From NCBI GenBank assembly GCA_017937385.1, contig JAGBDR010000006.1, positions 1 through 64,000 on the forward strand: a DNA stretch of 64,000 nucleotides. Direction: 5' to 3'. Position numbers and translations under genes: made by a program. Each line of letters begins with the position of its first letter. Position 1 is the stretch's first letter. The notes below the pieces were generated by a model. The model was not told where the DNA came from and made no database searches. It was given only the letters and a program-made list of their open reading frames with translations. Origin of the DNA: Parabacteroides sp. GTDB lineage: Bacteria; Bacteroidota; Bacteroidia; Bacteroidales; Tannerellaceae. This document shows positions 1-64,000 of this stretch, one piece after another.

Positions 1-900
1 GGGGATAGAAAACCGTGATGGAAACGCCAATGTGAAGTTCCACCAACAGGATACCCTCCAACGTATATTCGAGAGGATGAAACAAAAGGATATATTCATA
101 AATAACGTCCGTATGGATTGCGGTTCTTGTTCTCGTTTGATCGTGAAGACTGTGATGAAGTATTGCAAATTCTTTTACATACGAGGTAACCGTTGCCATT
201 CGATATATAATGTCCTATTCGCTCTTCAGGGGTGGAAACATGAAGAGATCAACGATATGGACTTCGATCTCAACTCCATCCAGACAGCTAAATGGGAGGG
301 CATACCGTGCAGGATAGTCATACAAAGGAAACGCAGGAACAGTGGCGAATCCATGGATTTGTGGGAAGGGGAGTATACCTATAGATATATCATCACCAAC
401 GACTATGATTCGACTGAGCGGGAAATCGTGGAATACTACAACCAAAGAGGGGCACAGGAACGGATCTTTGACGAAATGAATAACGGTTTCGGCTGGAAGA
501 GCCTGCCAAAGTCTTTCATGGACGAAAATACTGTGTTCCTGCTGATGACCGCACTTATCAGGAACTTCTACCTGTTGCTTAAATCGCGGATGGGCAAAGA
601 TGGGCTGAAAGCTTTCGGCCTGAAAAAAAACAGCCGTATCAAAACGTTCGTATTCCGTTTCGTGTCCGTTCCCGCAAAATGGATACAGACGGCAAGAGAA
701 AAGAGATTGAACATCTATTCTGAGAACCAGGCATACAGGACGGACTTCAACAAGAGGTCCGGATAACAATGCCGACTTGGTGGATTTAGGGTGTTGCTCC
801 CCTTGTCGCCTTGTGGGGAAAGGGGATTTTATACACCTATTTTACAAAAATGGCATATTTCCACTTGGTTTTTACTTGATTTCGGACCAATGATTACAAA
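1..900 (+). mobile_element. Right part of an IS1380-like insertion sequence (right end approximate)
   Basis: The transposase gene is followed by about 130 bp without coding potential before the remains of the interrupted methylase become readable at 927. The right boundary is probably between about 880 and 926, but I could not fix the terminal inverted repeat or a target duplication because the left end lies outside the window. Confidence 0.5.
2..766 (+). CDS. IS1380-type transposase, C-terminal part (cut by window edge)
   Basis: C-terminal ~255 residues of a DDE (IS4-superfamily) transposase resembling IS1380 elements of Bacteroidales. The frame is open from base 2, before any start codon, and begins with residues GIENRDGNANVKFHQQDT, so the gene enters from outside the window; the GTG at 32 is not a real start. 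The segment EYYNQRGAQERIFDEMNNGF fits the Y-(2)-R-(3)-E region that holds the catalytic Glu of IS4-like transposases. It ends with TAA at 764-766. It lies just upstream of a methylase stub and probably caused that truncation. Family assignment is from recognition only; the terminal repeats were not identified with certainty. Confidence 0.8.
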   Translation, partial: GIENRDGNANVKFHQQDTLQRIFERMKQKDIFINNVRMDCGSCSRLIVKTVMKYCKFFYIRGNRCHSIYNVLFALQGWKHEEINDMDFDLNSIQTAKWEGIPCRIVIQRKRRNSGESMDLWEGEYTYRYIITNDYDSTEREIVEYYNQRGAQERIFDEMNNGFGWKSLPKSFMDENTVFLLMTALIRNFYLLLKSRMGKDGLKAFGLKKNSRIKTFVFRFVSVPAKWIQTAREKRLNIYSENQAYRTDFNKRSG

Positions 901-926
901 TAGAATTAGTTTGTTGATTGGATTGA

Positions 927-1370
927 CGGATTGCGGATTTTAGGTATATTAAGACATCAAAGATTAAAACTGGGGTAGATTTTGTTGATAAATGGAAAGT
1001 GCTATTACCTGAAGCTATCGGTTCGGGAGATATGACGAAAGATATATGTAAGCCAATATTGTCAGAACCAAATTCAATCAATACTGAAACATATATAATG
1101 AATGGCCCTTATACAACTGAAAGAGAAGCTAATAATGTAATCAAATACATCAAGACAAAATTCTTTCACTTTATGTTAGGTTTAAAGAAGGTAACACAAC
1201 ATACCACAAGTAAAGTTTATCAATTTATTCCTCTTCAGGACTTCACATTAAAATCAGACATAAATTGGGAAGAGGTATCGGAAAATATCGACAAGCAACT
1301 CTACGCCAAATATGGCCTAACCGATGACGAAATCTCCTTTATCGAATCAATGATACGTCCAATGGATTAA
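927..1370 (+). pseudogene. Eco57I-type restriction-modification methylase, C-terminal remnant
   Basis: The frame is open from 927 (after a TGA at 924) to the stop before 1371 and gives about 147 residues. It matches the C-terminal specificity/tail region of Eco57I-type adenine methylases: IKTKFFHFMLGLKKVTQHTT, then KVYQFIPLQDF, then the characteristic end YGLTDDEISFIESMIRPMD. The catalytic methylase domain (with its NPPY-type motif) is missing; the upstream sequence is an IS1380-like element. A short product from the GTG at 999 is conceivable but would have no methylase activity. Only 12 bp separate it from the restriction/helicase gene, so the two once formed an R-M operon. Alternative: the first part of the methylase may survive on the other side of the IS, outside the window. 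Confidence 0.75.
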
Positions 1371-1382
1371 TACAGTAATATT

Positions 1383-4235
1383 ATGGAACACAACTTCTTC
1401 CCCCAGCGCCCAACCGTTACTCCGACTATCTATGCTTATAGGCTGATTGGAGTAAATTCTCACAAAGGTTATCTGAAAGTGGGCTATACCGACCGTACTG
1501 CCAAAGAACGCATAGACGAACAGTTGCATACCAGCAAGGTAAACTATGAAATCGTATTGGTGGAGTCGGCTATGAGCAATGACGGTTCTTGTTTTACTGA
1601 CAAGGATGTGCATCGTATCCTTGAACGCAAAGGGCATATTCGTCTTCATCCGATGGATAAGACCGATGAATGGTTCCGTTGTTCGGTTGCGGATGTGATG
1701 GCTGCTATCATGTCGTTGCGCATAGGTGTAGCCAACGAAGAAAACAGAACACAGCATTTCACCATGCGCCCGGAACAGTTTCGTGCAGTTGAACAGACAA
1801 GAACTTACTTTGAGCAAGCACTCAAAGAAGAACCGAACCGGATACCCAAGTTCCTCTGGAACGCCAAAATGCGTTTCGGAAAGACCTTCGCTTCGTATCA
1901 GTTGGCAAAAAAGATGAAGTTGTCCCGTATCTTGATCCTTACCTTCAAGCCGGCTGTGGAATCGGCTTGGCGGGAAGACCTTGTTTCGCATATCGATTTT
2001 GAGGGTTGGCAATATATCTCCAATAAAGATGCCCGCAATAACAATCTGAATATAGACCAAGAGTTTAGGCGTGCCGATAAATCAAGGCCGATTGTTGTGT
2101 TCGGCTCGTTCCAAGACCTGTTAGGCACAAATGAAAGTGGCGGTATCAAAACGAAGAATGAGTTTATACACGCTACGAACTGGGACTTGGTTATATTCGA
2201 TGAATATCACTTCGGTGCATGGAAAGAGCGGGCAAAGGGATTGTTTGAAAAGGAAGATGAAGAAGAGGCCGTAGATTTCGATGCCGAGAAATACCAAAAA
2301 GAGGAGGCGAACAACGCGATCAACGAATCGTGGTTGCCCATCTCTACGAAGTATTACCTGTTCTTGTCGGGTACACCGTTCCGGGCCATAAACAATGGCG
2401 AGTTTATAGAAGAGCAAATCTTCAATTGGACTTACAGCGATGAGCAACGGGCCAAAGCGGAGTGGAAAGGCAGCAACAATCCATATCAGGCCTTGCCGCG
2501 AATGGTCATGCTGACCTACCGTATGCCCGATGAGATACAAGAGGTTGCCAAGCAAGGCGAATTTGATGAATTTGACCTGAACCTGTTCTTTGCCGCAACA
2601 GGTAAAGGCGGGAATGCCCGTTTCAAATATGAGAATGAAGTACAGAAATGGTTAGACCTGATTCGTGGCGGTTATCTTCCTGCAAGTGTCGATGATTTGA
2701 AATTAGGCCAAGACAAACGCCCGCCCATGCCGTTCAGTGATACGCGGTTGCTCCATGTGCTTTCACATACGTTGTGGTTTTTGCCTAATGTAGCTTCTTG
2801 TTTTGCGATGGCAAATCTGTTAAGCCAGCGACAAAATAAATTCTATCACGATTATAAAGTGGTCGTTTGTGCCGGAACGGCAGCGGGTATCGGGCTTGAC
2901 GCACTGCGTCCCGTACAAGCCAATATGGGCGACCCGTTGGAAACAAAGACCATTACCCTTACTTGTGGCAAACTGACGACTGGTGTGACCGTAAAGCCTT
3001 GGACGGGAATCTTTATGCTTCGTAACTTGAAAAGCCCGGAAAGCTATTTTCAAGCGGCATTTCGTGTGCAGAGCCCTTGGGAGGTAAAGAACGAAGAGGG
3101 AAACAAAACCATCATGAAGAGCGAATGTTATGTGTTCGACTTTGCCCTTGACAGAGCCTTGCGCCAGATATCCGATTATAGTTGCCGGTTGGATATAAAC
3201 GAAAGTAACCCCGAAGCCAAAGTGGGCGAATTTATCAAGTTCCTGCCTGTGTTGGCTTACGATGGCAGCAGTATGAAAGAGGTCGATGCACAGGATGTGC
3301 TTGATATTGCTTTGGCGGGCACCTCGGCTACTTTGTTGGCCAAACGATGGGAATCGGCCTTGCTCGTGAATGTGGATAACGACACGCTGAAACGCTTGCT
3401 TGCCAGTCCTGAGGCCATGAAAGCCCTGATGAATATCGAGGGTTTCCGTAGCCTTAACAACGACCTGACGACCATTATAAACAAGTCGGAAGCTGTCAGG
3501 AAAGCCAAGAAAGAAAATCCCGATCCTACGGCAAAAGAGAAAAAGGAAATCTCTGCCGAAGAGAAGGAGATGAAGAGCAAACGCAAGCAGATTCAAGAGA
3601 AGCTCATCAAGTTTGCCACACGTATTCCTGTATTTATGTACTTGACTGACTATCGTGAGCGATGCCTGAAAGATGTTATCACGCAGTTGGAGCCCAGCTT
3701 GTTCAAAAAGGTAACAGGCTTGAGTGTGGAGGATTTCAATAGACTTTGTTCATTGGGTGTGTTCAACGCCCCGCTGATGAACGATGCTATCTTCAAGTTC
3801 AAACGCTATGAAGATGCAAGCCTTACTTACACAGGCATCGACAAACATGCCGATGATGAGGTCGGCGGTTGGGACACCACAATCCGTAAAGCTCAATATG
3901 AGAAACTGTTCTACAATCAGCAATCTTCAATGGACGAGGTTAATTTGGGTCCGCATTTGAGAGTTGCCGAGCCGATTGAAACAACTGTCCGACCCAAACC
4001 CGCAAAACCGGCGGTTGTCGCACCGCGCCCACAAGAGCCACAAACAAGGCACAACCTTGAAACTCAATTGGAATCAATCGGTGTTGACGGTACTGTCGTC
4101 CACAAGAAATTTGGCAAAGGAACGATTGTAAAAATCAACAAGAACGAGAAATTCATTCACGTCAAATTTACCGTTGGCGAAAAGAAATTCATGTTTCCAG
4201 ATGCATTCTTAATGGGATTCTTAGCAGTAGAATAG
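1383..4235 (+). CDS. GIY-YIG nuclease / superfamily 2 helicase restriction protein
   Basis: A 950-residue restriction-type protein. The N-terminus (about 15-110) looks like a T5orf172/GIY-YIG nuclease: IYAYRLIG followed by YLKVGYTDRTAKERI. An SF2 helicase motor follows, with Walker A AKMRFGKT (161-168), motif II DEYH (273-276), and LFLSGTPFRA as motif III. The C-terminal ~50 residues (GTVVHKKFGKGTIVKI) resemble the small beta-barrel seen at the end of UvrD/PcrA. Highly charged K/E residues around 700-745 may be a coiled linker. It lies 12 bp behind the stub of its presumed methylase partner. No frameshift is visible, so the motor and nuclease seem intact although the protective methylase is broken. 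Substrate and cleavage position cannot be read from sequence. Confidence 0.8.
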   Translation: MEHNFFPQRPTVTPTIYAYRLIGVNSHKGYLKVGYTDRTAKERIDEQLHTSKVNYEIVLVESAMSNDGSCFTDKDVHRILERKGHIRLHPMDKTDEWFRCSVADVMAAIMSLRIGVANEENRTQHFTMRPEQFRAVEQTRTYFEQALKEEPNRIPKFLWNAKMRFGKTFASYQLAKKMKLSRILILTFKPAVESAWREDLVSHIDFEGWQYISNKDARNNNLNIDQEFRRADKSRPIVVFGSFQDLLGTNESGGIKTKNEFIHATNWDLVIFDEYHFGAWKERAKGLFEKEDEEEAVDFDAEKYQKEEANNAINESWLPISTKYYLFLSGTPFRAINNGEFIEEQIFNWTYSDEQRAKAEWKGSNNPYQALPRMVMLTYRMPDEIQEVAKQGEFDEFDLNLFFAATGKGGNARFKYENEVQKWLDLIRGGYLPASVDDLKLGQDKRPPMPFSDTRLLHVLSHTLWFLPNVASCFAMANLLSQRQNKFYHDYKVVVCAGTAAGIGLDALRPVQANMGDPLETKTITLTCGKLTTGVTVKPWTGIFMLRNLKSPESYFQAAFRVQSPWEVKNEEGNKTIMKSECYVFDFALDRALRQISDYSCRLDINESNPEAKVGEFIKFLPVLAYDGSSMKEVDAQDVLDIALAGTSATLLAKRWESALLVNVDNDTLKRLLASPEAMKALMNIEGFRSLNNDLTTIINKSEAVRKAKKENPDPTAKEKKEISAEEKEMKSKRKQIQEKLIKFATRIPVFMYLTDYRERCLKDVITQLEPSLFKKVTGLSVEDFNRLCSLGVFNAPLMNDAIFKFKRYEDASLTYTGIDKHADDEVGGWDTTIRKAQYEKLFYNQQSSMDEVNLGPHLRVAEPIETTVRPKPAKPAVVAPRPQEPQTRHNLETQLESIGVDGTVVHKKFGKGTIVKINKNEKFIHVKFTVGEKKFMFPDAFLMGFLAVE

Positions 4236-4289
4236 TGTTACTATTGTTATTTTCCTCTCATTCGTTATGATTTTTCTATGGAAAAACTT

Positions 4290-4297
4290 TATATTTG
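4290..4297 (+). promoter_or_regulatory. Bacteroidetes -7 box for cysQ
   Basis: TATATTTG fits TAnnTTTG, 27 bp before the cysQ ATG; a T-rich stretch at 4271-4276 is in the place of the -33 element. It suggests that cysQ has its own promoter and is not read through from the restriction gene. Confidence 0.6.
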
Positions 4298-4324
4298 TGA
4301 AGTCTCACAATATAAAAACAACTG

Positions 4325-5143
4325 ATGATGGATAATTATGCAAACTACCTGTATATAGCTATTCATGCCGCGCTCGATGCTGGCAAAGCTATCATGGATA
4401 TTTATACTGACCCGGAGTCTGATTTCGGCATCGAACGGAAGGCCGATAATTCCCCTTTGACAAAGGCAGACAAGAAAGCTCACCAGATCATTTCGGTGGC
4501 ACTGTCTGTTACGCCGTTTCCCGTGTTGAGTGAGGAGGGAAAGGAGATTCCTTTTGCCGAACGTTCCGGCTGGGATACGTTCTGGATTGTGGACCCGTTG
4601 GACGGGACGAAAGAGTTTATCAAGCGGAACGGCGAGTTTACGGTTAATATTGCCCTTGTGAAAGAAGGAGTTCCGGTATTGGGTGTGATCTATGTGCCGG
4701 TTCGGAAAGAACTGTATTTTGCGGCCGATTCGTCCGGCGCATTCAAATTGACCGGGATCGATAGCGGGAACCAGCCTTCAATGGACGAAGTAAAGAAGAA
4801 AGCTGTCCGTCTTCCGATATCGATGGGACATCAGGGGATTGTTGTTGTCGCTTCGCGTTCGCATCAGACGGAGGAGACGACCGCTTTTATAGAAAACCTG
4901 CGTAAACAGGGACAGCCGGTGACGCAGATCAGTAGTGGAAGCAGCCTGAAAATCTGTTTGGTTGCGGAAGGTACGGCCGATGTGTATCCCCGTTTCGCAC
5001 CGACGATGGAGTGGGACACGGCTGCCGGTCATGCGATTGCACGGGCTGCCGGGTGCGATGTCTATCATATCGACGGTAAAACACCTTTGAAGTACAATAA
5101 GGAAGACCTTCATAACCCGTGGTTCATTGTCAAACCGCTTTGA
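4325..5143 (+). CDS. cysQ: 3'(2'),5'-bisphosphate nucleotidase CysQ
   Basis: A 272-residue inositol-monophosphatase-fold enzyme that hydrolyses 3'-phosphoadenosine 5'-phosphate (PAP, or PAPS) to AMP (or APS). Metal-site motifs are present: LSEEGKEIPFAER with the Glu pair, WIVDPLDGTKEFI (DPxDGT), and EWDTAAGHAIARAAG near the C-terminus. Length is normal for CysQ. PAP is the by-product of sulfotransferases, and a sulfotransferase gene lies 5 kb downstream in the same direction, so clearing PAP is the likely local job. The ATG at 4325 is followed by a second at 4328; both fit. Confidence 0.93.
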   Translation: MMDNYANYLYIAIHAALDAGKAIMDIYTDPESDFGIERKADNSPLTKADKKAHQIISVALSVTPFPVLSEEGKEIPFAERSGWDTFWIVDPLDGTKEFIKRNGEFTVNIALVKEGVPVLGVIYVPVRKELYFAADSSGAFKLTGIDSGNQPSMDEVKKKAVRLPISMGHQGIVVVASRSHQTEETTAFIENLRKQGQPVTQISSGSSLKICLVAEGTADVYPRFAPTMEWDTAAGHAIARAAGCDVYHIDGKTPLKYNKEDLHNPWFIVKPL

Positions 5144-5238
5144 CGGGCGTTTGTTCCGTTTGCTGAATCTTTTGGTCCGTAAATAAGATAATCCCTAAAA
5201 ATAGGTTGTCGTAAGGAGATTAAATTTAATATTCTTCT

Positions 5239-5246
5239 TACATTTG
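5239..5246 (+). promoter_or_regulatory. Candidate promoter (-7 box) for the permease-cysCDN-sulfotransferase operon
   Basis: TACATTTG matches TAnnTTTG in the 210-bp gap between cysQ and the SLC13 permease. Transcription from here would include the heptamer repeat at 5315-5348 in the leader RNA. Confidence 0.5.
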
Positions 5247-5314
5247 CAACCTAACGGAATAATTGGCAATAGGCAATTGACGATAGATAGACCTTGAATA
5301 GTCTCTGTTTTTTT

Positions 5315-5348
5315 CAATTGTCAATTGTCAATTGTCAATTATCAATTG
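5315..5348 (+). repeat. Heptanucleotide repeat in the permease leader
   Basis: Almost five tandem copies of the 7-mer CAATTGT/CAATTAT end 5 bp before the permease ATG. A degenerate start of the same repeat (AATTGGCAATAGGCAATTG) lies at 5261-5279. Member of the 7-bp family that recurs through 5-17 kb. Confidence 0.85.
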
Positions 5349-5353
5349 AAAAG

Positions 5354-6907
5354 ATGAGCTTTGAAATTATATTTGTATTGCTGGCGTTGGTCGGTATGCT
5401 GGCGGCGTTGATATGGGATGGGTTGAGACCGGGAATGGTGTTGCTCACGGTTGTGGTGTTATTTCTTTGCGCCGGAATATTGACGCCGAAAGAAATGCTC
5501 GAAGGTTTCAGTAATAAAGGGATGATAACCGTTGGTATGCTGTTTTTGGTAAGCGAGGGTATTCGCCAGAGCGGGGCATTAGGGCAGCTTATAAAAAAGT
5601 TGCTGCCGGAAGGTAAAACAACGGTTTTCAAGGCGCAGTTGCGTATGCTTCCGCCGATTGCTTTTGTTTCTGCATTTCTCAATAACACGCCTGTTGTCGT
5701 TATTTTCGCCCCGATCATCAAGCGTTGGGCGGAATCGGTCAAGCTGCCGGCGACAAAATTCCTGATCCCTCTTTCCTATGTGACCATTTTAGGGGGAATC
5801 TGTACTTTGATCGGGACGTCGACCAATCTGGTTGTGCACGGGATGATTCTCGAAGCCGGATATGAAGGGTTCACGATGTTCGAACTTGGAAGAGTGGGAA
5901 TCTTTGTCGCGCTTGCCGGTATTATCTATCTGTTTGTGTTTTCCAATAAGCTGTTGCCTGATTCCCGTGCCGATCGTTACGAAGAGGAGGAAGAAGACGG
6001 CAATCCCGGTAATCTGCATCGGGTGGAAGCGGTGTTGGGTTCCCGTTTCCCGGGAATCAACAAGACATTGGGCGAGTTCAACTTTACCCGCCATTACGGT
6101 GCGATCGTGAAAGAGGTGAAGAGCGGCGGACAACGGTTTACACGCGATCTTGACAAGGTGACCTTGCACGAAGGCGATACGTTGGTCCTTTGGGCGGACG
6201 ATACGTTCGTGCCGACGTGGGGCGAATCCAGTGTCTTTCTTTTGCTTGCCAACGGGACGGACGGGACGGAGCCGGTTTCCCGCAAGAAACGCTGGCTGGC
6301 GTTGGGCTTGCTGATTTTTATGATTGTCGGTGCTACGGTCGGGGAGTTGCCTGTGGTGAGAGAGGCGTTTCCTGAAGTCCGGCTGGATATGTTTTTCTTT
6401 GTTTGCATTACGACCATCATCATGGCGTGGACCAAGATTTTCCCTCCGAAAAAGTATACCAAATATATATCCTGGGATATTCTGATTACGATCGCCTGCG
6501 CCTTTGCCATCAGCAAGGCGATGGAGAATTCCGGTTTCGCCGCTTTGATTGCCCGGCATATTATTGATATGGCACAGAATATCGGCCCGTATGCTTTGTT
6601 GGCAATTCTTTTTGTCATCACCAATATTTTCACGGAACTGATCACGAACAATGCGGCGGCTGCGCTCAGTTTCCCGATTGCCTTGTCGGTCGCTACGCAA
6701 TTGGGGGTAGACCCGACTCCGTTCTTTGTGGTGATCTGTATGGCGGCATCCGCCAGTTTCAGCACGCCGATCGGCTACCAGACCAATCTGATCGTGCAGG
6801 GTATCGGTAGTTACAAGTTCACGGACTTCGTGCGGATTGGTTTGCCTCTTAACTTGATCACGTTTTTGATTTCGGTATTTATGATACCGATGATTTGGGC
6901 ATTTTAG
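5354..6907 (+). CDS. SLC13/DASS-family permease, likely sulfate importer
   Basis: About 517 residues in the inner membrane, with 10 or more hydrophobic segments. The two family signatures are repeated in the halves: NNTPVVVIFAPII and GTSTNLVVHGM in the first, TNNAAAALSFPIALS and STPIGYQTNLIVQG in the second. Between them is one TrkA-C-like cytosolic domain (FTRHYGAIVKEVKSGG ... LHEGDTLVLWADD). This arrangement occurs in bacterial and algal sulfate transporters of the SLC13 group. Being directly upstream of cysC, cysD and cysN makes sulfate the likely substrate. The ATG at 5354 is chosen; an in-frame TTG at 5294 would only add a peptide translated from the heptamer repeat. Confidence 0.85.
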   Translation: MSFEIIFVLLALVGMLAALIWDGLRPGMVLLTVVVLFLCAGILTPKEMLEGFSNKGMITVGMLFLVSEGIRQSGALGQLIKKLLPEGKTTVFKAQLRMLPPIAFVSAFLNNTPVVVIFAPIIKRWAESVKLPATKFLIPLSYVTILGGICTLIGTSTNLVVHGMILEAGYEGFTMFELGRVGIFVALAGIIYLFVFSNKLLPDSRADRYEEEEEDGNPGNLHRVEAVLGSRFPGINKTLGEFNFTRHYGAIVKEVKSGGQRFTRDLDKVTLHEGDTLVLWADDTFVPTWGESSVFLLLANGTDGTEPVSRKKRWLALGLLIFMIVGATVGELPVVREAFPEVRLDMFFFVCITTIIMAWTKIFPPKKYTKYISWDILITIACAFAISKAMENSGFAALIARHIIDMAQNIGPYALLAILFVITNIFTELITNNAAAALSFPIALSVATQLGVDPTPFFVVICMAASASFSTPIGYQTNLIVQGIGSYKFTDFVRIGLPLNLITFLISVFMIPMIWAF

Positions 6908-6940
6908 CAATGGACAATTGACAATGGACAATTGACAATT
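6908..6940 (+). repeat. Heptanucleotide repeat between permease and cysC
   Basis: Copies of ACAATGG/ACAATTG (period 7) fill the short gap and start 1 bp after the permease stop codon. They can be read in frame into cysC (TINKK), which is why the later ATG at 6956 is preferred. Confidence 0.85.
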
Positions 6941-6955
6941 AATAAGAAGATAGAA

Positions 6956-7573
6956 ATGGAAGAAAGACAACATAATATTTATCCGATTTTTGATCGGATG
7001 ATGACGCGGGAGGATAAGGAAACGTTGTTGGGACAACATAGTGTGATGGTGTGGTTCACCGGGCTGAGCGGTTCGGGGAAGAGCACGGTGGCGATCGCGT
7101 TGGAGCGCGAGTTGCACAAACGCGGTTTGTTGTGCCGTATCTTAGATGGCGATAATATCCGGAGCGGAATCAACAACAACCTCGGTTTCTCGCCGGAGGA
7201 CCGGGTGGAGAATATCCGCCGTATTGCTGAAGTGAGCAAACTTTTTGTCGATACGGGCATCATTACGATAGCGGCATTCATCAGCCCGAACAACGATTTG
7301 CGGGAGATGGCGGCTTCCATCATCGGAAAGGAATCCTTTTTGGAAGTCTATGTCAGTACGCCGATCGAAGAGTGCGAGCGGCGCGATGTCAAAGGGTTGT
7401 ATGCCAAGGCGCGTCGGGGCGAAATCAAGGAGTTTACCGGTGTCTCTGCACCGTTTGAAGCTCCCGAGCATCCGGATCTGACGTTAGATACTTCCGTGTT
7501 GAGTTTGGAGGAATCCGTCAGTCGTTTGCTTGAGCTTATATTGCCGAAAGTTTCTATCGGCATGAAAATATAG
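6956..7573 (+). CDS. cysC: Adenylylsulfate kinase
   Basis: A 205-residue kinase that phosphorylates APS to PAPS with ATP, the second step of sulfate activation. Walker A is GLSGSGKST. The APS-binding block DGDNIRSGINNNLGFSPEDR continues into ENIRRIAEVSKLF. VYVSTPIEECERRDVKGLYAKAR and the FTGVSAPFEAPEHPDL lid are also typical. The start at 6956 is chosen because the eight codons before it come from the heptamer repeat. The last residues (SIGMKI) and the stop codon are supplied by the first unit of a 22-bp intergenic repeat, so the C-terminus has been remodelled by repeat DNA. It is part of a permease-cysC-cysD-cysN-sulfotransferase operon. Confidence 0.95.
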   Translation: MEERQHNIYPIFDRMMTREDKETLLGQHSVMVWFTGLSGSGKSTVAIALERELHKRGLLCRILDGDNIRSGINNNLGFSPEDRVENIRRIAEVSKLFVDTGIITIAAFISPNNDLREMAASIIGKESFLEVYVSTPIEECERRDVKGLYAKARRGEIKEFTGVSAPFEAPEHPDLTLDTSVLSLEESVSRLLELILPKVSIGMKI

Positions 7574-7639
7574 TTCCATCGGCATGAAACTTGAGTTCCA
7601 TGAGCATGGAATTTTAGTTTCATAGGCATGGAATTAGAA
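7552..7639 (+). repeat. 22-bp tandem repeat array (4 units), locus 1
   Basis: Four contiguous units of exactly 22 bp begin at 7552, 7574, 7596 and 7618. Their shared core is TTCCATnGGCATGGAA, a dyad of TTCCAT and ATGGAA with a 4-bp centre. The first unit overlaps the end of cysC. Sister arrays lie at 21814 and 52989. Confidence 0.9.
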
Positions 7640-7683
7640 TCGAATTGAAAGGTAAGAAGAATAATAACATTAAATAATAGACA

Positions 7684-8592
7684 ATGTCAGATTATAAATT
7701 AAGTCATTTACAGGAACTGGAAGCGGAGTCTATCCATATCATTCGGGAAGTCGCTGCCGAGTTTGAGAATCCTGTTATGCTTTATTCTATCGGAAAAGAC
7801 TCTTCCGTCATGGTTCGCCTGGCTGAAAAGGCCTTTTCCCCGGGAAAAGTTCCTTTCCCTTTGATGCACATTGATTCCAAATGGAAATTCAAGGAGATGA
7901 TCCAGTTCCGCGACGACTATGCGAAGAAATTCGGATGGAACTTGATCGTGGAATCCAATATGGAGGCTTTTCAGGCCGGTGTAGGACCTTTCACACACGG
8001 CAGCAAGGTGCATACGGACCTGATGAAGACGCAGGCATTGCTGCAAGCACTCGACAAATATAAGTTTGATGCCGCTTTCGGAGGTGCTCGCCGCGATGAA
8101 GAGAAGAGCCGTGCGAAAGAACGTATCTATTCGTTCCGGGACAAATTCCACCAGTGGGACCCGAAGAACCAGCGTCCGGAGTTGTGGGATATCTACAACG
8201 CCCGTGTCCACAAAGGGGAGAGCATCCGTGTGTTCCCGTTGTCTAACTGGACGGAACTGGATATCTGGCAATATATCCGCTTGGAGAACATTCCTATTGT
8301 TCCCCTGTATTTTGCCAAAGAACGTCCGTGTGTAGAGATCGACGGCAACTTGATCATGGCAGACGATGACCGTTTGCCGGAGCAGTACCGCGATCAGATC
8401 CGGATGCGTATGGTACGTTTCCGTACTTTAGGTTGCTGGCCGTTGACCGGTGCGGTGGAGAGTGAAGCCGACACGATCGAAAAGATCGTCGAAGAGATGA
8501 TGACCACCACCAAGAGCGAACGCACAACCCGCGTGATCGACTTCGACCAGGATGCCAGCATGGAGCAGAAGAAAAGAGAAGGCTACTTCTAA
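7684..8592 (+). CDS. cysD: Sulfate adenylyltransferase subunit 2 (ATP-PPase)
   Basis: The 302-residue catalytic subunit of the heterodimeric ATP sulfurylase, which forms APS from sulfate and ATP with CysN. It belongs to the PP-loop N-type ATP pyrophosphatases: [13 protein letters not shown] carries the SxGKDS loop. [16 protein letters not shown] and [18 protein letters not shown] are conserved CysD blocks, as is [12 protein letters not shown] near the end. Length equals that of E. coli CysD. It sits between cysC and cysN; the gap before it is filled by the 22-bp repeats, the gap after it by an AATTAAA-type repeat. Confidence 0.96.
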
Positions 8593-8623
8593 AATTAAAA
8601 AATTAAGAATTAAAAATTAAAAG
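8592..8623 (+). repeat. AATTAAA-type heptamer repeat between cysD and cysN
   Basis: The 31-bp gap is almost wholly an imperfect 7-bp repeat (AATTAAA, AATTAAG). It resembles in period, but not in sequence, the ACAATTG repeats of the same operon. It ends at the cysN ATG. Confidence 0.6.
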
Positions 8624-10117
8624 ATGAAGGATTCAGCACTTGATATAAAGGCTTTTCTCGATAAGGATGAACAGAAAGATTTATTGCGTTTCTTGACCGC
8701 AGGTTCGGTGGACGATGGGAAATCGACTTTGATCGGCCGTCTGTTGTTCGATAGCAAAAAGATTTACGAAGACCAGTTGGACGCCCTTGAACGTGATAGC
8801 AAACGCATGGGAAACGCCGGCGACCATATCGACTACGCCCTGTTGCTGGACGGTCTGAAAGCCGAACGCGAACAGGGGATCACGATTGATGTGGCGTACC
8901 GTTATTTCAGTACGAATAACCGCAAGTTCATCATTGCCGACACTCCGGGGCATGAACAGTATACCCGTAATATGATCACCGGCGGTTCTACCGCCAACCT
9001 TGCCATTATCCTGGTGGATGCCCGAACAGGGGTGATTACGCAGACACGCCGTCACACCTATCTGGTTTCGCTTTTGGGGATCAAGCATGTGGTGCTGGCG
9101 GTCAACAAAATGGACTTGGTCGATTTTGATAAAGCTGTTTTCGACAAGATTGTTTCCGATTATAAGGCGTTTGTCGCTTCGTTGAATATTCCGGATATCA
9201 CCTGCATTCCGCTTTCCGCTTTGGATGGCGACAATGTGGTGGAGAAGAGTAGTCGTACACCTTGGTATGAAGGACTCTCGTTGCTGGATTTCCTCGAAAC
9301 GGTGCCTATCGACCAGGACCGCAATTTTGAGGATTTCCGTTATCCGGTCCAATATGTATTGCGCCCGAACCTGGACTTCCGTGGTTTCTGTGGGAAAGTG
9401 GCCAGCGGCATCGTGCGTAAAGGCGATACGGTGATGGCCTTGCCTTCTGGGAAAACATCCAAAGTGAAGAGTATCGTGACTTACGAAGGTGAGCTGGATT
9501 ATGCGTTCCCGCCTCAGTGCGTCACCCTCACGCTGGAAGATGAGATCGATGTCTCACGGGGTGAAATGCTCGTCCATCCGGATAACCTGCCGATCGAGGG
9601 CCGTAACTTCGAAGCCATGTTAGTGTGGATGGACGAAGAACCGATGGATGTCAGCAAACAGTTCTATATCAAGCATACGACCAACTTGACTCGCGCCCGT
9701 GTGGATGACATTCGCTATAAGGTGAATGTCAATACGATGGAACAGTTATCAATTGACAATGGACAATTGACAATGGACAATTTGCCGATGAAGTTGAACG
9801 AGATTGCTTGTGTCGCTTTCACGACCGGCAAGGAGCTTTTCTTCGACCCGTATCAGAAAAACAAACAGACCGGAGCCTTTATCCTGATCGACCCGATCAC
9901 GAATAATACCTCCGCCGTCGGCATGATACTGGATAAATTGACAATTGACAATGGACAATTGACAATGGAAGAGGAAACGGATAATGGTCCATTGTCAACT
10001 GTCCATTGTCAATTGAACCTGTCTGCCTTGGGTATCGGCGAAGAACATTACGAAGCGATAGAAAAGGCTTGTAAGGCTCTCGAAAAGCAAGGCGTCAAAG
10101 TAAAACTAACAAAATAG
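8624..10117 (+). CDS. cysN: Sulfate adenylyltransferase subunit 1 (GTPase) with repeat-encoded insertions
   Basis: A 497-residue translation-factor-like GTPase that couples GTP hydrolysis to APS synthesis by CysD. G1 is [16 protein letters not shown]3 DTPGHEQY, G4 NKMD. The beta-barrel domains follow, with [19 protein letters not shown] and [19 protein letters not shown]. The C-terminal ~125 residues carry three peptides made by heptamer [16 protein letters not shown] (about 374-387), [13 protein letters not shown] (about 438-450), and LSTVHCQLN (about 457-465). Such peptides are not a recognised part of the CysN family and probably sit in surface loops. The reading frame stays open through all of them. 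Repeat slippage by one 7-bp unit would shift the frame and remove the end of the protein. Confidence 0.94.
9748..10015 (+). repeat. Three heptamer repeat tracts inside the cysN coding sequence
   Basis: Tracts at 9748-9783, 9937-9969 (both ACAATTG/ACAATGG sense) and 9986-10015 (the reverse complement). The last two are inverted copies separated by about 16 bp and could fold as a hairpin in the mRNA. All are translated in frame. Confidence 0.88.
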
Positions 10118-10153
10118 AATATAAACTCGGACAAAACCAATTGCTTTCTTTTC

Positions 10154-10189
10154 GAATTGTCAATTGTCAATTGTCCATTGTCAATTATC
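10154..10189 (+). repeat. Heptanucleotide repeat upstream of the sulfotransferase
   Basis: Five units of ATTGTCA type (one ATTGTCC) end 3 bp before the sulfotransferase ATG at 10193. In-frame upstream starts would only translate the repeat. Confidence 0.85.
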
Positions 10190-10192
10190 AAA

Positions 10193-11296
10193 ATGGGATT
10201 ACTGGAATTTGACAAACTACCGATCAATACTTTAGTGGGTGCTGACTGGAAAACGTTCAAGGCTGTGACAGCCAATAAGACGATCGACAAAGGGTTTCGT
10301 AATAAATATTTCCTGACGAAGTCCGTTTGCCGCTTGCTTAGCCTGTTGCAACCGTTTGAAGACGCGCGTTACCGCAAGATTGCGGACAAGCCGTTGGAGA
10401 TGGACCCGGTGTTCATTCTCGGACATTGGCGTAGCGGGACTACCTTTATGCACAATGTTTTCTCGTGCGACAAGCATTTCGGCTATAATACGACCTATCA
10501 GACCGTATTCCCGAACCTGATGCTTTGGGGACAGCCTTTCTTCAAGAAGAACATGGCGTTCCTGATGCCCGACAAGCGTCCGACCGATAATATGGAATTG
10601 AAGGTGGATCTTCCTCAGGAAGAGGAATTTGCTTTGGCAAACATGATGCCTTACACCTATTATAACTTCTGGTTCTTCCCGAAGCACATGCTTGAATATT
10701 GCGACCGCTATTTGCTTTTCGACAATATCAGCGAGCACGAGCGGGAAGTGTTTAAGAAAACATTCCTCAAACTGATCAAGATTTCCCTTTGGAATACGAA
10801 AGGAACCCAGTTCCTGAGTAAGAACCCGCCTCATACGGGACGTGTGAAGACTTTGGTGGAGATGTTCCCGAATGCGAAATTCATCTATCTGAAACGGAAC
10901 CCGTACACGGTGTTCGAGAGCACGCGCAGCTTCTTTACGAATACGATCCAGCCGCTCCGCTTGCAGGATATCTCCAACGAGCAGATTGAAAGCAACTTCA
11001 TCGAAGTGTATCGCCGTTTGTTCTATAAATATGAAGAACAAAAGCACCTGATACCCGAAGGCAATCTGATAGAAGTGAAGTTTGAAGACTTCGAGCAAGA
11101 TGCCTTTGCCATGACAGAGGATATATACAAGAAATTAAACCTCCCTGGTTTTGAAGAGTCTAAGGCTGAAATCGAACAATATCTTGGGAAAAAGAAAGGC
11201 TATAAAAAGAACCAGTACAAATATGATGACCGGACCGTACGGCTTGTCGAAGAGAACTGGGGAATGGCTCTTAAGGAATGGGGATATTCGTTGTAA
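10193..11296 (+). CDS. PAPS-dependent sulfotransferase (Sulfotransfer_3-like)
   Basis: A 367-residue protein likely to move the sulfuryl group from PAPS to a hydroxyl acceptor. The 5'-phosphosulfate loop is GHWRSGTTFMHN (from residue 77) and the 3'-phosphate motif is FIYLKRNPYTVFESTRSFF (R235 to S243). There is no signal peptide, so it acts in the cytosol beside the PAPS supply. It is the last enzyme of the cysC-cysD-cysN group; cysQ at 4325 would remove the product PAP. From memory, B. thetaiotaomicron has a similarly placed sulfotransferase (BT_0416) shown to sulfonate sterols. The acceptor here cannot be read from sequence; sterols, bile acids or lipids are candidates. The ATG at 10193 is preferred over an upstream start inside the repeat. 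Confidence 0.88.
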   Translation: MGLLEFDKLPINTLVGADWKTFKAVTANKTIDKGFRNKYFLTKSVCRLLSLLQPFEDARYRKIADKPLEMDPVFILGHWRSGTTFMHNVFSCDKHFGYNTTYQTVFPNLMLWGQPFFKKNMAFLMPDKRPTDNMELKVDLPQEEEFALANMMPYTYYNFWFFPKHMLEYCDRYLLFDNISEHEREVFKKTFLKLIKISLWNTKGTQFLSKNPPHTGRVKTLVEMFPNAKFIYLKRNPYTVFESTRSFFTNTIQPLRLQDISNEQIESNFIEVYRRLFYKYEEQKHLIPEGNLIEVKFEDFEQDAFAMTEDIYKKLNLPGFEESKAEIEQYLGKKKGYKKNQYKYDDRTVRLVEENWGMALKEWGYSL

Positions 11297-11320
11297 TTGA
11301 CAATTGATAATTGACAATTT
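11295..11320 (+). repeat. Heptamer repeat after the sulfotransferase
   Basis: AATTGACAATTGATAATTGAC-type copies begin in the sulfotransferase stop codon and fill the start of the gap. Same family as 5315, 6908 and 10154. Confidence 0.8.
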
Positions 11321-11384
11321 GTTTGTCGTTGTTGTTTAGGGTCGGTTATAAGGGTTTCGGTTGTATAAAAAAGCAAAATTAGAA

Positions 11385-14894
<3,510 letters not shown>

Positions 14895-14905
14895 TATAAA
14901 TTCTT

Positions 14906-14913
14906 TATTTTTG
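14906..14913 (+). promoter_or_regulatory. -7 box for dapA
   Basis: TATTTTTG matches TAnnTTTG and lies 24 bp before the dapA ATG. A short heptamer trace (TTGACAATTAACAATC) lies between it and the start codon. Confidence 0.6.
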
Positions 14914-14937
14914 CAGCACCGTTGACAATTAACAATC

Positions 14938-15831
14938 ATGGCAGATATAAATTTAAAAGGAATGGGCGTGGCGTTGATCACTCCCTTTAAAGAAGATGAG
15001 AGTGTAGACTATGAGGCGTTGGCCCGGCTTGTAGACTATCAGTTGCAGAATGGAACTGATTATTTGGTCGTGTTGGGTACTACAGCTGAAACTCCTACAC
15101 TAACGGAAGAAGAAAAGAAGAATATAATCAATTTGGTCGTAACAAAGGTAAACGGACGCATCCCCATCGTGTTGGGACTGGGTGGAAATTGTACACGTTC
15201 GATTGTCGAAAAGCTGAAAAACGACAACTTTGAAGGCATCGATGCGATCCTTTCCGTCGTACCTTATTATAATAAACCCTCCCAGGAAGGAATCTACCAG
15301 CACTATAAAGCCATTGCGGAGGCGACTACGTTGCCGATAGTCCTGTATAATGTTCCGGGACGTACCGGTGTGAACATGACGGCCGAGACGACATTGCGCA
15401 TCGCCCGTGAATTCAAGAACGTGGTCGCAGTCAAGGAGGCTTCCGGCAATATCACCCAGATGGATGATATTATCAAGAACAAACCGGCGAACTTCAGTGT
15501 GATTTCCGGAGACGATGGCATCACGTTCCCGCTTATCACGTTGGGAGCTGTCGGGGTGATTTCAGTGATCGGCAATGCTTTCCCGCGTGAGTTCAGCCGT
15601 ATGGTGCGTCTGGCGTTGGCTGGTGATTACGATAGTGCCCGTACGATTCACCATAGCTTTACGGAACTGTTCAGTTTGCTGTTTGTCGATGGTAATCCGG
15701 CAGGAGCGAAGAGTATGCTGAATGCAATGGGCTTCATTGAAAATAAATTGCGTTTGCCTTTGGTTCCGACCCGTATCACTACATTTGAAAAGATTCGTGA
15801 CGTATTACGTCAGTTGAGTATTAAGTGCTAA
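14938..15831 (+). CDS. dapA: 4-hydroxy-tetrahydrodipicolinate synthase
   Basis: A 297-residue class I aldolase-type enzyme that condenses pyruvate with aspartate semialdehyde, first step of the diaminopimelate/lysine branch. Tyr in VLYNVPGRTGVNM and the Schiff-base Lys in VVAVKEASGN are in place. GTTAETPTLTEEEK is the substrate-binding loop. Length is typical. It has its own promoter-like box and runs convergent to the thioredoxin-like gene, with a gap of only 25 bp. Confidence 0.96.
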   Translation: MADINLKGMGVALITPFKEDESVDYEALARLVDYQLQNGTDYLVVLGTTAETPTLTEEEKKNIINLVVTKVNGRIPIVLGLGGNCTRSIVEKLKNDNFEGIDAILSVVPYYNKPSQEGIYQHYKAIAEATTLPIVLYNVPGRTGVNMTAETTLRIAREFKNVVAVKEASGNITQMDDIIKNKPANFSVISGDDGITFPLITLGAVGVISVIGNAFPREFSRMVRLALAGDYDSARTIHHSFTELFSLLFVDGNPAGAKSMLNAMGFIENKLRLPLVPTRITTFEKIRDVLRQLSIKC

Positions 15832-15856
15832 GATACGATCCGTACCTCTGTCCCTG

Positions 15857-16387
15857 TTAAATCTTATCCGACGTTCCTTTTGAATATGCGGGGATGGGCT
15901 GGGCGGCATAGATTTCTTCGGGGTCTACTTTTTCCGTTTGCGTCAGGATAATTGTGCCGTCCTTATCGGCAAGGAATACACGAGGTATGGTGTTGTCGGC
16001 AAAGAGGGAGTAGACTTTCCGATCCGGATCGGCGAAGAATTCCATATCATACTGATGTTCCCGGAAATAGGCCGTGACCTGTTCTTCCGTTTCACCACGG
16101 GCAATCAGGAGTACGCGGATAGCGGGATTATCTTTGTATGTATGATATAATGTGGAAATATCCGGAAAAGCTTTCTGGCAGTCGGGACAGGTCGTGCTGA
16201 AGAAGATAATCAAGGCGGATTTGTTTTCCAGATCTTTTCCCGATACCGTCCCATTCGGATTGGAAATGCTGAATTCGGGCAACAGGTCGCCTTCTTCCAA
16301 CGCGAAATCACCCGCCGGCGGCACATCTTCATGGATGCAAGCCGTGAGGGACAGCAAGCTGATTATATAAAACAACAGATCTTTCAT
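15857..16387 (-). CDS. TlpA/AhpC-type thioredoxin-fold lipoprotein
   Basis: A 176-residue envelope protein. MKDLLFYIISLLSLTAC is a lipoprotein signal with the lipobox Cys at 17. The thioredoxin fold follows, with FFSTTCPDCQKAFPDI as the redox site (CPDC) and the cis-Pro in TIPRVFLADKDGTI. It probably serves thiol exchange or peroxide reduction at the periplasmic face of a membrane. A -7 box (TATCTTTG on the minus strand) ends only 6 bp before the ATG, so the mRNA may be nearly leaderless. Confidence 0.85.
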   Translation of the reverse strand: MKDLLFYIISLLSLTACIHEDVPPAGDFALEEGDLLPEFSISNPNGTVSGKDLENKSALIIFFSTTCPDCQKAFPDISTLYHTYKDNPAIRVLLIARGETEEQVTAYFREHQYDMEFFADPDRKVYSLFADNTIPRVFLADKDGTIILTQTEKVDPEEIYAAQPIPAYSKGTSDKI

Positions 16388-16392
16388 AGGGG

Positions 16393-16400
16393 CAAAGATA
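16393..16400 (-). promoter_or_regulatory. -7 box very close to the lipoprotein start
   Basis: On the minus strand TATCTTTG matches TAnnTTTG. Transcription would begin at or within a few bases of the ATG at 16387, giving a leaderless message. Confidence 0.5.
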
Positions 16401-16454
16401 CAGGTTGGAAACCATACTTTGCGATTTTTGCATGGCTATTTGCATATTATCCTG

Positions 16455-16462
16455 TATATTTG
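16455..16462 (+). promoter_or_regulatory. -7 box for the GtrA gene
   Basis: TATATTTG matches TAnnTTTG, 66 bp before the chosen ATG at 16528. This supports the internal start over longer upstream ones, which would begin before the promoter. Confidence 0.5.
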
Positions 16463-16527
16463 CCTTGGAGTTTCAAATATCAAAGAACAAAACAGCAAGA
16501 AAACACTTGGTTCTACAGTCTGAAAAT

Positions 16528-16911
16528 ATGGTACGCGTGATACGGTTTATACTGGTCGGTACACTGAATGCGTTGATTACAGTCTTGGTTGTTTGGCTGA
16601 TGATGGACAAATTCGGTTGCAACTATATCGCTACCAATATCACAGCCTATGTGATTGCGCAGGTCAATAACTTTTTCTGGAGCAAATATTGGGTATTTTC
16701 TTCCCGTACCGGTAAGTTCCGTCGTGAGATACCTCTTTTTCTGGTTGCTTTCGGATGTGCCTATTGTGCGCAATTTCTTGCTTTACTTATCATGGTGGAA
16801 ATCTTTGATCTGAACGAATACTTAGCCCAGTTTTTCGGACTCTTCATCTATGGTGCGGTCAACTATGGGATGAACCGGAAAATCACGTTTCAATTGACGG
16901 CTGATGATTGA
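16528..16911 (+). CDS. GtrA-family membrane protein
   Basis: A 127-residue protein with four hydrophobic segments. It begins MVRVIRFILVGTLNALITVLVV, contains the family motif VNNFFWSKYWVFSS, and ends with IYGAVNYGMNRKITF. GtrA-like proteins are linked to membrane transfer of undecaprenyl-linked sugars, but substrates are rarely known. Longer frames start at 16405, upstream of the probable promoter; the ATG at 16528 gives the usual family length. It ends in a short heptamer trace and is convergent with the AraC gene. Confidence 0.85.
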   Translation: MVRVIRFILVGTLNALITVLVVWLMMDKFGCNYIATNITAYVIAQVNNFFWSKYWVFSSRTGKFRREIPLFLVAFGCAYCAQFLALLIMVEIFDLNEYLAQFFGLFIYGAVNYGMNRKITFQLTADD

Positions 16912-16963
16912 CAATTGAGAGTGGCGGATCCATGAAAATAAGAATGCCTATTATAAGGTCATT

Positions 16964-17024
16964 ACAATGCCCATTCAAACGACCTGACAATGCCCATCCT
17001 AACACCCTTACGATGGGCATTGTC
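16964..17024. repeat. ATGCCCAT repeat with 13-bp perfect hairpin
   Basis: Units of about 22-23 bp containing AATGCCCAT repeat twice and are closed by an inverted copy. GACAATGCCCATC (16986-16998) pairs perfectly with GATGGGCATTGTC (17012-17024). It lies between two convergent stop codons and could terminate both transcripts, though no T-run follows. The same family is at 38213. Confidence 0.85.
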
Positions 17025-17027
17025 GTA

Positions 17028-17915
17028 TCAGTGTGCCCTTTCCCTGAATTCCGACGGTGTCACCCCTTCTTTCTTTTTGAAGAAAGTGGAGAACTGTCCG
17101 GCATTCTCAAACTTGAGACTGTAAGCTATTTCCGAGATATTCATACTACTGCTGGTAAGTAGTTCCTTGGCTTTCAGTAATTTTTGCTGCAATTGGTATT
17201 GGGCGGGCGATACGCCTGTATATTCTTTGAACATACGGCGGAACCAAGAGTAGCCGAGCCCCAGACGGGACGCTATTTCTTCCGGTGTCAGCGGGTTTTC
17301 CACCTGTCCTTTCATTAAGATGCGGGCTTCGTTGATCTTATCCACCACATAAGTGTTCGTAAAGGCGTTGTTTCTCCTTTTATAATAGATTGTTCCTAAT
17401 ATATGAAGAACAATACTCGAAATCATCTCCTGGTAGCCTGTCTTTTCCTGCGAAGCGAATTTCAGGATGTCTTCATACAACCCGACAATGGTTGCGCTGA
17501 GCCCGATATGTTGCAACGGCTCTTCGCGGGTAAAGAATCGTTTCTCCACGCGCTTGTCGATATGGGTACCGCGGAAACCGACCCAATATTCATCCCAGCC
17601 CGTCTCGCTGTCGGGATAGTAGCTGTGCCATTCTCCCGGAAAAAGCAAAATCATCGTGCCGGCGTTTATTTTCTGCATTTTGCAGGATTGTGAAGAGAAA
17701 TAGCCACTTCCTTTCGTAATATAAACCAGTTGGTATTCATTCAGGATTCGGCCGGTCTGTGGCTTAAAGCTGTAACTGTCCGGATGCTTCGAAAGAGGAT
17801 AGTTCCCTTTCGGAGGTATAAACTGATAACCGACGGTTGTAACGACAATTCCCCATTCTTCGTCAATCGCACTTATGGTCAGATATCTCAATTGATCATT
17901 TATCTGTTTCTTCAT
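17028..17915 (-). CDS. rhaR: AraC-family regulator, likely rhamnose-responsive (RhaR-like)
   Basis: A 295-residue activator. The N-terminal cupin-like sugar-binding region spans about 1-170 (ITKGSGYFSSQ, GTMILLFPGEWHSYYP). The two AraC helix-turn-helix units are near the C-terminus: TPEEIASRLGLGYSWFRRMF, and ISEIAYSLKFENAGQFSTFF followed by TPSEFRERAH. It is divergent from rhaB with a 100-bp shared gap. As remembered, B. thetaiotaomicron controls its rhamnose operon with an AraC regulator beside it, which supports the assignment. The gene symbol is by context. Confidence 0.85.
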   Translation of the reverse strand: MKKQINDQLRYLTISAIDEEWGIVVTTVGYQFIPPKGNYPLSKHPDSYSFKPQTGRILNEYQLVYITKGSGYFSSQSCKMQKINAGTMILLFPGEWHSYYPDSETGWDEYWVGFRGTHIDKRVEKRFFTREEPLQHIGLSATIVGLYEDILKFASQEKTGYQEMISSIVLHILGTIYYKRRNNAFTNTYVVDKINEARILMKGQVENPLTPEEIASRLGLGYSWFRRMFKEYTGVSPAQYQLQQKLLKAKELLTSSSMNISEIAYSLKFENAGQFSTFFKKKEGVTPSEFRERAH

Positions 17916-17957
17916 CTCCTCTGTCAGATTTCAAAGGTTTAAAATCATTTTCAAAAG

Positions 17958-17986
17958 CAAAGATAGTAAATTACCGTTTACTTTTG
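17958..17986. promoter_or_regulatory. Back-to-back -7 boxes of the rhaR-like gene and rhaB
   Basis: Minus-strand TATCTTTG (17958-17965) faces the regulator, and plus-strand TACTTTTG (17979-17986) faces rhaB. They are 13 bp apart, so one bound regulator could affect both. No clear -33 TTTG is seen for rhaB, as expected of an activator-dependent promoter. Confidence 0.6.
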
Positions 17987-18015
17987 CAATCATAAACAAA
18001 CAACTTTGTTGAACA

Positions 18016-19494
18016 ATGAAGAAATATAACTTTTTAGCTTTTGACATAGGTGCAACCAGCGGACGTGCCGTATTAGGCACCTTGGCAGATGGCAAATTTG
18101 AAATGCAGGAACTGCACCGTTTCTCAAATGCAATCATGGAGTTGCATGGAAGATATTACTGGAATATATATCGTTTGTATGATGCCTTGAAAGAGAGTCT
18201 TACAATCTGTGCACGCCGGAATGTGGTTCCGGACTCTATCGGGATCGATACCTGGGGTGTCGATTTCGGATACTTGGCGAAAGACGGCACATTGCTGGGG
18301 TTGCCGCGTGCGTATCGCGATCCTTATACGGATGGTGCGCCGGAAGCCTATTTCCAGCGTGTTCCCCGGTCGGAAGTATACCGGCTTACCGGCATACAAA
18401 TCATGAACTTTAATAGTATATTCCAATTGTTTCGGGCGAAACAGGAAGGTTTCGGGCCCTTGGAGGCGGCAGCGGAGATCCTGTTTATACCTGATTTGCT
18501 ATCTTACTTGTTGACGGGCAAGAAGGTTTGTGAGTATACGGATGCTTCTACTTCCGGGCTGTTGAACCCGGTGACGAAGGAATTTGAGGCCGCTTTGCTG
18601 GAAGCGGCGGGGGTTGCTCCTTCCATCATGCGCCCGGTCGTGATGCCGGGAACGTGTGTCGGGCAACTGACCGACGCGCTTGCACGGGAAACGGGGATCG
18701 GCAAAGTGCCGGTCATCGCGGTTGCCGGCCACGATACGGCTTCGGCGGTCGCGGCGGTTCCGGCGGCGGACCGGGAGTTTGCCTACCTGAGCAGTGGTAC
18801 GTGGAGCCTCATGGGAATCGAAACGGAAGAACCGATTATCTCGGAAGAATCTTTCCGGCATAACTTCACGAACGAAGGCGGCATAGACGGGACAACCCGT
18901 TTCCTGAAGAACATCACAGGGATGTGGTTGCTCGAACAGTGCCGGAAAGAGTGGGAGAAGGCCGGCCGCGATTATTCGTATCCGGCGATTGTCAAGATGG
19001 CGGAACAGGCGACACCTTTCCGTTGCTTTGTGAATCCCGATGATCCGTGCTTTGCCAATCCGGTGAGCATGACGGAGGCAATCAAGGCTTATTGCCGCGA
19101 GACCGGGCAACCCGAACCGGTCGAAGACGATGCCTTTATCCGCTGCATTTTCGAGAGCCTGGCATTCCGGTATAAGGAGGTGCTGACGTTGTTGTCCGGG
19201 ATGGCACCTTTCCCGATCCGCAAACTGCACGTGATCGGAGGCGGCTCGATGAATAATCTGCTCAACCAGTTTACGGCAAATGTCATCAATCTGCCGGTTG
19301 TGGCAGGACCTTCGGAAGCGACGGCAATCGGCAACTGCATGGTGCAGGCGAGGGCGGCAGGATTAGTCGCCGACCGCTGGGAGATGCGCCGTTTGATCAA
19401 CTCTTTCCTTTCTCCGGCCGTCTTTCTGCCGGAAAATAACGGCAAGTGGGAAGAAGCGTTTAAGAATTACCAATCTATAATCTCAAAAAAATAA
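18016..19494 (+). CDS. rhaB: L-rhamnulokinase
   Basis: A 492-residue FGGY-type sugar kinase that phosphorylates L-rhamnulose at C1. N-terminal phosphate motif FDIGATSGRAVLG; IDTWGVDFGYL; HDTASAVAAVPA; SSGTWSLMGIE; and the adenosine motif HVIGGGSMNNLLNQF near the C-terminus are all RhaB-like. First gene of the rhamnose operon, 4 bp before rhaA. Confidence 0.95.
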   Translation: MKKYNFLAFDIGATSGRAVLGTLADGKFEMQELHRFSNAIMELHGRYYWNIYRLYDALKESLTICARRNVVPDSIGIDTWGVDFGYLAKDGTLLGLPRAYRDPYTDGAPEAYFQRVPRSEVYRLTGIQIMNFNSIFQLFRAKQEGFGPLEAAAEILFIPDLLSYLLTGKKVCEYTDASTSGLLNPVTKEFEAALLEAAGVAPSIMRPVVMPGTCVGQLTDALARETGIGKVPVIAVAGHDTASAVAAVPAADREFAYLSSGTWSLMGIETEEPIISEESFRHNFTNEGGIDGTTRFLKNITGMWLLEQCRKEWEKAGRDYSYPAIVKMAEQATPFRCFVNPDDPCFANPVSMTEAIKAYCRETGQPEPVEDDAFIRCIFESLAFRYKEVLTLLSGMAPFPIRKLHVIGGGSMNNLLNQFTANVINLPVVAGPSEATAIGNCMVQARAAGLVADRWEMRRLINSFLSPAVFLPENNGKWEEAFKNYQSIISKK

Positions 19495-19498
19495 GACC

Positions 19499-20755
19499 AT
19501 GACAAAAGAAAACAGTATCAGACAAGCGTATGAAACCGCCGTTGAACGCTATGCAGCCGTCGGCGTAGACGTAAAAGAGGCAATGGACAAGTTGCAGAAA
19601 ATCTCTCTTTCCATGCATTGCTGGCAGGCAGACGACGTGAGCGGTTTTGAAAACCAAGGTGGTTCGTTGACAGGCGGAATCCAAGTGACGGGTAACTATC
19701 CGGGACGTGCCCGCACGATCGACGAAGTACGGGCCGATGTCCTGAAAGCGGCTTCGCTGATTGCCGGCAAGCATCGTTTGAGCCTGCATGAAATATATGG
19801 CGATTTCCAGGGAAAGAAAGTCGACCGCAACGAAGTGGAACCGGTTCACTTTGAAAGCTGGATGCAGTGGGCGAAAGAAAACGGAATGAAACTGGATTTC
19901 AACAGCACCTCTTTCTCGCATCCGAAGAGCGGGGACCTGACGCTGGCCAATCCCGACGACGAGATCCGCAATTTCTGGATCGAGCACACGAAACGGTGCC
20001 GTTGGATCAGCGAGGAGATGGGAAAATACCAGGATGATCCCTGTATCATGAACCTTTGGATTCACGACGGAAGCAAGGAAGTGCCCGCCAGCCGCCTCAA
20101 ATATCGCCAGATACTGGAACAGTCGCTTGACGAGATTTTTGCGACGGAGTATAAGAATATGAAAGACTGCATCGAAGCCAAACTGTTCGGTATCGGCTTG
20201 GAAAGCTATACCGTCGGTTCATACGATTTCTACTTGGGCTATGGTGCGAAGAAAAACAAGATCGTGACACTCGATACGGGACATTTTCACCTGACGGAAA
20301 GCATCGCCGACAAGGTTTCGGCCTTGCTTCTCTTTACGCCGGAGGTCATGTTGCACGTGAGCCGTCCGATCCGTTGGGACAGCGACCATGTCGTGATCCT
20401 GAACGACGACTTGCTCGATCTGTCGCGCGAAATTATCCGTTGCAAGGCATTGGACCGTGTGCATATCGGTTTGGACTACTTCGATGCGACGATCAACCGT
20501 ATCGGTGCCTATGTGATCGGTTGCCGCGCCACGCAGAAAGCCCTCTTGCAAGCCCTTCTCGAACCGTCTGCCACTTTGCAGCAATACGAAGCCGAAGGCC
20601 GCTATTTCCAGCGCCTGGCTTTGCAGGAAGAGATGAAGAGCCTTCCGTGGGCGGCTGTCTGGGATATGTTCTGTTTGCAAAACGACGTTCCGGTAGGCGA
20701 GGACTATATTGCAGAGATCGAGAAATACGAGGCTGAAGTAACAAGCAAACGATAA
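19499..20755 (+). CDS. rhaA: L-rhamnose isomerase
   Basis: A 418-residue TIM-barrel metalloenzyme that converts L-rhamnose to L-rhamnulose. Seen: SMHCWQADDVSGFE near the N-terminus, LDFNSTSFSHPKSGDLTLANPD, NLWIHDGSKEVPASRL, and the metal-site segment LDTGHFHLTE. Length matches E. coli RhaA (419). Its stop codon overlaps the rhaT start by 1 bp. Confidence 0.96.
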   Translation: MTKENSIRQAYETAVERYAAVGVDVKEAMDKLQKISLSMHCWQADDVSGFENQGGSLTGGIQVTGNYPGRARTIDEVRADVLKAASLIAGKHRLSLHEIYGDFQGKKVDRNEVEPVHFESWMQWAKENGMKLDFNSTSFSHPKSGDLTLANPDDEIRNFWIEHTKRCRWISEEMGKYQDDPCIMNLWIHDGSKEVPASRLKYRQILEQSLDEIFATEYKNMKDCIEAKLFGIGLESYTVGSYDFYLGYGAKKNKIVTLDTGHFHLTESIADKVSALLLFTPEVMLHVSRPIRWDSDHVVILNDDLLDLSREIIRCKALDRVHIGLDYFDATINRIGAYVIGCRATQKALLQALLEPSATLQQYEAEGRYFQRLALQEEMKSLPWAAVWDMFCLQNDVPVGEDYIAEIEKYEAEVTSKR

Positions 20756-21780
20756 TGGAAACAATCATCGGATTAATCATTATCGCAATCGGCAGCTTCG
20801 GGCAGAGCAGCTCCTATGTTCCGATCAACAAAGTCAAGAATTGGAGTTGGGAAAGTTTCTGGCTCGTGCAGGGAATTTTTGCCTGGCTCATCTTCCCGTT
20901 CTTGGGGGCGCAGCTTGCCATTCCCGACGGGAGCAGCCTCTCGGAGTTGTGGAGTGCCGGTGGAGCTGCGGGAGCCGTTATCTACGGAGTCCTGTGGGGA
21001 ATCGGCGGTTTGACCTTCGGGTTGAGTATGCGCTACTTGGGAGTCGCGCTCGGCCAGAGCATTGCGCTTGGGACGTGTGCCGGTTTCGGTACGCTTTTCC
21101 CGGCTGTTTTTGGCGGAACGGATCTGTTTCATGGCGACGGCCTGGTCCTGTTGCTCGGTGTTTGCGTCACGCTTGCCGGTATCGCTGTGATCGGGTATGC
21201 CGGAAGCCTTCGTGCCCGTAATATGACCGAAGAGGAGAAGAAAGCAGCGGTAAAGGATTTCGCGTTGACGAAAGGTTTGCTTGTCGCTCTTTTGGCCGGT
21301 GTGATGAGTGCCTGTTTCAATTTGGGTCTGGAATCCGGTGCTCCGATCCTTGAAAAGGCGAAACAGTCTGGCGCAAGCGAATTGTTCGCACTGAATCCGG
21401 TCATCCTGTTGGTGACGATCGGCGGTTTTGTCACGAACGCTTCTTACTGCCTCTTCCAGAATGTGCGGAACAAGACGGGAAACGATTATTTTTCGGTATC
21501 GGGCACAACTTTGCTGAATAATGTTTTATTTTGTGCGCTGGCCGGGGTTTTGTGGTATTCGCAATTCTTCGGATTGGGAATGGGCAAGAGCTATTTCACC
21601 GATTCTCCGGTGATGTTGGCTTTTTCATGGAGCATCCTGATGTCGCTGAATGTGATTTTCAGCAATGTATGGGGGATTATCCTGAAAGAGTGGAAAGGCG
21701 TGAGCCGGCAGACGATCGTCGTGTTGGTCTGTGGCATGTGCCTGCTGATATTCTCGCTGTTGCTGCCTAATTTGATGTAA
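20755..21780 (+). CDS. rhaT: L-rhamnose/H+ symporter
   Basis: A 341-residue inner-membrane protein with about ten hydrophobic segments. METIIGLIIIAIGSFGQSSSYVP and GVLWGIGGLTFGLSMRYLGVALGQSIALG match the RhaT family, as does the central FNLGLESGAP. It imports L-rhamnose for the adjoining enzymes. It overlaps rhaA, so expression is coupled. Downstream are a 22-bp repeat array and a terminator-like hairpin before rhaD. Confidence 0.95.
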   Translation: METIIGLIIIAIGSFGQSSSYVPINKVKNWSWESFWLVQGIFAWLIFPFLGAQLAIPDGSSLSELWSAGGAAGAVIYGVLWGIGGLTFGLSMRYLGVALGQSIALGTCAGFGTLFPAVFGGTDLFHGDGLVLLLGVCVTLAGIAVIGYAGSLRARNMTEEEKKAAVKDFALTKGLLVALLAGVMSACFNLGLESGAPILEKAKQSGASELFALNPVILLVTIGGFVTNASYCLFQNVRNKTGNDYFSVSGTTLLNNVLFCALAGVLWYSQFFGLGMGKSYFTDSPVMLAFSWSILMSLNVIFSNVWGIILKEWKGVSRQTIVVLVCGMCLLIFSLLLPNLM

Positions 21781-21813
21781 AGAAAATAGTTGACAACAAA
21801 CGTCGGGTTGGAA

Positions 21814-21879
21814 ATGGATAGGCATGGAATTTCTGTTTCATGGGCATGGAATTGGAATCCCATGGGCATGGAATTGGAC
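21814..21879. repeat. 22-bp tandem repeat array (3 units), locus 2
   Basis: Units of exactly 22 bp start at 21814, 21836 and 21858 with core CATGGGCATGGAATT. Same consensus and period as the arrays at 7552 and 52989. Confidence 0.9.
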
Positions 21880-21908
21880 TCCGCTGCCTATCCGTTTTTA
21901 GCCTGAAG

Positions 21909-21932
21909 AAAGGGGAACAGGATTCCCCTTTT
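21909..21932 (+). terminator. Terminator/attenuator-like hairpin between rhaT and rhaD
   Basis: AAAGGGGAA (21909-21917) and TTCCCCTTT (21923-21931) form a 9-bp perfect stem with a 5-nt loop, followed by only a short T tract. It may reduce readthrough into rhaD, which starts 22 bp later. Confidence 0.6.
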
Positions 21933-21954
21933 GTAAAAGTTATAATGAAGTAAA

Positions 21955-22755
21955 ATGGAAACAATTAGAAACAATGAAAAATTGATGGCCGAGATCGGCC
22001 GTATTGCCGAAGTGGCCGGCTATCTTTGGACAAAGGGATGGGCGGAACGCAACGGCGGTAACATCTCCGTCAACCTGACCGACCTGATGAGCTACGTCGA
22101 AAAAGCGCTTCCCGCCTTAGGGCCTGCCATTCCTTTGCAGGAAGCCATGACTGCCCTTGCCGGGCATATCTTCTATGTCACCGGTACCGGAAAGCGGATG
22201 CGTTACGTCGCACAAGATCCGTTTGCCAACGGCTCCCTGATTCGTATCGCCCAAGATGGCAAAAGCTATGACATTATTGCCGAACAGTTGATTTTGCCCA
22301 CTTCCGAGTTGCCGTCGCACCTGATGATGCACAACTATCTGTGTGGTCTGGGACGTGATAATAAAGTCGTTTTGCATACGCACCCGACCGACCTGATCGG
22401 AATGACGCATTGCAAACCTTTCCTGGATTCGGAGGTCATCACCCGTACCTTGTGGAGCATGATTCCCGAGTGCCGTATCATTGTCCCGAAAGGGGTCGGC
22501 ATCGTTCCCTACGAAATACCCGGTACACTGGATTTGGCACGTGCCACCATCAAACAATTGGAAAAACACGATGTCGTCTTCTGGGAAAAACACGGTATTT
22601 TGGCAGTCGGTGAAGACCTGATCGAATGTTTTGACGCCATCGACACCCTGAGCAAGTCCGCCCAAATTTATTTCAGTGCGCGTATGGCCGGCTGCGAACC
22701 TGCCGGAATGACCGACAAACAGCTGGATGATTTGGTGCCGGCGTTCGGACTGTAA
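21955..22755 (+). CDS. rhaD: Rhamnulose-1-phosphate aldolase
   Basis: A 266-residue class II aldolase that splits rhamnulose-1-phosphate into DHAP and L-lactaldehyde. Zinc ligands are visible in VLHTHPTDLIGMTH, and KHGILAVGEDL carries the later His region. SVNLTDLMSYVEK and FYVTGTGKRMRYV are phosphate-binding blocks. Length is close to E. coli RhaD (274). It follows rhaT after a gap holding 22-bp repeats and a hairpin. Confidence 0.94.
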   Translation: METIRNNEKLMAEIGRIAEVAGYLWTKGWAERNGGNISVNLTDLMSYVEKALPALGPAIPLQEAMTALAGHIFYVTGTGKRMRYVAQDPFANGSLIRIAQDGKSYDIIAEQLILPTSELPSHLMMHNYLCGLGRDNKVVLHTHPTDLIGMTHCKPFLDSEVITRTLWSMIPECRIIVPKGVGIVPYEIPGTLDLARATIKQLEKHDVVFWEKHGILAVGEDLIECFDAIDTLSKSAQIYFSARMAGCEPAGMTDKQLDDLVPAFGL

Positions 22756-22758
22756 AAA

Positions 22759-22820
22759 ATTTATGATTTATGATTTATGATTTATGCGTCACAAATAATT
22801 CATAAATCATAAATCATAAT
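22759..22820. repeat. TTTATGA heptamer repeat as an inverted pair
   Basis: Four ATTTATG-type units (22759-22786) are followed after 14 nt by the reverse complement (CATAAATCATAAATCATAAT, 22801-22820). The pair can form a stem of about 20 bp between rhaD and the rhamnosidase gene. Confidence 0.85.
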
Positions 22821-22848
22821 TCTTAATTCACCAATAAAAAGCGTTCCC

Positions 22849-24600
22849 ATGAAAACACTCCTCTTTCTTCTATCCCTATCCTTTGCCCTTCCGTTATCTG
22901 CGCAGCAACGCGATAGCCGGGTTCGTGAATATCTTTCTCCCACACGCATCGTCTGGCAACAGGAAAGCCAATTGATACAGGGGGCAGACCATTTGCTTCT
23001 TCCCGGAAATGGACAGACCAATCTTGTGAATCCCACTATTTGCAAACTTTCGAGCACAGACCGGCAACATCCTGCCATCCTCCTGGATTTCGGGAAGGAG
23101 CTGCAAGGTGGTTTGCAAATCGTGACCGGTATGCCGGCTTCGCACGAACCGGTCACCGTCCGCATCCGTTTGGGCGAGTCAGTCAGCGAAGCCATGTGCG
23201 ACATAGACGGGGTGAACGGTGCCTCCAACGACCATGCCATGCGCGATTTCACCGTCCGTCTGCCCTGGTTGGGCGTCTTGGAGGTGGGCAATTCCGGTTT
23301 TCGGTTTGCCCGGATCGACCTGTTGGACGATTCCGCCGAATTACATATTAAAGAAATACGTGCCATTTCCGTTTTTCGGGACATTCCGTATAAAGGCTCG
23401 TTCCGTTGCAACGACGAACGGTTGAACCGGATTTGGCAGACCGGTGCCTACACGGTGCATTTGAATATGCAGGAATATATTTGGGACGGTATCAAGCGGG
23501 ACCGCTTGGTCTGGATCGGGGATTTGCATCCGGAGGTGATGGCGGTCAATACCGTCTTCGGATATAACGAGGTGATCCCGAAAAGCCTCGACCTGATCCG
23601 CGACGCGACACCGTTGCCCGGATGGATGAACACGATGTGCAGCTATTCCATCTGGTGGCTGTTGATCCAGCGCGACTGGTATTACTATCAAGGCGATCTG
23701 GCTTATCTGAGGGAACAGAAAGACTATCTGACCGGTTTGCTCCGCCTCCTGATTTCCAAAGTCGGTGAAGACGGGGTGGAAAGACTCGACGGAGGAGGGC
23801 GTTTCCTCGACTGGCCGTCCAGTGAGAATCCGGTTGCCATCAATGCCGGTTTGCAAGCCTTGATGTTACAGGCAATGAAAGCCGGCAACGAACTTTGCCG
23901 CGTATTGGGCGAAGAGGCATTGGCGGAAGCCTGCGAAGCGGTTGCGGAGAAGATGGTCAAAGCCGCCCCGAAAGTGATCAAGCCTTTCCTGAAGTCGGGT
24001 GTCGCTCCGGACGCTCCCGGTTCGAAACAGGCGGCCTCTCTCTTGGCGTTGGCCGGGCTGATGAAGCCGGAAGAGGCGGACCGGAAATATCTTGCGGTCA
24101 ACGGCGGACACGGTTTCTCCACGTTTTATGGCTATTATATGCTTCGTGCGATGGCCGTTGCCGGCAATTATCAGGGGGCGCTCGACGTGATACGCCAATT
24201 CTGGGGCGCGATGCTCGATTTGGGTGCAACCACTTTCTGGGAAGATTTCAATTTGGACTGGCTGCCCGGTGCCTCCCGCATCGACGAACTGGTCCCGGCG
24301 GGCCAGAAAGATATTCATGGCGATTACGGGGCTTATTGCTATAAGGGTTTCCGTCACAGCCTTTGCCACGGCTGGGCTTCCGGTCCGACCTCCTGGCTGA
24401 GCGAATATGTGTTGGGCGTGCAGGTGGTGGAGCCGGGTTGCCGCGTGGTCCGGGTCACTCCGCATTTAGGTGACTTGGAATGGGTGGAAGGCACATTCCC
24501 GACCCCTTACGGACAGATCACCATCCGCCACGAAAAGGGTGCCGACGGAGAAGTCCGGAGCCGGATCGAGGCACCGTCAGAAGTAAAAGTAGTACGATAA
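22849..24600 (+). CDS. Alpha-L-rhamnosidase-like glycoside hydrolase (GH78-related)
   Basis: A 583-residue exported protein with signal peptide MKTLLFLLSLSFALPLSAQQ. A beta-sandwich N-terminal part (about 60-175) leads to an (alpha/alpha)6 catalytic barrel. The GH78 signature region appears as WDGIKRDRLVWIGDLHPE; where the other rhamnosidase of this window has R-E-R, this protein has R-D-R, so catalysis may differ. Near the end, ATTFWEDFNLDWL and CHGWASGPTSWLSEY resemble the base region and C-terminal barrel wall. No N-terminal carbohydrate-binding extras, so it is short for GH78. It follows the rhamnose operon and probably frees rhamnose outside the inner membrane. Confidence 0.8.
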   Translation: MKTLLFLLSLSFALPLSAQQRDSRVREYLSPTRIVWQQESQLIQGADHLLLPGNGQTNLVNPTICKLSSTDRQHPAILLDFGKELQGGLQIVTGMPASHEPVTVRIRLGESVSEAMCDIDGVNGASNDHAMRDFTVRLPWLGVLEVGNSGFRFARIDLLDDSAELHIKEIRAISVFRDIPYKGSFRCNDERLNRIWQTGAYTVHLNMQEYIWDGIKRDRLVWIGDLHPEVMAVNTVFGYNEVIPKSLDLIRDATPLPGWMNTMCSYSIWWLLIQRDWYYYQGDLAYLREQKDYLTGLLRLLISKVGEDGVERLDGGGRFLDWPSSENPVAINAGLQALMLQAMKAGNELCRVLGEEALAEACEAVAEKMVKAAPKVIKPFLKSGVAPDAPGSKQAASLLALAGLMKPEEADRKYLAVNGGHGFSTFYGYYMLRAMAVAGNYQGALDVIRQFWGAMLDLGATTFWEDFNLDWLPGASRIDELVPAGQKDIHGDYGAYCYKGFRHSLCHGWASGPTSWLSEYVLGVQVVEPGCRVVRVTPHLGDLEWVEGTFPTPYGQITIRHEKGADGEVRSRIEAPSEVKVVR

Positions 24601-24643
24601 TCAAATATCCTCGTTCATGTCAAACTGTAAATTTAGGAATGGA

Positions 24644-26848
24644 ATGAAAAAATATCTGTTATTATTCTTGTTGATCGGATGTCTCGCTTCCGGCCGGGCG
24701 GAATCCGGTTGGAAAGCGCATTGGATCAATACGGAACGTTGCCAGAGCCCGGCGAATACCTGGCTGGCTTTCCGTAAAACCGTCCGGATAGACCAGGTTC
24801 CGCAAACGCTTATCGCCCGTATCGCGGTCGATAGCAAATACTGGTTGTGGATAAACGGCCGCCTGGTCGTCTTCGAAGGCGGGTTGAAACGGGGACCTTC
24901 TCCATACGATACCTACTACGATCCGGTCGAGATCGCCCCTTATCTGCAAGCGGGCGAAAACACGATTGCCGTGCTGGTCTGGCATTTCGGTAAAAGCGGG
25001 TTCAGCCATGTGAACAGTGGCTTGGCGGCTTTGTTGTTCGAGGCAATCGCTCCCGGAGTCGAGATCGTGTCCGACAAGAGCTGGCAATGTGCCGTATATG
25101 ATGCCTATCAGAATACGGAGGCTCCCCATCCGAATTACCGTCTGCCGGAAAGCAACATCCGGTTCGATGCCCGTCGGGAAATGTCCGGATGGAACCTGCC
25201 CGGCTACACAGGCAAGATGCCGGTTGCCGAAATCATTTCGCCGGTCGGGGTCGCTCCTTTGGGCAAGTTGGTCGAACGTCCGATCCCGCTGTGGAAAGAT
25301 CATGGCTTGAAACCGTATGTCAGTGTCCGTCGGTCGGCTGTCGGCGATACGCTTTATTGCCGCTTGCCCTACAACAGCCAGGTGACGCCTTACCTGAAGG
25401 TGGATGCGCCTGCCGGTAAGGTGATCCGGATGCAGACGGATGATTACATGGGCGGTTCCCAATACAACGTCCGTGCCGAGTATGTCACGCGCGACGGCGT
25501 GCAGGAGTATGAGAGCTACGGCTGGATGAACGGCCATGAGATGCTGTATATCCTGCCGGAAGGGGTGAAGGTGCTGGAGGTGAAATTCCGGGAGACCGGA
25601 TACAATGCCGAATTTACGGGGGCTTTCAGTTGCAACGATCCGTTCATGAACGAACTCTGGAAACGTTCGGCCCGTACTTTATATATAACGATGCGCGACA
25701 GCTATATGGATTGTCCGGACCGCGAACGGGCGCAATGGTGGGGCGACGAGGTGAACGAACTGGGCGAGGCTTTCTATGCCCTTTCTCCCGCCAGCCATAA
25801 ATTGGCGTTGAAAGGCATCCACGAGCTGATGAACTGGCAGCGCGAAGACGGGGTGATTTTCGCTCCTGCTCCGGCGGGTAACTGGCGGAAAGAGCTGCCG
25901 TTGCAGATGCTGGCTTCGGTGGGCTGGTATGGTTTCTACACCCAGTATTATTATAGTGGCGACAGTAGCTTCGTTGCCGGCATTTACGATCGTATGCACC
26001 GCTACCTGCACGACGTATGGCAAGTGGACAAGAGCGGCTTGGTCATCGAGCGTAACGGCGATTGGAGCTGGGGCGACTGGGGGGAAAACATCGACATGGG
26101 CGTGCTGACCAATTGCTGGTATTACTTGGCTCTGAAAGCCGAGAAAGCATTTGCCCTCCAACTTGGGAAAACGGCCGAGGCCGACGAACTGGGCCGCATG
26201 ATGTATAGCATCGAGAAATGCTTCGACACGAAGTTCTGGACCGGTTCCGCCTACCGTTCTCTCGGCTATAAGGGAGAGACGGACGACCGTGCACAGGCGA
26301 TGGCCGTCGTTTCCGGCTTGGCCTCGGCCGACAAATATCCGGCTCTGGTAAACGTCTTGAAAAAGGAATACCACGCCAGCCCCTATATGGAAAAATATGT
26401 GCTCGAAGCCTTGTTCCAGATGAATGAACCGGCGTTTGCCTTGGAGAGGATCAAGCAACGTTATGCGAACATGATGAATTACCCCGAATATACGACCTTG
26501 TTCGAGGGATGGGGAATCGGCCCAGACGGTTTCGGCGGCGGCACGATCAATCATGCCTGGAGCGGCGGACCGCTGACGCTGCTGAGCCAAAAAGTGTGTG
26601 GTGTCACACCTACTTCACCCGGTTTCCGTTCCTTTAAGGTTTGCCCCCAAATGGGCACTTTGACCGAAGCCTCCGCTACGGTCGATACGCATTTCGGCAA
26701 GATCGAAGTGTCGATGAAGCGGAAAGGTAAAAAGATACAAGCCGTCCTTTCTGTCCCCGAAGGAACGACCGCCGAAGTCCCGGTAGCGAAAAACCGGACG
26801 AAACGATTGGAACCCGGCGAACATTCGCTGGTCATCCCCGTGTTCTGA
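24644..26848 (+). CDS. Alpha-L-rhamnosidase, GH78
   Basis: About 734 residues, exported. From the ATG at 24644 the signal is MKKYLLLFLLIGCLASGRA; an ATG at 24617 would add nine polar residues. The N-terminal beta domains contain WLWINGRLVVFEGG. The catalytic core carries MDCPDRERAQWWGDEVNE, then WSWGDWGENIDMGVLTN, then TTLFEGW and GGGTINHAWSGGP; these are GH78 hallmarks. The C-terminal beta domain ends with EPGEHSLVIPVF. It lies 43 bp after the other rhamnosidase and is co-oriented with rhaBATD, so it likely supplies rhamnose from glycans or plant glycosides. Confidence 0.9.
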   Translation: MKKYLLLFLLIGCLASGRAESGWKAHWINTERCQSPANTWLAFRKTVRIDQVPQTLIARIAVDSKYWLWINGRLVVFEGGLKRGPSPYDTYYDPVEIAPYLQAGENTIAVLVWHFGKSGFSHVNSGLAALLFEAIAPGVEIVSDKSWQCAVYDAYQNTEAPHPNYRLPESNIRFDARREMSGWNLPGYTGKMPVAEIISPVGVAPLGKLVERPIPLWKDHGLKPYVSVRRSAVGDTLYCRLPYNSQVTPYLKVDAPAGKVIRMQTDDYMGGSQYNVRAEYVTRDGVQEYESYGWMNGHEMLYILPEGVKVLEVKFRETGYNAEFTGAFSCNDPFMNELWKRSARTLYITMRDSYMDCPDRERAQWWGDEVNELGEAFYALSPASHKLALKGIHELMNWQREDGVIFAPAPAGNWRKELPLQMLASVGWYGFYTQYYYSGDSSFVAGIYDRMHRYLHDVWQVDKSGLVIERNGDWSWGDWGENIDMGVLTNCWYYLALKAEKAFALQLGKTAEADELGRMMYSIEKCFDTKFWTGSAYRSLGYKGETDDRAQAMAVVSGLASADKYPALVNVLKKEYHASPYMEKYVLEALFQMNEPAFALERIKQRYANMMNYPEYTTLFEGWGIGPDGFGGGTINHAWSGGPLTLLSQKVCGVTPTSPGFRSFKVCPQMGTLTEASATVDTHFGKIEVSMKRKGKKIQAVLSVPEGTTAEVPVAKNRTKRLEPGEHSLVIPVF

Positions 26849-26880
26849 TTTTGCCGTTTTGATAGAATGAATCTTGGGAA

Positions 26881-26908
26881 AAAGAGGGTTAATCGCCCTC
26901 TTTTTTTC
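26881..26908. terminator. Bidirectional terminator between rhamnosidase and HU-like gene
   Basis: AAAGAGGG (26881-26888) pairs with CCCTCTTT (26896-26903), followed by T-run on the plus strand and preceded by an A-run for the minus strand. The HU-like stop codon (26889-26891) is inside the loop. Confidence 0.9.
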
Positions 26909-27524
26909 GTATATACACCTTGTGCTGTCCCCAGCCGGAAAAGGTGATTCCGCTGGATGGATCATTGCGGAAACGTTTCAGCTCCAATGTCGCGCTCGTC
27001 CGTTTCAGTCCGGTTATGGCCATGTAGTCGGATATGTGCATACAAGCATGTTCGTCCAGGTAGCGCAAGGCCTGAGCGAGCCGTTCCTTCTCTTCGTAGG
27101 GCGAAGACTTGATGCGGCTCGTCCCTCCACTTGTGAGGTTGCACCGCCGGTTGGTGTTGCGCACCAGTTCCTTGTCGGCCCGGAAGTTGACCCCGTTCAC
27201 CTCAAGGCTCTGTGCGTTCCGTTTCGGCTCTCCCTCCTCCAACGTATCTACTTCCTTGTTCTTCACCACACCCACTTTCGGTTTGAATGTCCCGATCCCT
27301 TCGATCGTCACCGAGCGTCCGTTGGCCATGCAACGTGCTATCTGTTCTGCCACAGCCGTCATCACCGAGATCACAATCGACCGGTTCAGCCCCGATCCCG
27401 GGTAGGCGATCTCATTTATAAATTGATCCGAATCGATGTTTTCCTCGATCTTCATCCGATAGAACACCCGCTTCTCGCCATCTCCGGCCATGTCGCTCAT
27501 TTCCTGTTTGATATATCTTGCCAT
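26889..27524 (-). CDS. HU/IHF-like DNA-binding protein with C-terminal extension
   Basis: A 211-residue member of the Bacteroidales HU-like group. Residues 1-120 hold the IHF/HU fold: SDQFINEIAYPGSGLNRSIVISVMTAVAEQI and GRSVTIEGIGTFKPKVGVV. The C-terminal ~80 residues (AQALRYLDEHACMHISDYMAITGLKRTSATLELKRF) look like a winged helix-turn-helix, an addition not found in classic HU. Such proteins probably organise DNA at specific sites. Upstream is a consensus promoter with three 20-bp palindromes just behind it, which suggests autoregulation or specific control. Confidence 0.82.
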   Translation of the reverse strand: MARYIKQEMSDMAGDGEKRVFYRMKIEENIDSDQFINEIAYPGSGLNRSIVISVMTAVAEQIARCMANGRSVTIEGIGTFKPKVGVVKNKEVDTLEEGEPKRNAQSLEVNGVNFRADKELVRNTNRRCNLTSGGTSRIKSSPYEEKERLAQALRYLDEHACMHISDYMAITGLKRTSATLELKRFRNDPSSGITFSGWGQHKVYIRKKEGD

Positions 27525-27581
27525 TTTCCTGTATATAAATTGTTTCTAATCGTATAAGAAAACCGTTTCGCTCTCTGCATA

Positions 27582-27613
27582 CAAATATAACGATATGCTA
27601 TATGATTTCCAAA
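27582..27613 (-). promoter_or_regulatory. Promoter of the HU-like gene
   Basis: On the minus strand a -33 TTTG (27610-27613) is followed after 20 bp by the -7 box TATATTTG (27582-27589), 57 bp before the ATG at 27524. A good Bacteroidetes promoter. Confidence 0.7.
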
Positions 27614-27620
27614 TTACAGC

Positions 27621-27695
27621 CACTGATTATATAATCGGTGCCACTGATTTTATAATCAGAGACTGTAATTATATAATCAGTGGCAGTGATTACAG
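27621..27695. repeat. Array of TGATTATATAATCA-type palindromes
   Basis: Three 20-bp near-palindromes begin at 27621, 27642 and 27663 (CACTGATTATATAATCGGTG and variants), followed by a half unit (CAGTGATTACAG, 27684-27695). Spacing is 21 bp, two helical turns. They lie immediately upstream of the -33 box of the HU-like gene. Confidence 0.85.
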
Positions 27696-27739
27696 AAAAG
27701 TCTGGCAGGAAAATAGGAATATATTCATGTTATAACTGT

Positions 27740-28318
27740 TTATTTTATGAGGCCGATTTTACGTAACCAGGCCTCTGTTCCGTTGCCATTCCCCGGCATT
27801 TCTATGCCTGTATCGTCCGGACGGCCCGGGGTCGTGATGTCATCCGGGTCGAGATCTTCGGGTAGGGTTTCCGGGATATGTTTTGAATGGGGAGTTAGTT
27901 TGTAAATCTTTTGCATCGATTCGTTCAGGTAGGTCGTGGCTCCGTATGTAATGAACGGAATGATCACCTTGTCTTTCAAGTCGTATGCCTCAAGAAATGT
28001 ACAGACCACCATCGCGGGTTGGTGCCACCAGCAAGGTGAGCCGACGAAGATTGTGTCGTAGCGAGCGATTGCATCTGCGTCAGGCAGATTTGCCACACCA
28101 GGTCGCAGATCGTTATAGGCCTCTTTCTGGATCCGGTCGCTGTCGTCATAGGGATCTTCGGAGTAGGGGTCGGACGCTTCGATGCGATATACGTCTGCAC
28201 CGGTCAGTTCCACAATACGTTCAGCCACGGCTTGCGTGTGTCCCTGTGCGGAGAAGTAGGCCACCAGTGTCTTGCTGTTGCCTAGCGGGGTATTCGGATC
28301 ACTTTCCGGTATGGGCAT
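27740..28318 (-). CDS. Flavodoxin-like protein
   Basis: From the ATG at 28318, 192 residues. The FMN phosphate loop is YFSAQGHTQAVAE; the isoalloxazine loops are FVGSPCWWHQPAMVV and ITYGATTYLNESM. The sequence resembles the short NADPH-quinone-type flavodoxins common in Bacteroides. The ATG at 28318 is preferred to one at 28399, because a -7 box (minus-strand TAATTTTG) lies at 28337-28344 between them. It is adjacent to a broken AraC gene, its likely former regulator. Confidence 0.82.
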   Translation of the reverse strand: MPIPESDPNTPLGNSKTLVAYFSAQGHTQAVAERIVELTGADVYRIEASDPYSEDPYDDSDRIQKEAYNDLRPGVANLPDADAIARYDTIFVGSPCWWHQPAMVVCTFLEAYDLKDKVIIPFITYGATTYLNESMQKIYKLTPHSKHIPETLPEDLDPDDITTPGRPDDTGIEMPGNGNGTEAWLRKIGLIK

Positions 28319-28336
28319 ATTTTCTTTTGTTGCCGC

Positions 28337-28344
28337 AAAATTAG
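28337..28344 (-). promoter_or_regulatory. -7 box for the flavodoxin gene
   Basis: Minus-strand TAATTTTG fits TAnnTTTG, 18 bp before the ATG at 28318. It decides the start choice for the flavodoxin. Confidence 0.5.
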
Positions 28345-28391
28345 GAGGTTGGGCGCTGAAAGAAAATGGATAAAACGAGGCGACGTTTGGA

Positions 28392-29113
28392 CTATTCAAG
28401 GTTCCTTTTTCTGAATGTACTTGGACTTATACCTGTCGCTTGTGTGAATATTCGTGAGAAATAGGCATGATCATCGATGCCGAGAGAACTGGAGATTTCC
28501 TTTATTGTTAGGTTTGTGTAGACGAGTAACCGTTTCGCTTCCAATATAATGCTGTTCTTTATGTATGCTTTGGTACTTATGCCTGTAACCTTTTTTACCA
28601 CTTCATTCAGGTAAACAGGGGATATGTTTAACTGGGATGCATAATCGGACGGAGAACGTTTTTTGGAAAGATGTCTGGCCAGCAACCGACGAAATGACAA
28701 GACGATTTCAATATGTCTGCGGGTATGCTTTACTTGTTGTATTTCGCTTTCCCGTACCACTTCGGCTACAATACCGATATAAGTTTCCGCCAGTCTCCTT
28801 ACCGTTGCCTTTGTCAGTTCATCCGTAATGCGATTCATCCTATTGGCCAGAATCAAAGCTATCTGTTTCAGTTCATTCATCCGCTGTTCGTCTATTGGAA
28901 CTGACGAAGCGGATAGTTGGAACATATCAAAGATGTATTTTTCCTCATAACCGATGAAACTGTTGTCTACCGCGAGCATCCAACCCTCTACATCTCATCT
29001 TGATGCAGATACCTCACCGGTCCCTCTTGGCTTTGTCGGGAATCGATTTTGCGGAAACGGATCCCGAAGTCTGAGAGTTCGGAAGCTTTGTGTTGCGGAA
29101 ACTGTTGTGACAT
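28392..29113 (-). pseudogene. AraC-family regulator with internal deletion and frameshift
   Basis: Two pieces of one regulator. The first starts with ATG at 29113 (MSQQFPQHKASELSDFGIRF) and stops after 41 codons at 28988. The second resumes in another frame with EGWMLAVDNSFIGYEEKY and reads to 28392, ending with two helix-turn-helix units (YASQLNISPVYLNEVVKKVT; IKEISSSLGIDDHAYFSRIF). In intact relatives a cupin stretch of about 50-60 residues joins HQDE- and -GWML-like segments; here it is missing and the frame is lost. The 195-residue second piece might still be made from the ATG at 28979, giving a DNA-binding part without its sensor. The original promoter (28.13 kb side, 29134-29141) is retained. 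Confidence 0.8.
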
Positions 29114-29133
29114 GATTTTCTGCTTTTGATGAA

Positions 29134-29141
29134 CAAAGGTA
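29134..29141 (-). promoter_or_regulatory. -7 box of the broken AraC gene
   Basis: Minus-strand TACCTTTG, a full TAnnTTTG match, 20 bp before the ATG at 29113. The gene is therefore probably still transcribed. Confidence 0.55.
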
Positions 29142-29224
29142 ATGCTTTAATCTGTTAACGGAATTAAATCTCTCTTTCTGAAAATAATTTATGTAAAAAA
29201 ATGCCGGATGAATGACAAAATGCG

Positions 29225-29232
29225 TATATTTG
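29225..29232 (+). promoter_or_regulatory. -7 box for the LytTR/FHA/kinase cluster
   Basis: TATATTTG matches TAnnTTTG, 35 bp before the LytTR ATG at 29268. No convincing -33 element is seen. Confidence 0.5.
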
Positions 29233-29267
29233 TTTTCCGATGATGAACGAATAAACAATATCTACGT

Positions 29268-29660
29268 ATGGAGCGATATTTAATAATTAAGACGAGAGAT
29301 GAATTGTTGCGTATTAAAATAGGGCAGATCCTCTATTTTGAGGCGGATAGAAATTATACCAAATTACTATTATCCAATGGAATCCAATTCACATTTGCAA
29401 TCAATATAGGAAAGATAGAAGAAATATTGGAGAAACAGGTGGCAGGCTGTAACGCGATCTTGATGCGTGTCGGCAAAAGCCATATCATTAATAAGAATCA
29501 TATTTTGCAGATCAACTTGCCCAAACAGAAATTGCTGTTGTTGACGCAGGATGGCAAACCCAGAGAATTGGTGATATCCAAAGATCCTTTGAAGGCATTG
29601 AAAGATTCGCTTGAAAAGGAAATGGCAAAATCGGAAGAACCAAAAGCTGTTGCGGAATGA
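29268..29660 (+). CDS. LytTR DNA-binding domain protein
   Basis: A 130-residue protein that is nearly all LytTR domain: MERYLIIKTRDELLRIKIGQILYFEADRNYTKL, then LMRVGKSHIINKNHILQIN. There is no receiver domain, so it is not a classic two-component regulator. A charged tail (KDSLEKEMAKSEEPKAVAE) follows. Its last codons overlap the next ATG (ATGA at 29657), which ties it to the FHA gene. It may regulate the cluster in response to the kinase or phosphatase, an inference from gene order. Confidence 0.85.
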   Translation: MERYLIIKTRDELLRIKIGQILYFEADRNYTKLLLSNGIQFTFAINIGKIEEILEKQVAGCNAILMRVGKSHIINKNHILQINLPKQKLLLLTQDGKPRELVISKDPLKALKDSLEKEMAKSEEPKAVAE

Positions 29661-30310
29661 TCATCAAGATTGGAAAGGCAAGTGATAATGATTTCGTAGT
29701 AAACGACCCTCATGTGAGCCGTTACCATGCAAAGCTGGTGCGTGAAGAGGAGGGATGTTGGCTGCTTGAAGATTTGGGATCGACAAACGGGACATTTGTC
29801 AATAACGCCCAGATCGTGAGGAAACATGTTACTCCCAGCGATATGATCAAGCTGGGAGATCATTATGTGTTGGACATATCCGAAGCCCTGAAATCCAACA
29901 ATGATTATAGTGAAGAGTTTGCGGCTTTGAAGCAGGTGTACGATAATTATATTCAAGCAAAAGTTAAGATACAATCGTCCAACCAGTTTAAAACCAGGCT
30001 GTTTCAGTCCCTACCATTTGCCCTTCCCGGCATCGTGGGGGTTGTGATCGGCTTTTTGGGAAAAGGAAGTCCGGAGTTGTTCGGACTGAGCCTGTTTATC
30101 ACGATCTGCGCTCCGACGGTCGGAATCTATCTGGGAGCGAAGCAATCGGCCAAGATTCCGCAGCTTTTGCAAGACTTGACCAATCAATTCAAAATCGACT
30201 ATGTTTGCCCCAAGTGCGGAACCTTTTTGGGGGAAATACCTTGGGAATCATTGCGCAACAGAAAACAATGTCCGATGTCGTCCTGCAAGGCTAAATGGGT
30301 GAGCGAGTAG
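29657..30310 (+). CDS. FHA domain membrane protein with C-terminal zinc ribbon
   Basis: 217 residues. An FHA phosphothreonine-binding domain occupies 1-80: IKIGKASDNDFVVNDPHVSRYHAKLV and LLEDLGSTNGTFVNN hold the conserved G-R/K, SRYHA and NGT positions. A helical linker follows, then two hydrophobic segments (about 122-160). A four-Cys zinc ribbon ends the protein (CPKCGTFLG ... CPMSSCKAKW). It overlaps LytTR by 4 bp. It probably sits in the inner membrane and binds a phosphorylated partner made by the kinase at 32061. Confidence 0.85.
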   Translation: MIIKIGKASDNDFVVNDPHVSRYHAKLVREEEGCWLLEDLGSTNGTFVNNAQIVRKHVTPSDMIKLGDHYVLDISEALKSNNDYSEEFAALKQVYDNYIQAKVKIQSSNQFKTRLFQSLPFALPGIVGVVIGFLGKGSPELFGLSLFITICAPTVGIYLGAKQSAKIPQLLQDLTNQFKIDYVCPKCGTFLGEIPWESLRNRKQCPMSSCKAKWVSE

Positions 30311-30386
30311 GAACTGTTTCATATATTAAAAGTAATGCTTTCGTACAGTAAACCCAAACATTTGATTATAAGGAACCTATTTTGTG

Positions 30387-30416
30387 TTTGGATATCACCC
30401 TGTTTCCTTACTTTTG
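30387..30416 (+). promoter_or_regulatory. Consensus promoter upstream of the acidic peptide gene
   Basis: TTTG (30387-30390), 18 bp spacer, TACTTTTG (30409-30416): the best full -33/-7 match in the cluster. It would drive the acidic peptide and downstream genes separately from LytTR-FHA. Confidence 0.7.
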
Positions 30417-30443
30417 TTTCCGGAAATTTTAATTATAACATTT

Positions 30444-30683
30444 ATGCAAGAAGAGGATTACACATTTGTGACTTTAGACAGCGACGACGTCATGTCGACT
30501 GACGCTGTTATCGTGGATGTGGACGGGGAAAACGACTTGTCTGATGTTGTAATGATTGACGAAAGCATGGATGTTTCCGATTTTATTACATTATCTGACG
30601 ACACCGTGATGCTGTCCGATGCAGACATGTTGGATACATATTCAACCGATATTGACGGATCTGATATATCGTTTATCGTATGA
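30444..30683 (+). CDS. Small highly acidic protein, candidate FHA/kinase scaffold
   Basis: 79 residues from the ATG at 30444: 20 Asp and 4 Glu and not one Lys, Arg or His. Hydrophobic residues alternate with Asp/Ser/Thr in short repeats such as LSDDTVMLSDADMLD. Two TxxD sites (T49-L-S-D, T68-D-I-D) match the pTxxD preference known for some FHA domains. It is flanked by FHA proteins and followed by phosphatase and kinase genes. Its stop overlaps the next start (ATGA at 30680), strong evidence that it is translated. I know no family for it. Role as a phospho-acceptor or docking scaffold is inference. Confidence 0.75.
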   Translation: MQEEDYTFVTLDSDDVMSTDAVIVDVDGENDLSDVVMIDESMDVSDFITLSDDTVMLSDADMLDTYSTDIDGSDISFIV

Positions 30684-31195
30684 TTTCCATTAAATGTCCA
30701 CATTGCCATGTAGGGTTGAAGGTAGACGAGGGGAAAATTCCCCTCGATATCACCTCTTTCAAATGTCCGAAGTGCAAACAGCCGATTCCGGTTTCCTTGT
30801 TGTCTGTGGAGAAAGAAAGTGTTGCATCTGAATCGGAAACGGTTCTGATACAGCCTCTTCGCCTGACAACGGGGCGTATCTCCGTAATTGCGAATGCTGA
30901 TACGCCGGAACAGACTTTCCCCCTTCAGGAAGGTGTTTATATTATTGGACGAAAATCCAGTGCATCTGCCGCTACGATCGGTATTGTGACGGCAGATAAA
31001 TCCATGAGCCGGGAACATATCCGGATCGAGGTGAAAAAAGATGCCAAAGGAGGTTATAAACATTACCTTTCTGACAATAATAGCAAGAATCATACGTTAT
31101 ATAATAGCAATTACTTGAAGGATGGAGAAATTGTCATACTCAATAATAATGATGAAATTATTATCGGTCGTACAGTTCTCCGGTTTAATGAATAA
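30680..31195 (+). CDS. Zinc-ribbon and FHA domain protein
   Basis: 171 residues. N-terminal MJ0042-like zinc ribbon (IKCPHCHVGLKVDEG ... FKCPKCKQPIP), a Ser/Glu-rich linker, then an FHA domain from about 70 to the end: YIIGRKSSASAATIGIV, KSMSREHIRIEV, DNNSKNHTLYNSNYL. The usual NG-T position is replaced by NSKNHT. Soluble, no signal peptide. Translationally coupled to the acidic protein; probably the cytosolic reader of phosphothreonine in this cluster. Confidence 0.85.
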   Translation: MISIKCPHCHVGLKVDEGKIPLDITSFKCPKCKQPIPVSLLSVEKESVASESETVLIQPLRLTTGRISVIANADTPEQTFPLQEGVYIIGRKSSASAATIGIVTADKSMSREHIRIEVKKDAKGGYKHYLSDNNSKNHTLYNSNYLKDGEIVILNNNDEIIIGRTVLRFNE

Positions 31196-31209
31196 AAATA
31201 GTCTATGCT

Positions 31210-32013
31210 ATGAATATAACGATCGGCAAACCTTGGGCTGTCAGTGAAAAAGGAGGCAGGTTGAATAATGAAGATTCCATCTATCCTCTGGCGGAAACGG
31301 CAAATTCCAATCAAAATTTGTTTTTGGTATGTGATGGTGTCGGTGGCGCTGAGAAAGGAGAGATCGCAAGTGCGTTGGCTTGTGAGTCTTTCCAATCCTT
31401 TTTTTCCACCTTTCGGGAAGGTGAGCCGAGTGCCGATTTTATAAATAGGGCCATCCGCTATGCCGAAGCACGTTTTGATGATTATGTGGCGGTTCATCCT
31501 GAAGCCAAGGGCATGGCGACGACTCTGACCATGACTTTTATCGGGTCGGCGGGCATCTCTTTGGCGCACGTCGGGGACAGCCGGATTTATCACTTCCGGA
31601 AAGGGCACATCTTGTACCAGACCGAAGACCATTCGTTGGTCAATTCGTGGGTCAGATTAGGTAAAATCACTCCTGAAGAGGCCGTGAACCACCCGCAGCG
31701 GAATGTAATCGTACGGGCTATCCAAGGGACGGAACATCCGACGGAAGCCGATGTCGTGCTTCTGAACGACATCCAGGCTGGCGATTACTTGTTTATGTGT
31801 TCGGACGGCGTGCTTGAGCGGATCAACAATGAGGAGTTGTCCGATATATTCAAGCGTTCAAGTTGCCCGGAAGAAATTAAAAATGCAATCATGGCCGCTT
31901 GTAGTGGAAAAACACGCGATAACTTTTCTTTTTATATCATACCCATACAAAATGTGTTAGATTCTGCCGGATTTAAGCAAAATATTCTTTCATTCCTTTA
32001 TTCTTTTATATAA
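31210..32013 (+). CDS. PP2C-family Ser/Thr protein phosphatase
   Basis: 267 residues. PPM metal-site motifs are in order: NNEDSIYP, LVCDGVGGAEKGEIAS, AHVGDSRIYHFRKG, TEDHSLVNSWVRLGKI, and MCSDGVLERINNEEL, with a final Asp in GKTRDNFSFYII. Cytosolic. It is 14 bp behind the FHA gene and 47 bp before the kinase, and so is the likely eraser of marks placed by that kinase. Confidence 0.92.
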   Translation: MNITIGKPWAVSEKGGRLNNEDSIYPLAETANSNQNLFLVCDGVGGAEKGEIASALACESFQSFFSTFREGEPSADFINRAIRYAEARFDDYVAVHPEAKGMATTLTMTFIGSAGISLAHVGDSRIYHFRKGHILYQTEDHSLVNSWVRLGKITPEEAVNHPQRNVIVRAIQGTEHPTEADVVLLNDIQAGDYLFMCSDGVLERINNEELSDIFKRSSCPEEIKNAIMAACSGKTRDNFSFYIIPIQNVLDSAGFKQNILSFLYSFI

Positions 32014-32019
32014 ATAGTG

Positions 32020-32027
32020 TAATTTTG
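32020..32027 (+). promoter_or_regulatory. Possible internal -7 box before the kinase
   Basis: TAATTTTG matches TAnnTTTG in the 47-bp gap between phosphatase and kinase. It could let kinase level vary independently. Confidence 0.35.
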
Positions 32028-32060
32028 GCAGATTAATCGAATTGCGCATATAGTATAGTT

Positions 32061-33896
32061 ATGAATTTGCCAAACGGACACGTTCTTCAGAATGGAAAAT
32101 ATCGGATCACTCATGTAATTGGTCAGGGCGGCTTTGGTATAACTTACAAAGGTGTCTGGTATACGGAAGTGAAGGGCTCGTTAGGAACTGTGCAAACAGA
32201 GGTGCCTATTTGTATAAAAGAATACTTCTTTAAAGACTATTGTTACAGAGAAACGGAATCGTTTGCTGTCAAGGTACACTCCGAGACGGGCAGGATTCTA
32301 TTTGATAAATTCAAGGAGAAACTGATCAAGGAGGCCAAGATCCTTTCTGAAGTCCACCATCCCCATATCGTGAATGTGCTGGAAGTTTTCGAAGAAAACG
32401 ACACGGCCTATATTGCCATGGAATATATCTCCGGCTGCTCCCTCAAATACAAGATGGACCGGGAAGGAATATTGCCGGAAGCGAAAGTGCTTGGATATGT
32501 GCGCCAAATCGGAGAAGCACTTCAGTTTGTACATGAAAAGAATATCCTTCACTTGGATATCAAGCCCAGCAATATCCTGATCGACTCGTCAGGGAAAGCA
32601 CGTCTGATCGATTTCGGCGTAAGCAAGCGATACGATATCAAGCAACAGGAAACCAGTACGACCATGCTCACCTTGTCGAAAGGTTTTGCTTCGATCGAAC
32701 AATATGACAATGAAGGGACACAGAGTTTTTCTCCTTGTCCGGATATCTATTCGTTGGGCGCGACCATGTACAATCTTCTGACAGGTAGGATTCCGACCGA
32801 ATCCATTTTGCGGGCGACACGTCCTTTGCGGAATCCGTCGGAATTGAATCCGGGTATATCCCCGAAGACGGAATCCGCCATCATCAAGGCCATGCAAATC
32901 ATTCCGGCCGACCGTTTCCAGACGGTAGCTGAAATGATGGCAGCATTGGATTTTCCGCCGGAAGAGGAAATGCCGGCAGGCGGATTACAAAATGTGGATG
33001 GGCCGGCCGTGGAGGATGAAACAATGGTCATACATCAGAATGAAAAATCGTTTCAGGGTGAGAACGACGAAGAACGTACGGTTCTGAATAATGATACGGT
33101 TGAAGAGATGACCGTTCAGCCCCGTAAGAAAAAAAGAAAAAGGGTGTTGATATCCGTGGTTATAACGATATTGGCCTGTATAGGATTAGCATTCATTTTT
33201 TGGGTGCAAGGAAACAAGGTCTCCACGAAACCGGGTGTGGCGGAGTTGACAACTCCGGCTGAAGAGGAGAACGATTCAGAATCTTCCTTGCCGGCAACAA
33301 TCGTTCCGGAGGTGAAAGAAGAACCTTTGCCTGAGGAGAAAGATCCGCATACGGAAACAGAAATAGCGCAACAGCCGGAAAATGATGCCCCTGTTGCTGT
33401 TGACGAACCTCGGAAACAGCCGGAAACCAGGCCGCTTCAGGCTGAAGAGAATAAAACAGCGATACAACCGGCACAGCCTACTGTTGAAGAAACGGAGGCG
33501 GAATATGCCGCTTTGATAGCTTCCGGCAAGGAGAGGATGGAGAAAGCTGATTTTACAGGTGCAAAGAAAGATTTCACGAAAGCGAAAGAAACCAAGTTGA
33601 CAGAAGAGGTCGTGCGCCTCCTGATCGCTTGCGATGAGAAGGAAGCTGCCCAACTCTTGGCCGACAGGAAAGCTCAATATGAGATGAAAAATACGTTTGG
33701 GAATTTTACAATTGTACGAAAGAAATCGACCATGCTCTACGGGGCGATTGATTCGGAAGCCAACGAACGCATTCCGTGCAAATATGGGAATGTCGGGATT
33801 GCTGAAAACGGTCGTGCTTTCGAACGTAAAGATGGTTTGTTTGATATTTATAATGCTGATGGTGTATTGATAAATGAAGGATCAACCTATTATTAA
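32061..33896 (+). CDS. Transmembrane Ser/Thr protein kinase with C-terminal WG-like repeats
   Basis: 611 residues. Kinase domain about 14-290: glycine loop GQGGFG (21-26), ATP Lys K53 in ICIKEYF, catalytic HLDIKPSN (H164-N171, HLD instead of HRD), and DFG at 184-186 followed by a TMLTLSKGFASIEQY activation segment. A Glu-rich juxtamembrane region with TMVI/TVL sites leads to one hydrophobic segment (about 361-382). The outer part is Pro/Glu-rich, then helical (EEYAALIASGKERMEKADF-like, TPR-type), then degenerate WG repeats (YGAIDSEANERIPCKYGNVG). The HLD loop is common in bacterial Hanks kinases lacking the Arg and still active. It probably senses an envelope state and phosphorylates cytosolic targets read by the FHA proteins. 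Confidence 0.92.
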   Translation: MNLPNGHVLQNGKYRITHVIGQGGFGITYKGVWYTEVKGSLGTVQTEVPICIKEYFFKDYCYRETESFAVKVHSETGRILFDKFKEKLIKEAKILSEVHHPHIVNVLEVFEENDTAYIAMEYISGCSLKYKMDREGILPEAKVLGYVRQIGEALQFVHEKNILHLDIKPSNILIDSSGKARLIDFGVSKRYDIKQQETSTTMLTLSKGFASIEQYDNEGTQSFSPCPDIYSLGATMYNLLTGRIPTESILRATRPLRNPSELNPGISPKTESAIIKAMQIIPADRFQTVAEMMAALDFPPEEEMPAGGLQNVDGPAVEDETMVIHQNEKSFQGENDEERTVLNNDTVEEMTVQPRKKKRKRVLISVVITILACIGLAFIFWVQGNKVSTKPGVAELTTPAEEENDSESSLPATIVPEVKEEPLPEEKDPHTETEIAQQPENDAPVAVDEPRKQPETRPLQAEENKTAIQPAQPTVEETEAEYAALIASGKERMEKADFTGAKKDFTKAKETKLTEEVVRLLIACDEKEAAQLLADRKAQYEMKNTFGNFTIVRKKSTMLYGAIDSEANERIPCKYGNVGIAENGRAFERKDGLFDIYNADGVLINEGSTYY

Positions 33897-33903
33897 TGTG
33901 TGT

Positions 33904-34851
33904 ATGAATAGACTTTGGATTTTGATTCTTTTTGTTGTGTTGCCGATCGGTTTGTCGGCCCAGCAAAAAGCGGAATATAACAGGAAAGGCGACGAGGCGA
34001 TGAAACGCCTTGACTACAGTGATGCAAGAATGTGGTATGAAGAGGGAGTCGTGCAATGTGACCCTTACAGTATCAGGCAGCTTACGTCGATTTGGTTGTC
34101 CAACCGGCAGATGCGTCCTTCGATGCATAGTTTGATGAACAAGTGTCGGACGTGTCTGGAACTGATGGCCAACAACAAGGATACGACCGCTATTTCGCAG
34201 TTGGTGACCTATTATACCGAAGGCATAGGAACGGCCAAAAATGAAACTTTGGCAAAATCCTGGCAAGACCGGTTGGAAGCAATCCGTAAACCGGCGGAAC
34301 CCGTTTTTTACCCTTCTGCCCATCCGGCAAAACCGGATAAGCCTAAAGAACCGATGAAGTTCTTCGTCGGTTATGCCTATTCGATGGAAAGCCCCTATGG
34401 TTTGACCGTGGGAGGCGTGAAGTCACGGTTAGGGTGGTTTGTACGTTTTAAGACCAACTTGGGTTTTGATGGCTATACCGGTGAGTGCCGGGGGACAGAT
34501 GAATATGTCGGGACGGTTCCCGATAGTCCGTTTCGCTTCACGAACAAAAAGAAGGTGAACAGTTATATCGGAACGGCCGGTCTGGTTGTGAAATGTACAT
34601 CCTGGCTTTATACATCCGTCGGTTTGGGATACGGGAACCGGGAATTGTTGTGCGAATATAACACAATCGACAATTCGGATTATAGGATCGAAAAATCCTA
34701 TTGGGCGAAGAATCTGGATTATTCGTATAGCGGATTGGCCGCCGATCTGGACGTGATGCTCAAGTTTGGTCCTGTGTTCATAAGCGGAGGATGTAATACG
34801 TTGAATTTTAAATATATTGATTTGAATGCCGGTGTCGGTCTGTTTTTCTAA
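33904..34851 (+). CDS. Outer-membrane-type beta protein with N-terminal Sel1/TPR region
   Basis: 315 residues from the ATG at 33904, which gives signal peptide MNRLWILILFVVLPIGLSAQ; an earlier ATG at 33874 overlaps the kinase end and adds a polar leader. Residues 20-125 are TPR/Sel1-like (AEYNRKGDEAMKRLDYSDARMWYEEG). The second half has alternating strands with aromatic ends (FFVGYAYSMESPYGLTVGG, WLYTSVGLGYGN, YIDLNAGVGLFF), like a small beta-barrel. The C-terminal Phe fits outer-membrane insertion. Likely the envelope partner of the kinase. Confidence 0.72.
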   Translation: MNRLWILILFVVLPIGLSAQQKAEYNRKGDEAMKRLDYSDARMWYEEGVVQCDPYSIRQLTSIWLSNRQMRPSMHSLMNKCRTCLELMANNKDTTAISQLVTYYTEGIGTAKNETLAKSWQDRLEAIRKPAEPVFYPSAHPAKPDKPKEPMKFFVGYAYSMESPYGLTVGGVKSRLGWFVRFKTNLGFDGYTGECRGTDEYVGTVPDSPFRFTNKKKVNSYIGTAGLVVKCTSWLYTSVGLGYGNRELLCEYNTIDNSDYRIEKSYWAKNLDYSYSGLAADLDVMLKFGPVFISGGCNTLNFKYIDLNAGVGLFF

Positions 34852-34863
34852 TAAGAATAGTTT

Positions 34864-37062
34864 ATGAAATATATATACTCAATCATTTTGTCGGCTGTTT
34901 CATTTATATGGCTGCTTTCCGGATGTGTGGAAGATCCGGATATGGTTACTCGCTTGCAGAATGCAAAGGCCCCGGAAGTTTCCGAGACTTCATTGGAAGG
35001 GAACATAGAGGCCTCTTCGATTACATTGAAAGTCCAAATCCTAAAGGAGAATGGTTTGCCAATCCGAGAATGCGGGGTGTGCTGGAGCATCCAAGAGGAG
35101 ACACGGCCGATTGACAATATGCGTAGCAAGCGATACGTGAAAGCGGATAAAATTGAGGACCATCATTTTACCGTTTCAATGTCCGGACTGGAAGATAGTA
35201 CAAAATATTATGTCTACGCCTACGCCATCAATGATATCGATACGGCTTTCTCCAAGACAGAGGGCGTTTATACGACGATAAAAGGTACGGGTGAAGTGGC
35301 GACACTGGATGTGGACAGTGCGACAGTGAAAGCCACTTCCGCTTGGGTGAAAGGTAAGGTTAAGAGCCGAGGCGTCGGAATTGACAAATTGGGTTTTTAT
35401 TATCAGAAAAAGGAACTTGCCGGAGGAAAGGAACTTTCGGATCAGGATTCCATTATCACATACGAGGGAGGCGACTTGGCTGTTGTCGATACCTTCTCCT
35501 GCCAGATTACGAATCTGGAACCGGCGACTTGGTATTATGTCCGTGCTTTTGCTAAAAACCGATTCGGTGAGTTCGCTTTCAATGTCGATTCTTTCAAGAC
35601 GACAGACGGTAAGCCGCAAGTGGGCAGATTGAGTCTGACCAATACGACATTTACTACAGCCGATCTGTCGGCCTTCTTGATAAACGAAGGGGATGCAACG
35701 GTTACGGCTTACGGCTTTTGCTGGAGTGTCAAGGAAAAACCGACGATAGAGGCCGACACGATTATCTGTACGAATTATACGGACGATGGTGAATTTTCGG
35801 GACAAATCCGAGATTTGAAGCCGGCCCAGAAATATTTTGCGAGGGCGTATGCTACGAATCGATTCGGTACGGTATATAGCGAAGAAGAAATGACGATTTC
35901 AACCAAAAGCGAGATCCCCAATATCATCACCTTCCCAGTCACAACCGACTCGATCAAGAGCGATGGAACGGTACATATCGGTGGAGAGTTGCAGAACGGA
36001 GGAAACAGTGCTGCCATGGAGTGGGGTATTTGCTGGTCTTCAAATAATAAGGAACCGGATATCAACAAGGACGACCGTATTGTGGTGGAAGACACGCTTT
36101 TTATGTATGCTTTGCCGGCATTGAAAGGTGCGATGACCTATTACGTAAGAGCTTATGCCAAAAACGAAAAGGGTTTGGTCGGATATGGTCAAGTACAAAC
36201 TTTCAAGACTCCTAACATTTTCACGGAAAAGAGAATATACGAAGGAGATGCCCGTCAATATTCGTCCAGTTTTACGTTAAACGGACAAGCCTTTGTTGTG
36301 GGAGGAGATTTAGGAGGCAAGCGCAGCAACGAGCTTTTCAGCTATGATGTGGAAACGGATGTATGGAAATCCCAGCAAGAATGTAATGTGGCTTATTCAC
36401 ACATGGCAGCCATCGCATACGGTGACAGGGCTTATCTCATCGGAGGGCTTGACAAGCAAACTGGGACGGAATGCCAGGTCTACACATCTGAAAATAGTTG
36501 GTTGCCCGAATTTCCATCTTTGCCGACAGGACGGTTTAACTCGGTCAGCTTCGTCTATCGCGATTCTTTGTACGTTTTTGGTGGTACGGACAATAGCAGT
36601 AACCTGAGTGAAATAGTCCGTTATGATCTTTCTACTGGAAACGTCGGGGAATGGGGTACGATTGCTAAAGTAAGCGAAGCGAACCAAAGAGGAGGAGTCG
36701 CGTTTGTCGTGGACGACAAAGTCTATGCCGGCCTGGGAGAAAAGGGAAGTGGTATCCGTAACGACTTCTATGTCTCTTCGGACAGTTTGAAGGAATGGAC
36801 ACCTGTTCCTTCGATACCTGTGCAACTTGGGGTTGTCTCATCTGGTGTTTATGACGAACAGCGGAAAAGCTTCTTCCTGATAGACAACAACGGAAAGATC
36901 TGGGAATATAACTTACCGTTGAAACAATGGAAACCCCGTTCTTTGTGGATCCGCATGAAGAACTACCACATGTTCATACTGGACGGAACAATTTATATTT
37001 TGGGGCAGGACATCTACCAGAAGAATAAGTTTATCATGTATAATCCTATTTGGGATAATTAA
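34864..37062 (+). CDS. Lipoprotein with FN3-like repeats and a Kelch propeller
   Basis: 732 residues. Signal and lipobox: MKYIYSIILSAVSFIWLLSGC. About four FN3-like repeats follow, each with GVCWS/GFCWS/GICWS-type strands and YYVRAYAKN endings. From about 455 a Kelch-like propeller reads AFVVGGDLGG ... ELFSYDVETDVWKS, AYLIGGLDKQTG, and LYVFGGTDNSSN. It is probably anchored in the outer membrane and may bind a ligand at the cell surface. It is 12 bp behind the barrel protein and 2 bp before cysE, so all are co-transcribed. Confidence 0.85.
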   Translation: MKYIYSIILSAVSFIWLLSGCVEDPDMVTRLQNAKAPEVSETSLEGNIEASSITLKVQILKENGLPIRECGVCWSIQEETRPIDNMRSKRYVKADKIEDHHFTVSMSGLEDSTKYYVYAYAINDIDTAFSKTEGVYTTIKGTGEVATLDVDSATVKATSAWVKGKVKSRGVGIDKLGFYYQKKELAGGKELSDQDSIITYEGGDLAVVDTFSCQITNLEPATWYYVRAFAKNRFGEFAFNVDSFKTTDGKPQVGRLSLTNTTFTTADLSAFLINEGDATVTAYGFCWSVKEKPTIEADTIICTNYTDDGEFSGQIRDLKPAQKYFARAYATNRFGTVYSEEEMTISTKSEIPNIITFPVTTDSIKSDGTVHIGGELQNGGNSAAMEWGICWSSNNKEPDINKDDRIVVEDTLFMYALPALKGAMTYYVRAYAKNEKGLVGYGQVQTFKTPNIFTEKRIYEGDARQYSSSFTLNGQAFVVGGDLGGKRSNELFSYDVETDVWKSQQECNVAYSHMAAIAYGDRAYLIGGLDKQTGTECQVYTSENSWLPEFPSLPTGRFNSVSFVYRDSLYVFGGTDNSSNLSEIVRYDLSTGNVGEWGTIAKVSEANQRGGVAFVVDDKVYAGLGEKGSGIRNDFYVSSDSLKEWTPVPSIPVQLGVVSSGVYDEQRKSFFLIDNNGKIWEYNLPLKQWKPRSLWIRMKNYHMFILDGTIYILGQDIYQKNKFIMYNPIWDN

Positions 37063-37064
37063 TC

Positions 37065-37952
37065 ATGAACCGGACAAAGATATTAGAAGAGATTCAAAAG
37101 AATGTAGAACTTCTGTCGGTTTCTGGTACAGCGGATTATAAATACATTCCGTTGCACCAGAAGCCGTCTCCCTCGGTGGCGGCGCTCAAGGAGATCATGA
37201 TCTTGCTCCGTAAGGTTATTTTCCCCGGTTTCTTCGGGACGGAGCAGGAGGCGCAGGCTGATTCTATACAATATTATACGGGTGTATATCTGGAGCAGAT
37301 CTACGATCTGTTGCAGGAACAAATCTATAACGGTTTGTGTTTTGAAGTCGAACGTTGTTGCGACTCCAAGGATCGTGCATCTGAAATAGCGATTGCTTTT
37401 ATCAATCAGGTCCCGCATATCAAATACCTGTTGTCAACGGATGTGAAAGCAATCTTGGATGGCGATCCCGCCGCCCAAAGTCCCAGTGAGATCATTTTTT
37501 GCTATCCGGCTATTCATGCCATTCTTCATCAACGGGTGGCACACGAGTTATTGAAACTCGGTGTGCCTGTGATCCCGCGTATTATCACAGAAATGGCTCA
37601 TTCGGATACGGGAATAGACATTCATCCGGGGGCGCAGATCGGAGAATATTTCAGTATTGACCATGGGACAGGTGTCGTGATCGGGGAAACGGCCATAATC
37701 GGAAACCATGTACGCCTTTACCAAGGAGTGACGTTGGGAGCAAAGAGTTTTACCCTGGATGAAAAGGGGTTGCCTTTGAATGTCCCGCGCCATCCGATTA
37801 TCGAAGACTCTGTTACGATCTATTCCAATACCTCTATATTAGGAAGGATCACGATCGGTCGCGGCTCTGTGATCGGTGGTAACATCTGGTTAACCCATAG
37901 TGTTCCGCCTGGTTCCAAAGTGTTGCAGACACGTGCTGTCGAAAATAAATGA
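37065..37952 (+). CDS. cysE: Serine O-acetyltransferase
   Basis: 295 residues. An N-terminal helical part leads to the left-handed hexapeptide helix: IHPGAQIGEYFSIDHGTGVV, IGETAIIGNHVRLYQGVTLG, and IGRGSVIGGNIWL. It acetylates L-serine with acetyl-CoA for cysteine synthesis. The length and the helical N-terminus resemble the plant/EpsC-like group. Only 2 bp separate it from the Kelch lipoprotein, which places a cysteine-synthesis enzyme at the end of the kinase operon; why is unclear. No sulfur-assimilation partner is adjacent. Confidence 0.92.
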   Translation: MNRTKILEEIQKNVELLSVSGTADYKYIPLHQKPSPSVAALKEIMILLRKVIFPGFFGTEQEAQADSIQYYTGVYLEQIYDLLQEQIYNGLCFEVERCCDSKDRASEIAIAFINQVPHIKYLLSTDVKAILDGDPAAQSPSEIIFCYPAIHAILHQRVAHELLKLGVPVIPRIITEMAHSDTGIDIHPGAQIGEYFSIDHGTGVVIGETAIIGNHVRLYQGVTLGAKSFTLDEKGLPLNVPRHPIIEDSVTIYSNTSILGRITIGRGSVIGGNIWLTHSVPPGSKVLQTRAVENK

Positions 37953-38107
37953 TAGGACAAAAAATTTTTCACTATTTATGAACCAAACAAATTTGTGCGC
38001 TGTTATATGATAAAATGAATTAGAAATTGCATACAGAGAGTTTCCTAACAAGAAGTAAGTTAGTAGTATTTGTTTTTTCATATAAGTAGAGTTTGTTATT
38101 TGTTTGG

Positions 38108-38143
38108 CCCGTATGTAACTGCGAAGTTGGATACGGGTTTTTT
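38108..38143 (+). terminator. Rho-independent terminator after cysE
   Basis: CCCGTAT (38108-38114) and ATACGGG (38131-38137) form a stem followed by six T. It closes the LytTR-to-cysE transcript. Confidence 0.85.
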
Positions 38144-38212
38144 AATTCCGCTTTTTAGGAGCACTTAAATGGGGTGGGTATCATGAATCCCCATCATGAA
38201 GTTATTACAATG

Positions 38213-38289
38213 CCCATTCAGACGATCTAACAATGCCCATCCTAACACCTTTACGATGCCTATTCTAACACCTTTACGATGGGCATTGT
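38213..38289. repeat. ATGCCCAT repeat, second copy of the family at 16964
   Basis: Units of about 22-23 bp (ACAATGCCCATCCTAACACC and variants) end with an inverted copy: ACAATGCCCATC (38230-38241) pairs with GATGGGCATTGT (38278-38289). It has one more internal unit than the copy at 16964. The 435 bp between cysE and the DUF4250 gene hold only this, the terminator and a promoter. Confidence 0.85.
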
Positions 38290-38354
38290 CAGATGAAGGG
38301 AATCATGGTGTGCGTTTTTACTGTTTGGAAAGTGAGATTAGTGGAATAAGTCAT

Positions 38355-38362
38355 TACCTTTG
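38355..38362 (+). promoter_or_regulatory. -7 box for the DUF4250 gene
   Basis: TACCTTTG matches TAnnTTTG, 25 bp before the ATG at 38388. Confidence 0.55.
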
Positions 38363-38387
38363 TATTAGATATAAAAAATGATGAATT

Positions 38388-38564
38388 ATGACACTTCCGG
38401 AAGATCCGATGATGCTCTTTAGCATGATCAATATGAAATTGCGTGATGAATATGCTTCTCTTGATGAGTTGTGCGACGATATGCAGGTCGACAAAGAGGC
38501 GCTTGTGCAGAAACTGAAAAGCGCAGGATTCGAGTATAACCAGGAGAACAACAAGTTCTGGTAA
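38388..38564 (+). CDS. DUF4250 protein (58 residues)
   Basis: A short cytosolic protein: MTLPEDPMMLFSMINMKLRD, then YASLDELCDDMQVDKEALVQ, ending in Tyr-rich ...FEYNQENNKFW. This is the compact DUF4250 pattern (N-terminal LPxDPxMLxSxxNxKLRD). It resembles a small helix-turn-helix, but no function is known to me. It has its own -7 box and stands alone before the esterase. Confidence 0.85.
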   Translation: MTLPEDPMMLFSMINMKLRDEYASLDELCDDMQVDKEALVQKLKSAGFEYNQENNKFW

Positions 38565-38617
38565 TATCGGTGGGAACAAAGATCGAAATTTTATTCACTT
38601 AATTGGTTATACATCTC

Positions 38618-39436
38618 ATGAAACTTAAATTATCCTTTTTAGCCCTTTTTGTTCTGGGCGCTATTTCGGTGAAAGGTGCGGTTGTCGATACGTTGGCGGT
38701 TTACAGCGAGGCAATGAAGAAGAATATCCAGGTCGTTGTTGTTTCTCCGGATGATAAACAGGTGCCGAAGCCAGTCGTCTACCTGTTGCATGGATATGGC
38801 GGGAATGCGAAAACCTGGATTTCCATGAAGCCGGAGTTGAAAGACATGGCAGATCGCGACGGACTGATCTTTGTCTGTCCTGACGGCAAGAACAGTTGGT
38901 ATTGGGACAGTCCGAAAGATCCCTCCAGCCGGTATGAGACATTCGTCTCTTCCGAATTGATCCGGTATATCGATTCCCAATATCCGACGGTAAAAGACCG
39001 CTCCGGCCGCGCCATTACGGGTTTGAGCATGGGTGGACACGGAGCGATGTGGTTGTCTTTCCGTCATAAGGATGTGTTCGGAGCTGCCGGCAGCACGAGC
39101 GGTGGTGTCGATATCCGGCCGTTCCCCAACAACTGGGATATGAGCAAGTTGCTCGGAAGCGAATGCGACCATCCGGATGTCTGGGACCGCCACACGGCCA
39201 TCACGCAGATCGACCGGCTCAAGAACGGCGAACTGGCCCTTATCATCGATTGCGGTTACAGCGATTTCTTTTTCGAAGTGAACAACGACTTCCATAAGAA
39301 GTTGCTGAAATACAAGATCGACCATGATTTCCTGGTTCGTCCCGGCGTGCATAACGGCGAATATTGGAAGAACTCGATCGAATATCAGATCCTCTTCTTT
39401 AAGAACTACTTCGAAAAGAACAAAGGAAAGAATTAA
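38618..39436 (+). CDS. Exported alpha/beta-hydrolase esterase (esterase D-like)
   Basis: 272 residues from the ATG at 38618: signal [20 protein letters not shown]. The fold shows [18 protein letters not shown] (oxyanion region), the nucleophile elbow [13 protein letters not shown], and a late His in [15 protein letters not shown]. Related to esterase D and CE1-like enzymes, so acyl or feruloyl/acetyl ester removal from glycans is plausible. It is convergent with formate-THF ligase and the two coding ends overlap by 4 bp. Confidence 0.88.
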
Positions 39437-41100
39437 CTCAATCCTTCGATCACGCCGTTGTTGATGTCGATGCGTTTTGCCTGCGGGTCTTTCGGAAGCC
39501 CGGGCATACGCATGATGTCGCCCATGATGACGATGATCATCTCCGCGCCGTTGTTGATGACGATGTCGCGCACTTTCAACTCGAAATCCTTGGCTACTCC
39601 GTATGCTTTCGGATCGGAAGAGAACGAATACTGCGTCTTGGCGATGCAGATCGGGTAGTGGGAGATGCCCAAACTTTCGATCTGTTTGATTTTCTTGTCT
39701 GCCAATGTCGTGTAGACGACGGAGGCGGCTCCATAGATCTGTTCGGACACCTTTTGGATCTTGGTGCGGATCGGATCGTCATCCTCGTAGATATAGGCAA
39801 GCGGGGCAGAGGGTTTCTTTTCGATCGTGTCTACCACCAGTTTCGCCAGCCCGGCGCCTCCTTCGCCGCCGGCGGCGAATACGTTGTTCATGCAGAAACC
39901 TACGCCTATCTCGCGGCAATGTTCGGCCACCAGCCCGATTTCTTCGTCCGTATCGGATGCATATCGGTTGAAAGTCACGATGACCTCCTGCCCGAAACGC
40001 TTCATATTCTCGACATGCTTGTCTAAGTTCGCAAACCCCTTTTTCAATCCTTCGATATTCGGCTCCTTGATCTGGTCTTCCGGTACGCCTCCGTGTAACT
40101 TCAGGCTCTGGGCCGTCGCTACGATCACCGTCAGTTTCGGTGCCAGACCGGCTTTTCGGCATTTGATGTCGAAGAACTTTTCAGCTCCCAAGTCGGCCCC
40201 GAATCCTGCCTCCGTAATGACATAGTCGCCAAACGTCAACGCCATCTTGGTCGCCAGGACGGAGTTACAGCCGTGGGCGATGTTGGCGAACGGGCCTCCG
40301 TGCACGAATGCGGCGGTATTCTCGGTGGTCTGCACTAAGTTCGGCAGGAGGGCATCTTTCAGCAAGACCGTGATGGCTCCTGCCACTCCCAAGTCGTTTA
40401 CGGTAAAAGGCTTGCCCTCATACGTATATCCCAACAGGATGTTGCCGATACGCCGTTTCAGGTCTTCTATATCCGTTGCCAAACACAGGATTGCCATGAT
40501 TTCGGAAGCCGGTGTGATGTCGAAGCCCGTTTCCGTCGGTACGCCGTTGGCCGATCCGCCCAGCCCGGAAACGATGTTGCGCAGGCTGCGGTCGTTTACG
40601 TCCAGTACCCGTTTCCATTTGATCTCTTTCAAGCCCTCGCAAGTGTTGCGTGTTTGGTAGATGTAGTTGTCCAACAACGCCGTGATCATGTTGTGGGCGG
40701 AAGTGACCGCATGGAAGTCTCCCGTGAAATGCAGGTTGATGTTTTCCATCGGCAGCACTTGTGCGTATCCGCCTCCGGCCGCTCCTCCTTTCATGCCGAA
40801 GCACGGGCCTAACGACGGTTCGCGCAAGGCTACGATCGCCTTTTTGCCGATCTTGTTCAATCCCAAAGCCAGTCCGATCGAAACGGTGGTCTTGCCGATA
40901 CCGGCTTTTGTCGGCGTGATGGCTGTCACCAGGATCAGGTTGTGCTGTTTGATTTTCTCTTCGTCGATCAGATGAAGAGGGATTTTGGCGATGTATCTGC
41001 CGTAGTTCTGAACTTCTTCGCGCGGGATGCCCAATCCGGTCGCGATTTCCTTTATCTTACGCAGAGAAACCTCTCTTGCAATTTCAATGTCCGATTTCAT
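39433..41100 (-). CDS. fhs: Formate--tetrahydrofolate ligase
   Basis: 555 residues. The ATP-binding loop is [20 protein letters not shown], followed by [35 protein letters not shown] and [13 protein letters not shown], all hallmarks of the family. It makes 10-formyl-THF from formate for purine and one-carbon metabolism. Length is typical. A minus-strand -7 box TATTTTTG lies at 41126-41133, 26 bp before the ATG. Confidence 0.97.
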
Positions 41101-41125
41101 GTCTTATGTCAGTTTAAGTGGAAAA

Positions 41126-41133
41126 CAAAAATA
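41126..41133 (-). promoter_or_regulatory. -7 box for fhs
   Basis: Minus-strand TATTTTTG fits TAnnTTTG in front of the ATG at 41100. Confidence 0.5.
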
Positions 41134-41241
41134 CATATATTTTATATACTAACAAGATGCAAAGCCGGGTTGTTCATCTACTTTATATGCCTTGCGGAGC
41201 TATTTTTTGTGAAGCATGAGGGCAGATTAGGCTTATATTCG

Positions 41242-41249
41242 TATATTTG
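41242..41249 (+). promoter_or_regulatory. Promoter -7 box ahead of the cobalamin riboswitch
   Basis: TATATTTG matches TAnnTTTG directly upstream of the riboswitch start. Confidence 0.6.
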
Positions 41250-41257
41250 TTCCTCGA

Positions 41258-41430
41258 AACAGGTTTCTCCCTCCTTTTTCGCAGGAGGGGGATGAAAAGG
41301 GAACCGGGTGGAAATCCCGGACAGACCACGCTGCTGTGAAACTTCGGCAACATTCCGGCAATACTCTATGCCACTGATCGGGAGATCGGGAAGGTGTCCG
41401 GGATGGAAGTAAGTCAGAAGACCTGCCGTT
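41258..41430 (+). ncRNA. Cobalamin riboswitch
   Basis: The conserved series is present in order: AAAGGGAACCGGGTGGAAATCCCGG, then ACAGACCACGCTGCTGTGA, then GCCACTG, GGGAAGGTG, and the B12 box AAGTCAGAAGACCTGCC (41411-41427). Downstream, TTGTCC (41447-41452) can pair with GGACAA (41462-41467) as part of an expression platform. The ATG of the transporter lipoprotein is at 41501. It should repress the transporter genes when cobalamin is abundant. Confidence 0.95.
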
Positions 41431-41500
41431 TCGTTTGGAAAGCGTTTTGTCCTCGTGGGACGGACAAGGCTTGTTCGGTTGTAATATAATAATATTGAAT

Positions 41501-42661
41501 ATGAAAAAGTGCTTGGCAGGGTGTTGCCTGCTTATGTCGTTGTGCGTCGTATTCTCATGTACGACCCGAAACAACCCACAGACCGGCAAGGCGGAGGCGG
41601 CGGAAGAATGTCTCTTCTCCAATGCTCGTATTGTGCCTGAGTATGCTCGTGGCTTTGAGTTGTCCTACCGGGACGGATTTGTCTTGCTGGATATCCGGGA
41701 CCCGCAGAATGAGGAGAGTACGACTTTCCATTACGCGCTTGTCCGGAGAGGGACGAAACCGGCCGGCATCCCCGATGCCTATACCGTGATCAAGACTCCG
41801 GTCAGAAGTGTGATTTGCATGACCTCCTTGCAGTTGTCCAACTTCATCAAACTGGGCAAACTGGACAAGGTCGTGGGAGTGACCAGCACCCGGCATCTGT
41901 TCAATAAGGAGATGAACGAACGCCTGAAGAGCGGGAAGACCGCCAAGATCGGTATCGAAGGGAACTTCGACAACGAGGTGATCATGAGTATGAACCCCGA
42001 CCTGATCCTGGTCTCGCCGTTCAAGCGGGGCGGATACGAGACCTTGAAGGATGTCGGCATCCCGTTGATTCCGCATTTGGGTTATAAGGAGATGACTCCG
42101 CTGGGGCAGGCGGAATGGTTGAAATTCATCGGCCTGTTGTTGGGGCAGGAGCAGAAAGCAAACGAGACGTTCGATGCTATCGCGGCCCGCTACAAGGAGT
42201 TGAAGGCGTTGACGGCGGATGGGAAAGTGAAGAAACGTCCGGTCGTGCTGAGCGGTGAGATGCGGGGCGGTAACTGGTATGCCGTGGGAGGAGAAAGTTT
42301 CCTCGCCCAGCTCTTCAAGGATGCCGGTGCCGACTATTTCCTGAAAGACGACAAGCGTTCGGGAGGCGTGACGCTCGATTTCGAAAACGTTTATAGCCAA
42401 GGAGATGAAGCCGATTATTGGCGCATCGTAAACAGCTATCCGGGCACATTCAGCTACGAGGCGCTGAAAGAGCAGGACCCGCGCTATGCCGATTTCCGCG
42501 CTTTCAAGGAGAAAGGGATTATTTATTGCAACATGAAAGATACGCCATTCTATGAAAGTATGCCGACCGAGCCGGAAGTCGTGCTCGCCGACCTGTTGCA
42601 TATCTTTCATCCGGACCTCTTGCCCGACCATACGCCTGTTTATTATGCCCGACTCAAATAA
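41501..42661 (+). CDS. btuF: Cobalamin-type ABC transporter substrate-binding lipoprotein (BtuF-like)
   Basis: 386 residues. Lipoprotein signal MKKCLAGCCLLMSLCVVFSC. The periplasmic binding fold of the FecB/BtuF class is seen in VRSVICMTSLQLSNFIKLG, KLDKVVGVTS, NPDLILVSPFKRGGYETL and NWYAVGGESFLAQLFKDAGADY. Being first after the cobalamin riboswitch makes corrinoid the likely ligand. The start is the ATG at 41501, after the riboswitch; frames starting earlier lie within the RNA. Confidence 0.88.
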   Translation: MKKCLAGCCLLMSLCVVFSCTTRNNPQTGKAEAAEECLFSNARIVPEYARGFELSYRDGFVLLDIRDPQNEESTTFHYALVRRGTKPAGIPDAYTVIKTPVRSVICMTSLQLSNFIKLGKLDKVVGVTSTRHLFNKEMNERLKSGKTAKIGIEGNFDNEVIMSMNPDLILVSPFKRGGYETLKDVGIPLIPHLGYKEMTPLGQAEWLKFIGLLLGQEQKANETFDAIAARYKELKALTADGKVKKRPVVLSGEMRGGNWYAVGGESFLAQLFKDAGADYFLKDDKRSGGVTLDFENVYSQGDEADYWRIVNSYPGTFSYEALKEQDPRYADFRAFKEKGIIYCNMKDTPFYESMPTEPEVVLADLLHIFHPDLLPDHTPVYYARLK

Positions 42662-42670
42662 ATTGCCCGA

Positions 42671-43708
42671 ATGAGACATTCCACTACTTTTCTGATGTCG
42701 CTCATCGTAGCGTCGATCCTGGTCCTGATGTTCCTGAACTTGGTGTTGGGGTCGGTGTCTATCCCGTTGAAGTCTGTATGGAATATCCTTTGCGGATTAG
42801 GAAATGAGCCGGTGACTTGGCAGAACATTGTCTGGAAGTCCCGTCTTCCGCAGGCGTTGACGGCCTTGGTGGCAGGAGCGGGACTGGCGATAAGCGGGTT
42901 GCAGATGCAGACGGTTTTCCGGAATCCGCTGGCAGGTCCTTCCGTATTAGGAATCAGCTCCGGCGCGAGTATGGGTGTGGCTTTCGTGGTGTTGTTGAGC
43001 GGCAGCCTCGGTGGGGTTGCGCTGAGCAAGTTGGGGTTCATGGGCGAGATCGCGCTATCGGTGGCGGCTGTGATCGGTGCGCTGTCGGTGATGGCGCTGA
43101 TCGTGTATGTGTCGCAGAAAGTGAAAGGGAACGTGACGTTGCTGATTATCGGCGTGATGATCGGCTACGTGGCGAATGCGGTGATCGGCGTGCTGAAGTT
43201 TTTCAGCGTGGAGGAAGACATTCGTGCCTATGTGGTTTGGGGATTGGGCAGTTTCTCCCGGGTTTCCGGCAACCAGATGATGTTGTTTGTCGCGATTATG
43301 GCGGTGCTGATCCTTTTGTCGTTCCTCCTGATCAAGACGCTGAACCTGATGTTGCTCGGTGACGGTTATGCCCGCAACTTGGGACTGAACATCAAGCGGG
43401 CGCGTCTGTTGGTCATCACTTCCGCAGGCATTTTGACGGCGATCGTGACGGCCTATTGCGGACCGGTCATCTTCCTCGGGCTGGCTGTCCCGCATCTGTG
43501 CAGGGCCATTTTCCAGACGTCCGACCATCGGGTTCTGATGCCCGCTGTCCTGTTTGCCGGTGCAGCGCTGGCGCTTGCCTGCAACCTGATTGCCCGGATG
43601 CCGGGATTCGAGGGGGCTTTGCCGGTCAATTCGGTGACGGCTCTGGTCGGTGCTCCGGTGGTGGCCTCCGTGTTATTCCGCAAACGTAAGAATGAATTGA
43701 ACGAATGA
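42671..43708 (+). CDS. btuC: Cobalamin-type ABC transporter permease (FecCD family)
   Basis: 345 residues with about ten membrane spans. RLPQALTALVAGAGLAISGLQMQ and NPLAGPSVLGISSGASMGVA are FecCD/BtuC hallmarks, as is the late GPVIFLGLAVPHLCRAIF. It starts 9 bp after the binding protein and overlaps the ATPase gene by 4 bp. Substrate by context: corrinoid. Confidence 0.93.
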   Translation: MRHSTTFLMSLIVASILVLMFLNLVLGSVSIPLKSVWNILCGLGNEPVTWQNIVWKSRLPQALTALVAGAGLAISGLQMQTVFRNPLAGPSVLGISSGASMGVAFVVLLSGSLGGVALSKLGFMGEIALSVAAVIGALSVMALIVYVSQKVKGNVTLLIIGVMIGYVANAVIGVLKFFSVEEDIRAYVVWGLGSFSRVSGNQMMLFVAIMAVLILLSFLLIKTLNLMLLGDGYARNLGLNIKRARLLVITSAGILTAIVTAYCGPVIFLGLAVPHLCRAIFQTSDHRVLMPAVLFAGAALALACNLIARMPGFEGALPVNSVTALVGAPVVASVLFRKRKNELNE

Positions 43709-44715
43709 TGAAACAAGATACGATTCATATAAATGACCTGTCGATCGGTTACCGGACGAAGCATGAAATCAAGCGGGTGGCGAGCCATATACAGGCCCGG
43801 ATTTGTAGCGGCGAATTGACCTGCCTGTTGGGGGAGAACGGAGTCGGAAAATCGACGCTCCTGCGCACGTTGTCGGCTTTCCAGCCGAAATTGGAGGGCG
43901 AGATTACCGTTTTGGGGCGTGAGGTAGGCAGCTATTCGGACAAGGAGTTGAGCACGACGATCGGTGTTGTTCTGACAGAGAAGTGTGACATCCGCAATAT
44001 GTCTGTCCGGGAGTTGGTCGAGATGGGGCGCAGTCCTTATACCGGTTTCTGGGGACGGCTGGGCAAGGCGGACAAGCGGATTGTGGAGGAATCGATTACC
44101 CTGGTACGGATCGGGAATCTGGCCTCCCGCATGGTACATACCCTCTCGGATGGTGAACGGCAGAAAGTCATGATTGCCAAGGCGCTGGCGCAGGAAACAC
44201 CGGTGATTTTCCTGGACGAACCGACCGCTTTCCTCGATTTCCCGAGCAAGGTGGAAATCATGCAATTGCTCCATCATCTGACACGGAGCATGAATAAAAC
44301 GATATTCCTCTCCACGCACGACCTCGAACTGGCTCTTCAGATTGCCGACAAGGTCTGGCTGATGGACCGCACGAACGGGATTACGACCGGAACACCTGAA
44401 GACCTGGCCCTCAGCGGACATCTGAGCGGTTTCTTCGCCCGCAAGGGAATCGTGTTCGACACGGAAACCGGTTTGTTCCGCATCGATAACCAATACTCAA
44501 GAGAAATACGCTTGGTCGGTCACGGGCAACGGTACGCGATGGTCCGCAAGGCACTCCAGCGCAACGGCATACGGGCCGTACGGAATGTGGAATCGCTTGT
44601 ATGGATCGATACGGGCGATCGGGGTACCGGCTCTGCGTTTTTGATTTGCTATCCCGACGGACATATACAGGCTACCGATACCATAGAATCCCTTTTGCAA
44701 CAGCTTTCCGTCTGA
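43705..44715 (+). CDS. btuD: Cobalamin-type ABC transporter ATP-binding protein
   Basis: 336 residues. Walker A GENGVGKSTLLR; signature HTLSDGERQKVMIAKAL (LSDGE instead of LSGGE); Walker B VIFLDEPTAFLD; switch His in LSTHDLELALQ. The C-terminal ~90 residues (IRLVGHGQRYAMVRKALQRNG) are an extra domain beyond a standard BtuD (about 250 residues). Ends 20 bp from the convergent CbiJ-CbiD gene. Confidence 0.92.
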   Translation: MMKQDTIHINDLSIGYRTKHEIKRVASHIQARICSGELTCLLGENGVGKSTLLRTLSAFQPKLEGEITVLGREVGSYSDKELSTTIGVVLTEKCDIRNMSVRELVEMGRSPYTGFWGRLGKADKRIVEESITLVRIGNLASRMVHTLSDGERQKVMIAKALAQETPVIFLDEPTAFLDFPSKVEIMQLLHHLTRSMNKTIFLSTHDLELALQIADKVWLMDRTNGITTGTPEDLALSGHLSGFFARKGIVFDTETGLFRIDNQYSREIRLVGHGQRYAMVRKALQRNGIRAVRNVESLVWIDTGDRGTGSAFLICYPDGHIQATDTIESLLQQLSV

Positions 44716-44735
44716 CTATTACACTGGCAGGAGCA

Positions 44736-46580
44736 TTACGCTTGAAAGGGGATTTCCCCGTTTTCCGAAATCAGCAGGATGGAGAGGTTTCCGTTGGGAA
44801 ACAGGGGAGCGCAATGTTCCCGGCATTTTTGTAACAGAAAGGAAAAGAAACGGGATTGTTCGTCTGCATCGAACCGTTCCCATAATTCCCTGGCTAACGT
44901 CAGGGAATCTATTTTTTGTACGGATTCCGGCTTACAGCCTGCCTTTTGGGCCTGCTCTTTCAGGAAAGTTTTGTTCATGACGACCTTTTTGCTATGCGTG
45001 TCCAATGCGCCTTCCGCCAGTTTGACGGCTTTGCCGACCATGATTCCCATAATGACTTCGTCGAATTGCAGTTCGGCGGCTATTTGCAACGTTTCTCCGA
45101 TGAAGTTCCCGTAGTGCACGAACATCTGTGGGGGAAGTTCTTCCGTAAGCTGTTCCGACAGATAGCTTTTCAGGAACCGTTCGCTCTTCGCTCCAGAGTT
45201 GATGACGAGGCGGGAACAGCCGATTGCTTTCGCTACTTCGGCCTCTTTCCGGATCGAAGCGATAAAGGCTTCGTTTGAGAAAGGACGCACGATACCGGAT
45301 GTCCCGATGATTGAGATGCCGCCAACGATACCCAATTTCGGGTTGAAGGTCCGGGCGGCCAACTCTTCCCCTCCCGGGACAGAGATCGTGACAACCACCT
45401 CCTTGATCGTGCCGAGCAAGTTGTTCTCTTCTAATACAGCTGTCAGTTCTCCGGTAATCAGACGGCGGGGAGTGGCGTTGATGGCCGGTCCGCCGATTTC
45501 GAGGCCGAGGCCGGGAAGCGTCACCGTGCCCACTCCTTCACCGCCTCGGAACCGGATTGCGGGGGTAGGGGATTGTCCGGCTTGCAACTCGATGCGGGCG
45601 ATGACGGAACAGCCGTTTGTCACGTCCGGATCATCGCCGGAGTCTTTGATGACTGTACACTGGGCGGTGTTGCCGCTCCATTCGGTAGCGGCGACGGGAA
45701 GCGTGACCTTTTCGCCGGAAGGAAGTGTGATGTCGCTTGCGGTCTGGGGCGTTCGGTCCAAGAGGGCGGTCAAGGCGGCTTTGGCTGCCGCCGTGGCACA
45801 GGCTCCGGTCGTGAAACCGCTCCGGAGCGGGAAGAAACCGGGGGCCAAGCGTTCGATGGCTTTGCGAAGTCCTTCCACACCCTGCACGCAGGTGAAACTG
45901 TCGGGCAGGAGAGGACGCTGTATGACATAAACAGGAATGCCGCAGGCTTCGGCAGCCTCGACCTTTTCCCTGAAATATCCACTTTCTCCGCTTTCCTTCG
46001 TCAGGATCGCATCCGGCCGAAGCCGCTCCAGCAACTCTTTCTCATCTTCTCCCTCATGGAAAAAAACGAGCCGTTCTTTCGGAAAACCGTCAGATGTGGC
46101 GAGTGAAAGCGACTCCTGCCGGTCCAGGATGCGGAACCAGCAAGGCCTCTGTTCCCAATAAGGACGCAACTGGGCAATGGTTTTGACACCCGTCAGGGCG
46201 AGTAGGTTGCGAATACCGTCCGCCCGCAGACGCTCGATGGCGGCGGCATAATCCGCACACCAGATCAACCGCTTGTCGCGTGCGGGATATTGCCTTTCCA
46301 ACCGGACGACCGGAATCTGAAGCCGGGAGGAAACGCTCGCGAGCGTCTGATGCAGCCGGATCGCGAAAGGGTGGGCGGCATCGACCAACAGCGCGATTGC
46401 ATGTGCGCGGCAGAACCGGACCATCTCCTCTTCCTCCATGCCCCCGGTGAGCCGGATGGCATGGACGGCTTCTATCGTTTGTTCACTGCCAACCGTCGAG
46501 TAGTAATAGGGTTTGCCTGCGCTCTCGACGACTTGCACGGCCTTGCGGCCTTCGGTTGTTCCTCCTAAGATCAGTATCAT
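44736..46580 (-). CDS. cbiJD: Fused CbiJ/CobK reductase and CbiD methyltransferase
   Basis: 614 residues. Residues 1-245 are precorrin-6A reductase (CbiJ/CobK): LILGGTTEGRKAVQVVE, DAAHPFAIRLHQ, ALTGVKTIAQL. Residues 250-614 are CbiD, the cobalt-precorrin-5B C1-methyltransferase: SGFTTGACATAAAKAAL, IKDSGDDPDVTNG, GIVGGISIIGTSGIVRPFS. Two steps of the anaerobic corrin route in one polypeptide. Symbol is a label for the fusion. Last gene of the minus-strand operon, 8 bp after the CbiG-CbiF fusion. Confidence 0.92.
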   Translation of the reverse strand: MILILGGTTEGRKAVQVVESAGKPYYYSTVGSEQTIEAVHAIRLTGGMEEEEMVRFCRAHAIALLVDAAHPFAIRLHQTLASVSSRLQIPVVRLERQYPARDKRLIWCADYAAAIERLRADGIRNLLALTGVKTIAQLRPYWEQRPCWFRILDRQESLSLATSDGFPKERLVFFHEGEDEKELLERLRPDAILTKESGESGYFREKVEAAEACGIPVYVIQRPLLPDSFTCVQGVEGLRKAIERLAPGFFPLRSGFTTGACATAAAKAALTALLDRTPQTASDITLPSGEKVTLPVAATEWSGNTAQCTVIKDSGDDPDVTNGCSVIARIELQAGQSPTPAIRFRGGEGVGTVTLPGLGLEIGGPAINATPRRLITGELTAVLEENNLLGTIKEVVVTISVPGGEELAARTFNPKLGIVGGISIIGTSGIVRPFSNEAFIASIRKEAEVAKAIGCSRLVINSGAKSERFLKSYLSEQLTEELPPQMFVHYGNFIGETLQIAAELQFDEVIMGIMVGKAVKLAEGALDTHSKKVVMNKTFLKEQAQKAGCKPESVQKIDSLTLARELWERFDADEQSRFFSFLLQKCREHCAPLFPNGNLSILLISENGEIPFQA

Positions 46581-46588
46581 GCCTCTTG

Positions 46589-48526
46589 TCAGTGGCGGAA
46601 AAGATGTTTGAACTCATCGGCATAGAGGCGTGAAAGCCCTTTCCGGTTGTCTATGGCATCGCCGACGACTAACAAGGTGGTCAGTGTCAGGTTGTTTTCC
46701 TTGACGATCCGTGCCAGGTCTTTCAGCTCGCCCCGGTAGATACGTTCATCTTTCCAAGTCAGTTTGTAGCAAGCGGCAACCGGTGTTGTCGGCGGATAAT
46801 GGGCTAACAGCTCTTGCTGGACCTGGTCGGCGATGGCGGCACTCAGGAAGATACACATCGTGCTTTGGCTGGCGGCCAGTTTGTGCAATTGCTCTTTCTC
46901 CGGCATGGGTGTACGACCTTCGCCGCGCGTCAGGATGATGGTCTGCACCTTTTCGGGGATCGTGAACTGGGAGCGGAGAGCTGCGGCAGCGGCCTGGAAC
47001 GAAGAGATTCCCGGCGTGATATGGTAGCTCATGCCGTAGCGGTCGAAGAAAGCCATCTGTTCCTGTATCGCTCCGTAGATGCAGGGATCGCCCGTATGCA
47101 GGCGCACGACGAATTTCCCTTGGTCGTAGAACGCTTTCATGAGGGCGAATTGTTCCTCTAAGTTCATGTCTGCAGAACTGCGGACCGTCGCCCCTTCCTT
47201 GGCGCATAGGGTGAGCTCTTTGGGAACGAGACTTCCGGCATACAGAATCAGGTCTGCATTTTCCAACATCCGTCTGCCCCGGAGGGAGATCAGTTCCGGA
47301 TCGCCCGGCCCGGCCCCGACGATCTCGATATGTCCTTGTCCCGGTTCCTCTTTGGGTCCCTTGTCTTGCTTGTCCCGTACTGCCGATTGGCTGACGGCTA
47401 TCGCATAGGTGAAGTTTTTCGTCTGCCCTTTTTGCTTGTCTATCCATAACGGGCCGCCTTCCGCGCTCATGATGGCTGCCGCCTCCGAGACACTGCCCGA
47501 TCCGGTCCTTTCCTTTACGGTGGCGGAAGGATGGGGTACGGCAATCTTGTCCAGTATCTCTGCCGGATAGGTCTTGAACGGAGTGTGCAGGCAGGAGCCC
47601 GCCAGCTCTTTCAAGACCGGTTCGTCTTTCTTCAAGTCGATGGAGGAGACGTCGGCTATGCTCTTCCGGTTCAACCGGAAAGAGTGGAGACAGACCTGCA
47701 GTTCCGAAAGGATGGAGTCTAAATCAGTCAATCCCTTTTTGCATCCGATACCTAAATGAAGCACTTTCGGGAATAACGACAGGCAGGGGATGGGAGATGT
47801 CGGGTAGAAAACGGGGCTGACCGTGACCAGCAACTCGTATTTCTTGAGGTCGATATCCGTATAGTGGTAGAAAACATCGACATGCGGCGGACAAGTCTTT
47901 TCCAAGTCATCCGTTTCTTTCGTACGGACATCGAGCAGGAGAGCGGTCGGCCTGCGGTTGACGAAACGTGTGACACATTCGTTCATCGCTTTCTTTTTGG
48001 CAGTAGCGAAAAGTTCTGTGTCAGTTGTTTCGAAATCTGTTTCGAAACAACTGCGTATGCCCTCTTGCAAGTTATAGCAATCATCATCCCAACCGTATTG
48101 CCGCGCCAGCGTGTCCAGCGCCCAGAGTCCTTGGTTGTCGCTCTGGGTCGTGACAACCGCTTCGGCATCCAGCAAGCGGGCCAATTCGTGTGTCAGCTTG
48201 TTCGCTCCACCGATGTGGCCGGACAGTACCGACACGACATACTTGCCGGTACTGTCAAGGCAGACGACTGCCGGGTCCGTGTACTTGCTCTTGATGTGCG
48301 GAGCGATACATCGTACACAAATCCCCATCGCCCCGATGAATACGAGGGCTTCCGACTTGTCGAAAAGGTCGCCTACCAGCTCTTCGAGAGAGCTGATAGG
48401 TTCGACATCGTCGTCCGCTTCTTTGCAATAAAGAACGGTTTTGCCCCGATATTCATCCCGGATTTTACGGGCTAACGGCAGACTGCTTGCCGAAACCACG
48501 ATGATATCCAATGATTCTTTAGACAT
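46589..48526 (-). CDS. cbiGF: Fused CbiG hydrolase and CobM/CbiF methyltransferase
   Basis: 645 residues from the ATG at 48526 (an ATG at 48544 would add six residues and overlap more). N-terminal half is CbiG, cobalt-precorrin-5A hydrolase: VFIGAMGICVRCIAPHIKSK, VLSGHIGGANKLTHELA, LHLGIGCKKGLTDLDSIL. From about 405 the CbiF/CobM precorrin-4 C11-methyltransferase follows: EIVGAGPGDPELISLRG, LHTGDPCIYGAIQEQM, YHITPGISSFQAAAAAL. A Lys/Glu/Ser-rich linker joins them. It overlaps the CobL-type gene by 8 bp. Confidence 0.92.
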   Translation of the reverse strand: MSKESLDIIVVSASSLPLARKIRDEYRGKTVLYCKEADDDVEPISSLEELVGDLFDKSEALVFIGAMGICVRCIAPHIKSKYTDPAVVCLDSTGKYVVSVLSGHIGGANKLTHELARLLDAEAVVTTQSDNQGLWALDTLARQYGWDDDCYNLQEGIRSCFETDFETTDTELFATAKKKAMNECVTRFVNRRPTALLLDVRTKETDDLEKTCPPHVDVFYHYTDIDLKKYELLVTVSPVFYPTSPIPCLSLFPKVLHLGIGCKKGLTDLDSILSELQVCLHSFRLNRKSIADVSSIDLKKDEPVLKELAGSCLHTPFKTYPAEILDKIAVPHPSATVKERTGSGSVSEAAAIMSAEGGPLWIDKQKGQTKNFTYAIAVSQSAVRDKQDKGPKEEPGQGHIEIVGAGPGDPELISLRGRRMLENADLILYAGSLVPKELTLCAKEGATVRSSADMNLEEQFALMKAFYDQGKFVVRLHTGDPCIYGAIQEQMAFFDRYGMSYHITPGISSFQAAAAALRSQFTIPEKVQTIILTRGEGRTPMPEKEQLHKLAASQSTMCIFLSAAIADQVQQELLAHYPPTTPVAACYKLTWKDERIYRGELKDLARIVKENNLTLTTLLVVGDAIDNRKGLSRLYADEFKHLFRH

Positions 48527-49778
48527 AATGCTTACCTGTTGCACAAAGGATGGTGATTGGGTTATTGGAATCGACCGTAATGTGCATTTCCGTTTGTAGC
48601 TTCAGGCCGTTTTCTTCGACTGCCTCCCGGAACAGCTTGCCGCTTTCTTCCGAAACGGCGTTGAAGACGATCTTGCCTTTCAAGCTGTTCAGGTGAGGAA
48701 CGACTTTGCGGATGATTTCCTTCAACTTGCCGCCATGACCACCGATAAAGACGGCATCGACAATCGTGTTCTCATCAATCGGCTGGTCTAAGAAATCCCC
48801 GATATGCAGGTCTATGCCGGGAGCGCTGTGTTTCCGTGCATTCATCCGCATGAGCTCTTCGCATTCTTCCCGTACTTCGAAAGCCTGGATATTCAGGTGA
48901 GGATATTGGCGTCGCGCTTCGATCGAAACCGAACCGGTGCAGGCACCGATATCCCAGAAGGAGCGGCTGTCATGCAGCGCTAACAGGCTCAGGTCTATCA
49001 CCCGTATCGGCGCTTTGGTAATCATCTTCTCGCGGTTGTCCAGCAAAACGAACTTCGTGTCGGGTATGCCCAAGGCCGGCCGTTGCAGCGTGGCGTTCGG
49101 TTCCTTTATCAACAGGACACAGTTGGGAGTGTTGAAACGCATCTCACTGATTTCCTTGATCGAATACTTTGAATAGACTTTTTCATTCTCCGGATGGCCT
49201 AAATGTTCGGCTATCCGCATGGTGTAATACCGGTCTAAGTGATATTCCATCATCCGCCTGGCAATGGCATCGGGCGTGTGGACATGATCGGTCAGTACGC
49301 CGATCAGCGGGCGGCATTCCAGCAATGCCCGGTCCAGTTCGTGCCACGGCCGTCCGGTGACAGACACGGCGTGCATGTGCTCGTACGCGATTTGTTCGTG
49401 GTGCGCGAACTGTTGCAACGAGTTGAAGTAAGGGAATACTTTCATGCCCACTCCCGAAAGGTTTTTCCGGATGGTGGAAGCGAAGCCGAAAAAGAACGGG
49501 TCGCCCGAAACGAAAGTGACGATCACTTTGCCCTGTTGGATCAGCCGGCTGTATTCATCAAGTACCTGATTGATCGGAGTCTTGATTTCGATCCATACCG
49601 CATCGGCCGGCAAGAACGGCTTCACGATCTCGTAATGCCGCTTTCCTCCGGAGAAGATGTTGTCGTGCTGGATGTTTTTGATAATGACATCTATATGCTT
49701 AGGTTGCGGCTGGTCATCCATTCCGACCATATAGATGTGTGCTTTTCCGTATTTCTGTACGATTTCTTTTGTTTTCAT
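48519..49778 (-). CDS. cobL: Precorrin-6Y C5,15-methyltransferase/decarboxylase (CbiE-CbiT)
   Basis: 419 residues. CbiE half: VIVTFVSGDPFFFGFASTI with the SAM-binding GDP, and VSVTGRPWHELDRALLE. CbiT half (about 260-419): FWDIGACTGSVSIEARRQYP motif I, VDAVFIGGHGGKLKEII, NPITILCATG end. Order CbiE-CbiT as in CobL. It overlaps the CobJ-CbiC gene by 4 bp and CbiG-CbiF by 8 bp. Confidence 0.94.
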   Translation of the reverse strand: MKTKEIVQKYGKAHIYMVGMDDQPQPKHIDVIIKNIQHDNIFSGGKRHYEIVKPFLPADAVWIEIKTPINQVLDEYSRLIQQGKVIVTFVSGDPFFFGFASTIRKNLSGVGMKVFPYFNSLQQFAHHEQIAYEHMHAVSVTGRPWHELDRALLECRPLIGVLTDHVHTPDAIARRMMEYHLDRYYTMRIAEHLGHPENEKVYSKYSIKEISEMRFNTPNCVLLIKEPNATLQRPALGIPDTKFVLLDNREKMITKAPIRVIDLSLLALHDSRSFWDIGACTGSVSIEARRQYPHLNIQAFEVREECEELMRMNARKHSAPGIDLHIGDFLDQPIDENTIVDAVFIGGHGGKLKEIIRKVVPHLNSLKGKIVFNAVSEESGKLFREAVEENGLKLQTEMHITVDSNNPITILCATGKHYV

Positions 49779-51187
49779 ACGTCTCTACCTGGTTTTAATT
49801 GTTTTGCATCGTTGTAGCATAAAATCGCGTTTACCAAAGTTGCGGCAAGGTTGCTACCCCCTTTCCGTCCTTCGACAATGAGTTTAGGAATAGAGACAAA
49901 TGGTTTTACCATGTGTTTAGATTCCTGTACGTGTACAAAACCGACAGGAGCGGCAATAATGCCGGCGGGAGAGGTTTTCCCTTTCCTTATCAGGTCACAA
50001 AGTTCCATCAATGCGGTTGGCGCATTGCCGAAAACATATAAAGCGTCGGGATGTTCCTGCACGGCGAGCCGGATGCCGGCTTGCGTGCGGGTGATTCCCT
50101 TTTCTGTTGCGAGTTGTACGGTGCGTTCGTCTTGCAGATAGCATTTTACCTCAATCCCCATGCGCTGCAAGGCACCTTTGCGGATGCCAGAAGCCGCCAT
50201 TGTGACATCCGTGATGATGGTGCGCGTTTCGCCCCGGCTGAATTTCCCGTAGAGGGTGGCCACCGCCTGGTCGTCGATCCGTAAGATGTTTTCCATATCG
50301 AAATCGGCTGTTGTATGGATGGCATGGAGCAACGCCCATTTCTTGTCGAGCGGTATATCCTTGTTCTTGAGCTCCTTCTCGATGGTCCGGAAACTGCGGA
50401 TCATGATGTCTTGGCCGATCCCTACATCCGTCTTCATCTTGGTTTCCCCGTAGTAGCCGCGCGGTGTGATGAACTTGCCGCCGGACTCGTATGACTGCGA
50501 GTTCCCGATCAGGATAACGGTAAACATATCGACCTGTTCCGGATCGAACTCTGCCAGCGTGGTCAGGCTGACGGCCTGTTCCTCACGACCGGCGTTGCGG
50601 ACATAGCCGACCGGTGTTTCGGGGGCGCGCTCTTCGAGGAACAACTCTTTGAGACGGTACAGTTGCCAGTAGCGTCCCTCGCTTTTCGGATTGTAGACGG
50701 CCGTCACGAAGTCGCCGATGGCGGCAGCTCGTATGCGTTTCTCGATCCGCAACCAAGGGGTCATCAGGTCGGAGAGGGAGAGAATGCAAAGGTCGTGCCC
50801 GATCGGTGCTCCCAAAAGCGAAGCGGCTTTCTGGAACGCACTGATACCGGGCACGACCTCGATTTCTATTTGCGGTGCCTCTTTCTTCGTCTGCATTTCA
50901 TATATCAACGGAGCCATCCCGTAGATCCCGGCGTCGCCGGAACTGATCACAGTTACCGTTTTACCTTCCGAAGCGTATTTGTAGGCCTCTTCGGCACGTG
51001 CTTTCTCGCGCTTCATCCCGGTATCGATACATTGGGCGTCCGGACGGATCATATCTTGTATGAACTGGAAATAATAGTTATATCCAATGATCACATCCGA
51101 CTGCCTGATGGCAGATAACGCCGCAGGTGTTATGTCTTCGCGGCTTCCCGGCCCAATGCCGGCAACTGTAATTTTTCCGTTGTTCAT
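49775..51187 (-). CDS. cbiHC: Fused CobJ/CbiH methyltransferase and CbiC mutase
   Basis: 470 residues. Residues 1-250 are precorrin-3B C17-methyltransferase: VAGIGPGSREDITPAALSAI, ISSGDAGIYGMAPL, EVVPGISAFQKAASLLGAP, VILIGNSQSYE. Residues 255-470 are precorrin-8X methylmutase CbiC: IMIRSFRTIEKEL, TDVTMAASGIRKGAL, FGNAPTALMELCDL, GGSNLAATLVNAIL. First gene of the corrin operon; a -7 box (51214-51221) lies 26 bp before its ATG. No riboswitch fits in the 46-bp gap to the upstream gene. Confidence 0.94.
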   Translation of the reverse strand: MNNGKITVAGIGPGSREDITPAALSAIRQSDVIIGYNYYFQFIQDMIRPDAQCIDTGMKREKARAEEAYKYASEGKTVTVISSGDAGIYGMAPLIYEMQTKKEAPQIEIEVVPGISAFQKAASLLGAPIGHDLCILSLSDLMTPWLRIEKRIRAAAIGDFVTAVYNPKSEGRYWQLYRLKELFLEERAPETPVGYVRNAGREEQAVSLTTLAEFDPEQVDMFTVILIGNSQSYESGGKFITPRGYYGETKMKTDVGIGQDIMIRSFRTIEKELKNKDIPLDKKWALLHAIHTTADFDMENILRIDDQAVATLYGKFSRGETRTIITDVTMAASGIRKGALQRMGIEVKCYLQDERTVQLATEKGITRTQAGIRLAVQEHPDALYVFGNAPTALMELCDLIRKGKTSPAGIIAAPVGFVHVQESKHMVKPFVSIPKLIVEGRKGGSNLAATLVNAILCYNDAKQLKPGRDV

Positions 51188-51213
51188 AAGTTGTTTGTCA
51201 ATTAACAGGAAAC

Positions 51214-51221
51214 AAAGTTAC
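51214..51221 (-). promoter_or_regulatory. -7 box for the corrin operon
   Basis: Minus-strand TAACTTTG matches TAnnTTTG in the short gap behind the acyl-CoA synthetase. It implies transcription independent of that gene and without a cobalamin riboswitch. Confidence 0.5.
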
Positions 51222-51233
51222 AATTTTATTTGC

Positions 51234-52898
51234 TTAGTTTCCCTCTGCCGGCTGATATAAATATCGTTTTATGCTCCGTTTGGGTGTTTTTTCAAATTCT
51301 TCCTGGAAAAGTTTGAAGCAAGCTACTTTGCAGTAGGCAGGCATTTCGGTGTTCAGCTGGTCGATGTTTTGCTGCATGAGCCCCTCGATTTCAGCGTGTT
51401 GGACGCCGGCCTTGTCTACCTGTTCCCAATCCGGATAGATCAGGGCGACCAATTTGCCGCCTTGCGAGATGATCAGCGATTCGGCTACATATAACATATT
51501 GTTCAGCCGGTCTTCGATCTCTTCGGGATAGATGTTCTGCCCGTTGGAGCTTAGGATCATGGTCTTGCTTCGTCCGCGGATGTAAAGGAAGCCGTCTTTG
51601 TCGAGCGTTCCCAGGTCGCCGGTCCGCATCCAGCCGTCGGGCAGCATCACCGCCTTTGTCGCCTCCGGATTCTTGTAATAGCCTAACATCACGTTCATGC
51701 CGCGAACCTGGATTTCGCCGACTTCGTTTTCCGGGTCGTTCGAGTCGATCCGGACTTCCATGCGGTCGACGATGCGGCCGACCGATCCCTGTTTGAACGT
51801 GTCCCACTGTTCGTAGGAAACCAGTGGCCCGCATTCCGTCATCCCATAACCCACCGTATAGCGGAATCCGATGGATTGGAGGAACATCTCCACCTCTTTA
51901 TTAATGGCGGCTCCGCCGATCACGATCTCGCCGAACTTCCCGCCGAAAGAGCTTTCCAGCTTCCGGGCGATCTTTTCGCGTACCTTCTGGTCGATGTAGG
52001 GGACTTTCAGCAACAGTTTGATCAACGGTTTTTCCAGTTCGGGGAAAACCTTGTTCTTGATGATCTTCTCGATGATAAGCGGCACGGCGAGGATCAGCGC
52101 CGGGCGAACCGTTGCAAAGGCTTCCGCAATGATTTTCGGGCTCGGCGTGCGGGTCAGGAAATGGATGTGGCAACCTTTGTTGACAGAGTTCAGCACTTCG
52201 AAAGCCAATCCGTACATGTGTGCCATCGGCAACATACAGACGATGTTGTCTCCCGGATGGATGAACGGCAGGTGGTCGTAGGCAAACTGCGTGTTGCTCC
52301 ACAGGCTGCGGTAGGGGATCATGACCCCTTTCGAGAAGCTGGTCGTGCCGGACGTATAGTTCAGGACCGCCAGCTCTTCCGGCGACTCGACATGGTATTT
52401 CACGTCGGCGGCGGTGAAGGAGCGGGGATATTTCTTGCCGAAGTATTCGTTGATGCGCTCGCGCACGGTGCGTACCTCCCGGTTCTTGCAGCCGATGATG
52501 GAGAAGTCGTCCAGCAACATGAACAGCTTGACCTCCGGCATCTTCTTCTCGTTCATGTTCTCCCAATTACTGGAACCGGCCAATACGGCTTTTGCCCCTG
52601 AATGGTTGACGATGTGATGGACGTTGTCGGGTTTGAACTCATGCAAGATCGGTACCGCGACAGCTCCGTAAGCCAGTATCCCGAAGAAGCAGATCGCCCA
52701 GTTGGAGGAGTTACGCCCGACGATGGCCACTTTGTCGCCTTTCCGGATTCCGGCGTGTTCCAACAGGATGTGGAACTTCTCGATCCGCCGTGCGACGTCT
52801 TTGAAATGATAAGTATGTCCGTTGTAGTCAGAGAAAGCGGGAAGATCCCAATGTTCCTGTATGCTTTTCTCTATAAGACCTAAAAAACGATTGTCCAT
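51234..52898 (-). CDS. Long-chain acyl-CoA synthetase (AMP-forming)
   Basis: 554 residues from the ATG at 52898 (MDNRFLGLIEKSIQEHW). The P-loop is LNYTSGTTSFSKGVMIPY; A5 is GYGMTECGPLVSYEQ; A7/A8 is MRTGDLGTLDKDGFLYIRGR; and the late Lys region is TPKRSIKRYLY. Activates fatty acids to acyl-CoA, probably at the membrane. A longer frame to 53066 would translate the 22-bp repeats and is rejected. Confidence 0.92.
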   Translation of the reverse strand: MDNRFLGLIEKSIQEHWDLPAFSDYNGHTYHFKDVARRIEKFHILLEHAGIRKGDKVAIVGRNSSNWAICFFGILAYGAVAVPILHEFKPDNVHHIVNHSGAKAVLAGSSNWENMNEKKMPEVKLFMLLDDFSIIGCKNREVRTVRERINEYFGKKYPRSFTAADVKYHVESPEELAVLNYTSGTTSFSKGVMIPYRSLWSNTQFAYDHLPFIHPGDNIVCMLPMAHMYGLAFEVLNSVNKGCHIHFLTRTPSPKIIAEAFATVRPALILAVPLIIEKIIKNKVFPELEKPLIKLLLKVPYIDQKVREKIARKLESSFGGKFGEIVIGGAAINKEVEMFLQSIGFRYTVGYGMTECGPLVSYEQWDTFKQGSVGRIVDRMEVRIDSNDPENEVGEIQVRGMNVMLGYYKNPEATKAVMLPDGWMRTGDLGTLDKDGFLYIRGRSKTMILSSNGQNIYPEEIEDRLNNMLYVAESLIISQGGKLVALIYPDWEQVDKAGVQHAEIEGLMQQNIDQLNTEMPAYCKVACFKLFQEEFEKTPKRSIKRYLYQPAEGN

Positions 52899-52988
52899 AA
52901 TGATACAATTTAGAAAGAGAACCGGAATATCCGGAAGAATGTTTAACGATTGCAAGAAAACGGCCGGTTTGACGCCATAAACGTGCAA

Positions 52989-53098
52989 TTCCATAAGCAT
53001 GGAACAAAAAATCCATAAGCATGAAACAAAAATTCCATAGGCATGGAATAAAAGTTTCATGCCCATGGAACTGGATTTTCATGCGGATGGAATTTCTC
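52989..53098. repeat. 22-bp tandem repeat array (5 units), locus 3
   Basis: Five units of 22 bp begin at 52989, 53011, 53033, 53055 and 53077 with cores TTCCATAAGCATGGAA and TTCCATAGGCATGGAA. Longest of three arrays (others at 7552 and 21814). It fills the 209-bp gap between two minus-strand genes. Confidence 0.92.
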
Positions 53099-53107
53099 CG
53101 CACCCGT

Positions 53108-53761
53108 TTACCAAGGAGTGATTGTCACGTTGCGGAACTGGACTTCCTTGCCTTCGCTCTGCAGGCCGATGTAACCTTCCTTCACTTTGTTTGTCCCGGT
53201 GTTCTGGTAAACGCCGTTGATGTAGACCGTGATGACGCCGTTTTTCACGAAAATGTTGGCTTCGTTCCATTCACCGGCCGGTTTCTCGCTGTCCGGGTTG
53301 CTTTTACGCACGACCGGGAAAGCCGGACGCGGCTGCCCGGGTTTCCCCTGGTATTCGGCAAGGTCTGAACCGCCGAGCAGGACGAAATCGCCGGCATTGT
53401 CAAGCATCAGGTTGCATTCGATGCCGTTCGGGAACGGGTTTTTCGGATCTGCAATCATCAGGAAGATGCCGCTGTTTGCCTTTTCCTTGCCGTTCGGCCA
53501 ACGGTATTCCACGTGCAGTTTGTAATCTCCATATTTTTCTTTCGTGTACATATATCCGAAAGGCTGTCCGGTGATGTTGATGACACCGTCTTTCACGGAA
53601 TATACCTGATCGGCAGGAACAGAATTCTTGTCGACAACGAAGTTCCAGCCCGAAAGGTCTTTCCCGTTGAACAGCTTGGTTGTTTTCTGCGCACTTGCGT
53701 CACTTCCGAAACACAAAAAGGCGGCAGCTACGACTGCCATCGATAATATTCTTTTTCTCAT
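53108..53761 (-). CDS. DUF1080 (3-keto-disaccharide hydrolase-type) protein
   Basis: 217 residues, exported: signal MRKRILSMAVVAAAFLCFG ... SAQ. A jelly-roll of the DUF1080/3-keto-glycoside hydrolase group: LFNGKDLSGWNFVVD, DYKLHVEYRWPN, NSGIFLMIADP, AGEWNEANIFVKNGVITVYINGV. It may hydrolyse oxidised glycosides or bind glucans; substrate unknown. It follows EttA by 24 bp on the same strand, perhaps by readthrough. Confidence 0.88.
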   Translation of the reverse strand: MRKRILSMAVVAAAFLCFGSDASAQKTTKLFNGKDLSGWNFVVDKNSVPADQVYSVKDGVINITGQPFGYMYTKEKYGDYKLHVEYRWPNGKEKANSGIFLMIADPKNPFPNGIECNLMLDNAGDFVLLGGSDLAEYQGKPGQPRPAFPVVRKSNPDSEKPAGEWNEANIFVKNGVITVYINGVYQNTGTNKVKEGYIGLQSEGKEVQFRNVTITPW

Positions 53762-53785
53762 GGTCTTATAAAATTATTTATATGA

Positions 53786-55474
53786 TTAATCAACAATAAG
53801 TTTCCGATAGCGGACCCGTTTCGGCTCCACGTCGCCCAACTGTTTGCGCTTATACTCCTCATACTCCGAGTAGGAGCCTTCGTAGAACACGACATTCGAA
53901 TCCCCTTCGAACGAAAGGATATGCGTGCAGATGCGGTCGAGGAACCAACGGTCGTGGGAAACGACAACCGCACAGCCGGCGAAGTTCTCCAATCCCTCTT
54001 CGAGTGCCCGGAGCGTGTTCACGTCGATGTCGTTGGTCGGTTCGTCGAGCAACAGCACGTTCGCCTCCGCTTTCAGTGTGAGGGCCAGATGCAGGCGGTT
54101 CCGTTCGCCGCCGGAGAGCACGCCGCAGAGTTTTTCCTGGTCGGCTCCCGCAAAGTTGAATTTGGAGAGATAAGCACGCGAGTTGACTTCCTTGCCGCCT
54201 ACGCGGATGAACTCTTGTCCGCCGGAAACGACCTGGTAGACGGTCTTCTTCGGATTGATGTCTTTATGCGTCTGGTCTGCATACCCGATCTTTACCGTTT
54301 CGCCCACTTCAAAAGAACCTTTGTCGATGCTTTCCATTCCCATGATCATCTTGAACAACGTGGTCTTGCCCGCACCGTTCGGACCGATCACGCCGACGAT
54401 TCCGTTGGGCGGCAGCATGAAGTTCAGGTCGTCAAACAGCAGTTTGTCGCCGAATGCCTTTGCCACGTGCTGGGCCTCGATCACCTTGTTGCCTAAGCGC
54501 GGACCGTTCGGGATAAAGATTTCCAGTTTGGCTTCCCGTTCTTTCTGGTCTTCGTTCAAAAGGGCTTCATACGAGTTCAGGCGGGCCTTACCTTTAGCTT
54601 GCCGGGCTTTCGGAGCCATGTTGATCCATTCCAGCTCGCGCTCCAAGGTCTTGCGGCGTTTGCTGGCCTGTTTTTCCTCCTGGGCCATGCGTTTGGTCTT
54701 CTGGTCCAGCCAGGAAGAGTAGTTTCCTTTCCAGGGGATTCCCTCGCCGCGGTCCAGCTCCAGAATCCATCCGGCCACGTGGTCGAGGAAGTAGCGGTCG
54801 TGCGTGATGCAGATCACCGTACCCGCATACTGTTGCAAATGCTGTTCCAGCCAGTCGATCGACTCGGCATCCAGGTGGTTCGTCGGTTCGTCCAGCAACA
54901 GGACATCCGGTTGTTGCAACAACAGGCGGCAGAGGGCTACACGGCGGCGTTCGCCTCCCGACAGCGTGTCGACCACCTGGTCTTCAGGCGGGCAGCGCAG
55001 GGCGTCCATCGCCCTTTCCAAGCGGCTGTCGAGGTTCCATGCGTCGGTCGCGTCGATCTTATCTTGCAATTCGGCCTGCCGGTTGATGAGCGCGTCCATC
55101 TTGTCCGGGTCTTCAAGCACTTCGGGGTCGCCGAATCTTTCGTTTACTTCTTCATATTCTTTGAGCGTGTCCACAATCTCCTGCACGCCTTCCTGCACGA
55201 TTTCCTTGACCGTCTTGCCCGGCTCCAGTTTCGGCTCCTGCTCTAAGTATCCGACGGAATATCCGGGCGAGAAAACCACTTCTCCCTGATATTCTTTTTC
55301 GACACCGGCAATGATTTTCAGCAATGTAGATTTACCGGAACCATTCAAACCGATGATCCCGATCTTCGCTCCATAGAAAAAGGACAGGTAAATATTTTTC
55401 AATACTTGCTTCTGAGGCGGAAAGACTTTGCTCACGCCTACCATCGAGAAAATAATTTTCTTGTCGTCTGCCAT
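53786..55474 (-). CDS. ettA: Energy-dependent translational throttle protein EttA (ABC-F)
   Basis: 562 residues, two ABC cassettes and no membrane part. Walker A: GLNGSGKSTLLKI and GPNGAGKTTLFKM. Signatures: LSGGERRRVAL and LSGGERNRLHL. Walker B: VLLLDEPTNHLD and VLLLDEPTNDID. A Lys/Arg-rich linker arm (QKTKRMAQEEKQASKRRKTLERE) lies between. EttA gates ribosome entry into elongation according to ATP/ADP. A minus-strand -7 box TAAGTTTG is at 55520-55527. Confidence 0.95.
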   Translation of the reverse strand: MADDKKIIFSMVGVSKVFPPQKQVLKNIYLSFFYGAKIGIIGLNGSGKSTLLKIIAGVEKEYQGEVVFSPGYSVGYLEQEPKLEPGKTVKEIVQEGVQEIVDTLKEYEEVNERFGDPEVLEDPDKMDALINRQAELQDKIDATDAWNLDSRLERAMDALRCPPEDQVVDTLSGGERRRVALCRLLLQQPDVLLLDEPTNHLDAESIDWLEQHLQQYAGTVICITHDRYFLDHVAGWILELDRGEGIPWKGNYSSWLDQKTKRMAQEEKQASKRRKTLERELEWINMAPKARQAKGKARLNSYEALLNEDQKEREAKLEIFIPNGPRLGNKVIEAQHVAKAFGDKLLFDDLNFMLPPNGIVGVIGPNGAGKTTLFKMIMGMESIDKGSFEVGETVKIGYADQTHKDINPKKTVYQVVSGGQEFIRVGGKEVNSRAYLSKFNFAGADQEKLCGVLSGGERNRLHLALTLKAEANVLLLDEPTNDIDVNTLRALEEGLENFAGCAVVVSHDRWFLDRICTHILSFEGDSNVVFYEGSYSEYEEYKRKQLGDVEPKRVRYRKLIVD

Positions 55475-55519
55475 ATTTCAAATTACATATATTTATATGA
55501 TCATTTCTTTCTTCGTGTA

Positions 55520-55527
55520 CAAACTTA
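55520..55527 (-). promoter_or_regulatory. -7 box for ettA
   Basis: Minus-strand TAAGTTTG fits TAnnTTTG, 45 bp before the ettA ATG. Confidence 0.5.
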
Positions 55528-55684
55528 CATAATTATCTTCATAGTTCATAGAGGTCGGATGAAAATTTCTTCATTGCTCTTGCATTGAGATACTATCACC
55601 GTGTGATTGGCCATTGTAATTAATTCCAACACTTTAGGCATTTGTCCAGTTTCTGGTTGGACAGAGCGAATAGTTTTTACTGAA

Positions 55685-57010
55685 TTACATATCTTCTATA
55701 GAAAGTCCTTTATAAATAATCTCGTACCCTTTAAATGAGCCGACGGCTTTGAAGAATAGTTCAGATTTGGCCTTCAGAGTATTTTCATCAAAGTTTTTCG
55801 CTTGTCGTTTAACCTCGATAAATTCAATCTTGTTGTCCAACTCGTCCTCGGCCACAATATCAATCTCGTTTTCGCCTTTTCGGTCATGCCAATATCCCAG
55901 TCGGGTGTATGCTCCCGATTCTTTCAGCACTTCATTAAAATAGCTTTCAAGAGACTTTCCGCTGACTGTTGTAAAATCACGCTCTGCTATCGCTTTTAAT
56001 TTATCATTACCGCCAGCCTCAATGATGTGTGTATATTTGTATGTGAATCGGAACCAAAATTTCAAGAATGGGTCGTTGATGGCATAATGCACATTTTTAT
56101 TGTTTGACTTCTCGTAAATAGGTTGCATCTTACTTATCAAGCCATACTCTTCACTTAGATTTTTCAAATATCCTGATAACTCTTTAATGTTGAGAGCGTT
56201 CTCAAGTTCTGAACGTGTGTTTTTACCTTGAGATATAAGTGTTAGAATCGAGAAATAGATGCCGTAATCTTTTCCAAACTCATCGACAAGCATATTCTTA
56301 CCTTCTGGCAGAAAATAGGAATCCCGTTCAAAAAACATATCCATCATTTTCTTTTCTGTAAACTTTTTTCTGTCGATAAACAACTCAACATACTTCGCCA
56401 CACCACCAGTCAGAGTATAAAGAGCCAACAAATCTGATTTCTTATAGTCAGGGCAATATTCAGACATAATTTCTTTTAGGACTGAAGGCTTAAAAGGTCG
56501 AATATGCATGGTTTCTGTTTGCCTACCGAAAAGTGGTTGCTTTTTATCCTTGAATATCTTATTCATCAAGGTGTTCACAGAACCTGCCACAATCAGGTTG
56601 ATATGAGCCTTATTTTTATAACTATCCCATATGTTTTGCATATCGGAATAGATAGATTGATTTACCCTATAGAAATCCTGAAACTCATCAATAAAAAGGT
56701 TGATATGCTGAGTCTGAGACAATTCCATGATGAATTTGAATACGGCTGCAAAAGACATTCCCTTGCTGTCAAGCATTGGTATGTTGAGTTTTGTACGAAT
56801 CTCATCAACGAATATCTCGCATAGGTCAGCTTCCGCTTTACGAGCAACAAAAAAGTATAGCATTGTTTTGTTCTCATAAAACTTTTTAACCATCTCGGTC
56901 TTGCCAATACGGCGTCTTCCCGTAATGATGGTAAATTGGGCTACTTCATCAGACAATTCCTCAATTTCTCTAAGCTTTTCAAACTCTTGTTCTCTATCAA
57001 AAAATCTCAT
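55685..57010 (-). CDS. AAA+ ATPase with DUF234/PD-(D/E)xK-like C-terminus
   Basis: 441 residues from the ATG at 57010. Walker A GRRRIGKTEMVKKFY, Walker B INLFIDEFQDFYRV, sensor IVAGSVNTLM, then a winged-helix part. The C-terminal ~90 residues contain NEIDIVAEDELDNKIEFIEVKRQ, which fits a PD-(D/E)xK nuclease-like core (E/D...E-x-K). This is the archaeal-type ATPase/DUF234 family, widespread on mobile or accessory DNA, function unsettled. The gene is visibly richer in A/T than its neighbours, so horizontal origin is likely. A 10-bp perfect inverted repeat lies just upstream. A longer start at 57073 would translate that operator and is rejected. Confidence 0.82.
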   Translation of the reverse strand: MRFFDREQEFEKLREIEELSDEVAQFTIITGRRRIGKTEMVKKFYENKTMLYFFVARKAEADLCEIFVDEIRTKLNIPMLDSKGMSFAAVFKFIMELSQTQHINLFIDEFQDFYRVNQSIYSDMQNIWDSYKNKAHINLIVAGSVNTLMNKIFKDKKQPLFGRQTETMHIRPFKPSVLKEIMSEYCPDYKKSDLLALYTLTGGVAKYVELFIDRKKFTEKKMMDMFFERDSYFLPEGKNMLVDEFGKDYGIYFSILTLISQGKNTRSELENALNIKELSGYLKNLSEEYGLISKMQPIYEKSNNKNVHYAINDPFLKFWFRFTYKYTHIIEAGGNDKLKAIAERDFTTVSGKSLESYFNEVLKESGAYTRLGYWHDRKGENEIDIVAEDELDNKIEFIEVKRQAKNFDENTLKAKSELFFKAVGSFKGYEIIYKGLSIEDM

Positions 57011-57021
57011 ATCTATAAGTT

Positions 57022-57070
57022 TTATCGTAACAATCATTACCGTAACAACGGTTACGATAATGCAAAAGTA
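57022..57070 (-). promoter_or_regulatory. Operator-like inverted repeat and -7 box of the ATPase gene
   Basis: TTATCGTAAC (57022-57031) and GTTACGATAA (57051-57060) are perfect 10-bp inverted arms 19 bp apart. Between them TTACCGTAAC (57037-57046) is a third half-site with one mismatch. A minus-strand -7 box TACTTTTG lies at 57063-57070. A repressor bound here would block initiation directly, so the gene may be autoregulated. Confidence 0.72.
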
Positions 57071-57266
57071 CAAATAAATTTATCATTTGTGTAATGAAAG
57101 GTTCATCTTTTTCTATTTACCACCTTTTTCTGATCTGAAAAAGTGAGGGGTTATTGTATAATATTGTTTCGTTAACAACAAAACACATCCTTTAAAATTC
57201 ACTGGAGATTCCGGTTTTTTATCCCCAAAAAGGAGTTTTTCCCATAAAGTGCGCGGTTTTTTGTCG

Positions 57267-57373
57267 TGAAGTCGGTCTTCATTGGTCTGTGATGCCGAGG
57301 TCATATAGTATGAAGTCCGACTTCAGGCCGATGAAGACGGTCGTCGCGGCGATGAAGTCCCTCCTCATGGCGG
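57267..57373. repeat. 21-bp imperfect tandem repeat (about five units)
   Basis: Units such as TGAAGTCCGACTTCAGGCCGA (21 bases; starts 57311, 57332, 57353, and earlier units from 57267) with a variable centre. The 777-bp gap between ATPase and patatin otherwise shows only the operator, a doubtful small frame at 57113-57304 (minus), and from 57374 to 57729 nothing recognisable. Confidence 0.7.
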
Positions 57374-57729
57374 AAAAAGGTTAATTTTCTTGTGAGATAT
57401 TTCGGAGCGGTGGATGTTTTCGTTTGCTACAGGCGATTCTCCAAGAGTTTAGCTTTTCCACATTGTCAGGATTTCTTGTCTTTCGATAACAAAAGAACAT
57501 CGCTTTTCGAGAATTTGTCCTATTCATTGTACAGATTGTTTTCAAATCTCAATCTGAAATAGAAAAACGTCAGACAAAAGTCGTTCAGAATTTCATGCCA
57601 AATAGAAAAATACCCCGATCAGGGGTTATTGTCTTTTTTGTCCTATCTTGTGTCAGCCACTGCGTCAATTTTTGCCACCCTAAATGCATAAAATGAAAGC
57701 CGGATGAAAGAAATTGTATATCCTAAATT

Positions 57730-57760
57730 CTTGTAGTCTGAAAAATAACGACTACATTTG
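57730..57760 (+). promoter_or_regulatory. Promoter of the patatin gene
   Basis: CTTG (57730-57733), 19-bp spacer, TACATTTG (57753-57760): a good Bacteroidetes -33/-7 pair 27 bp before the ATG at 57788. Confidence 0.65.
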
Positions 57761-57787
57761 AATTCATTAAGCAGAGAGAATATAAAT

Positions 57788-60106
57788 ATGAAAAGAATAG
57801 CACTACTACTGACACTCCTATTGTTTGCGGTCTTACAAATTGGATATGCCCAGAAAGTAGGATTGGTATTGAGTGGCGGCGGTGCGAAAGGGGCCGCTCA
57901 TATCGGAGTAATCAAAGCATTGGAAGAAAACGGAATACCGATTGATTACATAACGGGAACATCTGCCGGTGCGATTGTCGGCAGCCTCTATGCGATGGGG
58001 TATACGCCGGAAGAGATGGTGGAACTGATGCTCTCCGAGGAATTCAGTTATTGGCAGACCGGGACGGTGGAAAACGAATACAAATACTATTTCAAACGTC
58101 CTGATCCGACACCGGAATTCGGGCACTTCTCCATTGATATGACCGACTCGTTGCAGGTGAAAGCCAATTTTCTTCCACAAAGCTTGATCAACCCGATCCA
58201 GATGAATCAAGCTTTTATGGCCCTGTTTTCGCAAGCGACGGCAAAAGCCGGCTGGAATTTCGACAACCTGTTCGTCCCGTTCCGTTGTGTGGCTTCGGAT
58301 ATCTACAGCAAGAAAGCCCTTATCTTCAAAAACGGAGATCTTGGAGATGCTGTCCGTGCATCGATGACATTTCCCTTTTTTTTCCAGCCGATCTGGAAAG
58401 ACAGTGTCCCCATTTTCGATGGCGGTATCTACGATAACTTTCCGGTCGGCCCGATGAAAGAGGCTTTTCATCCGGACTTTATCTTCGGTTCGACAGTGGC
58501 GGGCGGTAACAACAAACCTTCGTCCAATCCTTATAACCAGCTTGAAACGATGATCATGCAGAAGACGGAATACGATGTGCCCGAAGAGGAAGGCATGATG
58601 ATCAAATTCAGTTTCTCCACCGTTTCCCTGCTCGATTTCCAGAAAGCACGCGATTTGATGGAGATCGGTTACAAACGGACAATGGAGATGATCGATTCCA
58701 TCAAGGCGCGTGTGCCCCGGCATGTGGAACTGAGCGAGGTCAACAAGCGCCGTGAAGCCTATAAGCAAAGTCTTCCTCCTTTGATTTTTCGGAATATATA
58801 TGTAACAGGCGTGAATGAATCGCAGAAAAGGTTTATTGAGTCCCAGCTCCATCGGGATATCAATCATGAATTCTCGATGGAGGAGTTCAAACGGGCCTAT
58901 TTCAAGATGCTGACCTACTCCAAGATCAAAGAGATATTGCCCCACGCCGTTTACAACCGGAAAGAAAAGAAGTTCGACCTGTATCTGGATGTCAAAATGA
59001 AAGAAGAGGTCACGGTCGGATTTGGCGGAAACATTTCCTCCTATCAGGCCAATCAGTTGTTTCTCGGGCTGGGATACCAGTATTTGGGGCGGTATGCTGC
59101 CGATGTAAACGCCAATTTCCAGGTGGGCAACTCTTTCAGCGGGGTGATGCTGAACGGCCGTATCTATTTGCAAACGAGGATACCGACCTATCTGAACTGG
59201 CAAGGCGTGTTTTCAGACAAGAAGTACTCCGAAAGCCAGTCTTTATTCTATGAAGACGTACTGCCGGCTTTCATCCATCAGAAAGAGTTGTACACAAAGG
59301 TCAAGTTAGGATTCCCATTCCTGAACCGTGCCAAAGCGGAGATCGGTTTTGCTTACGGACGGCTGAATGATTACTATTTCCAGACCTCCAACATGACGTT
59401 CCCGAACGCCACGACCGATCGCAGCTGGTATGATTTGTTTGCCGGTTCTCTCAGTATCGAACGTAATTCGTTGGATTATAAACAATATCCGGTCTCCGGG
59501 CGAAAACAGTTTTTGGTGGCACAATATGTAACGGGTACGGAAAAGTATCAGCCGTCTCCTATTACGAGCATAGGGACATTCAACCGGAAAATCCATAGTT
59601 GGCTACAGATGAAAGGCGGATGGGAACAGTATCGGACAGTCAGTTCGTATTTCAACCTCGGTTTCATGAGTGAGTTGGTGCTTTCCAGCAAGAACCTGAT
59701 GAACAACTACACGGCTTCCGTTTTGCAAGCGCCGGCTTTCACTCCGACGCCACATAGCCAGATCGTTTTCAACGAAGCATTCCGGGCTAACCAATATGTG
59801 GCATTCGGATTGTCGCCAATCTGGAAATTCAGCAAACTGTTGCATTTCCGTCTTGATATGTACGGCTTCGCACCGTTATATGAAATAAAGAAAGAAGAAG
59901 TCTGGAATAACAGCATGTATACGGCGGTCCCTTATTACGGGAAATTCCTGCATTCTTTCAAATATATGGGAGAAGCCGCTCTTGTTTTGCAACTGCCTTT
60001 CGCCAGCATCAGCCTATATGCAAACGGATATAGCTATCCGGCGAAAAATTTTAACTTCGGCTTAAATATTGGTTATCTGATATTTAATAATAAAATGCTC
60101 GATTAG
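57788..60106 (+). CDS. Patatin-like phospholipase with C-terminal outer-membrane barrel
   Basis: 772 residues from the ATG at 57788, with signal MKRIALLLTLLLFAVLQIGYAQ. Patatin domain about 25-310: oxyanion loop LSGGGAKGAAHIGV, nucleophile GTSAGAIVGS, and catalytic Asp in DGGIYDNFPVG. A POTRA-like link (about 345-420: RNIYVTGVNESQKRFIESQL) leads to an Omp85/surface-antigen-type barrel that ends in YLIFNNKMLD. This is the PlpD (type Vd) architecture, in which the lipase may remain attached to its barrel. The ten residues before 57788 are unlikely to be translated because the -7 box overlaps them. Confidence 0.9.
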   Translation: MKRIALLLTLLLFAVLQIGYAQKVGLVLSGGGAKGAAHIGVIKALEENGIPIDYITGTSAGAIVGSLYAMGYTPEEMVELMLSEEFSYWQTGTVENEYKYYFKRPDPTPEFGHFSIDMTDSLQVKANFLPQSLINPIQMNQAFMALFSQATAKAGWNFDNLFVPFRCVASDIYSKKALIFKNGDLGDAVRASMTFPFFFQPIWKDSVPIFDGGIYDNFPVGPMKEAFHPDFIFGSTVAGGNNKPSSNPYNQLETMIMQKTEYDVPEEEGMMIKFSFSTVSLLDFQKARDLMEIGYKRTMEMIDSIKARVPRHVELSEVNKRREAYKQSLPPLIFRNIYVTGVNESQKRFIESQLHRDINHEFSMEEFKRAYFKMLTYSKIKEILPHAVYNRKEKKFDLYLDVKMKEEVTVGFGGNISSYQANQLFLGLGYQYLGRYAADVNANFQVGNSFSGVMLNGRIYLQTRIPTYLNWQGVFSDKKYSESQSLFYEDVLPAFIHQKELYTKVKLGFPFLNRAKAEIGFAYGRLNDYYFQTSNMTFPNATTDRSWYDLFAGSLSIERNSLDYKQYPVSGRKQFLVAQYVTGTEKYQPSPITSIGTFNRKIHSWLQMKGGWEQYRTVSSYFNLGFMSELVLSSKNLMNNYTASVLQAPAFTPTPHSQIVFNEAFRANQYVAFGLSPIWKFSKLLHFRLDMYGFAPLYEIKKEEVWNNSMYTAVPYYGKFLHSFKYMGEAALVLQLPFASISLYANGYSYPAKNFNFGLNIGYLIFNNKMLD

Positions 60107-60128
60107 TCAAAAAAATAGAGAGAGAAAG

Positions 60129-60159
60129 CTTGCAAATACAAAAGAAAGTACTACCTTTG
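60129..60159 (+). promoter_or_regulatory. Promoter of the tRNA-Arg cluster
   Basis: CTTG (60129-60132), 19-bp spacer, TACCTTTG (60152-60159), 21 bp before the first tRNA. Confidence 0.65.
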
Positions 60160-60180
60160 CACTCGCAATCACGAAATAAT

Positions 60181-60257
60181 GGCCGCGTAGCTCAACTGAA
60201 TAGAGTAGCTGACTACGGATCAGCCGGTTACAGGTTTGAATCCTGTCGCGGTCACCA
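60181..60257 (+). tRNA. tRNA-Arg (ACG), copy 1
   Basis: Acceptor GGCCGCG pairs with CGCGGTC; D stem GCTC/GAGT; anticodon stem GCTGA/TCAGC with loop CTACGGA, anticodon ACG; T arm ACAGG-TTTGAAT-CCTGT. CCA is encoded. Confidence 0.93.
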
Positions 60258-60290
60258 TTTCAAGAGGCAGTTTAAACAAAAATGAAGATT

Positions 60291-60367
60291 GGCCGCGTAG
60301 CTCAACTGAATAGAGTAGCTGACTACGGATCAGCCGGTTACAGGTTTGAATCCTGTCGCGGTCACCA
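60291..60367 (+). tRNA. tRNA-Arg (ACG), copy 2
   Basis: Identical to copy 1 through the CCA. The spacer of 33 bp also resembles that after copy 2 (AGTTTAAACAAAAAT...AAGATT), so the whole unit was duplicated. Confidence 0.93.
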
Positions 60368-60400
60368 TTCAGATGAAGTTTAAACAAAAATATAAAGATT

Positions 60401-60474
60401 GGCCGCGTAGCTCAACTGAATAGAGTAGCTGACTACGGATCAGCCGGTTACAGGTTTGAATCCTGTCGCGGTCA
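60401..60474 (+). tRNA. tRNA-Arg (ACG), copy 3, CCA not encoded
   Basis: Identical 74-nt body, but the 3' end reads ACAA instead of ACCA, so CCA must be added enzymatically. Followed directly by a terminator. Confidence 0.92.
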
Positions 60475-60480
60475 CAAAAG

Positions 60481-60513
60481 AGAGGATGCTAATGGATAGC
60501 GTCCTCTTTTTTT
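60481..60513 (+). terminator. Terminator after the tRNA cluster
   Basis: AGAGGATGCTA and TAGCGTCCTCT form an 11-bp stem (one G-T pair), followed by eight T. Confidence 0.92.
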
Positions 60514-60655
60514 GTGGGCGGAAAAGTTGAAATTTGCGGGTTCGCCAGCAAATGGCCAATTCTATCATTAATGATACCAATTCTGTCAATATTGTAAACT
60601 CGTATCGCTGTTATCTTCCTATTTTTGTCCTCATAATTCTTAAATTTTCAAGATT

Positions 60656-62533
60656 ATGATGATTCCGTTTAAGGTGAAAGCCTTTTCTTTCCTGTTGGTT
60701 TGTGCCTGCTCGACGACAGCGGTGGCACAAGTAGTCAATGATTCTCCTGTAAAGCAAGTGAAAATATCCGGTTATGTAGGGACCCGAATAGCGGATTGTA
60801 TCGAACATCGTGTGAAAGCGCAGGATGTGGACCATCTGGTCGAGCCGTTCCGCCATCAGAATGAACAGTCGCGCTGGCAAAGCGAGTTCTGGGGAAAATG
60901 GATACAGGGCGCGATCGCTTCCTACCGGTATAACCGGGACCCGGAACTGTATCGGATCATTAAGGATGCGGCCGAATCGCTGATGGCGACGCAACTGCCG
61001 GACGGTTATATCGGGAATTATGCGCCGGAATACCAGTTGCAGCAATGGGATGTCTGGGGACGCAAGTACACTTCGTTAGGACTGATTGCCTGGTATGACC
61101 TGTCGGGCGACAAAAAAGCGTTGGAGGCGGCCTGTAAAGTGGTCGATCATCTGATGACGCAGGTCGGGTCCGGAAAGGTAGATATCGTTTCGACTGGCAA
61201 TTACATCGGTATGCCGAGTTCGTCCGTCCTTGAACCGGTCATGTATCTGTACAACCGGACGAAAGAAGAGCGTTATCTCGATTTTGCCCGATACATTGTC
61301 AGGCAGTGGGAGACGCCCGACGGCCCGCAACTGATCAGCAAAGCGATTGCCGATGTGCCCGTCGCCAACCGTTTCCCGCATCCGAAGAGCTGGTTTTCGA
61401 GGGAGAACGGACAGAAAGCGTATGAAATGATGTCCTGTTATGAGGGATTGCTCGAATTATATAAGGTAACCGGCAATCCGCTCTATCTCTCCGTCGTGGA
61501 AAAGACCGTCGGGCATATCGTGCGCGAAGAGATCAACGTGGCCGGATCGGGTAGTGCGTTCGAATGCTGGTATGGCGGAAAGGAACGGCAGACACAGCCC
61601 ACTTATCATACGATGGAGACGTGTGTGACCTTCACTTGGATGCAGCTTTGCAACCGCCTGTTGCAGATGACGGGCAACTCCCTGTATGCCGATTATATGG
61701 AAACGGCCATCTATAATGCTTTGATGGCCTCTTTGAAAGCGGATGCTTCGCAGATTGCCAAATACAGTCCGTTGGAAGGGTGGCGCCATGAAGGGGAGGA
61801 ACAATGCGGCATGCACATCAACTGTTGCAATGCAAACGGCCCGCGTGCTTTTGCCATGATCCCTCAGTTTGCCTATCAGGTCCAGGACGATTGCGTCCGC
61901 GTGAATTTCTATGCTCCCTCGGAAGCCGAGTTGGTATTGCCGGGCAAGAAAGCGGTCCAACTGAAGCAAACGACCGATTATCCGGCCACAGACCGGATCG
62001 AGATCGAGGTCAACCCTGCGAAAGAGGCTGTTTTCACCCTTGCCCTGCGTATCCCGGCATGGAGCAAGAGGGCGACGGTTTCCGTGAATGGCGAGCCGCA
62101 GGAAGGTGTCCTGCAAGGGGCTTACTTACCGGTGAACCGGAAGTGGAAGAGGGGCGACCGGATCACGGTCAAGCTCGATTTGCGTGCCCGTCTGGTGGAG
62201 CGTAACCAGGCGCAGGCCATTGTGCGTGGCCCGATCGTTCTGGCCCGCGACAGCCGTTTCGGGGATGGCTTTGTCGACGAGACATCTGTTATCGTCAGCC
62301 AGGATGGTTATGTGGAGCTGACGCCTGTGGAAGCTCCGGCTTTTGCTTGGATGGCTTTTACCGCTCCGATGGTGTTGGGTACGGACCTGGAAAGTAACCG
62401 TGAACCGAAGCAAATCCATTTCTGCGATTTCGCCTCTGCCGGAAATACCTGGGACAAGACACAGCGCTACCGGGTGTGGCTGCCGAAGACGTTGAATGTG
62501 ATGCATTCGCCTTATAGGCCGTATAATCAGTAA
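60656..62533 (+). CDS. GH127 beta-L-arabinofuranosidase-type enzyme
   Basis: 625 residues, exported (MMIPFKVKAFSFLLVCACSTTAVAQ). An (alpha/alpha)6 barrel: FWGKWIQGAIASYRY, LPDGYIGNYAPEYQLQQWDVWGRKY. The zinc-cysteine site of GH127 is visible as E321 and C323 in METCVT and C390-C391 in MHINCCNANG; one Cys is the nucleophile in characterised members. A C-terminal beta part (RIPAWSKRATVSVNG) follows. Substrate may be beta-L-arabinofuranosides or related furanosides from plant glycans. It stands alone after the tRNA cluster, without SusC/D partners nearby. Confidence 0.9.
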   Translation: MMIPFKVKAFSFLLVCACSTTAVAQVVNDSPVKQVKISGYVGTRIADCIEHRVKAQDVDHLVEPFRHQNEQSRWQSEFWGKWIQGAIASYRYNRDPELYRIIKDAAESLMATQLPDGYIGNYAPEYQLQQWDVWGRKYTSLGLIAWYDLSGDKKALEAACKVVDHLMTQVGSGKVDIVSTGNYIGMPSSSVLEPVMYLYNRTKEERYLDFARYIVRQWETPDGPQLISKAIADVPVANRFPHPKSWFSRENGQKAYEMMSCYEGLLELYKVTGNPLYLSVVEKTVGHIVREEINVAGSGSAFECWYGGKERQTQPTYHTMETCVTFTWMQLCNRLLQMTGNSLYADYMETAIYNALMASLKADASQIAKYSPLEGWRHEGEEQCGMHINCCNANGPRAFAMIPQFAYQVQDDCVRVNFYAPSEAELVLPGKKAVQLKQTTDYPATDRIEIEVNPAKEAVFTLALRIPAWSKRATVSVNGEPQEGVLQGAYLPVNRKWKRGDRITVKLDLRARLVERNQAQAIVRGPIVLARDSRFGDGFVDETSVIVSQDGYVELTPVEAPAFAWMAFTAPMVLGTDLESNREPKQIHFCDFASAGNTWDKTQRYRVWLPKTLNVMHSPYRPYNQ

Positions 62534-62627
62534 ATGATGATTTCAATGGGATGGGTATTCCGCCGGAATTTTTGACCCTCTTGTAAGAAACAAGTTTGGA
62601 TGGTTTCCCGTATAAATGAAAGATTCG

Positions 62628-62635
62628 TACCTTTG
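62628..62635 (+). promoter_or_regulatory. -7 box for the helicase gene
   Basis: TACCTTTG matches TAnnTTTG, 12 bp before the ATG at 62648, so the leader is only a few bases. A possible -33 TTTC is at 62604-62607. Confidence 0.55.
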
Positions 62636-62647
62636 GCACCGCAAAAT

Positions 62648-64000
62648 ATGACATACGTGGAAGAATATCTGGAACAATTGAACGAAAGTCAGCGCGAGGC
62701 GGTTGTCTATACCGAGGGGCCTTCGCTTGTGGTTGCCGGTGCAGGATCGGGAAAGACGCGCGTGCTGACTTATAAGATCGCTTATCTTTTGAGGCAGGGG
62801 GTTCCGCCCCAAAGCATTCTGGCACTTACTTTTACCAACAAGGCGGCACGCGAGATGAAAGAGCGTATCGCCTCCCTGACGGACGAACGGACGGCACGGC
62901 GGTTGTGGATGGGGACGTTTCATTCCCTCTTTTCCCGCATTCTCCGCAACGAGGCGGAACGGATCGGCTATCCGTCTAATTTCACCATTTATGATGCGGC
63001 CGATTCCAAGAGCTTGCTCCGTTCCATCATGAAAGAGATGCAGCTTGACGACAAGGTGTACCGGCCGGGAATGGTGCAAAGCCGGATCTCGAATGCCAAG
63101 AACGCGCTTATCACCTATAAGGCATACGAGCAGAACACGGAGCTGGTACAACATGATCTGGATTCGAAAGTCCCTTTGCTGCGGGAGATATACAAGCGCT
63201 ACCAGAACCGTTGCCTGCAAGCGGGAGCGATGGATTTCGACGATTTGCTGTTGCAGACGAATATCCTCTTCCGTGACCATCCGGACGTGTTGGAAAAGTA
63301 CAGGAGCTTTTTCCAGTTTGTGCTGGTGGACGAATACCAGGACACGAACTTCGCCCAGCATCTGATCGTGCAGCGCCTGTGTGAAGTGCACCGGCGTATC
63401 TGCGTGGTGGGCGACGATGCGCAAAGCATCTATTCGTTCCGGGGAGCCAATATCGACAACATCCTGCAATTCAAGAACCAGTATCCGGGCTGCCGTATTT
63501 TCAAGCTGGAGCGGAACTACCGTTCGACGCAGAATATCGTGAATGCGGCAAACAGCCTGATCTATAAGAACACGAAACAGATCCGGAAAACCGTCTATTC
63601 GGAAAAGGAGGAGGGAAGCAAATTGTCTGTCTGTTCGTCCTATTCCGATTATGAAGAGGGATATGCTGTCGCCGGCAAGATTAATGATATGCGGATGCGG
63701 AAGTATGATTATGCCGATTTTGCCATCCTGTACCGGACGAACGCGCAGTCCCGTATCCTGGAAGAGGCGTTGCGTAAAAGGGGAATCCCTTATAAGATAT
63801 ATGGTGGCCTGTCTTTCTACCAGCGTAAGGAGGTGAAAGATGTCATTTCTTATCTCCGCCTGATTGTCAACCCGCATGACGAGGAGGCTTTCAAGCGGGT
63901 GATCAACTATCCGGCCCGCGGGATCGGCGATACGACTTTGAACAAACTGATCGCTGCCGCCGCGGAGCATAACGTGAGCCTGTGGACCGTGTTGAACGAT
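62648..64000 (+). CDS. uvrD: UvrD/PcrA-type DNA helicase, N-terminal 451 codons (runs off window)
   Basis: Open from the ATG at 62648 to the last base without a stop. SF1A motifs: LNESQREAVVYTEGPSLVVA (Q motif), Walker A AGAGSGKTRVL, Ia LALTFTNKAAREMKERI, II VLVDEYQDTN, III VVGDDAQSIYSFRGA, IV LERNYRSTQNIV. Domain 1A, 1B and the start of 2A/2B are present; motifs V and VI and the C-terminus lie beyond the window. Repairs UV and mismatch damage by unwinding. PcrA or Rep are alternatives. On the opposite strand a long shadow frame (62543-63970) should be ignored. Confidence 0.94.
   Translation, partial: MTYVEEYLEQLNESQREAVVYTEGPSLVVAGAGSGKTRVLTYKIAYLLRQGVPPQSILALTFTNKAAREMKERIASLTDERTARRLWMGTFHSLFSRILRNEAERIGYPSNFTIYDAADSKSLLRSIMKEMQLDDKVYRPGMVQSRISNAKNALITYKAYEQNTELVQHDLDSKVPLLREIYKRYQNRCLQAGAMDFDDLLLQTNILFRDHPDVLEKYRSFFQFVLVDEYQDTNFAQHLIVQRLCEVHRRICVVGDDAQSIYSFRGANIDNILQFKNQYPGCRIFKLERNYRSTQNIVNAANSLIYKNTKQIRKTVYSEKEEGSKLSVCSSYSDYEEGYAVAGKINDMRMRKYDYADFAILYRTNAQSRILEEALRKRGIPYKIYGGLSFYQRKEVKDVISYLRLIVNPHDEEAFKRVINYPARGIGDTTLNKLIAAAAEHNVSLWTVLND

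Follow-up and report, generated by a model that had tools for sequence, protein, structure and literature searches.

Does a run of nine neighbouring genes in a Parabacteroides genome encode one signalling system, and where would its signal end? The window, that is, the whole 64,000-nucleotide stretch of DNA analysed here, comes from a Parabacteroides sp. of the Tannerellaceae, and a first-pass annotation had described nine open reading frames in one direction between 29268 and 37952 as a self-contained surface-to-cytosol phosphothreonine signalling system. All nine reading frames are there, on the + strand.

Gene content of the locus

The first two genes encode a regulator and a membrane protein. 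LytTR (29268..29660, 130 aa) is a single-domain DNA-binding regulator (PF04397, 3.3e-10) that is 91–96% identical in four close relatives, with pN/pS of 0.04–0.08. FHA_TM (29657..30310, 217 aa) has an N-terminal FHA domain (PF00498, 1.2e-18), two transmembrane segments by hydropathy and a C-terminal ribbon whose four cysteines are invariant in the alignment; its closest named relatives are in Parabacteroides massiliensis (93% identity) and P. acidifaciens (92%). The third gene, acid79 (30444..30683), encodes a 79-aa acidic peptide with neither Lys nor Arg and, by hydropathy, no transmembrane segment, in which T7, T10, T49 and T54 are candidate phosphothreonine sites. ZnFHA (30680..31195) joins a zinc ribbon, MJ0042-type by NCBIfam, through a linker with a conserved threonine to a C-terminal FHA domain (Pfam, 6e-12). 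It is followed by a PP2C phosphatase (31210..32013; PP2C_2, 1e-15) and by a Hanks kinase (32061..33896; Pkinase, 2e-40) that has one transmembrane segment by hydropathy, HLD replacing HRD, and phosphothreonine-like motifs next to the membrane. The kinase had been described as carrying WG-like repeats; the kinase itself is clear, and the WG repeat in its C-terminal part is a sub-threshold Pfam match (0.017).

The seventh product (33904..34851) has a signal-type N terminus, a repeat-like N domain and a C domain ending in Phe that we judge by eye to be barrel-like. The eighth (34864..37062) is a lipoprotein with FN3 and Kelch domains by Pfam and a lipobox recognised by eye; both proteins have hydrophobic N termini by hydropathy. 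The ninth gene (37065..37952) is a serine acetyltransferase-like cysE homologue with hexapeptide matches in Pfam; the NCBIfam cysE model matches it at 1e-45, yet under its curated cut-off (155.7 of 210.65 bits). Among the ATGA overlaps that had been reported, those at 29657–29660 and 30680–30683 are present, and that between the kinase and barrel genes is probably a start-codon artefact: the barrel reading frame can also start at 33874, and the residue matching window position 33904 is the start in 20 of 24 aligned rows, with start codons picked by script. As had been noted, no secretion gene is found among the nine by Pfam. A defence system was considered and rejected, since PADLOC matches the kinase alone, to defence-system kinases (best 25 of 34 families), and none of the other eight genes. 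An antisense open reading frame at 30458–31093 was treated as chance and not as a gene because the longest open stretch on the antisense strand ranges between 61 and 141 aa across 33 loci.

Conserved order and distribution

Homologues scattered singly through other genomes had been set beforehand as the outcome that would speak against a module, and this is not what we found. The order LytTR, FHA_TM, acid79, ZnFHA, PP2C, kinase, barrel, FN3/Kelch lipoprotein is whole in 45 of the 66 named loci that encode FHA_TM, 62 of which are labelled Parabacteroides, Tannerella, Massilibacteroides or Tannerellaceae. Directly next comes cysE in 21 of these 45, and the nine-gene synteny that had been proposed thus holds for eight genes as a module, with cysE as an optional ninth. 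In the other 21 named loci the order is incomplete; 15 of them break off about 2 kb or less from the end of the available DNA, and the remaining six are L102, L119, L130, L133, L139 and L140. Acid79 in L133 was matched by tblastn and missed by the HMM (divergent, truncated or X-bearing rows were omitted from HMM builds), and the barrel and lipoprotein of L139 were not recognised. All eight genes are also present in 31 of 40 regions taken from 39 of the 53 relatives' genomes with an FHA_TM match, a set that partly overlaps the named loci because the same genomes occur in both (L102, for example, is G008). We found no published description of the eight-gene locus in searches of open-licence PMC papers, in agreement with the earlier suggestion that the system may be undescribed in this form.

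At E 1e-10 FHA_TM occurs in 34 of 38 genomes of the genus, our own counted, in 16 of 20 further family genomes (with a stop inside the match in two, G040 and G043), and in 3 of 40 genomes of other families. At E 0.01 the acid79 profile matches 85 of the 98 family genomes searched. Of 393 genomes sampled across the order, five have a match at E 1e-4, each of them from Tannerellaceae. The module reaches slightly beyond the family, as G501, which carries L140, is placed in another family of the order. Eight of the genus and family genomes searched for FHA_TM show no match, and in seven of them kinase (1e-30) and PP2C (1e-20) orthologues are missing too; in the eighth, G003, the genes from acid79 to barrel lie on a 4.5-kb contig. 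Some of the seven joint absences may be assembly gaps, because five of the genomes are 54–86% complete; the other two, G005 and G051, are 98–99% complete.

In five genomes the cluster is split and the kinase kept. LytTR-FHA_TM lies apart from acid79-ZnFHA-PP2C-kinase-barrel-lipoprotein-cysE in G499 and G501, LytTR through PP2C lies apart from kinase-barrel-lipoprotein-cysE in G498, the cluster of G046 is in three blocks, and on the one contig of G057 the kinase is about 358 kb from LytTR through PP2C. The recurring blocks are LytTR with FHA_TM, acid79 with ZnFHA and PP2C, and kinase with barrel and lipoprotein, the last seen in the genomes other than G057. Another genome, G500, has LytTR-FHA_TM and no kinase match at 1e-30, which counts against a strict unit.

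Catalytic residues and phosphothreonine motifs

No key catalytic residue varies among the 32 aligned kinases or the 34 aligned phosphatases, and the motifs G[K/R], S-R-x-H and S-x-N, which we take to be phosphothreonine-pocket residues, are invariant in 35 FHA_TM and 34 ZnFHA rows. Four divergent kinases (L045, L063, L066 and L067) are omitted from the kinase alignment and motif counts, and divergent or broken rows from the other residue and motif alignments. The invariant pocket of FHA_TM bears on a reading in which LytTR controls the operon with no dependence on phosphothreonine, FHA_TM responds to another cue and the kinase gene is a mere target. This would resemble the LytTR regulatory systems, in which a membrane protein inhibits the regulator and, in the excerpted text of PMC6193735, a kinase is not mentioned. 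Since FHA_TM keeps its pocket in all 35 sequences and is absent together with kinase and PP2C in seven genomes, we consider this reading quite improbable.

The linker between the kinase domain and the membrane barely aligns among orthologues. The pattern [DE][DE]T.[VILM], picked after the alignment had been viewed, is nevertheless found in 26 of the 32 kinase juxtamembrane linkers (1.5 expected; none of 2000 shuffles exceeded 7), and a stricter form, [DE].T[TS][VILM][VILM], in 17 (0.18 expected, at most 3 in shuffles). The first pattern recurs in 27 of 34 acid79 sequences (5.4 expected, maximum 15 in 500 shuffles), falling around T54 in the peptide of the window, and nowhere in the 3204 residues of ten other proteins of the region; the stricter kinase pattern occurs in 0 of 34 acid79 sequences. 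In ZnFHA the phosphothreonine patterns are found in 0, 1 and 1 of 34 sequences, and 33 of 34 keep T54 of its linker; the acidic residue there is at −1, in 30 of 34, and not at −2.

Parts of two published accounts describe similar sites. The FHA tail ligands of GarA, OdhI and DgcB have Glu at −2, Ser at +1 and hydrophobic residues at +2 and +3 (PMC6733907, excerpted text), and autophosphorylation sites in the N-terminal extension of PknG recruit the FHA protein GarA (PMC8546545, excerpted text), a precedent for the docking of an FHA protein on a kinase tail. ZnFHA resembles GarA/OdhI and DgcB, as far as the cited parts of these papers describe them, in its conserved threonine N-terminal to the FHA domain, and the threonines of the locus have similar acidic and hydrophobic positions around them; it differs in the zinc ribbon before the linker, and the hydrophobic residue at −3 is missing. 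The NCBIfam OdhI model gives FHA_TM 32.8 bits (cut-off 200) and does not match ZnFHA. In sequence searches of PDB chains ZnFHA had no match at E 0.01, and FHA_TM matched solely the FHA domains of Rv1747 and TB39.8 at 1e-6.

These likenesses could point to a metabolic switch of the GarA/OdhI kind, in which ZnFHA with its phosphorylatable linker would use FHA binding to regulate an enzyme, perhaps the CysE-like protein. The self-binding tails of GarA, OdhI and DgcB (PMC6733907, in part) and the ETTS motif (PMC8546545, in part) favour such a switch, as do four split genomes in which cysE remains beside the kinase block. We give it very little probability, as nine loci of Tannerella or Massilibacteroides and two of Parabacteroides, each with more than 3 kb of downstream DNA, have no cysE next to the module, and our genome has a second cysE homologue on contig C105. 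The optional position of cysE and the presence of this second homologue also led us to reject cysteine metabolism as the core function.

The acidic peptide

Several features of the sequence indicate that acid79 is a real gene: it is under purifying selection (pN/pS 0.07–0.19 against five relatives), it has almost no Lys or Arg (neither in 27 of 34 orthologues, with Asp plus Glu at 27–33% and Cys in none), T7-F8-V9 is invariant, and in all 33 loci compared its end shares 4 nt with the start of ZnFHA. D12, D46, I48, D52 and D74 are likewise invariant, and T10 and T49 are nearly so. Given the constancy of the overlap, acid79 and ZnFHA are probably translationally coupled. The family has no match in Pfam, NCBIfam or PADLOC.

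Five divergent Bacteroidales clusters (L045, L063, L171, L176 and L177) share the LytTR, FHA_TM, ZnFHA and PP2C families with our locus, and kinases occur in all but the available stretch of L176. Each encodes, close to ZnFHA or PP2C, a long acidic protein that carries an N-terminal EET in four of the five; unlike acid79, this protein is 308–324 aa long. They differ further in a caspase-like peptidase (by Pfam in L063, by eye in L171, L176 and L177), L171 in an FGE-sulfatase/PEGA kinase, and none of the five has a barrel or FN3/Kelch match. On a weak profile match, acid79 may be a trimmed relative of the long acidic protein (HHalign score 27.0, where 20 column shuffles gave no more than 16.0 and two reversed controls gave 14.2 and 14.8); with an HHalign probability of just 21% the match is suggestive, and we do not claim that acid79 is a shortened form of that protein.

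A putative LytTR operator within the module

The 133-bp gap between FHA_TM and acid79 is non-coding, yet conserved. It holds a putative LytTR-type operator, recognised from its arrangement of two 9-bp boxes with a 12-bp spacer: box 1, GTACAnnAA (GTACAGTAA in the window, 30343..30351, + strand), and box 2 (30364..30372, + strand), 21 bp after box 1, which is GATTATAAG in Parabacteroides and GTACGTTAT in many Tannerella. Further on, 66 bp after box 1, is the element TAnnTTTG (TACTTTTG, 30409..30416, + strand), which we take to be a form of the Bacteroides −7 element, here of the downstream operon. For B. thetaiotaomicron the −7 element is given as TATCTTTG (PMC6193735, excerpted text). With its 21-bp period the box pair forms clear repeats in many Tannerella loci and weak ones in Parabacteroides, where box 2 is only a weak repeat of box 1. 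LytTR sites are described as 9-bp direct repeats 10–13 bp apart (PMC11347149, in part), and those of LytTR/membrane-protein pairs as mostly 12 bp apart and just upstream of −35 (PMC6193735, in part); the putative site has this published geometry in its 12-bp spacer.

The position of the boxes is nearly constant. Box 1 is 65 or 66 bp from TAnnTTTG in 33 of 34 loci (the remaining locus is without the pair), and the distance has an SD of 0.39, as compared to 3.7 and 8.0 for the flanking segments; as the sequences are related, common descent accounts for part of this constancy. Among 80 distinct sequences, each counted once, the distances are 64 (1), 65 (43), 66 (18), 76 (5), 77 (4) and 96–98 bp (5), with no distance in 4, so that 70 of the 80 fall at 65/66 or 76/77 bp. 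The 76–77 bp class is one helical turn further from the −7-like element. Four of the five sequences at 96–98 bp start with an additional box that precedes a box at 76–77 by 21 bp; the fifth is that of G046 and is not a clear operator. Allowing up to 3 mismatches, the operator pattern has one match in the genome, versus nine for a reversed control. The site scores 41 bits and the next best in the window 7.8, under a model built from relatives of the same site, and across 33 intergenic operators the median score is 38 bits and the lowest, in a Tannerella-type site, 3.6.

The LytTR-FHA_TM pair has no such repeats of its own: a TAnnTTTG element precedes LytTR (29225..29232, + strand, from an alignment of 12 upstream regions), and the operator matrix scores at most 4.5 bits in the 250 nt upstream of LytTR in 37 loci. 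In the split cluster of G499 it is acid79, and not LytTR-FHA_TM, that keeps the operator (66 bp). There is no clear operator before acid79 in G501 and G046, and no GTAC box in the 260 nt upstream of the moved kinase block in G498 and G046.

The operator bears directly on a reading in which a post-translational phosphothreonine circuit like PpkA-PppA-Fha controls an envelope process directly, with LytTR-FHA_TM as a separate neighbouring pair. PpkA, PppA and Fha act on type VI secretion after translation (PMC3953482, excerpted text), LytTR-FHA_TM is parted from the rest in three genomes, and in G500 it stands without a close kinase, all of which would suit such a circuit. We nevertheless hold it unlikely, as the putative LytTR-type operator lies at a fixed distance before the kinase/phosphatase operon and LytTR-FHA_TM adjoins the remaining blocks in each of the 45 whole loci. 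Of the surface-to-cytosol system first proposed, then, a single signalling module is supported, and its course appears instead to be surface-to-DNA because the putative operator lies inside the module.

Relation to known systems

Two further known systems are close to this locus. The LytTR regulatory systems (HdrRM and BrsRM; PMC6193735, in part) also have a gene for a soluble LytTR regulator beside a membrane-protein gene, and direct repeats spaced about 12 bp apart ahead of a promoter. Their regulator and membrane protein share one operon, as would LytTR and FHA_TM, judging from genes that overlap or adjoin (with gene starts picked by script, 35 of 37 loci have a gap between −11 and +26 nt, and the remaining two have gaps of 399 and 1697 nt). 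Unlike them, the membrane protein here carries FHA and zinc-ribbon domains, a kinase and a phosphatase are linked, and the repeats precede the next operon instead of the pair. The type VI secretion threonine phosphorylation pathway (PpkA-PppA-Fha; PMC3953482, in part) likewise encodes a kinase, a PP2C phosphatase and an FHA reader together, and in our locus all three keep intact active-site or binding-site residues. It differs in that our nine genes include no secretion gene and do include two FHA proteins, an acidic peptide, a LytTR regulator and surface proteins; a search for TssC had no match in our genome, and likewise none in any of 14 control genomes. Both devices are thus already known, and the novelty, as read from the genes, is the joining of a LytTR regulatory system to a kinase/PP2C/FHA circuit.

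Proposed mechanism

Gene content, synteny, blocks, invariant catalytic and pocket residues, operator geometry and threonine motifs can be read directly from the sequences. The best explanation of them, which we hold with somewhat better than even confidence, is a phosphothreonine-gated, LytTR-controlled signalling operon, and we infer its sensing, phosphorylation sites, FHA ligands and LytTR binding as follows. The surface FN3/Kelch lipoprotein and the barrel-like envelope protein would sense an outside cue and pass it to the periplasmic part of the kinase, which would phosphorylate threonines in its own juxtamembrane tail, in acid79 and in the ZnFHA linker. The FHA domains would read these tags and PP2C would reset them. 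With an FHA domain, a membrane kinase with ligand-like tail sites and a phosphatase in one locus, kinase activity would be expected to alter FHA_TM and hence LytTR: FHA_TM would be the membrane partner of LytTR, and phosphothreonine binding by its FHA domain would alter LytTR activity. At the two-box operator before acid79, LytTR would control acid79, ZnFHA, PP2C, kinase, barrel, lipoprotein and often cysE, and this control of the pathway's own operon would close a feedback loop. The sign of regulation, presumably activation, is suggested by the operator's position upstream of the promoter alone. The lipoprotein is 28–81% identical to its relatives in main-type loci, versus 63–96% for LytTR, and this fast divergence fits a ligand-facing part.

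To our knowledge, Hanks-type kinases of the Bacteroidota rarely have known inputs or outputs. A term search of a 2018 review of bacterial Hanks kinases (PMC6213207) found no word beginning "Bacteroid" in the text searched. The locus offers in one conserved package a candidate input, a kinase, a phosphatase, two readers, a likely adaptor peptide, a regulator and a putative operator, and a few deletions and a single gel shift could therefore test the whole pathway. More tentatively, we suggest that it may represent a new sensory class, in which a surface antenna would act on a transmembrane kinase, acid79 would bridge the two FHA readers and FHA_TM would release LytTR onto the pathway operon. 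If this holds, it would be a Hanks-kinase route from the outer surface to a promoter encoded in one locus. If the phosphothreonine-gated mechanism is true, phosphothreonine can drive LytTR/membrane-protein pairs.

Sequence divergence and upstream sites of the acidic peptide and zinc-ribbon/FHA genes

Against four close relatives (region 30444-31192), the synonymous divergence (dS) of the gene for the 79-residue acidic peptide (30444..30683, +) was 0.33-0.59 and that of the adjoining zinc-ribbon/FHA gene (30680..31195, +) was 0.38-0.73, while most neighbouring genes exhibited higher values, mostly 0.6-3. The low dS of the two genes perhaps reflects high expression. Some of the putative LytTR-type operators upstream of one or the other gene (loci L134, L137, L128 and L142) seem to contain three boxes at a period of ~21-22 bp, as apparently does the putative operator upstream of the acidic peptide in genome G499 (L194). 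Elsewhere in the window, three consecutive tRNA-Arg (acg) genes lie at 60181-60475.

Related genes at other loci

In L058 (5917-8642, G039) the LytTR gene and the FHA membrane protein gene are ~1.7 kb apart, and a second FHA-like match falls within this interval in a longer open frame. A zinc-ribbon/FHA paralogue (L075 9248-9781, contig C3 of G000) adjoins an exported protein whose N terminus was judged trypsin-like by eye; the module's kinase and PP2C profiles had no match in the 20 kb analysed at this locus.

Divergent clusters in Bacteroidales, L045 (6582-13369), L063 (4009-13365), L171 (5510-17813), L176 (8268-13017) and L177 (5428-16268), combine LytTR, the FHA membrane protein, zinc-ribbon/FHA, PP2C and a long acidic protein. 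Kinases are present in L045, L063, L171 and L177, and none was found in the examined stretch of L176. Several of the five contain a caspase-like peptidase, and L045 additionally an ADP-ribosylglycohydrolase. These clusters may constitute a separate signalling or conflict system.
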